A stretch of 38,182 nt of DNA, taken from contig JAFGSJ010000058.1 in the NCBI GenBank assembly GCA_016934675.1, forward strand, positions 1-38,182, in the 5' to 3' direction. A program made the translations under genes and the position numbers. The stretch is from a bacterium (GTDB lineage Bacteria > CSSED10-310 > JAFGSJ01). Under the pieces are notes generated by a model, which had not been told where the DNA came from, searched no databases, and saw only the letters and a list, made by a program, of their open reading frames with translations. This document shows positions 1 through 38,182 of this stretch, one piece after another (within the stretch, counting starts at the first letter, position 1; every line of letters starts with the position of its first letter).

Positions 1-1
1 A

Positions 2-3000
2 CGGGTGGGACCTCCCACAGAGGTGCAGGAACAGTCCTGGGCCGAAATTGCAGAGGGCAGGCATGTCTTATTAACGGCCCCAACGGGTAGCGGCAAGACC
101 ATGGCCGCTTTTCTATGGTCGTTAAACCAATTCAGCACGGGTCGGTTACCATGCGGTCGGACCAGGGTCCTGTATATTTCCCCACTGAAGGCATTAAACA
201 ATGATATCCAGCGGAATCTCATCCGGCCTTTGCAGGAGTTGTCAGAATATTTCAAGGAACGGGGAGAATCATTTCCGGCCATACGGGTCCAGACCCGCAG
301 TGGTGATACGCCCGAATCGGAAAGAAGACAAATGGTCCGCCGGCCCCCTGAAATTCTGATTACCACGCCGGAGAGTCTCAATCTCCTCTTGTCATCCCGG
401 AATGGGCGTTCGATGCTTGAAACGGTCGCGACGGTCATTCTTGATGAAATTCATGCCTTGATCGGGTCAAAACGGGGAGTGCACCTGATGTCCGGGGTCG
501 AACGGTTGGCGCTGTCAGCCGGAGAATTCCAGAGGATCGCCCTGTCTGCCACGATCAAACCGATTGAAGCTGTGGTTGATTTTGTCGCCGGATATACCTT
601 GATGGGTGACCAGGCGGCCCCACACTATCGAAAACGTGAGATTGCCGTCGTGCAGACGCAGGCGAGCAAGCAGTATGCTCTAACGATCATTTCACCCGAT
701 CGCTCTGAACAGGGAGTGATCGATCAGAGTATCTGGTCTGCTCTGGTCGCACAGATCATGGCTATTATCGAGCGGCATCGTTCGACCCTGATTTTTACGA
801 ACAGCCGCCGTTTATGTGAAAAGATAACTAACATGATCAACGAATCGGTTGGAGAACTCGTTGCCTATGCGCATCACGGTTCATTGTCGCGTGAGGTCCG
901 CTTCGAGGTCGAACAGCGGCTGAAAAGGGGCGAATTAAAAGCAATTGTGGCCACGAATTCTCTTGAATTGGGTATTGATATCGGTCCGCTCGAACAGGTT
1001 GTCCTGGTCCAGTCTCCGAATACGATTTCATCCGCAATCCAGCGCATCGGCCGGGCCGGTCACCAGGTTGGGGCGGTCAGCAGCGGGACGCTTTTTCCAA
1101 CCCATGCTCAGGACCTGCTCGAAGCAACCGTGCTGGCTCGTGCTATTGTCGAGCAGGATATCGAGCCGGTCAGGCCGGTTAAGAATTCGCTTGATGTGCT
1201 CAGCCAGGTGATCATTTCCATGTTGGGCGTCAGTGATTGGGACATTGATGAGCTCTACCATGTCCTACGCTGCTGTTATTCCTTTCATGAGCTTGATTGG
1301 TCCCAGTACGAGCTCGTACTCGAAATGCTGGCCGGTCGTTATGCTCAAACCCGGATCAGGGAACTCAGACCGAAAGTGACGCTTGACCGCCTTGAAAACC
1401 GGGTCCGGTTGAAAAAGGGGGCCCTGTTCGATCTCTATCTTTCTGGCGGGACCATACCTGACCGCGGTTATTTCAAGCTACGGCTCGAAAAAGATAAAAC
1501 CCTGCTGGGTGAACTTGACGAGGAATTCGTCTGGGAAGCAGCGATCGGGCAGACCTTTACCTTGGGCACGCAGAACTGGCAAATCGTGAGGATGACACCA
1601 AACGAAGTGTTTGTCCATCCTGCAGCGGCTGATAAGCTGGCTACCCCGTTCTGGAAGGCGGACGGATTCAGTCGCGATTATCATTATTCAGAAAGGATCG
1701 GCCAATTCCTCGAACACATGGAAAACAAACTCGGTCAAGGGGACCCGATCACGGAATTGACGGACAGATACAACCTGCAAACTGGCCCAGCCCAGCAATT
1801 GATTGATTTCCTGTCGAGTCAGAGAGAATATACCAATGCAGCGCTGCCTCATCGACATCATATCGTGCTTGAATACGTGCAAACCGGGCCGCAGCAAGGG
1901 CCGGGCAACCAACTAATCATACATACCTTCTGGGGCAGCACGCTCAATCAGCCCTATGCTTTGGCCCTGACTGCAGCTTGGGAACAGAAATTTCATCATC
2001 AACCCGAACTGTACAGTACCAACGACAATATTGTCCTGCAGTTGCCCCATGCTATTTCCGGGGAGGAACTACTTGCCCTGGTGACCTGCGCGAACCTTGA
2101 AACATTGCTCCGTCACAAACTGGAATCCTCCGGTTTTTTCGGAGCACGTTTCCGCGAGAATGCGGGCCGAGCTTTGCTGTTGACCCGCACGAAATTTCAC
2201 GAGCGCATGCCACTGTGGCTGACCCGGCTTCGCTCGCAGAAACTGTTGGATGCGGTCAGACACTTCCCGGATTTTCCGATTGTACTCGAAACATGGCGGA
2301 CCTGCATTTGGGATGAATTCGATCTGGTCCAACTCAAGCAGGTCCTGAACGAACTCGAAATCGGCTCGATCGCCTGGTCAGAATGTCACACTTTTCAATT
2401 GAGTCCCATGGCTCGCGCCACTGCCTGGCGACAGACGAATTATTATATGTATCTCGACGATACACCGAAGAATAGCGGGACCTCGCGTTTATCTTCGAGC
2501 TTGATTCAGGACATCATGACCTCCCCTCATCTCCGGCAGGCTTTTAAAAACGAAATTGTGTCTGAATTCGTGGCGAAACGTCAACGTACCTTTCCCGGCT
2601 ATTTGCCTGATCAGGCCGATGATGTCCTGGACCTGGTCAAGGAACGAGTCATGGTTTCACTCGATGAATGGCATGTTCTCGAACAGGGCCTTCTACATTC
2701 TTATCCTGATCAGGCCGGTGCTCTGATCGCCCAGGTTCAGTCCAAACTCGAGTTCGTTCAAAGCGGGGCCGGGAAACAGATTGTTGTGGTGGCACACGAA
2801 CATGCGGACCAGGTCAAGATCCTTCTGGAAATTCCGATCACCGCCTGGTCGAACCAGACCACCTCCTCGACTCCGGATACTCTCGGTTCGCCGGTCTTGG
2901 CCGCGACACTCCTGCTTGAATGGTTGTCTTTTTACGGTCCCCTGACTGTGAGTGAGATCACATGCAAAACCGGTCTGAGCCCTGACCTGATCAGCAGGCT

Positions 3001-4462
3001 CATCGCCGATCTGGTTGAGACGGATGGTGTGCTGGTCGGTCAGTTCATCCAGGGCTCCGATCAGGAATATGTTTGTGAAACAAAGAATTATGAGATTCTC
3101 CTTCGGCTCTCGAGAGCCGCTGCCCGTCCAGTCGTGCAGACCCGAGGGCTCGAATGGCTGGCCCCTTTTCTGGCATCCTATCAACACCTTAACCTCGACA
3201 ATCCACAGCGGGAGAATCTGGAGCAATGCCTGGAAAAACTTGTCTGTTATCCGCTGCCAGCTTCTCTCTGGGAAACAGATATCCTGCCGGCCCGCCTGAA
3301 CGGGTATCGTCCGGAATGGCTTGATCTGCTGTTGAAGCAATCTGACCTCCGCTGGCTCGGCTCAGAAAAAGAACGTATCCTGTTCTGTTTCGAGAATGAA
3401 CTGGACCTCCTCTCAGCGGATGATGTCGATCTGCTCCACACTCTTTCATCCGAATCGGAACAGAATGGCGAAGCTGAGATTGTCACTTCCCCCACTGCCC
3501 GAGACCACGATAACCTCATTGAAACGTTGTTCCGTGATCCGTTGGCCCGTTACGATTTTTCGAGTCTGCTGCGCCTGTCAACATTATCACCCGCCGAACT
3601 CAACGAACAATTGTGGGCCGCAGTCTGGGCTGGAGCACTCACAAGCGATAGCTTCGCTTCCTTGCGCACAGCACTCACATGCCGATTTAAAATTCCAGAC
3701 ATTGTGGCGGGGCCGGAAATGCAGGCTACCCGGCGACGTGGTCACGGAACGCGCTTCGCCCGCTGGCGAGGTGCTCTGCCTACAACCGGGTCCTGGTTTA
3801 AACTCCCCTGCCAGACGTATAAGTACGATCCACTCGAACAGCAGGAAATAATCAAAGAACGCTGTAAAATTGTGCTCGATCGCTATGGTATCGTCTTTCG
3901 CGAATTACTCACCCGAGAAATGCCCTTGTTTAACTGGTCCGCCCTGGTCCGGACCCTTCGCCTGCTCGAATGGTCGGGCGAGGTGGTTACCGGTCACTTC
4001 TTCGACGGGATTCCCGGACTGCAATTCATGTCGCTTAAAGCTTTCCGCCTTTTTCAACGGCACGAGCACGAGTATGACCGGAAACTGTTCTGGTGCAATG
4101 CCCTCGATCCGATCTCCCTGTGCGGCACGGGGCTCTATGCCTTGAAACATCGGTTGCCTCAACGTAATAGACGTAACCATCTGGTTTATCGCGGTCCAGA
4201 CCTCGTTTTCATTTCGGAGAACATGGGCAAGAATCTGACTATCTCGGTTTTGCCTGATGATACTGAACTTATCCTGATCCTGGCTCCATTGCGGGCTATG
4301 CTCGAACGTTCGTTTCAACCCATCCGGAAAATCGTGGTCGAAACGATTAATGGTAGACCTGCCGCCCAGTCTCCCTATCTCGATATTTTCAGGACTGCTT
4401 TTGATCTATCAATCGATTTCAAGAAAATAATCCTGCATCAACATCGGGATCGTCTCACCTGA
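2..4462 (+). CDS. lhr: Lhr-type DEAD/DEAH-box ATP-dependent helicase, 5' truncated
   Basis: Large helicase-related (Lhr) superfamily 2 protein, an ATP-driven 3'-5' nucleic-acid translocase linked to repair and RNA metabolism. The readable frame is about 1485 residues and stays open to the left edge. The first GTG lies inside the Q-motif-like PTEVQ segment, so the true start is upstream. Visible motifs are the Walker A APTGSGKT near residue 25, DEIH (LDEIHALIGSKRG) near 145, SAT near 180, and the second RecA domain with ATNSLELGIDIG and the motif VI QRIGRAGH. The winged-helix region and the long C-terminal part follow, giving the length usual for full bacterial Lhr. It stops with TGA. Family is certain; the precise substrate is not known. 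Confidence 0.95.
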   Translation, partial: RVGPPTEVQEQSWAEIAEGRHVLLTAPTGSGKTMAAFLWSLNQFSTGRLPCGRTRVLYISPLKALNNDIQRNLIRPLQELSEYFKERGESFPAIRVQTRSGDTPESERRQMVRRPPEILITTPESLNLLLSSRNGRSMLETVATVILDEIHALIGSKRGVHLMSGVERLALSAGEFQRIALSATIKPIEAVVDFVAGYTLMGDQAAPHYRKREIAVVQTQASKQYALTIISPDRSEQGVIDQSIWSALVAQIMAIIERHRSTLIFTNSRRLCEKITNMINESVGELVAYAHHGSLSREVRFEVEQRLKRGELKAIVATNSLELGIDIGPLEQVVLVQSPNTISSAIQRIGRAGHQVGAVSSGTLFPTHAQDLLEATVLARAIVEQDIEPVRPVKNSLDVLSQVIISMLGVSDWDIDELYHVLRCCYSFHELDWSQYELVLEMLAGRYAQTRIRELRPKVTLDRLENRVRLKKGALFDLYLSGGTIPDRGYFKLRLEKDKTLLGELDEEFVWEAAIGQTFTLGTQNWQIVRMTPNEVFVHPAAADKLATPFWKADGFSRDYHYSERIGQFLEHMENKLGQGDPITELTDRYNLQTGPAQQLIDFLSSQREYTNAALPHRHHIVLEYVQTGPQQGPGNQLIIHTFWGSTLNQPYALALTAAWEQKFHHQPELYSTNDNIVLQLPHAISGEELLALVTCANLETLLRHKLESSGFFGARFRENAGRALLLTRTKFHERMPLWLTRLRSQKLLDAVRHFPDFPIVLETWRTCIWDEFDLVQLKQVLNELEIGSIAWSECHTFQLSPMARATAWRQTNYYMYLDDTPKNSGTSRLSSSLIQDIMTSPHLRQAFKNEIVSEFVAKRQRTFPGYLPDQADDVLDLVKERVMVSLDEWHVLEQGLLHSYPDQAGALIAQVQSKLEFVQSGAGKQIVVVAHEHADQVKILLEIPITAWSNQTTSSTPDTLGSPVLAATLLLEWLSFYGPLTVSEITCKTGLSPDLISRLIADLVETDGVLVGQFIQGSDQEYVCETKNYEILLRLSRAAARPVVQTRGLEWLAPFLASYQHLNLDNPQRENLEQCLEKLVCYPLPASLWETDILPARLNGYRPEWLDLLLKQSDLRWLGSEKERILFCFENELDLLSADDVDLLHTLSSESEQNGEAEIVTSPTARDHDNLIETLFRDPLARYDFSSLLRLSTLSPAELNEQLWAAVWAGALTSDSFASLRTALTCRFKIPDIVAGPEMQATRRRGHGTRFARWRGALPTTGSWFKLPCQTYKYDPLEQQEIIKERCKIVLDRYGIVFRELLTREMPLFNWSALVRTLRLLEWSGEVVTGHFFDGIPGLQFMSLKAFRLFQRHEHEYDRKLFWCNALDPISLCGTGLYALKHRLPQRNRRNHLVYRGPDLVFISENMGKNLTISVLPDDTELILILAPLRAMLERSFQPIRKIVVETINGRPAAQSPYLDIFRTAFDLSIDFKKIILHQHRDRLT

Positions 4463-4549
4463 CAACCATTTTGGGGATTGTAAGTGTTTGACTTGTTTGG
4501 GCAATGAAATGCTCAGGATCAATCGTTCCCTCACAGCAACATGTCGAAA

Positions 4550-4578
4550 TTGTAATTGACATATGATCACCCTATATA
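4550..4578 (+). promoter_or_regulatory. possible sigma70-type promoter for the methyltransferase gene
   Basis: TTGTAA at 4550-4555 and TATATA at 4573-4578 are 17 nt apart, about 58 nt upstream of the ATG at 4637. Each box matches consensus at four of six positions. A better -35 (TTGACA, 4556-4561) overlaps but is too close to the same -10. This is a pattern match only. Confidence 0.35.
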
Positions 4579-4636
4579 CACCACGATGATATCCAACTGG
4601 CCATCATGAAGTGAAATGACAAAATGAGACAATGCT

Positions 4637-5398
4637 ATGAAAGACTTGTCATCCACTATCAGGAAAGTACTACCCACGCCGTTTTTTCCTTTTGCCAAGA
4701 ATATCTATCGACATTATAAGCATATCAAGCATTTTGGCTGGAAACATGCCTGTCCCTTATGTGGTGGGCGATTTCGTTCATTTATCAAACATGGCTATGA
4801 TGATATCTGTCCCCATTGCGCTGCTCCAAACAGATATCGACTTTTATGGCTGTATTTGAAGCAAAGGACCAACTTCTGGAGCGATTCGCTTTCGATCCTG
4901 GACATCTCGCCATTTCATTACTTTAAGAAAACCTGTATTGAACTGGCACTGCATGATTATGTCAGTGTTGATATCGCAGCATTGAATGTATCTGTCAACG
5001 CTGATCTTGTCTCTCTCCCCTTTCGTGATAATTCGTTCGATTGCATCTTGTGCTATCATGTGCTGGAACACATTCGTGATCACAAAAAGGCCTTAAAGGA
5101 AATGTATCGGGTCCTCAATTCAGAAGGATTTGCTCTTATCCAATCACCGATTAATCTGAGTAACATGGTCACGATAGAAGATCTATCGCCACTTGATCAG
5201 GAGACAAGGATACAACTGTTTGGTCAGGCTGATCACTTCAGAATATATGGACAAGACTACCCGGAGATATTAGAGCAGGGAGGATTTCAGGTGACAGTCG
5301 ATGATTTTGTGCGCCAGTTGGACACTGACTGTGTGGAGCGTTATCGTCTAGATCCAAATGAGTTGGTGTATCGATGTATAAAATCAGGTCATTTATAG
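4637..5398 (+). CDS. class I SAM-dependent methyltransferase with N-terminal zinc finger
   Basis: Protein of 253 residues. Two CxxC pairs (Cys39/Cys42 and Cys58/Cys61) suggest a structural zinc knuckle before a Methyltransf_11-type domain. The domain shows a degenerate motif I (SILDISPF, about residues 86-93) instead of the usual glycine-rich DxGxG. The post-I and motif II-III region is convincing: LPFRDNSFDCILCYHVLEHI, then a helix ending EMYRVL. Such CxxC-headed methyltransferases often act in glycan or small-molecule modification, but no glycan gene is adjacent, so the substrate is unknown. It is monocistronic, with a 174-nt leader after the helicase gene, and converges on the nuclease gene. 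The RBS is weak. Base composition is slightly more AT-rich than that of its neighbours. Confidence 0.8.
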   Translation: MKDLSSTIRKVLPTPFFPFAKNIYRHYKHIKHFGWKHACPLCGGRFRSFIKHGYDDICPHCAAPNRYRLLWLYLKQRTNFWSDSLSILDISPFHYFKKTCIELALHDYVSVDIAALNVSVNADLVSLPFRDNSFDCILCYHVLEHIRDHKKALKEMYRVLNSEGFALIQSPINLSNMVTIEDLSPLDQETRIQLFGQADHFRIYGQDYPEILEQGGFQVTVDDFVRQLDTDCVERYRLDPNELVYRCIKSGHL

Positions 5399-5491
5399 TC
5401 CGAATCTCTCGTCATACAGGCCATTCCCACAAATATAACGTTAGCATATCCAGGGTTTAGACTCGATTAAGTAATCGCCTCTGCATGGACG

Positions 5492-5513
5492 TGTTCGGGA
5501 CGCAACCTGAACA
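5492..5513. terminator. terminator-like hairpin between convergent genes
   Basis: TGTTCGGG (5492-5499) pairs with CCTGAACA (5506-5513) through eight pairs including one G-T, with a 6-nt loop. It lies between the convergent methyltransferase and nuclease genes. The nearest T-run is about 17 nt downstream on the + strand, so this is not a textbook intrinsic terminator. Confidence 0.3.
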
Positions 5514-5569
5514 GGGTGGTGATTATTTTTCATGATATTTCATACAATGATCAGCAGTCACGACCGGTC

Positions 5570-6964
5570 TTAGAAATTGAGTTGAAAACTTTCTCCGAAC
5601 GAAGGTGTGACCACGTCCCAGCCGAAATGCTCCCTGATTTTTTCCGCCATGCTCCGGGCGGCATGTGGTTCGCCGTGCACGATGAAGGTTTTCTGGGGCG
5701 GTTTGTTGAAACCCATGAGCCATGCTAGAATTTCATTGTAATCGGCATGTCCGGAGTAACCGCTGATCATTTCGATTTTGGCTTTGACCGGGATTTCATG
5801 TCCGTGGATTTTGACGGTTTCCGCGCCTTCGAGCAGGGTCCGGCCCCGTGTTCCTTCAGCCTGATAGCCGATAAACAGAACGGTATTCTTGGGGTGAGCC
5901 AAACGGTTCTCGAGATGGTGCAGGATACGGCCGGCGGTGGCCATGCCACTGGCGGAAAGAATAATGGCCCGACTATTGATCTTGTTGATCGACTTGGATT
6001 CATCCCTGGTCTGGGTCATCTTGAGTTGTTGAGGCTGATAGATATTTTTACCGGTCAATGTTTTGAGACGGCAGAGCATGTTCTGGTCCGAGATTCTCTG
6101 GTTAAAAATGTCTGTCACATTGATGGCCATGGGTGAATCGACAAAAACAGGCAGGGAGGGAATACGCCCGGTTTCTTCGAGTTCGCGGATGACATAGAGC
6201 AGGGTTTGGGTCCGGCCAACGGCGAAAGCCGGGACCAAAAGCACGCCTCCCCGCTCCACGCTTTCATTAATGACCCGAGCCAACTCGTTGATGGGATCAC
6301 CCTCTTCATGTAGTCGGTCGCCATAGGTCGACTCGATGACCAGATAGTCGACATCGTAGACCTGGGTCGGTTCCTTGAGAATGAGTTTTTTGGGCCGGCC
6401 GAAATCGCCGGAGAAAATGATTTTTCGTGACTCCTGACCGTATGATTTTTTAAAATCGATCAGGGCAGAGCCAAGAATATGGCCGACGTCCTTGAACTTG
6501 GCCCGGGTGGCATCGTTCAGAAAGAAATCTTCACCGTAGTGCAAGGGTGAGAGCTGGGAGATGGCCTGCTCGGCATCGGCAATCGTATAGAGAGGCAGGG
6601 CCGGTTTATGTTTGGAATAGCCTTTTTTATTGGCCCAGTACGCATCTTCTTCCTGAATGTGGGCACTGTCGCGAAGCATGATATCGCACAGATCGGCCGT
6701 GGCATGGGTGCAATGGACCGGTCCGCCGAAGCCCTCACGACAGAGTCGCGGCAGGTAACCGGTATGATCGATATGAGCATGGGTCAAAAAGACCCGATCG
6801 ATTTCTGCCGCGGGCACGGGAAAAGGGTCCCAGTTTTTGAGCCGGTTTTCCTTCAGGCCCTGAAACAGACCACAATCGATCAAAACCCTCTGACCCTCAA
6901 TTTCGAGGAGAAAACGCGAGCCAGTTACCGTGCCGGTCGCTCCGAAAAAAGTCAAATTCGCCAT
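5570..6964 (-). CDS. MBL-fold beta-CASP exonuclease / RNA-processing-type metallohydrolase
   Basis: Protein of 464 residues matching the metallo-beta-lactamase, beta-CASP and RMMBL architecture of CPSF73/YSH1-like nucleases. The metal motif HAHIDH is in VFLTHAHIDHTGYLPRL near residue 62, with GDFGRP near 200 providing the next ligand Asp. The beta-CASP insertion carries AFAVGRTQ and SASGMATAGR. The C-terminal SGYSGHAD and FIVHGEPHAA are the distal metal-ligand motifs. The family cleaves RNA or single-stranded nucleic acid using two zinc ions. The start is supported by GGGAG shortly upstream. It lies 66 nt downstream of cysS on the same strand, so co-transcription is plausible. Function is inferred from the family; bacterial members are poorly characterised. 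Confidence 0.9.
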   Translation of the reverse strand: MANLTFFGATGTVTGSRFLLEIEGQRVLIDCGLFQGLKENRLKNWDPFPVPAAEIDRVFLTHAHIDHTGYLPRLCREGFGGPVHCTHATADLCDIMLRDSAHIQEEDAYWANKKGYSKHKPALPLYTIADAEQAISQLSPLHYGEDFFLNDATRAKFKDVGHILGSALIDFKKSYGQESRKIIFSGDFGRPKKLILKEPTQVYDVDYLVIESTYGDRLHEEGDPINELARVINESVERGGVLLVPAFAVGRTQTLLYVIRELEETGRIPSLPVFVDSPMAINVTDIFNQRISDQNMLCRLKTLTGKNIYQPQQLKMTQTRDESKSINKINSRAIILSASGMATAGRILHHLENRLAHPKNTVLFIGYQAEGTRGRTLLEGAETVKIHGHEIPVKAKIEMISGYSGHADYNEILAWLMGFNKPPQKTFIVHGEPHAARSMAEKIREHFGWDVVTPSFGESFQLNF

Positions 6965-7030
6965 GATTGTCTCCCTAAGAGCACTTGTTGTATATACTGT
7001 TCCGCCTGTTCTGAACGCGGGTCAGGCCCC

Positions 7031-8452
7031 TTAATTACATGGTGATGATCGTTTCAGCCGTGGACCCTCGGGTGAGTCTTCAATCACATAGCCTCTGGCC
7101 AACAATTCGGCCCTGATCAGATCGGCTTGCCCAAAATCGCGGGCTTTACGGGCATCTTCGCGTTGACAGACCAATTGCTGAATGTCCTGGTCAAGTTCCA
7201 GTTCAGTCCGTTTCATGGCTTCGATATTAAAGCCAAGCACGGGGTCCATGGCCCGCAATGTCGCCATTTTAACCGGCCCGGAAACATTCGGATCGCGTAC
7301 AAGTGACCACATGACCGAGAGGGCCCGGGGCATGTTCAGGTCATCCTCGAGGGCGGCCCGGAACTGGTCGAGATGGATGTGACTCGCTTCTTCAGCGGCA
7401 CACATCTGGCTTCCCAGCTCGATGACATGTGCTTTCAATCGCTGATACGCATTGACGGCCCCATCGAGTGCTTCCCAGGAAAAGGTCAAGGGCGACCGAT
7501 AATGAGCATTGAGGCAGAAATAGCGATAAACCAGGGGATCATAGCCCTGCTCGACCAGTGTGTCCAGGGTAATGAAATTTCCACTCGATTTAGACATACG
7601 CTCATTATCGTCAGGCCCTTCTTTGGCCATGACCAGGAATTCACCGTGCATCCAGAACCTGGCCCATTGTTTTCCGGTCACGGCTTCAGATTGAGCGATC
7701 TCGTTGGTATGGTGCACGGCAATATGGTCGATCCCACCGCAGTGAATATCGATCTCGTCTCCCAGATACTTCATGGCCATGGCACAACATTCGCTGTGCC
7801 ATCCGGGAAAGCCGACACCCCAGGGACTGTCCCACTCCATCATCCGTTTTTTATCATGCGGCGAGAATTTCCACAAAGCAAAATCCGTAGGATGACGTTT
7901 ACCCTCGACCATCTCGATCCGGGCCCCGGCCATCAGACCATCCCTGTCCAAACGGGCCAACCGGCCATAATCCGCGAACTTCGACGTGTCGTAATAGATA
8001 CCGTCCGCCAATGTATAAGTATATCCCTTTTGTTCGAGAGCGCGGACCAGATCGATCTGTTCGGCAATATGATCGGTCGCCTTGCACCATAAATCCGGTT
8101 CGAGCAGGTTAAGCATGTCCATGTGTCGCCGAAACACCTGAAAATAATACTCCGCGATGTCCCAGACCGACTTGCCCTCACGCTGGGCCCCCATCTCCAT
8201 CTTGTCTTCTCCCGTATCCGCATCGGAGACAAGATGACCGACATCGGTCACATTCATGACATGATTGACCGTATATCCCAGAAAACACAGGCTTCGCTTG
8301 AGAATATCCTCGAAAACATAGGTTCGTAAGTTGCCGATGTGGGCAAAATTATAGACCGTGGGTCCGCAAGTGTACAGCCGGACTTTTCCCGGCTCGATCG
8401 TCTCAAAAGTATCGACTGAACGCGTCAGTGTGTTAAATAAACGTAGCATCAT
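7031..8452 (-). CDS. cysS: cysteinyl-tRNA synthetase
   Basis: Protein of 473 residues, the normal CysRS length. It charges tRNA(Cys) with cysteine in the cytoplasm. The class I signatures are present: CGPTVYNFAHIGN holds the HIGH motif and the first zinc-ligand Cys, PGWHSECCAM and GGIDHIAVHHTNE hold the other zinc and substrate residues, and ERMSKSSGN is the KMSKS loop. The C-terminal DALR-like region includes ARKARDFGQADLIRAEL. Two adjacent ATGs (8452 and 8449) both sit behind AAGGA, so the exact start is uncertain by one codon. It is first in a probable operon with the downstream nuclease gene. Confidence 0.97.
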   Translation of the reverse strand: MMLRLFNTLTRSVDTFETIEPGKVRLYTCGPTVYNFAHIGNLRTYVFEDILKRSLCFLGYTVNHVMNVTDVGHLVSDADTGEDKMEMGAQREGKSVWDIAEYYFQVFRRHMDMLNLLEPDLWCKATDHIAEQIDLVRALEQKGYTYTLADGIYYDTSKFADYGRLARLDRDGLMAGARIEMVEGKRHPTDFALWKFSPHDKKRMMEWDSPWGVGFPGWHSECCAMAMKYLGDEIDIHCGGIDHIAVHHTNEIAQSEAVTGKQWARFWMHGEFLVMAKEGPDDNERMSKSSGNFITLDTLVEQGYDPLVYRYFCLNAHYRSPLTFSWEALDGAVNAYQRLKAHVIELGSQMCAAEEASHIHLDQFRAALEDDLNMPRALSVMWSLVRDPNVSGPVKMATLRAMDPVLGFNIEAMKRTELELDQDIQQLVCQREDARKARDFGQADLIRAELLARGYVIEDSPEGPRLKRSSPCN

Positions 8453-8539
8453 TGAGTTCCTTTATAACGAAACGTAAGTATCTTTCCATTATATCTCGGG
8501 TCCATATTGTTCCATTGTAGTTTTTTTTTCTGGTTTTGG

Positions 8540-9091
8540 CTAGATCTCGGGAAAACGAGGTGCTGGTCGAGCCGGTTCATGCCGGTTCCGGAACAAGGTA
8601 TAGGTCGCCCATTTCAACAAGGCAAACAGAAAAACCACCAGAACAACGAGACTGGTCAGCGATCCGCCGAAGAAAAGCCATATTCTTGTTTTCTGGACCA
8701 TCAAGACCAGAATGAAAGTGATACCCAGCAGCGTGAACAAACCCAATAAACGATCAAAGCCGGGGACTGCATCAAGTTCGACCGCTTTTCTCACCAGTAC
8801 CACCGTGATGAACATGGACACAATCGGTAAAAAATAGACCAAGGCATTGACCATAAGAAGATTGGACTCGATAAAAAAAAGCGTATAAGCGGTGACCACT
8901 ATGGCAAAAATGCCTGGTATCGAGGTCAGGTAAATCAGAACGGCATATACATATCTATGAGGTGCCAGGCTACCCCGCTCACGGCTGACCAGCCGCCCAT
9001 AAAGCAGGGACAGGAGAGGTAGAGCGATACAGAAGGCGATCAGATAACCGGGATAATTTCCGATTTTGTTCATCAAATCCATGACAGTCAT
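8540..9091 (-). CDS. hypothetical polytopic inner-membrane protein
   Basis: Protein of 183 residues with about five hydrophobic segments: roughly 12-32, 46-70, 75-100, 115-133 and 136-158. It ends in a short Arg/Pro-rich tail. GGGAGGT five nt before the ATG gives a strong RBS. I recognise no family motif. The gene is 87 nt upstream of cysS on the same strand, but nothing else links them. Confidence 0.75.
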   Translation of the reverse strand: MTVMDLMNKIGNYPGYLIAFCIALPLLSLLYGRLVSRERGSLAPHRYVYAVLIYLTSIPGIFAIVVTAYTLFFIESNLLMVNALVYFLPIVSMFITVVLVRKAVELDAVPGFDRLLGLFTLLGITFILVLMVQKTRIWLFFGGSLTSLVVLVVFLFALLKWATYTLFRNRHEPARPAPRFPEI

Positions 9092-9202
9092 GGCATACCT
9101 CCCTGTATTTATCGGCAGTCTCGGTCAGATTGCCTGGTCCGGTCCCTGTACCCTTCATATCATCTCGCCCCCTTGACAAGCAAGGAAAATCGTCTGGGAT
9201 AA

Positions 9203-10249
9203 CTACAGAGGTAAGCTGATCAACTGACCGGTCTGGGCACTTCTGATCACGGCCTCGGTAAATTCCATGTAGCGAGCACCCTCCTCGAAACTGGTCAGAA
9301 CAACGCGTTCTTGCCCACGAATGGCGTTGATGAATTCCTGTTCGACCCGCCAGCTCGCTTTTTTGTCGGCATCGATGGGTATTTCCCGTAGGTCCAGGTC
9401 ACCACGTTGCCCGGCCATGAGCTTTTGTTGAACGAGATCGAGATGTACGGTCCCCTCGGTCCCATGCAACCATATCTCCGAATAAGGCGAGGCCAAACCG
9501 GTGACAGTACTGAATTGCATGTTGACTTGAGCACCACAGGCAAACTCACTGATACAATCGATATGGTCAGGTATGAGGACCGCTTTTAGGTGATTGGTCC
9601 GTTTATCACGGCGCAAGGGCACAAAGGTGCGGGTCATGGCCATGACTGTGCGAGCATGTCCGATCCAGCGTGCCAGCGATTCATACCAGACCCCCAGATA
9701 GAGTGTATTGAAACCGCTGTACTCGATATCTTGACGCCAGGTCAACGGACCGGAAAACTGGATGAACTCGTTCCCATTGTGTCTGAGCGAGACCGTAAGG
9801 ATATCGCCCAGGAATCCAGTGGCGACGAGATCAAGAATGGTTTGGTCGTAGCTGAATGTGAATGGGGCCGGCACAAGTTGAGCAATACATTCGGGATGAC
9901 GCCGGGCGGCAGCGAGCATGGTCTGCGCTTCGGCTGCATTCATTGCCATTCTGGCTTCACATAATACGTGCTTGCCGGCATCGAGGGCGGCACAGGTAAC
10001 AGGTTGATGCAAATATGGCCAGGTCCCGATCACAACCGCATCGATGGTGTTGTCCTTGATGATTTCGGACCAATGCTGGCAAATATGTGGGATATCATAT
10101 TCACGGGCCACCTTTTCGGAAGATTCTGTGGACCGATTGCACACACTCACAAGGTGTACTCCCTCGATTTTTTGCAATTCGGGAATATGTTTCAAGAGCG
10201 TATTGGCCCCGGCCCCGATTAACCCGATCCGAATCTGTTTGTGTTTCAT
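9203..10249 (-). CDS. Gfo/Idh/MocA-family NAD(P)-dependent oxidoreductase
   Basis: Protein of 348 residues. The N-terminal Rossmann fold begins IRIGLIGAGANTLLKHIP, with the GxGxN-type dinucleotide loop at residues 10-16. EHVLCEARMAMNA-like sequence (GKHVLCEARMAMNAAEA) corresponds to the family's GKHVxxEKP segment, but Lys-Pro is replaced by Ala-Arg. That Lys is catalytic in many members, so the chemistry may differ. The C-terminal alpha/beta domain holds the substrate-binding sheet and a GTEGTVHLD segment. Members oxidise or reduce sugars, inositols or similar ligands. AAAGGAGAGG precedes the start. The downstream membrane-protein gene is 111 nt away. The upstream activase-like gene is 74 nt away, which allows an operon. 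Confidence 0.85.
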   Translation of the reverse strand: MKHKQIRIGLIGAGANTLLKHIPELQKIEGVHLVSVCNRSTESSEKVAREYDIPHICQHWSEIIKDNTIDAVVIGTWPYLHQPVTCAALDAGKHVLCEARMAMNAAEAQTMLAAARRHPECIAQLVPAPFTFSYDQTILDLVATGFLGDILTVSLRHNGNEFIQFSGPLTWRQDIEYSGFNTLYLGVWYESLARWIGHARTVMAMTRTFVPLRRDKRTNHLKAVLIPDHIDCISEFACGAQVNMQFSTVTGLASPYSEIWLHGTEGTVHLDLVQQKLMAGQRGDLDLREIPIDADKKASWRVEQEFINAIRGQERVVLTSFEEGARYMEFTEAVIRSAQTGQLISLPL

Positions 10250-10323
10250 GTTCCTCTCCTTTATTTCTGAATAGATCGGGATCGCAATCGCAATCGCTTT
10301 CGATCTCTTCTACAGCAGTGCTC

Positions 10324-11421
10324 TTATTTATTCCTATTGATCGTTCGGCCGAATTTTTTTCGCTGGAGCATATCCATGAATGCTTCGAGTCTCGTGTTAT
10401 ATCCCATTTCGGTGACATGCTCATCAAAGGAAAGGTGCAGAACCGGAATACGATAATCACGGCTGATTTTGTCCATGATTACCTGAGCGATCAGCTCGGG
10501 CATGCAGGTCAACGGCAACAGATGCACGATTCCGTCAAAACCGCGCCGGGCGTATTCGACTGTTTTCCCGACCGAGAGCAGGCTTTCACCTCCGGCATTG
10601 TTCTTAAGATATGGCTGAGCCAGCCTCTTCGCCCTTTTTGTCTGATTGCGGCGCCAGGGTGCATAATGGACCCGTTCGTTGAACCAGTTGGCAATGGTCA
10701 CGCCCCGTTCGATCAAAGCCCCCATCTCGCCCAGTTTTTCCTCGATATGTGTGTTGGCCACGGTCTCGAGTACGATAAATATTTCGCCCAGAACGGCTAT
10801 ACGCACGATTTTACGACTGGTGTCCTGCGGTAAGGCCTGAAACTTCTGCTTGATCGCTCGCATGACCCGTCTCAATTCAGACCAGTTGCGGCTCTGATCT
10901 ATCAGCTCGATACACGTGTTTCGTAATCGGGTAACGGCACCCCGCTCGATCTCATAGGGTCGGGTCTGGTGGGCCATCCAATCGAGACGGTCCAAAGCAT
11001 CCAAACGCTGCATGATAAAGTAAAACTCACGAACCAGACGTATCCGGGAATGAACGCCACTCACCTCTCGCATGGTCTGCACAATCGATTTCAACTGGTC
11101 AGGATTGTCCGTCCGAATGAAATCGAATGAATAACCCAATCGTTGTAAAATCTGTTCATGGACCACACTATAATATCCCAGTCGACACGGGCCCGAACCA
11201 CCGATCATCACCAGAGTGTCCGCTCCATTATTCAAGGCCTCGATGAAATTCCCGAGATTCAACTTGAACGGCAAACATACGAACTCAGGTGAATGTTTCA
11301 ATCCGAGCAAATCCGAATTTTTTGCCGCCCGATGCGGTACCACAACCTCGACATTCAGGTTGCGCAAAGCACCCATAAATGCAATCGACAGGGTTCCCAT
11401 ATGCGGAAAAGCTATCTTCAT
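10324..11421 (-). CDS. 2-hydroxyacyl-CoA dehydratase activase-related protein (COG3580/3581-like)
   Basis: Protein of 365 residues resembling the stand-alone CoA-dehydratase activase-related family (DUF2229 region). Three conserved Cys likely to bind an iron-sulfur cluster are present: Cys49 in FVCLPFK, Cys79 in GGSGPCRLGYY and Cys306 in LPLTCMPELIAQ. IPVLHLSFDEHVTEMGYNTRLEAF near the C-terminus is the most recognisable block. No ASKHA ATPase domain and no dehydratase alpha/beta subunits are encoded nearby, so it is an orphan whose partner is unknown. The RBS is weak (GGGGAA about 11 nt upstream). Many anaerobes carry such orphans, which hints at, but does not prove, an anaerobic lifestyle. 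Confidence 0.8.
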   Translation of the reverse strand: MKIAFPHMGTLSIAFMGALRNLNVEVVVPHRAAKNSDLLGLKHSPEFVCLPFKLNLGNFIEALNNGADTLVMIGGSGPCRLGYYSVVHEQILQRLGYSFDFIRTDNPDQLKSIVQTMREVSGVHSRIRLVREFYFIMQRLDALDRLDWMAHQTRPYEIERGAVTRLRNTCIELIDQSRNWSELRRVMRAIKQKFQALPQDTSRKIVRIAVLGEIFIVLETVANTHIEEKLGEMGALIERGVTIANWFNERVHYAPWRRNQTKRAKRLAQPYLKNNAGGESLLSVGKTVEYARRGFDGIVHLLPLTCMPELIAQVIMDKISRDYRIPVLHLSFDEHVTEMGYNTRLEAFMDMLQRKKFGRTINRNK

Positions 11422-11638
11422 CGTTCAGTGTGTTCCCCATCCAGATGACTGCAATTTGATAACAATCATAACCTCGCATCCACGAAATATTTCGGCGCAC
11501 ATTCAGCATAGTCCTGATAAAAGTGTATGAATTCTTACGTGATTTTTCAACCCATTAAGATCAGATTGTGAATCTCAAGAAGAATGGCTTGAGTATGGGC
11601 TTCTTTGAATCAACTAAGGTCAAAGGCAGAGGTGACCC

Positions 11639-12061
11639 TTATTCGAGGAACGGATTCAGGACCTGAATAGTATGATAATATTGCCCATGTGACAGGTCTT
11701 CACTGAATATCTGCGAGCACTTCATCCGTTCAGCTGCAGCCACAATCAGAGCATCCCAGTAGGAGATCTGGTAACGAATAGAGGTATCAACTGCCCGGAA
11801 GACCAGTACTCGGTCAAGCTCGACCGCAGGCACAGGGCTTAAACTGGTGATGATCCTCATAACTTCTGCGGCTGTCAATGGTTGTTGTATCTTCCTGGTC
11901 ATGATCACGAAAAATTCACTCAGGACCTGCGTCGATACTACCATGCTTTCCATGCGAATCCCTTGTTTCAGAAGTGCCTGGGCCCGATCTTGTCTGGTCG
12001 ATTCGTGGGTGTCAAAAGCATAGACAAGAACATTGGTATCGAAAAAAATTTTATCGACCAT
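11639..12061 (-). CDS. vapC: VapC-type PIN-domain toxin
   Basis: PIN-domain ribonuclease of 140 residues starting MVDKIFFDTN at 12061. This start is chosen because FDTNVLVYAFD must be near the N-terminus and because GGAG lies just upstream; a longer frame opens upstream inside the antitoxin gene. Acidic residues of the metal site are visible: Asp in DTNVL, Glu in VLSEFF, Asp in YWDALIVAAAE and Asp in FSEDLSHG. Its first 11 nt overlap the end of the antitoxin gene in another frame, the usual translational coupling in such modules. The toxin cleaves RNA and is neutralised by the upstream partner. The subtype and target are not determinable. Confidence 0.9.
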   Translation of the reverse strand: MVDKIFFDTNVLVYAFDTHESTRQDRAQALLKQGIRMESMVVSTQVLSEFFVIMTRKIQQPLTAAEVMRIITSLSPVPAVELDRVLVFRAVDTSIRYQISYWDALIVAAAERMKCSQIFSEDLSHGQYYHTIQVLNPFLE

Positions 12062-12284
12062 GGAGCTCCTCCCTGGTCCAAGTCCGCGGTCCAAAGTCTC
12101 GACTGAACTGCTGAAAGGTTTCTTCTAGTTCCTTTATGGCGAGCTCCTTCCGGATCTCCATCTTCTCGACCTCAGATTGCAGGAATTCCCGGATCATGGC
12201 GGTCATAGTCGTATTCCTGTCAATGGCTATTTTCCTCACTTTTTTGATGATCTCCTCATCGACTCTTAAGGTGATATTGGGCAT
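12051..12284 (-). CDS. vapB: ribbon-helix-helix antitoxin (VapB-like)
   Basis: Small protein of 77 residues starting MPNITLRVDEE. The N-terminal RHH fold is clear: a beta strand ITLRVDEE, then helices KKVRKIAIDRN and TMTAMIREFLQSEVEK. A charged C-terminal tail would wrap the PIN toxin. The ATG at 12284 is preferred over GTG at 12293 because GGGGGG lies nine nt before it. It should bind its own promoter as a dimer; an inverted repeat sits between the promoter boxes just upstream. Confidence 0.85.
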   Translation of the reverse strand: MPNITLRVDEEIIKKVRKIAIDRNTTMTAMIREFLQSEVEKMEIRKELAIKELEETFQQFSRDFGPRTWTREELHGR

Positions 12285-12331
12285 GAGCTTCACCCCCCGC
12301 TGCCATGATTAAGCCATAATAAGTTCTACCC

Positions 12332-12362
12332 TTAATATGGTGCTCCTTGGCGGAGCTGTCAA
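12332..12362 (-). promoter_or_regulatory. promoter with embedded inverted repeat for the first toxin-antitoxin pair
   Basis: On the minus strand, consensus TTGACA (complement at 12357-12362) is followed after 19 nt by TATTAA (complement at 12332-12337). The spacer contains the inverted repeat GCTCC-TTGGC-GGAGC (12342-12356), well placed as an operator for the RHH antitoxin. The 19-nt spacing is longer than ideal. Confidence 0.5.
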
Positions 12363-12504
12363 GTACGTGGTCAAGTCGAATGCGCCGAGTCCTTATTCAT
12401 TTTTATGGAAAGCGTTGGAAAAAAGACTTATTGTAGATGAGGAGGCGCTGACACGTTCGACCCTACTCATAAACAATGATGACTATTGTATGATGTGATG
12501 GACC

Positions 12505-15500
12505 ATGGATGATAATCAATTATTGCTCGGGATGATAGCGTTAGAGCAGGAGCTGATCGATGGACCAACCCTCTTGTCGTTTCTGATCAGGTCCTTGCGT
12601 GGCGGTAGCGTAACCGTCGAAGCCCTGCTTCAGGATGAAGCCAGGCTGACTCGGGGTAAAATCGATGCTCTCCGGGTCGTCGTTCAGGAGCGGTTGCAGG
12701 CTTCTGAGGGTAAGATTGACCGGATATTCGAGCAATTATGCGCACGTCTGAGTAACTCAGTTTCAGAGCTCGAGCCCGATACGGTGGTGGTAAATGCTGA
12801 CAAGACGGCGCATACTGCCTCGATAGTCTTACCGCAATCCGACCGGGTCTACTATACTCAATTGTCACCGGATACCGAGCGGGAGCTTACGTTTCAACCG
12901 CTTCATAACGCCCGGGAGTTGACGCTCGAGCATAAGGACCGTTATCTATTCCGGGGAGAATTCGGGCGGGGTGGTATCGGTCGGGTCATGCTGGCCTTCG
13001 ATCAGCACTTGGGTCGGGAGGTGGCCATCAAGGAACTCCTGCCCCATCTGCAGGAAAAGGGGGATGGGTCTGATTCTCAGAAATCCAATCGGACCAAAGT
13101 GGCCATGGTTCGTTTCCTGCAGGAGGCCCGCATTACCGGCCAACTCGAGCATCCGGGTATTGTGCCAGTTTATGAACTGGGCCAACGGGCAAATGGTATT
13201 ATTTATTATGTCATGAAATTAGTCCGGGGCACGACTTTGAACAAAAAGATCAAGGAAGCGGCTGACCTGCACACCCGGCTCGAATTGTTACCACACTATC
13301 TCGATCTTTGCCAGACTTTGGCTTACGCTCATTCGCGGGGTGTTATTCACCGGGATATCAAACCGGACAACGTGATGGTCGGTGAATTTGGTGAAACGGT
13401 GGTGCTCGATTGGGGTCTGGCCAAGGTCAAGGGTATCGAGGACACCCGTTCGGAGCGATTAACTCGGCCCGTTGTGTTCGAGAATATCGAATCCAGCGAT
13501 GTGACTGTAGCCGGGACCACTTTGGGCACGCCGGCTTTTATGTCGCCGGAACAGGCCAAGGGTGAGATCGAACGTATTGATGAGAGGTCTGATGTCTGGA
13601 GTCTCGGGGTTGTGTTGTTCCAGATCATAAGCGGTCGTTTGCCCTTCCAGGGTAAAAATGCCTATCAGGTCCTTTCCCGGGTCATCAGTGAAAAGCCGGA
13701 CGAACTTGGAAAAGTCTGCCCTGGTGTGCCTCCCGAGCTGGTTGCGCTAGTCGACAAATGCCTCGAACCGGAACGCGAAAATAGGTATCAGCATGCCGGC
13801 GAGCTTGCAGCCGAGATGAAGCGTTATCTGTCCGGTGGATTGATCCATGTCTTCAATTATAGCCCCCTCTTGCTCGTGAAACGATGGGTCCGACGGCACA
13901 AGGCTCTTGCAATGACAATGGCGGCATCACTGTTTTGTATCGTCTTGCTCGGGATTTGGTCCCATGTGCGGATAAGTGAGGAACGCGACCAGGCTGTAGC
14001 TGCCCGTGAATTGGCCCTGATCAAGGAACAGGAGACGCGGACCAGCCTCTCTCAAGCCTTGGCCGAGCGGGGTATGTTCGCCATGAATGATGCCCGCTGG
14101 GCCGAGGCGAAAATCTATTATGCCGGATCACTGACCTATCAACCCCGTCTTGATGCCCAACTCTGGTTGAACATGGAAGCGTTTTTACCGATACAACTCG
14201 AACATGTCCGGGTCCTCGGGACCCATGAGGGCTATTGTATTGCTCTGGGCATTTCGACCGATGAGCGTCAAGCTGTATCGGGCGGACATGACGGCTCGAT
14301 CGTGGTCTGGGACCTCCGGGCTGAAAAGGAGATCAAACGCCTCGAACCGCTCCGAGACTGGGTTTCCGCCGTCGAATTTTCCCCGAAGGGTGATTTGCTG
14401 GCTTGTTCGAGTGCGGGAGGCAGTCTGGTCATGATTGAAACGGTTTCATATGAACCGGTTTGGCGACTCGAGACCGAACGACATCTCCGTTGTCTCTGTT
14501 TCTCGGCAGACGGCAGGTATGTGCTGGTCGGGGATGGTTACGGCCAGGTAAGCATCAGGGAGACAGCTTCAGGCCGCTTGATTGGTACACTCGAGGCCCA
14601 CCAGGACCGGGTGACCAACATAGCTTGTACCAGCGACAGTCGTATCATGGCTACGGTCAGTGAGGACCATACCGCCTCATTATGGAACCTGGAAACTCGT
14701 CAAAAAATTACCCAACTGCCCAATACCTCGGGTTGGATTTCGTCGGTGGCCTTCTCTCCTGACGACAAACTCGTGGTTATTGGCAGTTCCAACAATTTCG
14801 TCCAGATTTACAGCATGCAGGACTATCAGGAAAAAAATCGTCTGTCAGGACATACGGGTGAAATATTCAGTCTGCGTTTTTCTCGGGATGGCCAGTATCT
14901 CATTTCGAGTAGTTTCGATATGACCATCAGGATTTGGGACGTGGGCAAAATGACCCTGCTACTCACGCTGACCGGGCACCGCTCCGGTGTTTTCAAAGCT
15001 ATTCCTTTCCGTAACGGAAAGGCTATTCTTTCCGGATCGAACGACCGGACCGTTCGTATCTGGGACTTGGACCACCGTTCCGTACCCGATATCCGTTTCG
15101 CGGAGCGTGGTCCGATCAGTACAGTAGCATATTCGGCTGATGGAACATACCTGTTTGCGGCCGGGGCCGGTGGGATGCTCTACAAATATAATCGTCTCGA
15201 GGACTCCTTTGATACGATTTCGGCCCATGACCACTTTATCGATCATCTGTTATTGTCCGGGAATGATGGCCTGATCATCACCTCGGAGGCAGAACAATCG
15301 CTGAAAATCTGGGATTTCAAAACGCTCGAGCCGAAAGGGCATTTGTCCTGGGAGAAGAAGAGACTCATGTCGCTCGATATCTCGGCCCAGAATGACCGAA
15401 TGGTCCTGGTTTTCAGTGACGGCACTCTCCAGTTGTGGGACCTATCCGCCTCGGACCCGATCAATCTGGACCAGGGAAATTCCGACCAGACCCTGGCCAG

Positions 15501-16050
15501 GTTTATCGAAGGAGGCCAGAAACTGGTCGTGCTGACTTCTGGAGAAAAGTCGTTCCGCGTCTGGGACCTGGTCACGGGAAAAATTATCAAACAGGAACAG
15601 CTCTTCAGGGTGGCCCCCTATTCACTGGCCTTTTCGCCCGATAACAGCCAAATGGCCATTTCGGTCGATGATCAGACCATACTGGTCTATTCCTGGCCGG
15701 ACCTGGTCCTCGAACAGACCATCGCGGACCATGACGGCGAGATTGCGTTCATTACCTACTCACCGGACCAACGATTTTTGGCCAGTGCGGGTTGGGACAA
15801 ATACGTCCGCTTGTTCAGGACAGACTCCTGGGAAAAAGTCCTGACTATTCCGTCAGATAATCTGCCGGTCCGCTCGACCATCGCTTTTGCCCCGAATAGC
15901 GAGGAATTCGCCTGGGGCTCCTTTTTCGGCTCAGCCCGACGTTTCATTTTCAAAGATGAATATATGACGCAGGACCCGCGTATCTTCCTGAGACAGAGCG
16001 AGGAGGCCAGTGGTTATCGGCTGGTCCGTAGTAAACTTGTCTCCCGGTAA
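12505..16050 (+). CDS. transmembrane Ser/Thr protein kinase with WD40 beta-propeller
   Basis: Protein of 1181 residues. After about 145 residues without a recognised family comes a PknB-like kinase: glycine loop GEFGRGGIGRV (about 151-161), VAIK with Lys176, HRDIKPDN with Asp284, DWG (302-304, replacing DFG, a variant seen in many bacterial kinases), SPEQAKG and an Arg-rich C-lobe. A single membrane helix (about 465-485, MAASLFCIVLLGIW) and a short coiled-coil-like stretch follow. The rest is WD40 repeats, with visible ends IVVWDLR, ASLWNLE, IRIWDVG, VRIWDLD, LKIWDFK, LQLWDLS and FRVWDLV plus degenerate blades. The kinase should be cytoplasmic and the propeller periplasmic. There is no clear Shine-Dalgarno before the ATG. 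The histidine kinase downstream could share transcription. Confidence 0.93.
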   Translation: MDDNQLLLGMIALEQELIDGPTLLSFLIRSLRGGSVTVEALLQDEARLTRGKIDALRVVVQERLQASEGKIDRIFEQLCARLSNSVSELEPDTVVVNADKTAHTASIVLPQSDRVYYTQLSPDTERELTFQPLHNARELTLEHKDRYLFRGEFGRGGIGRVMLAFDQHLGREVAIKELLPHLQEKGDGSDSQKSNRTKVAMVRFLQEARITGQLEHPGIVPVYELGQRANGIIYYVMKLVRGTTLNKKIKEAADLHTRLELLPHYLDLCQTLAYAHSRGVIHRDIKPDNVMVGEFGETVVLDWGLAKVKGIEDTRSERLTRPVVFENIESSDVTVAGTTLGTPAFMSPEQAKGEIERIDERSDVWSLGVVLFQIISGRLPFQGKNAYQVLSRVISEKPDELGKVCPGVPPELVALVDKCLEPERENRYQHAGELAAEMKRYLSGGLIHVFNYSPLLLVKRWVRRHKALAMTMAASLFCIVLLGIWSHVRISEERDQAVAARELALIKEQETRTSLSQALAERGMFAMNDARWAEAKIYYAGSLTYQPRLDAQLWLNMEAFLPIQLEHVRVLGTHEGYCIALGISTDERQAVSGGHDGSIVVWDLRAEKEIKRLEPLRDWVSAVEFSPKGDLLACSSAGGSLVMIETVSYEPVWRLETERHLRCLCFSADGRYVLVGDGYGQVSIRETASGRLIGTLEAHQDRVTNIACTSDSRIMATVSEDHTASLWNLETRQKITQLPNTSGWISSVAFSPDDKLVVIGSSNNFVQIYSMQDYQEKNRLSGHTGEIFSLRFSRDGQYLISSSFDMTIRIWDVGKMTLLLTLTGHRSGVFKAIPFRNGKAILSGSNDRTVRIWDLDHRSVPDIRFAERGPISTVAYSADGTYLFAAGAGGMLYKYNRLEDSFDTISAHDHFIDHLLLSGNDGLIITSEAEQSLKIWDFKTLEPKGHLSWEKKRLMSLDISAQNDRMVLVFSDGTLQLWDLSASDPINLDQGNSDQTLARFIEGGQKLVVLTSGEKSFRVWDLVTGKIIKQEQLFRVAPYSLAFSPDNSQMAISVDDQTILVYSWPDLVLEQTIADHDGEIAFITYSPDQRFLASAGWDKYVRLFRTDSWEKVLTIPSDNLPVRSTIAFAPNSEEFAWGSFFGSARRFIFKDEYMTQDPRIFLRQSEEASGYRLVRSKLVSR

Positions 16051-16098
16051 CATGGTGTCCTCTCTTTCCGGTCCATTTGACAGAGCGGCAATTGTATT

Positions 16099-16121
16099 GT
16101 AAAATGGAACGATCATTTTAC
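16099..16121. repeat. 8-bp inverted repeat between two kinase genes
   Basis: GTAAAATG (16099-16106) and CATTTTAC (16114-16121) form a perfect inverted repeat with a 7-nt centre. It lies 48 nt after the kinase stop and about 125 nt before the histidine kinase start. It is AT-rich and has no T-run, so an operator is likelier than a terminator. Confidence 0.4.
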
Positions 16122-16245
16122 CAACACAAGAGAGGGCTTGGGATACCGTATTCCCGTGCTATGGCCGGATCATAATCCGTTGAAAGCTGTCATTTCAAAT
16201 CGGATCTGAACATGAACACATGACCATGGATCAGGAGTGCATCCT

Positions 16246-18213
16246 GTGACAATGCGCAACTGTCTGTTGTTTGGCGTCATTCTGATAAGTCTATTCTCGT
16301 GTAATGCACCATCGAAACGCACGCCTGATGCGGAACGGGAACGGTTGCGAATCAGCGGCAGTGTGACCTTTGAACAGCAGTATGAGATACTGTTGCGACT
16401 GTATCGGACCCAGGAAGATAGCCTGGAGGTAGCTTCTCATCAAACAGCGAATGAACTCCTCAATCTGGTTACGGCCCAGGCTGATCGGACAATACTAGCT
16501 CAGGCCTACATGGATTTGGCCCAGAACGCAAAAAGCCGAATTCAGGCGTCCCAGTATTATTTTAAGGCCTTGGATATCTATGAGTCTATAAATGATCTGG
16601 CCAAAACCATTACCTGTTTGAATGCCATCGGTGAAATTTTTCGGGCGATGGGGGATTTTGAGCGATCATTGCTGTATCTGGAACGTGCAGTTCAGTTGTG
16701 CGATCAAATCGGTGACAAGCAGCAATTAGCGTATGCTTTCAATCGGACCGGTGCGGTTTATTTTGAGATTGCCCTGAAAGGTGATCAAGACGCTCTCTAT
16801 CTATCAATTGGCTCGACGCAAAAATCGATCACCCTGGCCAAGGAATTGGGTGATATGAACTTATTGATGAGTAATTACAATATCATGGGCGTCGATTATC
16901 TTCGACTCAATGATAAAACCAAGGGGCATAATTATTTGAAACAGGCCTTGGAATTGATTGATAGGCACAATTATTATCAAGATAAACCTAATGTTTTGAA
17001 CAATCTGGCTAACTACTATATGGATTCGGGCGATTATGAACAAGCAATCGCCATGGCCCTCGAGAGTTACCGCATAGCGTCCGAATTGAATATTCAAACG
17101 TATCTCGAGGTTTCGACTTCTCTCCTGGCCAATGCCTATTATTTAAACAAACAATATAAAACTGCCTTTGATTATTATAGTTTATCCCAGAAATATTACC
17201 AGGAGGGCTTTTTTAATGAGCGGAACTTGAAAATTTTCGAACTCGAAGCCCAATATGAAACCGAAAAGAAAGAGTTGTTACTCGAAGCGCAGAAAAACAG
17301 GGAAACATTACTGATACTCCTGATAGTCTGTATTTCTGTTCTGGCGTTGATCATTATCATCCTGATTTTTTCGCGGGTGCGTCATTTCAAAAAAATGAAC
17401 GCTCAGGTCAGCCAACAGAACGAGTTGATTGTGAAACAGAATATGGACCTTGAAGAGCTGATTGCCGAACGGAACAGGTTCTTTTCGGTTATTGCACATG
17501 ATTTACGGAACCCCTTGACCTCGATCATCGGTTATTCAGACCTCCTGCTGACCTTATATGATCAATTGACTGAACAGGAGAAAAAGGACAATCTGCTCAT
17601 CCTGAAGATATCCACGGAACAGACGCATAGTCTGATCATCAATCTACTCCAATGGGCTTACAGCCAAACGGGTAAATTGGGTTTTGCTCCGGAGAACCTC
17701 AGGCTCGATCAGATCATTCAGGAAAACATCAATCTTCTGACCCTACAGGCAGAAAACAAAGACATAAAAATCCTGTATGAACACACTGTCGAGGAGATGG
17801 TCTATGCCGATAGCGACATGGTCAATACGATAATTCGCAACCTGTTGTCCAATGCCATCAAATTTTCTTACCCGCACAGTGTCATCAAGCTCAGTTGTGA
17901 AGTTGTCCACGACCAGGATGCAATACGCGAAGGGCCCATGATGGAAATTGCCATTACCGACCACGGTGTGGGCATTAATGCCGAAAACCAGGCCATACTT
18001 TTCAAGGTTGGAGAGCGGACCATTTCGCCGGGGACTAATAATGAGACTGGTAGTGGGCTTGGGCTTATTCTGTGCCAGGAATTTGTATCTAAAAACGGTG
18101 GCACAATCAGGGTCCAAAGTGAGCCGGGGCAGGGCAGTCGTTTCAGTTTTACCTTACCCCTGGCCCAGCAGCCTGTTCAACCCGCAACCGATAAGCCGAC
18201 GGAAACACCTTGA
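16246..18213 (+). CDS. membrane-anchored TPR sensor histidine kinase (lipoprotein-type N-terminus)
   Basis: Protein of about 655 residues. GTG at 16246 is preferred because AGGAG lies eight nt upstream; GTG 16237 overlaps that RBS, and ATG 16252 is a further option. The N-terminus is hydrophobic and ends in LFSC, a plausible lipobox. A series of TPR-like helix pairs (about 60-330) should be periplasmic. It is followed by a membrane helix (LLILLIVCISVLALIIIILIF, about 350) and a coiled-coil linker. The HisKA H-box is FSVIAHDLRNP with the phospho-acceptor His near 418. HATPase_c boxes are NLLSNAIKF (N), ITDHGVGI (G1) and GSGLGLILCQEF (G2). There is no receiver domain and no response regulator gene nearby, so it is an orphan. 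Its stop is 17 nt from that of the convergent oxidoreductase gene. Confidence 0.92.
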   Translation: MTMRNCLLFGVILISLFSCNAPSKRTPDAERERLRISGSVTFEQQYEILLRLYRTQEDSLEVASHQTANELLNLVTAQADRTILAQAYMDLAQNAKSRIQASQYYFKALDIYESINDLAKTITCLNAIGEIFRAMGDFERSLLYLERAVQLCDQIGDKQQLAYAFNRTGAVYFEIALKGDQDALYLSIGSTQKSITLAKELGDMNLLMSNYNIMGVDYLRLNDKTKGHNYLKQALELIDRHNYYQDKPNVLNNLANYYMDSGDYEQAIAMALESYRIASELNIQTYLEVSTSLLANAYYLNKQYKTAFDYYSLSQKYYQEGFFNERNLKIFELEAQYETEKKELLLEAQKNRETLLILLIVCISVLALIIIILIFSRVRHFKKMNAQVSQQNELIVKQNMDLEELIAERNRFFSVIAHDLRNPLTSIIGYSDLLLTLYDQLTEQEKKDNLLILKISTEQTHSLIINLLQWAYSQTGKLGFAPENLRLDQIIQENINLLTLQAENKDIKILYEHTVEEMVYADSDMVNTIIRNLLSNAIKFSYPHSVIKLSCEVVHDQDAIREGPMMEIAITDHGVGINAENQAILFKVGERTISPGTNNETGSGLGLILCQEFVSKNGGTIRVQSEPGQGSRFSFTLPLAQQPVQPATDKPTETP

Positions 18214-18230
18214 TCGATCCGGCATTGCAG

Positions 18231-19370
18231 TTAGGTCCGCTCGATGGTCTCGTGATAGACGACCCCTCGTTCTGCCAGGCCCTTGAGAAGAAATTCGACA
18301 CATTGTTTATGCTGGCCGATGAATTCGGGAGGCGAAATGCCGATGCGATCATAGAGTCCTTTAGCCAGCATTCTGACAGCGACAGTAGCGGTATAACCGG
18401 TAGTTCGAGCCATGGAATGGACCTGTGTTTCCGGATCGTATCGATCGATCAGATCATAGGTATAACGGACTGATTGACCGTTGGTGACACCCTTGACAAG
18501 CACTCTCATGACTGTGAGGTCTATTTCGCCGGGTTCGAGTTTCCATAAGGGGAAGAGCAGTTTGGCAGTGACATCCAATGGGCAGACTGTGGTCGAGCCA
18601 ACCGTGATCGGTTCCTTACTGAAAAAACCGACTTCCCGCAGAATTTTGATTTTGTCGATATGACCGGGATAACGAAGTGTTTTTTCTTTCATATTTCGAG
18701 CGGGAATTGTCTGAGCCAGGGTGCGTAAGCCATCGCTATTGAATGCTTCAAGTGTCCCCACTTCCGGAAAAACCAGATATTCCGGTTCGGACAGGGCCGA
18801 TCGAGTAACCAGTTGCCCGTTTTCAACTAATCGGGCTGGCCGGGTATACTCTTCGATCACATCGATCGGCGAAAAAACCGCTCTGTATTCCCAAGGCCAG
18901 ATACGGGTTTGAGGCAAGCCCCCCACGTAGATTTCGGCCTGCTCGGTCTGGTCCAGTTGATGATGGACGTAACCGATCAGCACATTGCTCATGCCCGGAG
19001 CCACACCACAATCGACCAGAGCGACGACCCCTTTTTCCCGAGCCAAATCGTCCAGTTGGAACGGGTCCTCGGCACTAAAGCAGATATCGACCACGTTTTT
19101 CCCGCTCCGGATGATGCTCTGCAGGGTTTGATAGCCCAAGAACCCGGGCACGGCATTGAGCACTATATCAGAATCACTCACCAGCCTCTCAACCCGGTCG
19201 GGTGATGAGAGGTCCTGCTGAATAGTCCTGATCGAAGGATGGGCTCGTTTTAGTTTTTCCAGCGACTGACTATTGATATCGGCACACGAAATTTCAAAAT
19301 CGGCCTCACGGGCCAGGTCCGCAACCATGGGACCCCCGACCAGGCCAGCACCTAAAACGATGATTTTCAT
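18231..19370 (-). CDS. saccharopine dehydrogenase-like NAD(P)-binding oxidoreductase
   Basis: Protein of 379 residues starting MKIIVLGAGLVGGPMVADLA. The start at 19370 is chosen because the Rossmann GAGLVGG loop must be close to the N-terminus and because GAGGAG lies seven nt upstream. The fold is that of saccharopine dehydrogenase and lysine 6-dehydrogenase: DLSSPDRVERLVSDSDIVLNAVPGFL, CGVAPGMSNVLIGY, and a late TTGYTATVAVRMLAKGLY helix. Members act on lysine/alpha-aminoadipate semialdehyde or related amino acids. The substrate cannot be assigned, as no lysine-pathway gene is present. It is transcribed convergently with the histidine kinase. Confidence 0.85.
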   Translation of the reverse strand: MKIIVLGAGLVGGPMVADLAREADFEISCADINSQSLEKLKRAHPSIRTIQQDLSSPDRVERLVSDSDIVLNAVPGFLGYQTLQSIIRSGKNVVDICFSAEDPFQLDDLAREKGVVALVDCGVAPGMSNVLIGYVHHQLDQTEQAEIYVGGLPQTRIWPWEYRAVFSPIDVIEEYTRPARLVENGQLVTRSALSEPEYLVFPEVGTLEAFNSDGLRTLAQTIPARNMKEKTLRYPGHIDKIKILREVGFFSKEPITVGSTTVCPLDVTAKLLFPLWKLEPGEIDLTVMRVLVKGVTNGQSVRYTYDLIDRYDPETQVHSMARTTGYTATVAVRMLAKGLYDRIGISPPEFIGQHKQCVEFLLKGLAERGVVYHETIERT

Positions 19371-19580
19371 GACTGTTCTCCTCATTGCTGCTGATTGATC
19401 GTTGATATACAAGGATTATCTGCAATTTTCCACGTGTTTCACCCAGACACATTTGATATGCACTTCATGCCGGACTTTAGTAAATAAACCGGGTCCTGTC
19501 AATTCCATCTTCCTTCGAGTAATAATTGCTGCTCTTTACAGTATCAGAATTTCATGGTTTGGGATGAAAACAAAAGATCA

Positions 19581-19723
19581 ACACAGATTGCACAGATAGC
19601 TCAGATTTTTTATCTGCGAAATCTGGATTTCTAGCAGTTTTTCTTTTTTCAGAAGCACCTCCAGATTTCGCAGATTTATGTTTTGAATTGAGAAAATAGC
19701 CGGTGACATCAGTGAAATCTGTG
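19581..19723. repeat. CAGATT-rich palindromic intergenic repeat
   Basis: A 16-bp perfect inverted repeat (19612-19627 with 19660-19675, core ATCTGCGAAATCTGG) encloses a 32-nt T-rich spacer. It is flanked by an outer pair, CACAGATT (19582-19589) and AATCTGTG (19716-19723). Several further CAGAT units lie between. Similar CAGATT/AATCTG palindromic intergenic units recur in many environmental genomes and often yield spurious short ORFs. No transposase is associated. It is probably a dispersed non-coding element. Confidence 0.7.
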
Positions 19724-19774
19724 GTCACATTTTTCATAACTCAACCAAGAATTGCCGCTCTATCGAAAAATGAC

Positions 19775-19804
19775 TTGACAGGTAATGTGTTGAAATGCTA
19801 CTAA
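19775..19804 (+). promoter_or_regulatory. sigma70-type promoter of the membrane operon, apparently leaderless
   Basis: Consensus TTGACA at 19775-19780 is followed after 18 nt by TACTAA at 19799-19804. Initiation six to seven nt after the -10 would fall at 19810-19811, the A of the ATG of the first gene. There is no clear Shine-Dalgarno before that ATG, which agrees with a leaderless mRNA. Confidence 0.5.
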
Positions 19805-19810
19805 ACTGGA

Positions 19811-21193
19811 ATGCATATGAAACAGACAATCATTCAGTCAGCGAACCAACGCCCGTATAATCGTGGCGTGTTCTTTTTTTGTGGGGGCTTGCTGGTTGTT
19901 CTTTTTATAATGTTCGGTCTGATCCATAATGCTCAGAGCGATCAGGTCCCCGTCCTGTCCGCTAGTCCCGAGGTCGAGCAGGTATCCACGGAAATAGCGG
20001 GACCAGATCTGATCGATGTCGTGGACCAGGGCAAGGTCCAGCAAACTGGTTCGGTCCTCGCCCCACCGCTCGGGCTCAAAGCGTATGACAAGCCTTATGA
20101 TTCCGGCAATCGGATTGTCCTCGAGTGGCAGGTCTCGCCGGATGAAAAGCTGGACAAAATCATTGGTTATGATGTCTATCGGGCTGATGGGGACAGGAGT
20201 GAAGCATATCAAAAGCTCACAGCCAAACCGCTGGCTCTGAAGACCGTAACATATGAGGACAGGCGTGAGAACGTCATCGGCGGTCACCGGGTCGATAATG
20301 AGCAACCTTATCATTATAAGGTCGCCGCTTTGGGCCATAATGGTGAACTGGCTTATACGGATGTGGCCATAGCCCAGGCCCAAGTAACTATTTTCAATGA
20401 ACGTAAAATGAATACTTTGATCGTCGTGCTTTTTTATATTGCGGTCTTGATCTACTCAATTCGGGCAGCCAAAAGTGGTCGAAGAACATATATTCGACGA
20501 TTGGCCGGGATCGACGCCATCGAGGAAGCGGTGGGTCGGGCCACGGAAATGGGGAAACCCGTCATGTATCTGTGTGGTATGTCCGATCTGTCCGATGTGT
20601 CGACCATCGCTGCAATCAATATTCTGGGGGGGGTCGCCCGAAAGGTGGCCAATTATCAGTCGCGTTTGCTGCTGCCCTGTCGCGATCCCATGGTCATGAC
20701 CGTCGCTCAGGAGGTAGTCAAGGAAGCCTATCTGGCCGAAGGAAGACCCGATGCCTATCGAGAGGATGATATCTTCTACACGACCTACGATCAATTCCCC
20801 TATGTCGCTTCCGTCGACGGGATTATGCTCCGCGAGAAACCGGCGACCAATCTGTATATGGGTTATTATTATGCTGAGTCCCTGATTCTGGCTGAGACAG
20901 GCTCGGCCACAGGCGCGATCCAGATCGCCGGCACGGATGCGGTCACGCAGTTGCCTTTTTTTGTGACCGCCTGTGACTATACCTTATTGGGCGAAGAATT
21001 GTATGCAGCCAGTGCATATATGTCAAAAAATCCCTTGTTGATCGGCAGTTTAAAGGGGCAGGATTATATGAAATTCACCCTGGGTGTGATCATACTGATC
21101 GGTATTGTCCTGGCTACATTGCTGAGTTTTTATCCACAATTGACCTTTTTACAGACGATTATTGATAGTATCAAACCTTTACCCTCGGGATAA
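19811..21193 (+). CDS. DUF6754-type membrane protein with fibronectin-III-like domain
   Basis: Protein of 460 residues; an in-frame ATG six nt later is an alternative start. Order: a membrane helix at about 22-42, a linker, an FN3-like domain (about 85-195, with RIVLEWQVSPD, IGYDVYRADG and PYHYKVAAL), a second helix (about 205-220), then a large conserved domain. The last shows IDAIEEAVGRATEMGKPVMY, LLPCRDPMVMTVAQEVVKEAYL, ESLILAETGSATGAIQIAGT and FFVTACDYTLLGEELYAASAY, which I recognise as DUF6754, a family of unknown function. A third helix closes the protein near 420-440. It heads a four-gene operon; the next start is eight nt after its stop. No catalytic signature is evident. Confidence 0.75.
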   Translation: MHMKQTIIQSANQRPYNRGVFFFCGGLLVVLFIMFGLIHNAQSDQVPVLSASPEVEQVSTEIAGPDLIDVVDQGKVQQTGSVLAPPLGLKAYDKPYDSGNRIVLEWQVSPDEKLDKIIGYDVYRADGDRSEAYQKLTAKPLALKTVTYEDRRENVIGGHRVDNEQPYHYKVAALGHNGELAYTDVAIAQAQVTIFNERKMNTLIVVLFYIAVLIYSIRAAKSGRRTYIRRLAGIDAIEEAVGRATEMGKPVMYLCGMSDLSDVSTIAAINILGGVARKVANYQSRLLLPCRDPMVMTVAQEVVKEAYLAEGRPDAYREDDIFYTTYDQFPYVASVDGIMLREKPATNLYMGYYYAESLILAETGSATGAIQIAGTDAVTQLPFFVTACDYTLLGEELYAASAYMSKNPLLIGSLKGQDYMKFTLGVIILIGIVLATLLSFYPQLTFLQTIIDSIKPLPSG

Positions 21194-21201
21194 GTATTAC
21201 T

Positions 21202-21825
21202 ATGCGGAACCAGATTGCTCTCTTTCTTTGTTTCATATTCGGTGTTTTCGCTATCCTGGCCTATTATTTTCCGGTTCTGGATGAATTGAACAAGGACTAT
21301 GTTATCAATTGGACCTTGATCATTTTTGGCTTTTCCATGGCCCTGGGTATTATCAGTTTGCTCAGGAGCCATTTCACCAAGATCAATCGACGGAGCAAAG
21401 GTTATCAATACAATATTGTGTGTTTGGTTGGCTTTGCGACCATGATTTTTTTCGGTTTTGTCTATGGTATCTCCGAAGACAGTTTTTTTCAGTATCTTTT
21501 TTTTACGGTGCAGGTCCCGGTCCAGGCGACCATGTTTTCACTCCTGGCTTTTTTTATCGGTTCCGCCGCTTTCCGGGCATTTCGAGCCAGAACACTCGAA
21601 GCAACCCTGTTGTTGGTAGCGGCGATAATCGTTATGCTCGGTCAGGTCCCTCTGGCGGCCCAGAATATTCCCTTCATCACCGAATTAAAGGATTGGATAC
21701 TGAATGTGCCCAATACAGCCGCGAAACGCAGTATCATCATCGGCGTTGGTTTGGGCGTTATCTCGACGGCCTTGAAAATCATTCTGGGCATTGAACGGAC
21801 CTATTTGGGCGGATCAGGGGATTAA
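21202..21825 (+). CDS. hypothetical six-helix membrane protein of the DUF6754 operon
   Basis: Protein of 207 residues with about six hydrophobic helices (near 5-25, 32-52, 70-86, 92-120, 130-148 and 170-190) and short basic loops. GGGATAAG provides a modest RBS within the 8-nt gap after the preceding gene. The next gene starts three nt after its stop. No family motif is recognised. It is probably a structural partner in a membrane complex with the other three products. Confidence 0.75.
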   Translation: MRNQIALFLCFIFGVFAILAYYFPVLDELNKDYVINWTLIIFGFSMALGIISLLRSHFTKINRRSKGYQYNIVCLVGFATMIFFGFVYGISEDSFFQYLFFTVQVPVQATMFSLLAFFIGSAAFRAFRARTLEATLLLVAAIIVMLGQVPLAAQNIPFITELKDWILNVPNTAAKRSIIIGVGLGVISTALKIILGIERTYLGGSGD

Positions 21826-21828
21826 GCG

Positions 21829-22665
21829 ATGAATGTGACCGAACTGCTTGAAAGATTTGGGACAATCGATCGCCGCTGGATTTTTCTGGCGATTTTCATC
21901 GCGACCATAGTGCCCTTCTTCTTCCCACTCGGGCTTGAGGTCGATGAAACGGCAGAAGTCAGAATTATTTATGATTTTATCGAAGGATTGGATACAGACA
22001 GCAAACCGATCCTGATTTCATTTGATTACGACCCTCAGATTGCCGCCGAATGTCATCCCATGGCCCTGGCCTTATTACGGCATTTATTCGCCAAGAACAT
22101 CAAGGTGATTGCGATCGCGCTGCATCAAGCCGCGCCGGCTTTAGCCCTGGACGCTCTCCAGACAGTCGCGCAGGAGTATCAAAAGCATTATGGTCAGGAC
22201 TATGCTTTCATGGGTTATGGGGCTGGTTTTGCCTATATGATGGCGAAAATGGGCGAAAGTTTCCCGGAAAGTTTCCCGGTCGATTATTACGGTACGCCCA
22301 TTCAGGATATACCGTTGGCTTCAAAAATCCATAATTACGACTCGGTCTCAATGGTGATCACTTTATGTGGTAGTCGGGCTTATGAGTATTACATCACCTT
22401 TGCCCAGGCCAAATTCGGGGTCCGAGTGGCAGCAGGTATGACTGCGGTTATGGCCTCCGACGCCTACCCCTTCCTGCAATCAGGTCAATTATCCGGTCTG
22501 ATTGGCGGTTTGAAAGGCGCAGCAGAATATGAACAGTTGATTAATCATCGTGATCGAGCCTTCATCGGGATGGATGCCCAATCGATCACTCATATTTTGA
22601 TAGTATGTTTTATCGTTCTCGGTAACATTTCTTTTTTTCTATCGAAACGGAAAAGAAAGGAGTAG
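21829..22665 (+). CDS. hypothetical bitopic membrane protein of the DUF6754 operon
   Basis: Protein of 278 residues. An N-terminal helix (about 18-36) and a C-terminal helix (about 251-269, followed by the basic tail SKRKRKE) frame a soluble domain of about 210 residues. That domain is alpha/beta-like, with strands such as KPILISFDYDP, IKVIAIAL, VSMVITLCGSRAYEYYITFA and a glycine-rich GQLSGLIGGLKGAAEYEQL segment. The positive tail suggests the C-terminus is cytoplasmic and the domain lies outside. It is very closely spaced with both neighbours. No enzyme motif is recognised. Confidence 0.75.
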   Translation: MNVTELLERFGTIDRRWIFLAIFIATIVPFFFPLGLEVDETAEVRIIYDFIEGLDTDSKPILISFDYDPQIAAECHPMALALLRHLFAKNIKVIAIALHQAAPALALDALQTVAQEYQKHYGQDYAFMGYGAGFAYMMAKMGESFPESFPVDYYGTPIQDIPLASKIHNYDSVSMVITLCGSRAYEYYITFAQAKFGVRVAAGMTAVMASDAYPFLQSGQLSGLIGGLKGAAEYEQLINHRDRAFIGMDAQSITHILIVCFIVLGNISFFLSKRKRKE

Positions 22666-22673
22666 CATTCTCA

Positions 22674-23339
22674 ATGGCAGCTTGGTCAGCTTCAATGCAA
22701 CTCGCATCGGTTTGGATTGCCGCATTGTTGACCCTATGCATTTTTTCGTTTCTGTATAAGGACAATCCCTTTTACAAGTTTGCCGAGTATTTGGTCGTTG
22801 GGGTTTCAGCAGGTTATTACACGGTAATTTTTTACTTTAATTACATCAAACCGAACCTGGTCGATCATTTACTTGATGCAACCTATCCCAATAGATGGTT
22901 ACTGATCGTTCCGACAATTCTGGGCTTCATGTTACTGGCCCGTATTATTCCGAAATATGCCTGGATCAGTCGTTTTTCTTTGGCGATTTATTTGGGGGCC
23001 GGGGCCGGTTTGGCCATTCCGAGAGACATGGACGGTTTGATCATGCAACAGGTCCATACTACGATCGTCAGTCTCTATCCGTTGACCGAAACGGGTGCAT
23101 TCGATCTCAGCCTGTTCTTTCAGAATGTGCTGTTGGCGATCGGCGTCATCACTACATTGATCTATTTCTTCTTTTCCATGGAGCACAAAGGCGCCATTGG
23201 CAAATCAGCCCGAGTCGGGATTGTATTCATTATGATCAGTTTCGGGGCTACCTTCGGTTATACTGTCATGGGACGTATCTCGCTTCTGATCGGGCGAGTG
23301 ACCTTTCTGCTTAAGGATTGGTTGCATTTGATCGATTAA
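22674..23339 (+). CDS. hypothetical six-helix membrane protein, last gene of the DUF6754 operon
   Basis: Protein of 221 residues with about six membrane helices: near 7-25, 35-58, 72-90, 98-113, 142-163 and 176-205. GGAG at 22660-22663 serves as RBS across the 8-nt junction. No sequence family is recognised. It completes a set of two six-helix proteins and two anchored-domain proteins. The 144-nt gap that follows ends the operon or separates the peptidase gene. Confidence 0.75.
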   Translation: MAAWSASMQLASVWIAALLTLCIFSFLYKDNPFYKFAEYLVVGVSAGYYTVIFYFNYIKPNLVDHLLDATYPNRWLLIVPTILGFMLLARIIPKYAWISRFSLAIYLGAGAGLAIPRDMDGLIMQQVHTTIVSLYPLTETGAFDLSLFFQNVLLAIGVITTLIYFFFSMEHKGAIGKSARVGIVFIMISFGATFGYTVMGRISLLIGRVTFLLKDWLHLID

Positions 23340-23483
23340 TCCTGTTGGACTACGAGGACATTATGGTCCCGGGAAGATACCGATACAGCGAATATTTGCC
23401 CAATGCCGTTACAATCCGACTGATAGACCAACTCTATTTTCCAGGACATCCGGTTTTCAGCCCTTTTTGAAGGAGGAGGCGTC

Positions 23484-24428
23484 ATGTTCCAGACTGTTTT
23501 GCTTTACAGTTCGCATAGCTGCAGCCGCGAAATTCATGAAGACCTGATTGTGCAGCGGGCTTTGAACGGTTGGCGCAATAAAACCATTCTTTTTCTGCCC
23601 ATGTCGGAACAACCACTTGCTGACGGAAATGAATATACCTCACAACATTTCGGCTACAGTAAATTCGACTGGTTTTTCGACCAGTACAAGCATTATGGTC
23701 TGAATGTTATTCCTTTTTACTATTCGAGTCATCTGCGTGATGAAGATGTGACCATTCTGGTGGAATTGTTGCGCTCGGCCGAGGTCACGCTTCTCGGAGG
23801 TGGTGCTATTCAATGGGGCATGAAACGATATCGGGCGATCGGCCAGAAATTCTTTCATGATCCGGACCTGATTCGGAATCTGTTGCATGAGCGACAACTG
23901 AACGGTTTGTACACCGCAGGTTTCAGCGCTGGTGCCGAACAATTGGGCGAATATCTGTTTGATTCGGCTGCGGCTAACATGGACAATCCTTTCGGTTTTG
24001 GCCTGGCCCATAAAATAGTAGTATCAACGCATTACCAAGCTGAGCGTCTGGGCGATATGGTCTATGCCGCCCATCAGTTTCATGACTGTCTCGTGTTCGG
24101 ATTGCCCAATGATTCGGCCTTGGTCGTATCGCAGGGATGGCTGAAATCCGGTCGTTTGGCCCAAATCATCCATTTTGTCCTCGATAAAACCTGGGACAAT
24201 CCTCGCGATCAGTACCATATCAAAACACGTCAAGGTGCCCGGATCGAGCATTATTACAGTGACGGTCGTCACTGGGCTTTCAACCACGATGATCTGCTCG
24301 TTCGGATTTGCGATACCCAGACCGGTGCTCAGGATGGCTGGCTCGTCATCGGCGGACACTATATCAATTATTGGAGCCAGAGTCAGTCAGAATTCGGCTC
24401 GATCGAGCAAATCCTGCAAGCCTATTAG
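23484..24428 (+). CDS. peptidase S51 / cyanophycinase-like protein
   Basis: Protein of 314 residues with the glutamine-amidotransferase-like fold of S51 peptidases (dipeptidase E, cyanophycinase). Visible hallmarks are LLGGGAIQWGMKRY (the family's GGGN block, with Asn replaced by Ala), the nucleophile elbow TAGFSAGAEQLGEY with Ser148, a His near the THYQAERLGDM block, and FGLPNDSALVV, which matches GIDExTAL with Asp/Glu changed. The last two differences make peptidase activity uncertain; it may act on another substrate or only bind. AAGGAGGAGG five nt before the ATG is a very strong RBS. It has no signal peptide, so it should be cytoplasmic. Confidence 0.75.
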   Translation: MFQTVLLYSSHSCSREIHEDLIVQRALNGWRNKTILFLPMSEQPLADGNEYTSQHFGYSKFDWFFDQYKHYGLNVIPFYYSSHLRDEDVTILVELLRSAEVTLLGGGAIQWGMKRYRAIGQKFFHDPDLIRNLLHERQLNGLYTAGFSAGAEQLGEYLFDSAAANMDNPFGFGLAHKIVVSTHYQAERLGDMVYAAHQFHDCLVFGLPNDSALVVSQGWLKSGRLAQIIHFVLDKTWDNPRDQYHIKTRQGARIEHYYSDGRHWAFNHDDLLVRICDTQTGAQDGWLVIGGHYINYWSQSQSEFGSIEQILQAY

Positions 24429-24489
24429 TCCTCAAGCACATAGTTATTCTTAACCAAGAGCAAAAAGCTTTTAAATATGATAGGTTGAT

Positions 24490-25917
24490 ATGAAAGTTTT
24501 TCTGACCCGGACCATGAATAAAACGCCCATGCTGATTCCGAACCTGGGCTTGGGCTATCTGGCCACGGCCCTGATCAGGGCCGGGCATGAGGTCACCGTT
24601 CTTGATTGTATTCTTGAAGGGGTCGATGCGCGTGCCTTTGCCGAGAGACTGGCAAACCAGAGTTACGATTTGATCGGGTTCCAGGTCTATACCTTCGATG
24701 TCCGCTATCTATCGGCCTATCTCGAGGCCTCCCGTCGGGTGGCGCCCCGCGCGGTCCTGGTCGCGGGTGGTCCGCACCCCACCGCTGCTCCCGAGGAGAT
24801 GCTGACCGAATTTCCCCAGCTCGAGGCGGTTTTTTGCGGTGAAGCGGAACCGGGTCTGCCTCTTTTGTGCGAACGATTGGCCGAATTGGGGGCGGCGGGG
24901 GCACCTCAGTTTCCCTCATGGTCTCAGGCAGGTCATTTCGAGGCTGTGCCCGGTCTGGTCGTACGTGATGGTGGGGGGGACTTTATCAGAAATCAGAGGC
25001 GATTTGTCGAGGACCTCGACGCCACCGGATTCCCCGCTTGGGACAAGCTGAAACCGCTGGCATATCCGCCCGCACCGCAAGGCACCTTTACCCGGCGATT
25101 GCCCGTTGCGCCCATTATCGTGACCCGCGGTTGCCCGTTCGATTGTACCTTCTGTGCCGGCCATCTGATCGCTGGGAAAAAATTGCGCTCGCGCTCAGCC
25201 CGGAACGTGGTGGATGAGATCGAATTCCTCGTACGTGAATATGGGATTCAGGAAATCCATATCGAGGACGATAATTTTTCATTGAACCGGAAGATGGTCA
25301 GTTCTTTCTGTCAGGAATTGTTAGCTCGAGAGATTGATGTGAGCTGGTCCTGTCCGAACGGGTTGCGGCTCGACTCGCTCGATCAGGAACTGGTCGGGTT
25401 AATGGCCCGGGCTGGCTGTTATTCGATCGCCCTGGGGATCGAGTCCGGGTCGCAACGTATCCTGGATCTGATGAAGAAGCGTTTGAAAGTAACCGAAGTT
25501 ACAGACAAGATCAACATGATCCGGCGCAGTTCCGATATCAGTATTACCGGTTTTTTCATGATCGGTTATCCCGGAGAGACCGAGGCTGAAATTCGAGAAA
25601 CCATCCGTCTATCTCGGACCCTGGATTTGGATAAGGTCAATTTTGGGGCGTTCATGCCTCTGCCCGGTTCGACGGCTTTCAATGAACTCAAGAAACAGGG
25701 ACGACTGCACGATCTCGATTATACCCGGATCACCGAATATCGTGCCGCAGTCTCCTTTGCCGGTCTTTCGGCCCGTCGCTTGAGAATGTACCTGCAATGG
25801 TCCTTTATCAGGTTTTATATGCGACCTCATATTATTGTGCGGTTTTTACGACAGATCAAATCCTGGTACCAGGTCCGCATTTTGGGTCAGCGATTGCTCG
25901 AGGTATTTTGGCGATGA
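24490..25917 (+). CDS. cobalamin-binding-domain radical SAM protein
   Basis: Protein of 475 residues. The N-terminal B12-binding-like Rossmann domain (1-150) includes PNLGLGYLATALIRAGHEVTVLD and AVLVAGGPHPTAAPEEML, but no DxHxxG, so the cobalamin is probably bound base-on or not by His. The radical SAM cluster motif is Cys215-x3-Cys219-x2-Cys222 in RGCPFDCTFCAG. GIEIHIEDDNF-like and GIESGSQRILDLMKK segments and GFFMIGYPGETEAEI complete the TIM barrel. Such enzymes methylate or rearrange unactivated carbons in lipids, cofactors or natural products. Its TGA stop overlaps the next start as ATGA, so the two radical SAM proteins are coupled and probably act in one pathway. The product is unknown. 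Confidence 0.88.
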   Translation: MKVFLTRTMNKTPMLIPNLGLGYLATALIRAGHEVTVLDCILEGVDARAFAERLANQSYDLIGFQVYTFDVRYLSAYLEASRRVAPRAVLVAGGPHPTAAPEEMLTEFPQLEAVFCGEAEPGLPLLCERLAELGAAGAPQFPSWSQAGHFEAVPGLVVRDGGGDFIRNQRRFVEDLDATGFPAWDKLKPLAYPPAPQGTFTRRLPVAPIIVTRGCPFDCTFCAGHLIAGKKLRSRSARNVVDEIEFLVREYGIQEIHIEDDNFSLNRKMVSSFCQELLAREIDVSWSCPNGLRLDSLDQELVGLMARAGCYSIALGIESGSQRILDLMKKRLKVTEVTDKINMIRRSSDISITGFFMIGYPGETEAEIRETIRLSRTLDLDKVNFGAFMPLPGSTAFNELKKQGRLHDLDYTRITEYRAAVSFAGLSARRLRMYLQWSFIRFYMRPHIIVRFLRQIKSWYQVRILGQRLLEVFWR

Positions 25918-26993
25918 GTTACGCACAACTTGCGCGCGGTCTTGTCCGCACGAAACTACATCAAGCTCCCTTTTCAGCGAATTTCAAAATCACGGAGCGG
26001 TGCAATTTACGTTGTCCCACTTGCGGTATCTGGCGAAGGGCCAGTAAATCGCGAGAATTGACTCTGGCTGAGTTAAGCCAGGTTATGCCCAGATTGCGAC
26101 AACTTGGCCTGTCACGTCTGGTCTTGACCGGTGGTGAGCCCACGGTCCGTAAGGATATTGTCGAGATTGTCGGTCTGGCTGTGGACCAAGGGCTCTCGAC
26201 TACTGTGCTGACCAATGGGCTCCTGCTCAAAGATGATCTGGTCAAAGACCTGTTCGAAGCCGGTCTCGACCATATCGGCATCTCACTCGACTTTCTGACA
26301 CCGGACAAGCAGGACCATTTCTATTCTTTGCCGGGGGCCTGGCACCGGATCGATACGACCCTTAAACGGGCATTGAAATATAACAAGAGAGGTATTGTCT
26401 ATATCATGACCACGCTCATGCCCGAGAATATCACCGAGATTCTGGACCTTTTTTGCCATGCCGAGGCTTTGGGTGCACACTTTGTGATCAATCCGGTCAT
26501 GGGCTCGGCACCGCATGAACCGAACCGTGTTTTTTCAGGTCATACCGAACAGCCCAATTTTTCAAACGAGCAGCTTGATGCGATCGAACAGGTATACCGG
26601 GTCCTGATCGAGTATAAAAAGGCAGGACGCCCTATCATGATCTCCGAACTGTTCCTGCGTAATACCCTGACCTGGTTGAGAACCCATGATCTCCGTTGGC
26701 ACTGTCATGCTGGCAGGTATTATTTCAATATATTCTCTGATGGTGGTGTGGCTGTCTGTAACGAATACCCTTCCCTTCTCTCGGTCCGTGATCCTGAATT
26801 CGTCAACCAATTCCGTTCCGAACACTTTCAAGCCCAAGCAGCCCGGATCAGGGCGGCGTGTTCGGGCTGTAACTTCAGTTGTTGGCGGGAGTTATCCACG
26901 CTGCTGACCGATTGGAGGAGCCTGGGGAAACAGGCTATCTCTTATGGTCGCCAACTTTTCCTATCGCCCCCCAAACGTGTCTTTCGATCCTGA
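25914..26993 (+). CDS. radical SAM protein with SPASM-like C-terminal cluster
   Basis: Protein of 359 residues starting at ATG 25914, which overlaps the upstream stop by four nt (ATGA); the longer frame upstream is a shadow. The SAM-cluster motif is Cys30-x3-Cys34-x2-Cys37 in ERCNLRCPTCGIW. RLVLTGGEPTVRKDIVEIV is the GGEP motif. The C-terminus has further Cys: WHCHAGRYY, VAVCNEYPS and ACSGCNFSCWREL. These resemble a SPASM or twitch auxiliary cluster site. Such enzymes modify peptides, lipids or cofactors. No short precursor peptide gene is seen beside it, so a RiPP role is unsupported. Translational coupling to the B12-type radical SAM enzyme indicates shared function. Confidence 0.88.
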   Translation: MSYAQLARGLVRTKLHQAPFSANFKITERCNLRCPTCGIWRRASKSRELTLAELSQVMPRLRQLGLSRLVLTGGEPTVRKDIVEIVGLAVDQGLSTTVLTNGLLLKDDLVKDLFEAGLDHIGISLDFLTPDKQDHFYSLPGAWHRIDTTLKRALKYNKRGIVYIMTTLMPENITEILDLFCHAEALGAHFVINPVMGSAPHEPNRVFSGHTEQPNFSNEQLDAIEQVYRVLIEYKKAGRPIMISELFLRNTLTWLRTHDLRWHCHAGRYYFNIFSDGGVAVCNEYPSLLSVRDPEFVNQFRSEHFQAQAARIRAACSGCNFSCWRELSTLLTDWRSLGKQAISYGRQLFLSPPKRVFRS

Positions 26994-27066
26994 AAAAGAG
27001 GAACCAATCCGGGTCCGGCCCTGTGTAAACAATACAATATATGATCCAGAAAGGAAGGACACGATC

Positions 27067-27615
27067 ATGATCAGACTCAAACACGAAAAACCCGGGACCT
27101 GGTTTGTTAAAGCACGTGCATTCACCGGTGAGCTGTTCGTCACTGCACTCATTTTCCTTGTGGTCATCACCTTCGTCATGCAGTCATATGCGGTCGAGGG
27201 CAGTTCCATGCAACCGACACTCGAATCCGGAGATCGTCTTATTGCTGAGAAGGTTTCCTATCGTTTCGGCTCGATCGATCAGGGCGATATCGTCGTCCTC
27301 TATTATCCGGCCGATCCCTCGAAGACATTCATTAAACGGGTTATCGCCCGTCCGGGTGATACGATTGCATTCAAGGAGGGGACCCCGGTCGTGAACGGGG
27401 CTACCCTGAGTGAGGCTTTTGTATCCCCGCTCTTTCGCAGCCATGAATCGAGGCGGTCCATGGTCGTTCCCCCGGGTTATTACTTCGTTATGGGCGACCA
27501 CCGCAATGTGAGCTACGACAGCAGGCATTTTGGCTTCGTCCCGGAGAAATATATCCTGGCCCGGGCCGTGGTCCGGTTTTGGCCACTCAATAAAATCGGC
27601 CTGATCGGCTGGTAA
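27067..27615 (+). CDS. lepB: signal peptidase I
   Basis: Protein of 182 residues starting MIRLKHEKPG at 27067. This start is chosen because AGGAAGGA lies about nine nt upstream and the membrane helix (about 20-40) then falls at the N-terminus; a longer frame overlaps the radical SAM gene. S26 peptidase boxes are present: GSSMQPTLESGD with nucleophile Ser47, FIKRVIARPGDTI with general-base Lys90, and MGDHRNVSYDSRHFGFV. It cleaves signal peptides at the outer face of the inner membrane. It lies 73 nt after the radical SAM gene. Its stop is only six nt from that of the convergent receptor gene. Confidence 0.93.
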   Translation: MIRLKHEKPGTWFVKARAFTGELFVTALIFLVVITFVMQSYAVEGSSMQPTLESGDRLIAEKVSYRFGSIDQGDIVVLYYPADPSKTFIKRVIARPGDTIAFKEGTPVVNGATLSEAFVSPLFRSHESRRSMVVPPGYYFVMGDHRNVSYDSRHFGFVPEKYILARAVVRFWPLNKIGLIGW

Positions 27616-27621
27616 CGGGTA

Positions 27622-30519
27622 TTAAAAACTGTATTTCAGTTGGACCGAGAACAATCGTGGTGACAGCCACTCCTGATCAGTCCCGAAATCCGAACCTTCC
27701 GTTTCGGTCCGCCTGATCGTGACCTGATTGTCAAGCAGATTGGTCACATCGAGAATAGCGGTAATCATGCCCCACTTTTCAAGATCAAAATCTTTCTGCA
27801 CAGAGAGATCGGCCAGAAAAACATCCGGCAGTCGATAGGTACCGCGACCTTCAGGCAGGGTTATGCCCGCACCATATGCCGGGTCACGGTGATCGACATC
27901 GTCAGCGCTACCATAAACACCATCAGTTCCGGGGCCATAATTTCCCAGTTTATTATAGACATAACCGCTCTGGTAATGGAGCCTGGTCCCGAGACTGACC
28001 TGCCAGGGTAATTGATAAACGGCATATGCTTTCAGGTTGTGGGGCATATCGTAGCTGAGAGGGCCATCGAGATTCTGACTGAGCAAGGGGGTATCGTAAT
28101 ACGGTGTGAAATGGTTCTGGTAGTTCTTGAATTGGTCTCCCGTCATCAATGCCATGTGTGTTCCCCGATATTCGGAATAGGTATAGGACAATTCCAGCCA
28201 GAGCCGATTGGTCCGCACCGTTGAATGGATTTCAGACGCGCTGTAATCGCGATAGGCATCAGCCGGATTGGTCGCTATATATCGCCGGTCCTGCCAATGA
28301 TCATACCAATCCTGGACCGCAGCCTGGTCTGAAGTATCAACATCGGTAGCCAGGTGCAGATCGCCGTTCTCATCCTCCCAAAAACCTACATCTTCTATGA
28401 GATCGCGGGTGTGCTTGTATTGATAGCGAATACCGGTTGCCCAATGAGGCGTGATTTCAATGTCGAAACCCAGAACATACTCGTCCGAAGATTCCGGCTT
28501 GATGTCCGGATCGATCAGATTACCCGCTGAGCTCGACATGGTTTTGTTATAATAATAGCCTTCGGCATCGGCATCGGGATGGTCGGGACCATACAGCCAG
28601 ACCTCGATATCATGAGACGAGCCAGGGTCCATACTGATCAGGGTCAGATCATAGGGATTATAGTAGCGGCCGACACTTCCATATAACTGGGTCTTGCCTG
28701 TTTTTGTCAAGTCCCAGGCAAAACTGATCCGTGGGGCAAACATGCGGTCAAACAAATGGACTACATGATCATCCTGGTTTTTGAAACGTGAACTCTCCCA
28801 ACGGAAACTGGGGGTCAGCGTGAAATTCTTATACATCTCCCAAGACTCGAGAATATAGACTGCCCAGTATTCACATGTATCGGTCGCGATCTCAGAATCC
28901 CCGAAGGAAAACCGGCGCAACGGCTGCTCGTTTTCACTGCCATAGCCGCCGATTTCATAGTACATCCCATTAGTATACGTATGATCACGCTGCTCCTCCA
29001 GAATCTGATGCTCGATCCCGAGTGTGAATCGTTGAAAACCTCGCCAATCATCCTTGATCTGGTTCAGGGTCAGTGAATAGGAAGTCCGGGCACGATCGGT
29101 CTGGTCGTGATAGGGAAAGTTGCCATACCAGCGATCAAGATCGGGATCGTAGACCGACATTTCATCCGATTCTTCGACCGGTCCACTCTCAACCATTGTC
29201 CGATACGCTCCAACCATGCCGGTCACATAAAAAGTGGATGAGGGAATCAGTTTCATGGTCAAACCATAAATCTGTTCGGACATGTTCCAACGACTCTGAG
29301 CCTCGGGACTATACCGTTCATCAAGAAGTCGGTCTAATTCACCCTCATTGCCGGAATAGATCAGCTCCGCATCGAAATGAGACCCCAAAGACAGACTCAA
29401 TTTCGTTCCCAATAATTGGCACAGACTGTCAGACAGATATTGAGTTTTGGGGACATTACCTTCAGCATTGTTCATAAAATCACATGTGCCGTAATTTTGA
29501 CTTAAACGATGTTGCTGATAATTCAGAAAAAACCAGAGATTGTCCTGGACTAATGGACCACCAAAAGCCAGCATGGGCTCGAAATAATCAGCCTGTTCCG
29601 TCGTGGCTTCGCTGTGCTGAGGATCTGCCTGCCAGGAATCAGAGGTGTATCTGAGCCGGACGGTTCCCTCGAAGGTATCGCCACCATTCCGGGTGACAGC
29701 ATCTACTACACCACCCATCGCCCGACCATACTCAGCTGAATAGCCACCCGTCTGGACCTGAATCTGGTCCAGCGCATCCGTATTCAGGTCGATCCGAAAC
29801 AAATGCGTAACCGGATCCGTCGCATCTATTCCATCGATGATATACAGATTGTCCGCATGAGTCGATCCGGAAAAAAAACCGGATTTCCCGTCAATGGTCC
29901 CACCACCCATACTGATGACCTGACGAGTATAGGTACTATTTGGCAGACGCTTTATGAATTCACTCGGAACAGTCAAACGACCATCCTGTGACAAAGGTTC
30001 GACTCTGGGCGTTATTATCACCAGCTCTACTTCCTCCGGATTGCCCGAAACCTCCATGGTCAGATTGAGATATTCTGTCTCATTCATGCTGACGGTGATG
30101 TTTTGCATTATTAGGGTCTTCATCCCGGATAACTCAGCCTCGACCATATACGTTCCCGGTGGCAATAATACCAGGTGATAACGACCATTATATCGAGTCT
30201 GGTCTGCTCGATAACCAGGGAAGCCCGTCCCGCTGACCTTGACCTGTACATTCCGCAACGGCTTGCCCTCATGATCACGTATCGTCCCGATAATACTCCC
30301 GTTCGAACTCGCTTCCGTCTCAAAGACAAAGATGATCATGAGCCCAATCATTTGAATCAGCAACATGACTGTCAACAGGGCCCTCAAACTCAACCCCAAT
30401 TTAGCCCTTGATCTGCTATGCAGTTCGGAGCGTACAACCCCGGTAGACTCCCCCCTCACGAAAATACGCCGGTCCGATCGGTCCTGTCTGGACCCTGTCA
30501 AAGCGTTCGTGCAGTTCAT
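27622..30519 (-). CDS. Oar-like TonB-dependent outer-membrane receptor with carboxypeptidase-regulatory-like domain
   Basis: Protein of 965 residues. AAAGGAG seven nt before the ATG supports this start. It implies an unusually long basic N-terminus (about 45 residues) before the hydrophobic signal segment (about 45-68). A carboxypeptidase-regulatory-like (PEGA/CarboxypepD_reg) domain follows at about 73-155, with GSIIGTIRDHEGKPLRNVQV and YNGRYHLVLLPPGTYMVEAEL. The plug domain is at about 165-280, with LYIIDGIDATDP, IQVQTGGYSAEYGRAMGGVV and VTRNGGDTFEGTV. A beta-barrel fills the rest and ends LKYSF with the terminal Phe needed for outer-membrane assembly. It would import a ligand using TonB, but no TonB or periplasmic binding gene is nearby. 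The ligand is unknown. Confidence 0.9.
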   Translation of the reverse strand: MNCTNALTGSRQDRSDRRIFVRGESTGVVRSELHSRSRAKLGLSLRALLTVMLLIQMIGLMIIFVFETEASSNGSIIGTIRDHEGKPLRNVQVKVSGTGFPGYRADQTRYNGRYHLVLLPPGTYMVEAELSGMKTLIMQNITVSMNETEYLNLTMEVSGNPEEVELVIITPRVEPLSQDGRLTVPSEFIKRLPNSTYTRQVISMGGGTIDGKSGFFSGSTHADNLYIIDGIDATDPVTHLFRIDLNTDALDQIQVQTGGYSAEYGRAMGGVVDAVTRNGGDTFEGTVRLRYTSDSWQADPQHSEATTEQADYFEPMLAFGGPLVQDNLWFFLNYQQHRLSQNYGTCDFMNNAEGNVPKTQYLSDSLCQLLGTKLSLSLGSHFDAELIYSGNEGELDRLLDERYSPEAQSRWNMSEQIYGLTMKLIPSSTFYVTGMVGAYRTMVESGPVEESDEMSVYDPDLDRWYGNFPYHDQTDRARTSYSLTLNQIKDDWRGFQRFTLGIEHQILEEQRDHTYTNGMYYEIGGYGSENEQPLRRFSFGDSEIATDTCEYWAVYILESWEMYKNFTLTPSFRWESSRFKNQDDHVVHLFDRMFAPRISFAWDLTKTGKTQLYGSVGRYYNPYDLTLISMDPGSSHDIEVWLYGPDHPDADAEGYYYNKTMSSSAGNLIDPDIKPESSDEYVLGFDIEITPHWATGIRYQYKHTRDLIEDVGFWEDENGDLHLATDVDTSDQAAVQDWYDHWQDRRYIATNPADAYRDYSASEIHSTVRTNRLWLELSYTYSEYRGTHMALMTGDQFKNYQNHFTPYYDTPLLSQNLDGPLSYDMPHNLKAYAVYQLPWQVSLGTRLHYQSGYVYNKLGNYGPGTDGVYGSADDVDHRDPAYGAGITLPEGRGTYRLPDVFLADLSVQKDFDLEKWGMITAILDVTNLLDNQVTIRRTETEGSDFGTDQEWLSPRLFSVQLKYSF

Positions 30520-30543
30520 GGTCTACTCCTTTGTTCTAGTCGC

Positions 30544-30558
30544 CCGGTCCCGGACCGG
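30544..30558. repeat. perfect palindrome in the receptor gene leader
   Basis: CCGGTCC and GGACCGG flank a single central C, a 7-bp perfect inverted repeat 25-39 nt before the receptor ATG. It could be an operator or an mRNA hairpin modulating translation. The motif contains GGTCC/GGACC, words common throughout this window, so chance is a fair alternative. Confidence 0.4.
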
Positions 30559-30935
30559 TCGCTTTCGTTACGAAATTATGAAACAGCATACTTACCGATT
30601 TTCCTCTTTCCTGAAGTATGTTGTTATGAACCTTCATACATTATCGATATGCAAAGGACATGCCAAAATGTACGAGGCGGGCGGGTCAGTGCCGCGAACG
30701 TCGCATAAAGCCTACTTTTTTTGGTGGGTGTGTCATTGATTCCCGGTCATGCCGGTTTAGAATTGTCCCGGGAAAGAGACAATATTTGCACAAGGTGTAG
30801 TAAAAGTGCATCAGAAAAGGGGGTGATAGTATATTGAGAATCAATCCTTTCGCGGGTTTGCTTGTCTGCCACAATAAGTCCGCGTCAAGACAAAAATTGT
30901 CAACACGCCCCAAAAAATGAAATTGTAAAAAGGGG

Positions 30936-30965
30936 TTGTCATTCTGGTGTCAGATGGGATACAAT
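30936..30965 (+). promoter_or_regulatory. sigma70-type promoter for the kinase/FGE-like gene
   Basis: TTGTCA (30936-30941) and TACAAT (30960-30965) are separated by 18 nt; each differs from consensus at one position. Transcription would start near 30972 and leave a leader of about 60 nt before the GTG at 31034. Confidence 0.55.
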
Positions 30966-31033
30966 AGGTGGAGATTAGATGAGGGGTAAATCGCTCATAG
31001 TAACAGGGTCGATTATCTAATCGGGAGGGTAAT

Positions 31034-33475
31034 GTGGAGACAGTTCCTCGAGAGCAGACCGCTGAATGCAGCCGTTGTGGAACACGGTACGTCCGGGGTG
31101 CGCTGCGCTGTCCCGGGTGTGGGCAAGTCGTGTCAGGTGCAGCGAATAGTGAGCCCAGGGTAGGAACGCGGATTCGTGATTATCTGGTCATCGAGAAGTT
31201 GGGTGAAGGGGGTATGGGCCGGACGTATTTGACGCGTCATACTCATTTGGGCAGTTATCGGGTGGTCAAGATCATGCATCCCTGGGTGTCTCAGCACCCT
31301 GATTTTCCGGTCCGGTTCAGGCGGGAAGCCCAATTACTGGCCAACCTGCATCATCCGGCCATCGTGACCCTACACGAGTTCAGTTATCTTGAAGACGGGA
31401 CCCCCTTTATGGTCATGGAATATTTAAAAGGAGAAACACTGGCCGAGTATCTTGTCGGACATGGTTCGTTATCACTGGTGACCATGGTCGATTTTGTTCG
31501 ACAACTTGCTCAGGGGTTGGATTTCGCGCATAAGTCCGGGATCATTCACCGGGACATATCGCCCGAGAACATCATCCTGGTGGAAGATGAGTCGGGTAGG
31601 CTTCAGGCCAAGCTGATTGATTTTGGTATTGCCAAGGTTTTCGAGGAACCGGCCCAACAGAATCGTAACGGTCCGAGTACGGTTGAGAAAGTGGAGACCA
31701 AGACCGGGATTTATGTGGGCAAGCCCGGTTATGGCAGTCCGGAGCAGTTCAGGCAATTACCGGGCCATCATGAGATTGACGGTCGGACCGATATATTTTC
31801 CATGGGCATAGTCATGTATGAAATGCTGACCGGGCGACAGTTATTTGCTCGGGAGAGTATCACGACCTACTTATTGTCCCTGATTATGTTTGCGGAGAAG
31901 GGGCAAGACACGGTCAGTTGGACCGGTGTGCCAGGACCTTACCAAGAGATTATCTGCAAGTGCATTGCCTACAAACCCGAGCAACGTTTTTTTGATTTTG
32001 CGTCATTACTCGAAGATCTCGATCAGGCGGCTGATAGGGTTACAGAGATGGTACACGGCGGTCTGGTCCCTGAAGTTTTGTCGGAACAAGCAGTTCGCCG
32101 ACATAAGAAGACTGGCTGGTTAATGTGGGCTTTGGTTTTTATTCTGGCCATGCTGGGTAGCTTTTATCTCAAGAAGGTTTTCTTTCGCGGACCGGAGCCA
32201 CAGCCGACAGGCGTGCCGCTTTCTGAACGGTCCGTGCTATCGCAGCGCGACACAGAGGCTGTCCGGACCGAACCGGGTCCAACACCGAGCCCGACGGACT
32301 TTGCCCTGCTTGATGAAATGGTCCGCTCGATGGAAGCGGCCTACCAGCGCAAACACTACACTATTCCTGAAGAGGGTAGTGCGTTCGCTTTGGCCCGCCA
32401 GATTATGGCGATTGATCCGGGAAATAGTGTAGTCCAGACCATATTGACAGGTATCGTCTCGTATTATCGGGATAATGGTTTAAGGTGCCTTGAAAGTGCC
32501 GATTTTAAAAACGCCCTGCTCTATTTCCAGCGGGCCGGGCAGATTTGGCCGACGGATGAGTGGTTAGCCTTGTTGATCACACATACGGAGGCTCTGCGAC
32601 GGCAATATGCCCATATTTCACTCGCTGGTCTTGATTTGGTCCTGGTCCCGACCGGTTCCTTCACTATGGGCTCCGCCCAAAACGATACACGGGCGTACTC
32701 CGACGAGCTGCCAAGGCACAAAGTCAATCTCAGTGCCTTTTACCTTTCGAGTAGTGAGGTCACCAATGGGCAATATTGTGAGTTCTGTGCCGCAACAGGT
32801 CGATCACGGCCTGCCATTCCGCTTGAATTTCAAGTCGGGCCTGATTATTTCGAACAGTATCGGAATTATCCGGTGGTGAATATCAGTTGGGAGGATGCCC
32901 GTAGTTTTGCTGCATATTATGGTGCCCGGCTGCCGACTGAGGCGGAATGGGAAAGGGCCTGTCGGTCCGATCGGGATTCACTGCTCTACCCCTGGGGTAA
33001 CTCGCCTCCAACGAACAAGCTGATCGGTAATCTTGCGGACAAGGATTTTCAACGATTAGCCATGTCCGACCAACTTGTATTTTCCGGCTATACGGACGGT
33101 TATATATTTACAGCGCCCGTCCGCTCGTTTATACCCAATGCGTTCGGACTGTACGATCTCGAGGGTAATGTCCGGGAATGGTGCGCGGATTATTACAGTG
33201 ACAATTATTATGAGCACAGCCCTTCGACCGATCCGAAGGGACCGGCCACAGGTCGGATGAGGGTGGTTCGGGGCGGTTCCTGGAGCAGTTCTCCGCAGTC
33301 GACTCGTTGCAGTTTTCGTCAAAAAGCCGCTCCGGATCAAGGTTCGATCCATTACGGTTTCCGCCTGGCCCGCGATTTTCAGGTTGATGGACCGCTTGTT
33401 CCGGCCCAACCCACGCCATCCTCTCCGGAACAATCCCCACCGGGTGACGAAGGTCTCCTGGCCGGACCGCGCTGA
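31034..33475 (+). CDS. zinc-ribbon Ser/Thr kinase fused to a formylglycine-generating-enzyme-like domain
   Basis: Protein of 813 residues from a GTG start behind GGGAGGG. A CxxC zinc ribbon (Cys12/15, Cys26/29) is followed by a PknB-like kinase with glycine loop GEGGMGRT (57-64), Lys79, HRDISPEN with Asp174 (Ser replaces the usual Lys, as in many bacterial kinases) and DFG at 196-198. A membrane helix (about 362-382) leads to a linker and an FGE-sulfatase domain (about 535-790), recognisable by LVLVPTGSFTMGS, RLPTEAEWERACR, LYDLEGNVREWC and RGGSW...HYGFRLARD. The RGGSW-to-RC segment keeps only the second of the two active-site Cys of true FGE. The domain is therefore probably a ligand-binding sensor and not a sulfatase activator. 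The DUF1573-type gene starts 14 nt later and is likely co-transcribed. Confidence 0.93.
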   Translation: METVPREQTAECSRCGTRYVRGALRCPGCGQVVSGAANSEPRVGTRIRDYLVIEKLGEGGMGRTYLTRHTHLGSYRVVKIMHPWVSQHPDFPVRFRREAQLLANLHHPAIVTLHEFSYLEDGTPFMVMEYLKGETLAEYLVGHGSLSLVTMVDFVRQLAQGLDFAHKSGIIHRDISPENIILVEDESGRLQAKLIDFGIAKVFEEPAQQNRNGPSTVEKVETKTGIYVGKPGYGSPEQFRQLPGHHEIDGRTDIFSMGIVMYEMLTGRQLFARESITTYLLSLIMFAEKGQDTVSWTGVPGPYQEIICKCIAYKPEQRFFDFASLLEDLDQAADRVTEMVHGGLVPEVLSEQAVRRHKKTGWLMWALVFILAMLGSFYLKKVFFRGPEPQPTGVPLSERSVLSQRDTEAVRTEPGPTPSPTDFALLDEMVRSMEAAYQRKHYTIPEEGSAFALARQIMAIDPGNSVVQTILTGIVSYYRDNGLRCLESADFKNALLYFQRAGQIWPTDEWLALLITHTEALRRQYAHISLAGLDLVLVPTGSFTMGSAQNDTRAYSDELPRHKVNLSAFYLSSSEVTNGQYCEFCAATGRSRPAIPLEFQVGPDYFEQYRNYPVVNISWEDARSFAAYYGARLPTEAEWERACRSDRDSLLYPWGNSPPTNKLIGNLADKDFQRLAMSDQLVFSGYTDGYIFTAPVRSFIPNAFGLYDLEGNVREWCADYYSDNYYEHSPSTDPKGPATGRMRVVRGGSWSSSPQSTRCSFRQKAAPDQGSIHYGFRLARDFQVDGPLVPAQPTPSSPEQSPPGDEGLLAGPR

Positions 33476-33489
33476 TCAAGGGATTGTCT

Positions 33490-34290
33490 ATGAAAAAAAG
33501 GCATCTGTTCTCTCGTCTCGATGCGGCCCTGATGGGCTTGTCCCTGGTCCTTTGTTCCGGACTGATTTTGGCCAGCCAGGCTGGGCCCATGTTTCTGTCT
33601 GCTTCCGGGGAGCATGGGGCCTTCCGATCCGATACTCAGGTTTCCGAGGACCAGTTTCCCCGGATCGTCTTTGAGCAAGCCGACCTGGTCTATGACCTGG
33701 GTAACCTCGATGCTTCAGAAAAGAAAAGTGCCAGGATCACCTTTAAAAATGTGGGACGGGCCGCATTACAAATTGTCGATGTTCAACCGGGTTGAGGCTG
33801 TACGGCTGTCCTGATCACCGAGGACACCATTCTCCCGGGCGGAGAAGGAGAAATCATCGCCACACTGACTGGAGACGTCAGGAACGGGCCGATGCACAAA
33901 CCCATAACCATTGTAACCAATGATCCGAATAATAAAGCTGTGGTTGTTTACCTGAAGGCTGAGGTCAAAATTCAGCTTGGCTTTGACCCACTCTCTTTGA
34001 ATCTCGGACGAAGAGAGTTCGGAAAGGTCGAGGTAACAGAGTATATCCGGGTCATTGGAGAAATTTTTCAGAAACATACCATAACCCGGGTCATCGCTCG
34101 GAATTCTTACATCAAGGTGGATCTGGTCCGCCCGGACCGCGAGAACCATGAGTACCGTTTGGCAGTGACCCTGCTCAAGACCGCACCCATCGGTAATTTG
34201 TATGGCAGCATCGAAGTCTGGACCGATGATCCGGCACATTCCAAAACCCTGGTGCATGTACAGGCACAGATCATAGCCGCTGTTCCTTAA
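33490..34290 (+). CDS. candidate selenoprotein: secreted DUF1573-type protein with in-frame TGA (Sec102)
   Basis: Reading from ATG 33490 (AAGGGA upstream) gives 101 codons, a TGA at 33793-33795, then 164 further open codons to TAA. Both halves are one protein: signal peptide (about 1-31), then a DUF1573/ASH-like beta domain with DLGNLDASEKKSARITFKNVG, ALQIVDVQPG, the TGA, GCTAV and VTNDPNNKAVVVYLKAEV, then a second similar domain with GFDPLSLNLGRREFGKVEVTEYIRV. Family members have CGCT where this has TGA-Gly-Cys-Thr, so the TGA replaces a conserved Cys. A SECIS-like hairpin follows. Read as Sec, the mature protein is periplasmic with a Sec-Gly-Cys motif. If the TGA is a true stop, this is a nonsense-interrupted gene. 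The kinase/FGE-like gene lies 14 nt upstream. Confidence 0.75.
33796..33828 (+). promoter_or_regulatory. candidate bacterial SECIS element
   Basis: Downstream of the TGA, TGTCCT (33807-33812) pairs perfectly with AGGACA (33821-33826) around an 8-nt loop GATCACCG. A further G-C pair (33805 with 33828) lies outside one mismatch. The stem begins 11 nt after the TGA and the loop 17 nt after it, and the loop starts with G. These features agree with the bacterial SECIS consensus: apical loop 16-37 nt from UGA with a G in the first two loop positions. The hairpin lies in coding sequence, as bacterial SECIS elements do. A six-pair stem could arise by chance. Confidence 0.55.
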
Positions 34291-34314
34291 GGCAGGACCC
34301 GGTCAGGAGCCCGT

Positions 34315-36006
34315 TTACTCGACAATCTCACCGAAAAAGTGCACATGTGTCTTTTCGTTTGCGATTTCAAAGACCAGCGAGTCACTCCGTCCATCATTGT
34401 TGAAATCCTCAAAGAGGACCGCCGCTATTACTCCGTTGAAGGTGGCATGAAGCAAAGTGTGTGGTTTCGAGATCGGGTCTTTATAGCTGAGGATTTCGAG
34501 ATGGTCCCCACGGTCAGGGCTGTTCAGGCCAGTCTTGAGTAGTATGATCTGCCTGCTTTCCGGGTCGGTGATGATCTGGCTGCCCACACCAGCTCGGGGA
34601 AAGTGTCGATACATCTCGGGGTTCCCGTTCAGGGTTTTCACGGTATAGTCACTCGCCCAGACAAGGAGATCACCGGTTTGGGCACCGGTTGGCCCAATTC
34701 CTGCCACATCGCGAAACAAGGCGGGTTTCTGGGTAAGCTCGCCTCTATTTCTGAGAGAACAGTCGCTGTTATGACACTGTAGCTGGGCCATGTTGAGGGG
34801 CGATTGAAACAAGCCCTTCCCTGATACAAAGTCAGCGAGGACAAGTCCCGTAACAGTCCCATCCTGGATGGGACTCAGAGGATAACCATCGAATTCCGAT
34901 ACGGCTAGAAATTCAGTCTGTATTATTTGGTAGATTATTCCCCGCTTCATCAGCGAGGTTCGGATGAAACAATAGGATGTCGACATGTTCGAATCGTGCA
35001 GGATAACAATCTGGCCGACAATACCTCTGACTGGGGTTGGACCGGACCGACTCTCCGGGAGAGAGATCGAGCCGCCTCTGCCCGGTTCCGGGAATAAGCG
35101 ATACCAGTCGAGTCTGTTCGGGAACAAGACGGCACATTCCGGCCAACCGTCATTATCCAGATCGACTGAAGCCGCATCAAGAGTAGTACCCTCGATAGTG
35201 AGCAGGGGCTCTTTCTGAACAAGATCACGCTCGGGAGTAACGGCGGACCTCTCGGAGACCGCTGCAGCCAAACCCATTACTCTACGGGCCGTAACCAGAA
35301 TATAACCGAGCGTTTGCTCCTGAATCAGAGAAACGATTGGTCCGGAAAGCATTAAAAATTCGCCGTTTTCCGTCAAATCGAGGCTGATGATATAATCCAG
35401 ATCAGGGTAAGTCCGATCGAGAATGAGCCGTTTCAGATCGCTCGGGTCCGCTGGCAGATTGGCTTGAAATGAAGGTGGCAGCACTTCGAAGCGACCGGTC
35501 TGACGAAGGCGATAACGCAGCACCTGGTTGATGGTCTCAACCAGAGAAGCATTATTACCGGTCTTGTCATCGAGCGGATAGAGTGCCAGGCGAATGGTCG
35601 GACTCTGCATCACGATCAGGTCACCCACAACCGGTTTTTCCGTGCAATCCTCGTTCAGAACTGCCAGGGAAAAAGTATCAAAAACCTTGAACAATCGGAG
35701 CGTTCCGAGGAAAACAGGAAAGTAGCCTATCAATGAACCGGTTTCGGGGTCGAACAACTCATCTGTTTTGCGATAAACCTCAAAAACCAGGCCTTGATAC
35801 CCTCCCGCATTCCGACCGATATCGACCGCAAGACCGTCCTCACGGACTTCGATAATAGTGCCCTGGTAGGTCGGACAGGTCCGTTCGATCTGGACGAGCA
35901 CACGATCGATCAGATTGTCAACGATATGATCGTTTTCATCAGAAAAGGAGGGGCCTGGTCCGAGAACACAAAGAGAACATACCGTCCATATCAGAAGTCG
36001 TTTCAT
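34315..36006 (-). CDS. secreted protein with FG-GAP/VCBS-like repeats, unknown function
   Basis: Protein of 563 residues with a signal peptide (MKRLLIWTVCSLCVLGPGPSF, cleavage near 22). The first half has a small beta-barrel-like region (about 45-140, TIIEVREDGLAVDIGRNAG) and an alpha/beta region (150-250). The latter resembles bacterial proteins that report on the periplasmic or outer-membrane surface. The second half contains Asp-rich calcium-loop-like repeats, VDLDNDGWPECAVLF and EDFNNDGRSDSLVFE, typical of FG-GAP/VCBS blades. I do not recognise a named family. It lies 51 nt downstream of the DUF4124-like gene on the same strand. It ends 24 nt from the end of the convergent DUF1573-type gene. 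Confidence 0.75.
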   Translation of the reverse strand: MKRLLIWTVCSLCVLGPGPSFSDENDHIVDNLIDRVLVQIERTCPTYQGTIIEVREDGLAVDIGRNAGGYQGLVFEVYRKTDELFDPETGSLIGYFPVFLGTLRLFKVFDTFSLAVLNEDCTEKPVVGDLIVMQSPTIRLALYPLDDKTGNNASLVETINQVLRYRLRQTGRFEVLPPSFQANLPADPSDLKRLILDRTYPDLDYIISLDLTENGEFLMLSGPIVSLIQEQTLGYILVTARRVMGLAAAVSERSAVTPERDLVQKEPLLTIEGTTLDAASVDLDNDGWPECAVLFPNRLDWYRLFPEPGRGGSISLPESRSGPTPVRGIVGQIVILHDSNMSTSYCFIRTSLMKRGIIYQIIQTEFLAVSEFDGYPLSPIQDGTVTGLVLADFVSGKGLFQSPLNMAQLQCHNSDCSLRNRGELTQKPALFRDVAGIGPTGAQTGDLLVWASDYTVKTLNGNPEMYRHFPRAGVGSQIITDPESRQIILLKTGLNSPDRGDHLEILSYKDPISKPHTLLHATFNGVIAAVLFEDFNNDGRSDSLVFEIANEKTHVHFFGEIVE

Positions 36007-36057
36007 GATTGTTCCGTCATACTCAGGCTCATGACTTCCGAGAGGATAAGGGGCATT

Positions 36058-36648
36058 TCAGGGCCTGCCCCCCTTACAGACCGGACACGCTTTGAAACCT
36101 TCTTTCTCAGCCTGTTCCGCCGTCGCAAATATCCTCAATTGACTCAATTGGTAACGATATTCCTTCCTGGTACCAAAACCCCGCAAGAGACGTCTGCATT
36201 GAGCACTGTGATAATGACGCGAGGAAAGATCAACAATGACCTGACCCGGTTTGAGCGATTCGAGCTCACTAAAAGCTTTGGGTTGATAGCCCTCACTTGG
36301 TTCGGACCCGGTCGTCGCACCCGGACCGCTTGCGGGCGTAGTGCCTGACGAAAAAAGCAGGTCATTGCCATTTTTTTGGACATCGACTGTCCCTGTACCA
36401 AGCAGTGTCGTCTCAAAATCAGGTGAATTTTCGGGTAGACCCATTTTTTTCAAGGTGTTAACCTTATCAACCATTTGTTTACTGAGATAGACCAGTTTTT
36501 CGTCATCCCACCAGAGCGGTGCTTCATTATAAAAGTGGATGACATTGTCCTGATCAATCCACTGATACACCTTGGCCTCGGCATTCTGGCCGCTCAGACA
36601 GAACAGCACACAGCACAAGCCTATGGCACAGAACAACTGCACTTTCAT
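36058..36648 (-). CDS. secreted DUF4124-like protein with C-terminal Ada-type metal-binding-like motif
   Basis: Protein of 196 residues. ATG 36648 is preferred because AGGGGG lies six nt before it; the ATG at 36654 abuts that RBS. After a signal peptide (MKVQLFCAIGLCCVLFCLSG), KVYQWIDQDNVIHFYNEAP is the hallmark of DUF4124. A proline/glycine-rich linker follows. The C-terminal VVDLSSRHYHSAQCRRLL...ATAEQAEKEGFKACPVC resembles the small Ada-type zinc-binding module (YHxxxCxxL and GFxxCxxC). The combination suggests a periplasmic, possibly envelope-associated protein. It heads a probable two-gene operon with the VCBS-like gene. Confidence 0.75.
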   Translation of the reverse strand: MKVQLFCAIGLCCVLFCLSGQNAEAKVYQWIDQDNVIHFYNEAPLWWDDEKLVYLSKQMVDKVNTLKKMGLPENSPDFETTLLGTGTVDVQKNGNDLLFSSGTTPASGPGATTGSEPSEGYQPKAFSELESLKPGQVIVDLSSRHYHSAQCRRLLRGFGTRKEYRYQLSQLRIFATAEQAEKEGFKACPVCKGGRP

Positions 36649-36982
36649 GCGCATCCCCCTGATAATCAAACGCTCATCCAAGCCACTTACCCCCAGAGAG
36701 TATCACAGCTCGAAATTACAAAAATTCAGGCTTTCAAGCGGTCCGGTCATCTGGTTTACAGCTTCTGAATAAAGTATATCATCACCGGGAGTCAGATTCA
36801 ATATACAAATGGACCAGGTTGTGCGGAGCAGCACTGAAGCACAATGCCGGTCCGGGGAAAATGTTATTTTCTCTTTCAAAGAGAGACAAACTCGTTTCGG
36901 CCGGATATTTCGGCGAACCTGCGAGTCAACGATGACCATCACCTGACGGTTTAACGGTCAGGTGGATGCTGTTGTTGGCTGA
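36649..36982. other. 334-nt intergenic region
   Basis: Between the DUF4124-like gene and the second toxin-antitoxin pair. It holds the hairpin at 36940-36964 and otherwise only AT-rich sequence. The open frame at 36703-36942 (minus) lacks an RBS or any motif. No promoter for the DUF4124-like gene was identified with confidence. Confidence 0.6.
36940..36964 (-). terminator. hairpin downstream of the second vapC-type gene, part of a possible attC-like site
   Basis: CACCTGAC (36940-36947) pairs perfectly with GTCAGGTG (36957-36964) around a 9-nt loop, beginning 18 nt after the toxin stop. No T-run follows on the minus strand. On that strand it lies inside a 55-nt stretch bounded by GCCAAC and GTTGAC, which may be an integron-type recombination site. 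Confidence 0.4.
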
Positions 36983-37366
36983 TCATTTTATATATGCAGG
37001 CTTTATGTTCTTCATCATAGGATAATGTTTACTATTCAAAGTCAATATTTCTGCGTTTTCTTTATTGGCTGTGGCCGCTATAAGAGCATCAGCTATTCCC
37101 AGCCCATGAGATTTACCAAAATCACGCTTGTATAATCCACCCTTTTTTGCAATTTCAGCGTCTATTGGGATTATGCGGAAAAATGAAATGAAATTATTCA
37201 AAACCGATAATTCATCATCTCCTTTAACACCGGCATATAATTCTGCAACTACGATTGGGGACAGGATAATCTGAGCTGAAAATTTATCTATGAGCTTTAT
37301 AGCTTTTTCGTTACCACGCAAAAAATCAATCAATACATCGGTATCGACTAGTTTTTTACTTGACAT
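36983..37366 (-). CDS. vapC: VapC-type PIN-domain toxin
   Basis: Protein of 127 residues starting MSSKKLVDTDVLIDFLRG at 37366. This start is five nt after the antitoxin stop and follows an AGGT; a slightly longer frame from 37384 would overlap the antitoxin. PIN acidic residues are visible in VDTDVLIDFL, VVAELYAG and GLGIADALIAATA. LNSKHY near the end replaces the usual last acidic block TRNxxHF. AT-rich composition differs from the surrounding genes, suggesting recent acquisition. It is only distantly similar to the first pair in the window. Confidence 0.9.
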   Translation of the reverse strand: MSSKKLVDTDVLIDFLRGNEKAIKLIDKFSAQIILSPIVVAELYAGVKGDDELSVLNNFISFFRIIPIDAEIAKKGGLYKRDFGKSHGLGIADALIAATANKENAEILTLNSKHYPMMKNIKPAYIK

Positions 37367-37371
37367 GTAAG

Positions 37372-37602
37372 TTACCTGTCCCATTCAGATCTTAATGCCC
37401 TGAAATCAGGAAGGTCCTCTCTATCTTTCCATATCCCAGCAGCTTCTTTCAAAGCTGTTTTTTTCTCGTTTTGACCAGCCTGATCGATTAGGCGATCGAT
37501 AGCTTCACGAATGATTTCACTCTGTTTTTTCCCCTGTTTTTGGGCAATTATTACAAGTTTGGCTCGCTGCCTATCAGTAAGGTAAATTTGCGTTCGGATC
37601 AT
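37372..37602 (-). CDS. vapB: ribbon-helix-helix antitoxin
   Basis: Small protein of 76 residues: RTQIYLTDRQRAKLVIIAQKQG, then KKQSEIIREAIDRLID, form the RHH fold. The acidic and aromatic C-terminus (IWKDREDLPDFRALRSEW) is of the kind that blocks PIN active sites. The start ATG at 37602 follows GAGAGGT. The promoter and a palindromic operator candidate lie directly upstream, fitting autorepression. Confidence 0.87.
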   Translation of the reverse strand: MIRTQIYLTDRQRAKLVIIAQKQGKKQSEIIREAIDRLIDQAGQNEKKTALKEAAGIWKDREDLPDFRALRSEWDR

Positions 37603-37620
37603 GTTAGACCTCTCAGCTTA

Positions 37621-37662
37621 ATGTATACACCATACATATACATCAATTTCTGGTTTTGTCAA
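37621..37662 (-). promoter_or_regulatory. promoter and operator-like repeat of the second toxin-antitoxin pair
   Basis: On the minus strand, consensus TTGACA (complement at 37657-37662) is followed after 16 nt by TATATG (complement 37635-37640), or after 18 nt by TATGTA. A 6-bp inverted repeat ATGTAT-ACACC-ATACAT (37621-37637) overlaps the -10 side, well placed for repression by the RHH antitoxin. Confidence 0.6.
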
Positions 37663-37691
37663 GGCCAACGGGGTCCACGGCTGAGCAGAGA

Positions 37692-37713
37692 GCGGCTCGT
37701 CTGTTCGAGCCGC
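37692..37713. repeat. strong GC-rich hairpin, part of a possible attC-like site
   Basis: GCGGCTCG (37692-37699) and CGAGCCGC (37706-37713) form a perfect 8-bp stem with a 6-nt loop. It lies 35 nt after the stop of the orphan minus-strand gene and has no T-run. On the minus strand it is enclosed by ACCGAAC and GTTGGCC, about 60 nt apart, much as the other hairpin at 36940-36964 is enclosed. Confidence 0.5.
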
Positions 37714-37747
37714 GTGTTCGGTCGCCACAGGCGGATCAGACAACGAC

Positions 37748-38104
37748 TTATGTTTTATCCAATTTTCTCATGTTATTTATGGTCTCTTGTTCTTTTTCAA
37801 TAAAGCGAAACAACATTGTTTCAGCTGAACCTTGTGTTGCATTTTTTAAATTGAATAAACCCATGTTCAAATCCAATGACCATGCTTCATAATTATTTTG
37901 AAATGATTGAAGACCTATTTCAGTTATTTCATTCTGAAGATCAGTTCTAATCTCTGTTGTTCTAATAAGAGACAGCAAAAGCAGTGCAACAGCTCCAGAA
38001 CCACTTGTATTTGAACCACCGAGGGCATTTAATATAAATGGATTGTAGTCTTTGTCATAATACAGCATGATTGATTTATGACCAGGTGCTACTATACGAG
38101 CCAT
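37748..38104 (-). CDS. hypothetical protein, small orphan
   Basis: Protein of 118 residues with no recognised family. The N-terminal third has a glycine/serine-rich stretch (GGSNTSGSGAVALLLLSLI) that includes a hydrophobic patch. The rest is predicted to be helical and polar. The ATG lacks a clear Shine-Dalgarno. The gene is AT-rich like the adjacent toxin-antitoxin pair and has the same orientation. A 7-bp inverted repeat (GACCAAA 38119-38125 with TTTGGTC 38138-38144) precedes it. It is probably a real accessory gene, but this rests only on length and context. Confidence 0.45.
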   Translation of the reverse strand: MARIVAPGHKSIMLYYDKDYNPFILNALGGSNTSGSGAVALLLLSLIRTTEIRTDLQNEITEIGLQSFQNNYEAWSLDLNMGLFNLKNATQGSAETMLFRFIEKEQETINNMRKLDKT

Positions 38105-38182
38105 GTGCGATGTCTATAGACCAAAGAGCGGAGCGATTTTGGTCGATCAGAAAAAAACATTTTCCCCAAAATGCGCACCATG

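Follow-up and report, generated by a model that had tools for sequence, protein, structure and literature searches.

Known selenoproteins with a DUF1573 domain

Proteins combining a DUF1573 domain with the motif UGC are tabulated as selenoproteins in both PMC9312934 and PMC13188914, and the family also figures in the list of PMC2398784 under the name OS_HP2 (pfam07610, motif UxC, two Sec sequences listed); for this family, a table of PMC9312934 gives credit to the 2007 paper on the Olavius algarvensis symbiont. In addition, NCBIfam holds a model for the family, NF041425 (OS_HP2_seleno). With respect to function, a DUF1573 gene is listed in the iron-responsive set of PMC10434189, the available part of which assigns no function to it. 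The lineage CSSED10-310, to which the DNA considered here belongs, is described in PMC8248873, the available part of which contains no word beginning with "selen", and a literature search for CSSED10-310 together with selenocysteine returned no paper; the use of selenocysteine (Sec) in this lineage may be unreported in the literature searched.

The present analysis deals with a DUF1573 gene located near the end of a stretch of 38,182 nucleotides (contig JAFGSJ010000058.1 of assembly GCA_016934675.1), hereafter called the window. Its product shares with the OS_HP2/DUF1573 family the domain, the Sec-Gly-Cys site, which occupies the family position of NF041425, and the occurrence of Cys homologs elsewhere, but differs from it by a score of only 59.4 bits against NF041425, whose curated cut-off is 100, by its length (266 residues versus 379-452 for its paralogs) and by its place in a group of copies found, among the tree rows, only in this genome. 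All six copies of the genome score under the NF041425 cut-off, and 3 of the 10 other Sec members tested score above it. The Cys-type DUF1573 proteins also have the domain in common with the window protein, together with a CGC motif, but possess Cys in place of Sec, preceded usually by Ser, Thr or Asp instead of Gly. By sequence, the window protein is a divergent relative which would escape NCBI's model, and as this branch lies beyond the reach of the model, genes of this kind may have been annotated as truncated. A preliminary description of the DNA had presented the gene as a candidate new selenoprotein and had not recognized DUF1573 as an established selenoprotein family. The lists cited above and NF041425 contradict the latter statement, so that the strongly supported Sec codon stands while the novelty is reduced to that of a distant new member of a known family. 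What is added here is a branch below the NCBI cut-off, its occurrence in CSSED10-310, and a set of paralogs with Sec, Cys, Ser or Trp at the same position, in a functionally unassigned selenoprotein family which has members in several phyla and has expanded in a single genome belonging to a rare phylum.

The gene and its reading frame

Read from ATG 33490 to TAA 34290 on the forward strand, the frame contains a single in-frame TGA at codon 102, followed by 164 codons and the terminal TAA, and frame translation revealed no other in-frame stop within these limits (Table 1). The read-through product contains one PF07610 domain extending over residues 66-159 (66.7 bits, E 1.9e-18), well over the gathering score of 26.1 bits that defines membership of DUF1573, and residues 101-105 read Gly-Sec-Gly-Cys-Thr. 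Scored against the codon usage of the window genes, the two sides of the TGA reach 0.328 and 0.234 bits per codon; past the TGA, both remaining frames score negatively. When the whole window was scanned for frames that read through a TGA and have coding scores before and after it, 10 candidates were obtained, the other nine of which lie, by their coordinates, on the opposite strand of longer ORFs and look like shadows.

Table 1. Positions of the DUF1573 selenoprotein gene, its parts, and TGA-containing genes elsewhere in the same genome.
Feature	Position	Strand	Remarks
DUF1573 selenoprotein gene	33490..34290	+	266 residues, Sec at 102, stop TAA
In-frame TGA, very probably read as selenocysteine	33793..33795	+	first Cys position of the CGC motif (Pro-Gly-Sec-Gly-Cys-Thr)
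Likely ribosome-binding site AAGGG	ends 7 nt 5' of ATG	+	sequence reading
N-terminal hydrophobic helix, likely export signal or membrane anchor	33520..33564	+	residues 11-25; secondary structure of the model, low pLDDT; export inferred
DUF1573 domain, predicted Ig/ASH-like beta sandwich with the Sec site	33685..33966	+	profile match and model
Second predicted beta-sandwich domain	33979..34287	+	approximately residues 164-266; model; domain boundary is the analyst's reading
SECIS-like hairpin	33804..33828	+	stem GG-c-TGTCCT / AGGACACC, 8-nt apical loop GATCACCG, -11.3 to -11.5 kcal/mol
AhpC/TSA-superfamily TGA gene, window genome	L167 1501-1896
AhpC/TSA-superfamily TGA gene, window genome	L170 654-1028	-
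AhpC/TSA-superfamily TGA gene, window genome	L173 1501-1860

The TGA codon among relatives

Six DUF1573 matches occur in the window genome, three of which contain a TGA, each time precisely at the motif codon; in the remaining ones this codon is TGC (Cys), AGC (Ser) and TGG (Trp). Among the fetched loci, TGA was also found at the motif codon in 7 further genomes (G002, G004, G005, G006, G007, G008 and G046). A tRNA-Sec of at least 60 bits was detected in 6 of these 7 genomes, the exception (G005) being 60% complete, and in 3 of the 8 genomes whose fetched motif-bearing DUF1573 genes have only CGC, a comparison that took in 28 of 60 genomes. A larger set was assembled by a named scan with the 164 residues following the TGA as query, so that the motif codon could not bias the selection; it yielded 61 loci with TGA at the motif codon in 55 and Cys in 6 (L154 and L164 among the latter), a proportion which applies to the close subfamily picked by this query pattern. 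These loci belong to metagenome-assembled genomes, mainly from the Thermodesulfobacteriota, Myxococcota, Deltaproteobacteria and CSSED10-310, with a few in Pseudomonadota, Bacteroidetes, Gemmatimonadota and Krumholzibacteriota, and to a single isolate, Desulfacinum infernum. Wider samples are mixed rather than rich in Sec. Where the motif column is occupied, which is the case for 180 distinct places with the 61 loci included, 73 have TGA and 72 have Cys. Matches to NF041425 at E 1e-8 occur in 84 of 337 genomes, none passing its cut-off, and 25 of the 131 matches hold a TGA, which in at least one case (G144) is not at the motif codon. On the evidence of the window gene, its two TGA-bearing paralogs and the 55 named loci, the placement of TGA on this conserved codon is beyond chance.

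Residues G103 and C104 are invariant in 73 aligned rows. The residue preceding the Sec is Gly in 62 of 72 Sec genes versus 6 of 54 Cys genes (126 genes with the xGC motif), a difference that was not accepted as firm: just 2 phylogenetically independent pairs lie on supported branches, the Gly is absent from 5 of the 10 Sec genes of a later sample, and some Gly-bearing Cys genes have a Sec gene as their sister or as a paralog in the same genome. As a separate observation, the locus L045 (G046:C56) consists of a 695-residue frame whose C-terminal DUF1573 part carries Sec-Ala-Cys, not Sec-Gly-Cys.

Selenocysteine machinery and other selenoproteins

The window genome is a bin of 5.45 Mb in 169 contigs (96.44% complete, 5.71% contaminated), of which the window is contig C59. 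It contains one selC (tRNA-Sec) above the cut-off, with 78.4 bits and the anticodon TCA, as well as selA (547.4 bits), selB (395.7 bits) and selD (363.5 bits), all three over their curated cut-offs. All of the sel genes are located on contigs other than the window contig, so that in a bin with this contamination their origin from the same organism as the window is an assumption, which counts against the Sec reading. A second apparent selB with inner stops (G000:C13) was discarded as an ordinary EF-Tu, the match having run beyond the stop.

Moreover, three of the 8 AhpC/TSA matches of the genome contain one TGA each. The motifs of these AhpC/TSA-superfamily (peroxiredoxin-superfamily) genes read TFVU, GFIUPFC and TNTUGSC, and we take their TGA positions to be Sec sites of known families (TxxU, UxxC). 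Because these three TGA codons fall at such sites, the organism appears to use Sec in ordinary selenoproteins too, and probably possesses a sizeable selenoproteome.

Decoding of the TGA

Since selA, selB, selC and selD are all present, the homologs display TGA or Cys at the motif codon, and the genome has further canonical selenoprotein genes, the decoding of TGA 33793-33795 as selenocysteine at residue 102 is strongly supported and, in our judgment, very probable. The gene would encode an exported or membrane-anchored DUF1573 selenoprotein, into which SelB, tRNA-Sec and the hairpin located just past the UGA would insert Sec at residue 102, as the comparative evidence suggests. In this respect, the points put forward in the preliminary description were largely borne out: the open frame and the union of both halves into one DUF1573 protein agree with the PF07610 match, the TGA occupies the first Cys of the motif both here and in the relatives, and two of the checks that it had proposed, on the sel genes of the window's own genome and on the homologs at the motif codon, gave positive results.

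The three other ways of reading the codon have to be weighed against the same data. TGA is an ordinary stop at 6 of the 22 window gene ends checked, including those at 4462, 18213, 25917 and 33475 named in the preliminary description, and this would be compatible with a nonsense mutation, a pseudogene or a sequencing error leaving a protein that ends at residue 101. Such a truncation is nevertheless very improbable, as the codon falls at exactly the motif position in three paralogs and in the great majority of the named loci, as the gene is devoid of any other in-frame stop, and as the coding signal runs on past the TGA. The gene ends just mentioned count against a change of code or a suppressor tRNA by which UGA would be read as another amino acid; although the frame is open whichever residue the TGA encodes, the xGC relatives without TGA nearly always show Cys at this codon (54 of 58), with Trp in one paralog only, and all four Sec genes are present, so that this reading retains hardly any probability. 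It is also conceivable that the UGA acts as a switch, giving a 101-residue product without selenium and the long product with selenium. Some termination is to be expected at a Sec UGA, and the Cys paralog encoded near selD could step in during a selenium shortage, but the short product would be left without the Sec-Cys motif and without the greater part of the domain, and a regulatory role of this kind is considered improbable, if less so than the two preceding readings.

The hairpin downstream of the TGA

The published model of the bacterial SECIS element comprises an apical loop of 3-9 nt with a G in one of its first two places, a spacing of 16-37 nt and a minimum free energy of at most -7.5 kcal/mol, with GG or GU as the preferred loop start (PMC13188914). 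In the window, the stem TGTCCT/AGGACA begins 11 nt past the TGA and the loop GATCACCG begins with G, 17 nt past the TGA, so that the 8-nt loop, the spacing and the free energy of the hairpin all lie within these limits, the loop starting with GA versus the preferred GG or GU. The start, the spacing and the loop G given in the preliminary description are therefore correct, but the argument that they provide for Sec is weaker than had been supposed: under the full published rules, hairpins as strong were obtained from 17 of 250 synonymous versions and at 30 of 250 codons picked at random in the window genes, and the SECIS search that it had proposed, while placing the hairpin within the limits, also passes 73 of the 250 random codons. 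Similarly, the folding of this stretch is matched by 34 of 200 dinucleotide shuffles (z -1.05). With the place fixed narrowly, none of 60 synonymous versions, and none of 40 in a second run, is as strong, and the whole 45-nt stretch following the TGA compares with its synonymous versions at p 0.04. The hairpin taken alone is not clearly beyond chance, and its fit to the published model is weak evidence for Sec.

Across the family, the fold after the codon is stronger than in synonymous versions (p<0.05) for 24 of 65 TGA genes versus 4 of 20 others; compared as groups, the TGA genes show the stronger folding (Mann-Whitney p 0.005, 65 versus 20 genes, relatedness not corrected). With a stricter hairpin test (p<=0.05), the counts are only 14 of 69 TGA genes versus 2 of 20 others, duplicate loci included. 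No hairpin common to the family was found, the registers differing even among the three Sec paralogs of the genome. In a common register of ten pairs, 8 are kept in the window gene, 9 in the C154 Sec paralog, 7 in the Cys paralog and 5 in the third Sec paralog, a comparison which provides weak evidence.

Predicted fold and proposed working site

The AlphaFold2 model of the window protein (pLDDT 86.9, pTM 0.70) consists of a low-confidence N-terminal helix followed almost only by beta strands, with residue 102 in a turn between the strands 93-100 and 105-109. The top 20 Foldseek matches in the PDB are ciliary central-apparatus proteins, along with a functionally unassigned Porphyromonas protein at rank 9 and, at rank 20, the SPD-2 domain of CEP192. 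Over both domains the TM-scores stay low (0.31-0.36); further down the list, cadherin and titin Ig-type domains occur. From these strands and matches, the modelled fold is therefore Ig/ASH-like, made of two beta sandwiches, and not thioredoxin-like as in the thioredoxin-fold selenoproteins. No sequence match was found among PDB chains at E 1, nor among plasmids at 1e-5. The TlpA disulfide reductase family is presumably thioredoxin-like. The UGC-containing selenoproteins assigned to that family in Table 1 of PMC13188914 resemble the window protein by their Sec-Gly-Cys motif, but differ from it by this family label, the window protein being modelled as an Ig-like sandwich.

According to the model, Sec102-Gly-Cys104 would occupy the turn at a strand end of the first of the two sandwiches. 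Because of this position and of the invariant G103 and C104, residues 102 and 104 would act together as one site, their selenol/thiol pair being the probable working site of the protein. Cys-x-Cys pairs are able to act as dithiol/disulfide couples, and a redox-active selenenylsulfide/dithiol located outside the cytoplasm is the most likely role, with about an even chance of being correct. A site which binds a soft metal or sulfur/selenium species, instead of performing redox chemistry, is a less likely though still sizeable possibility: it would suit the Ig/ASH-like, not thioredoxin-like, fold, the retention of Cys104 whether residue 102 is Sec, Cys, Ser or Trp, and the location of a TusA-type gene and selD near the Cys paralog, but only two candidate ligands are evident and no metal gene was seen among the recurrent neighbours.

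Paralogs and gene neighbourhood

A tree from which the motif column was omitted unites five of the genome's six copies, namely the three Sec copies, the Cys copy and the Ser copy, in one group (SH-aLRT 97), within which the Sec copy of contig C154 and the Cys copy of contig C37 are sisters (support 92, 51% identity). The Trp copy stands elsewhere on a long branch, its placement being unsure. Both the Ser and the Trp copy retain the second motif Cys. Two tandem pairs occur, a Sec and a Trp copy on contig C125 (L011) and a Ser and a Sec copy on contig C154 (L010), and the Cys copy closes a run consisting of a TusA-type gene, selD, the D component of a 2-hydroxyglutaryl-CoA dehydratase and DUF1573 (L088 1773-6023).

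A joint reading of the six-paralog set, tentative and rather unlikely as a whole, would give the Cys copy near selD the role of a substitute, independent of selenium, for the Sec sister with which it shares 51% identity, would treat the Ser and Trp copies as inactive partners, and would view the protein itself as an exported selenol/thiol enzyme or chalcogen carrier built on an Ig-like fold. Were it true, the Ig-like fold would represent a new kind of scaffold for Sec chemistry. The Sec/Cys/Ser/Trp series offers a natural test of the role of Sec on a fold which is not thioredoxin-like.

The neighbourhoods were compared by clustering 635 ORFs from 76 stretches (75 loci and the window end), clusters present in at least 4 loci being considered. 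No shared partner gene was found in this clustering beyond what looks like local synteny in one phylum or order, the clusters present in at least 10 loci consisting of the DUF1573 genes themselves and of ORFs judged to be shadows, and no conserved gene among the recurrent neighbours points to any function. In four genomes, a distance of 2.4-4.5 kb separates selC from the closest DUF1573 gene of the Sec type (G002:C12, G004:C25, G006:C13 and G007:C117); this proximity was set aside as a functional hint, as it looks like conserved synteny within the phylum. In the window itself, positions 31034-33475 of the forward strand encode a Ser/Thr protein kinase fused to an FGE-sulfatase (SUMF1-like) domain, which ends 14 bases before the start of the DUF1573 gene.
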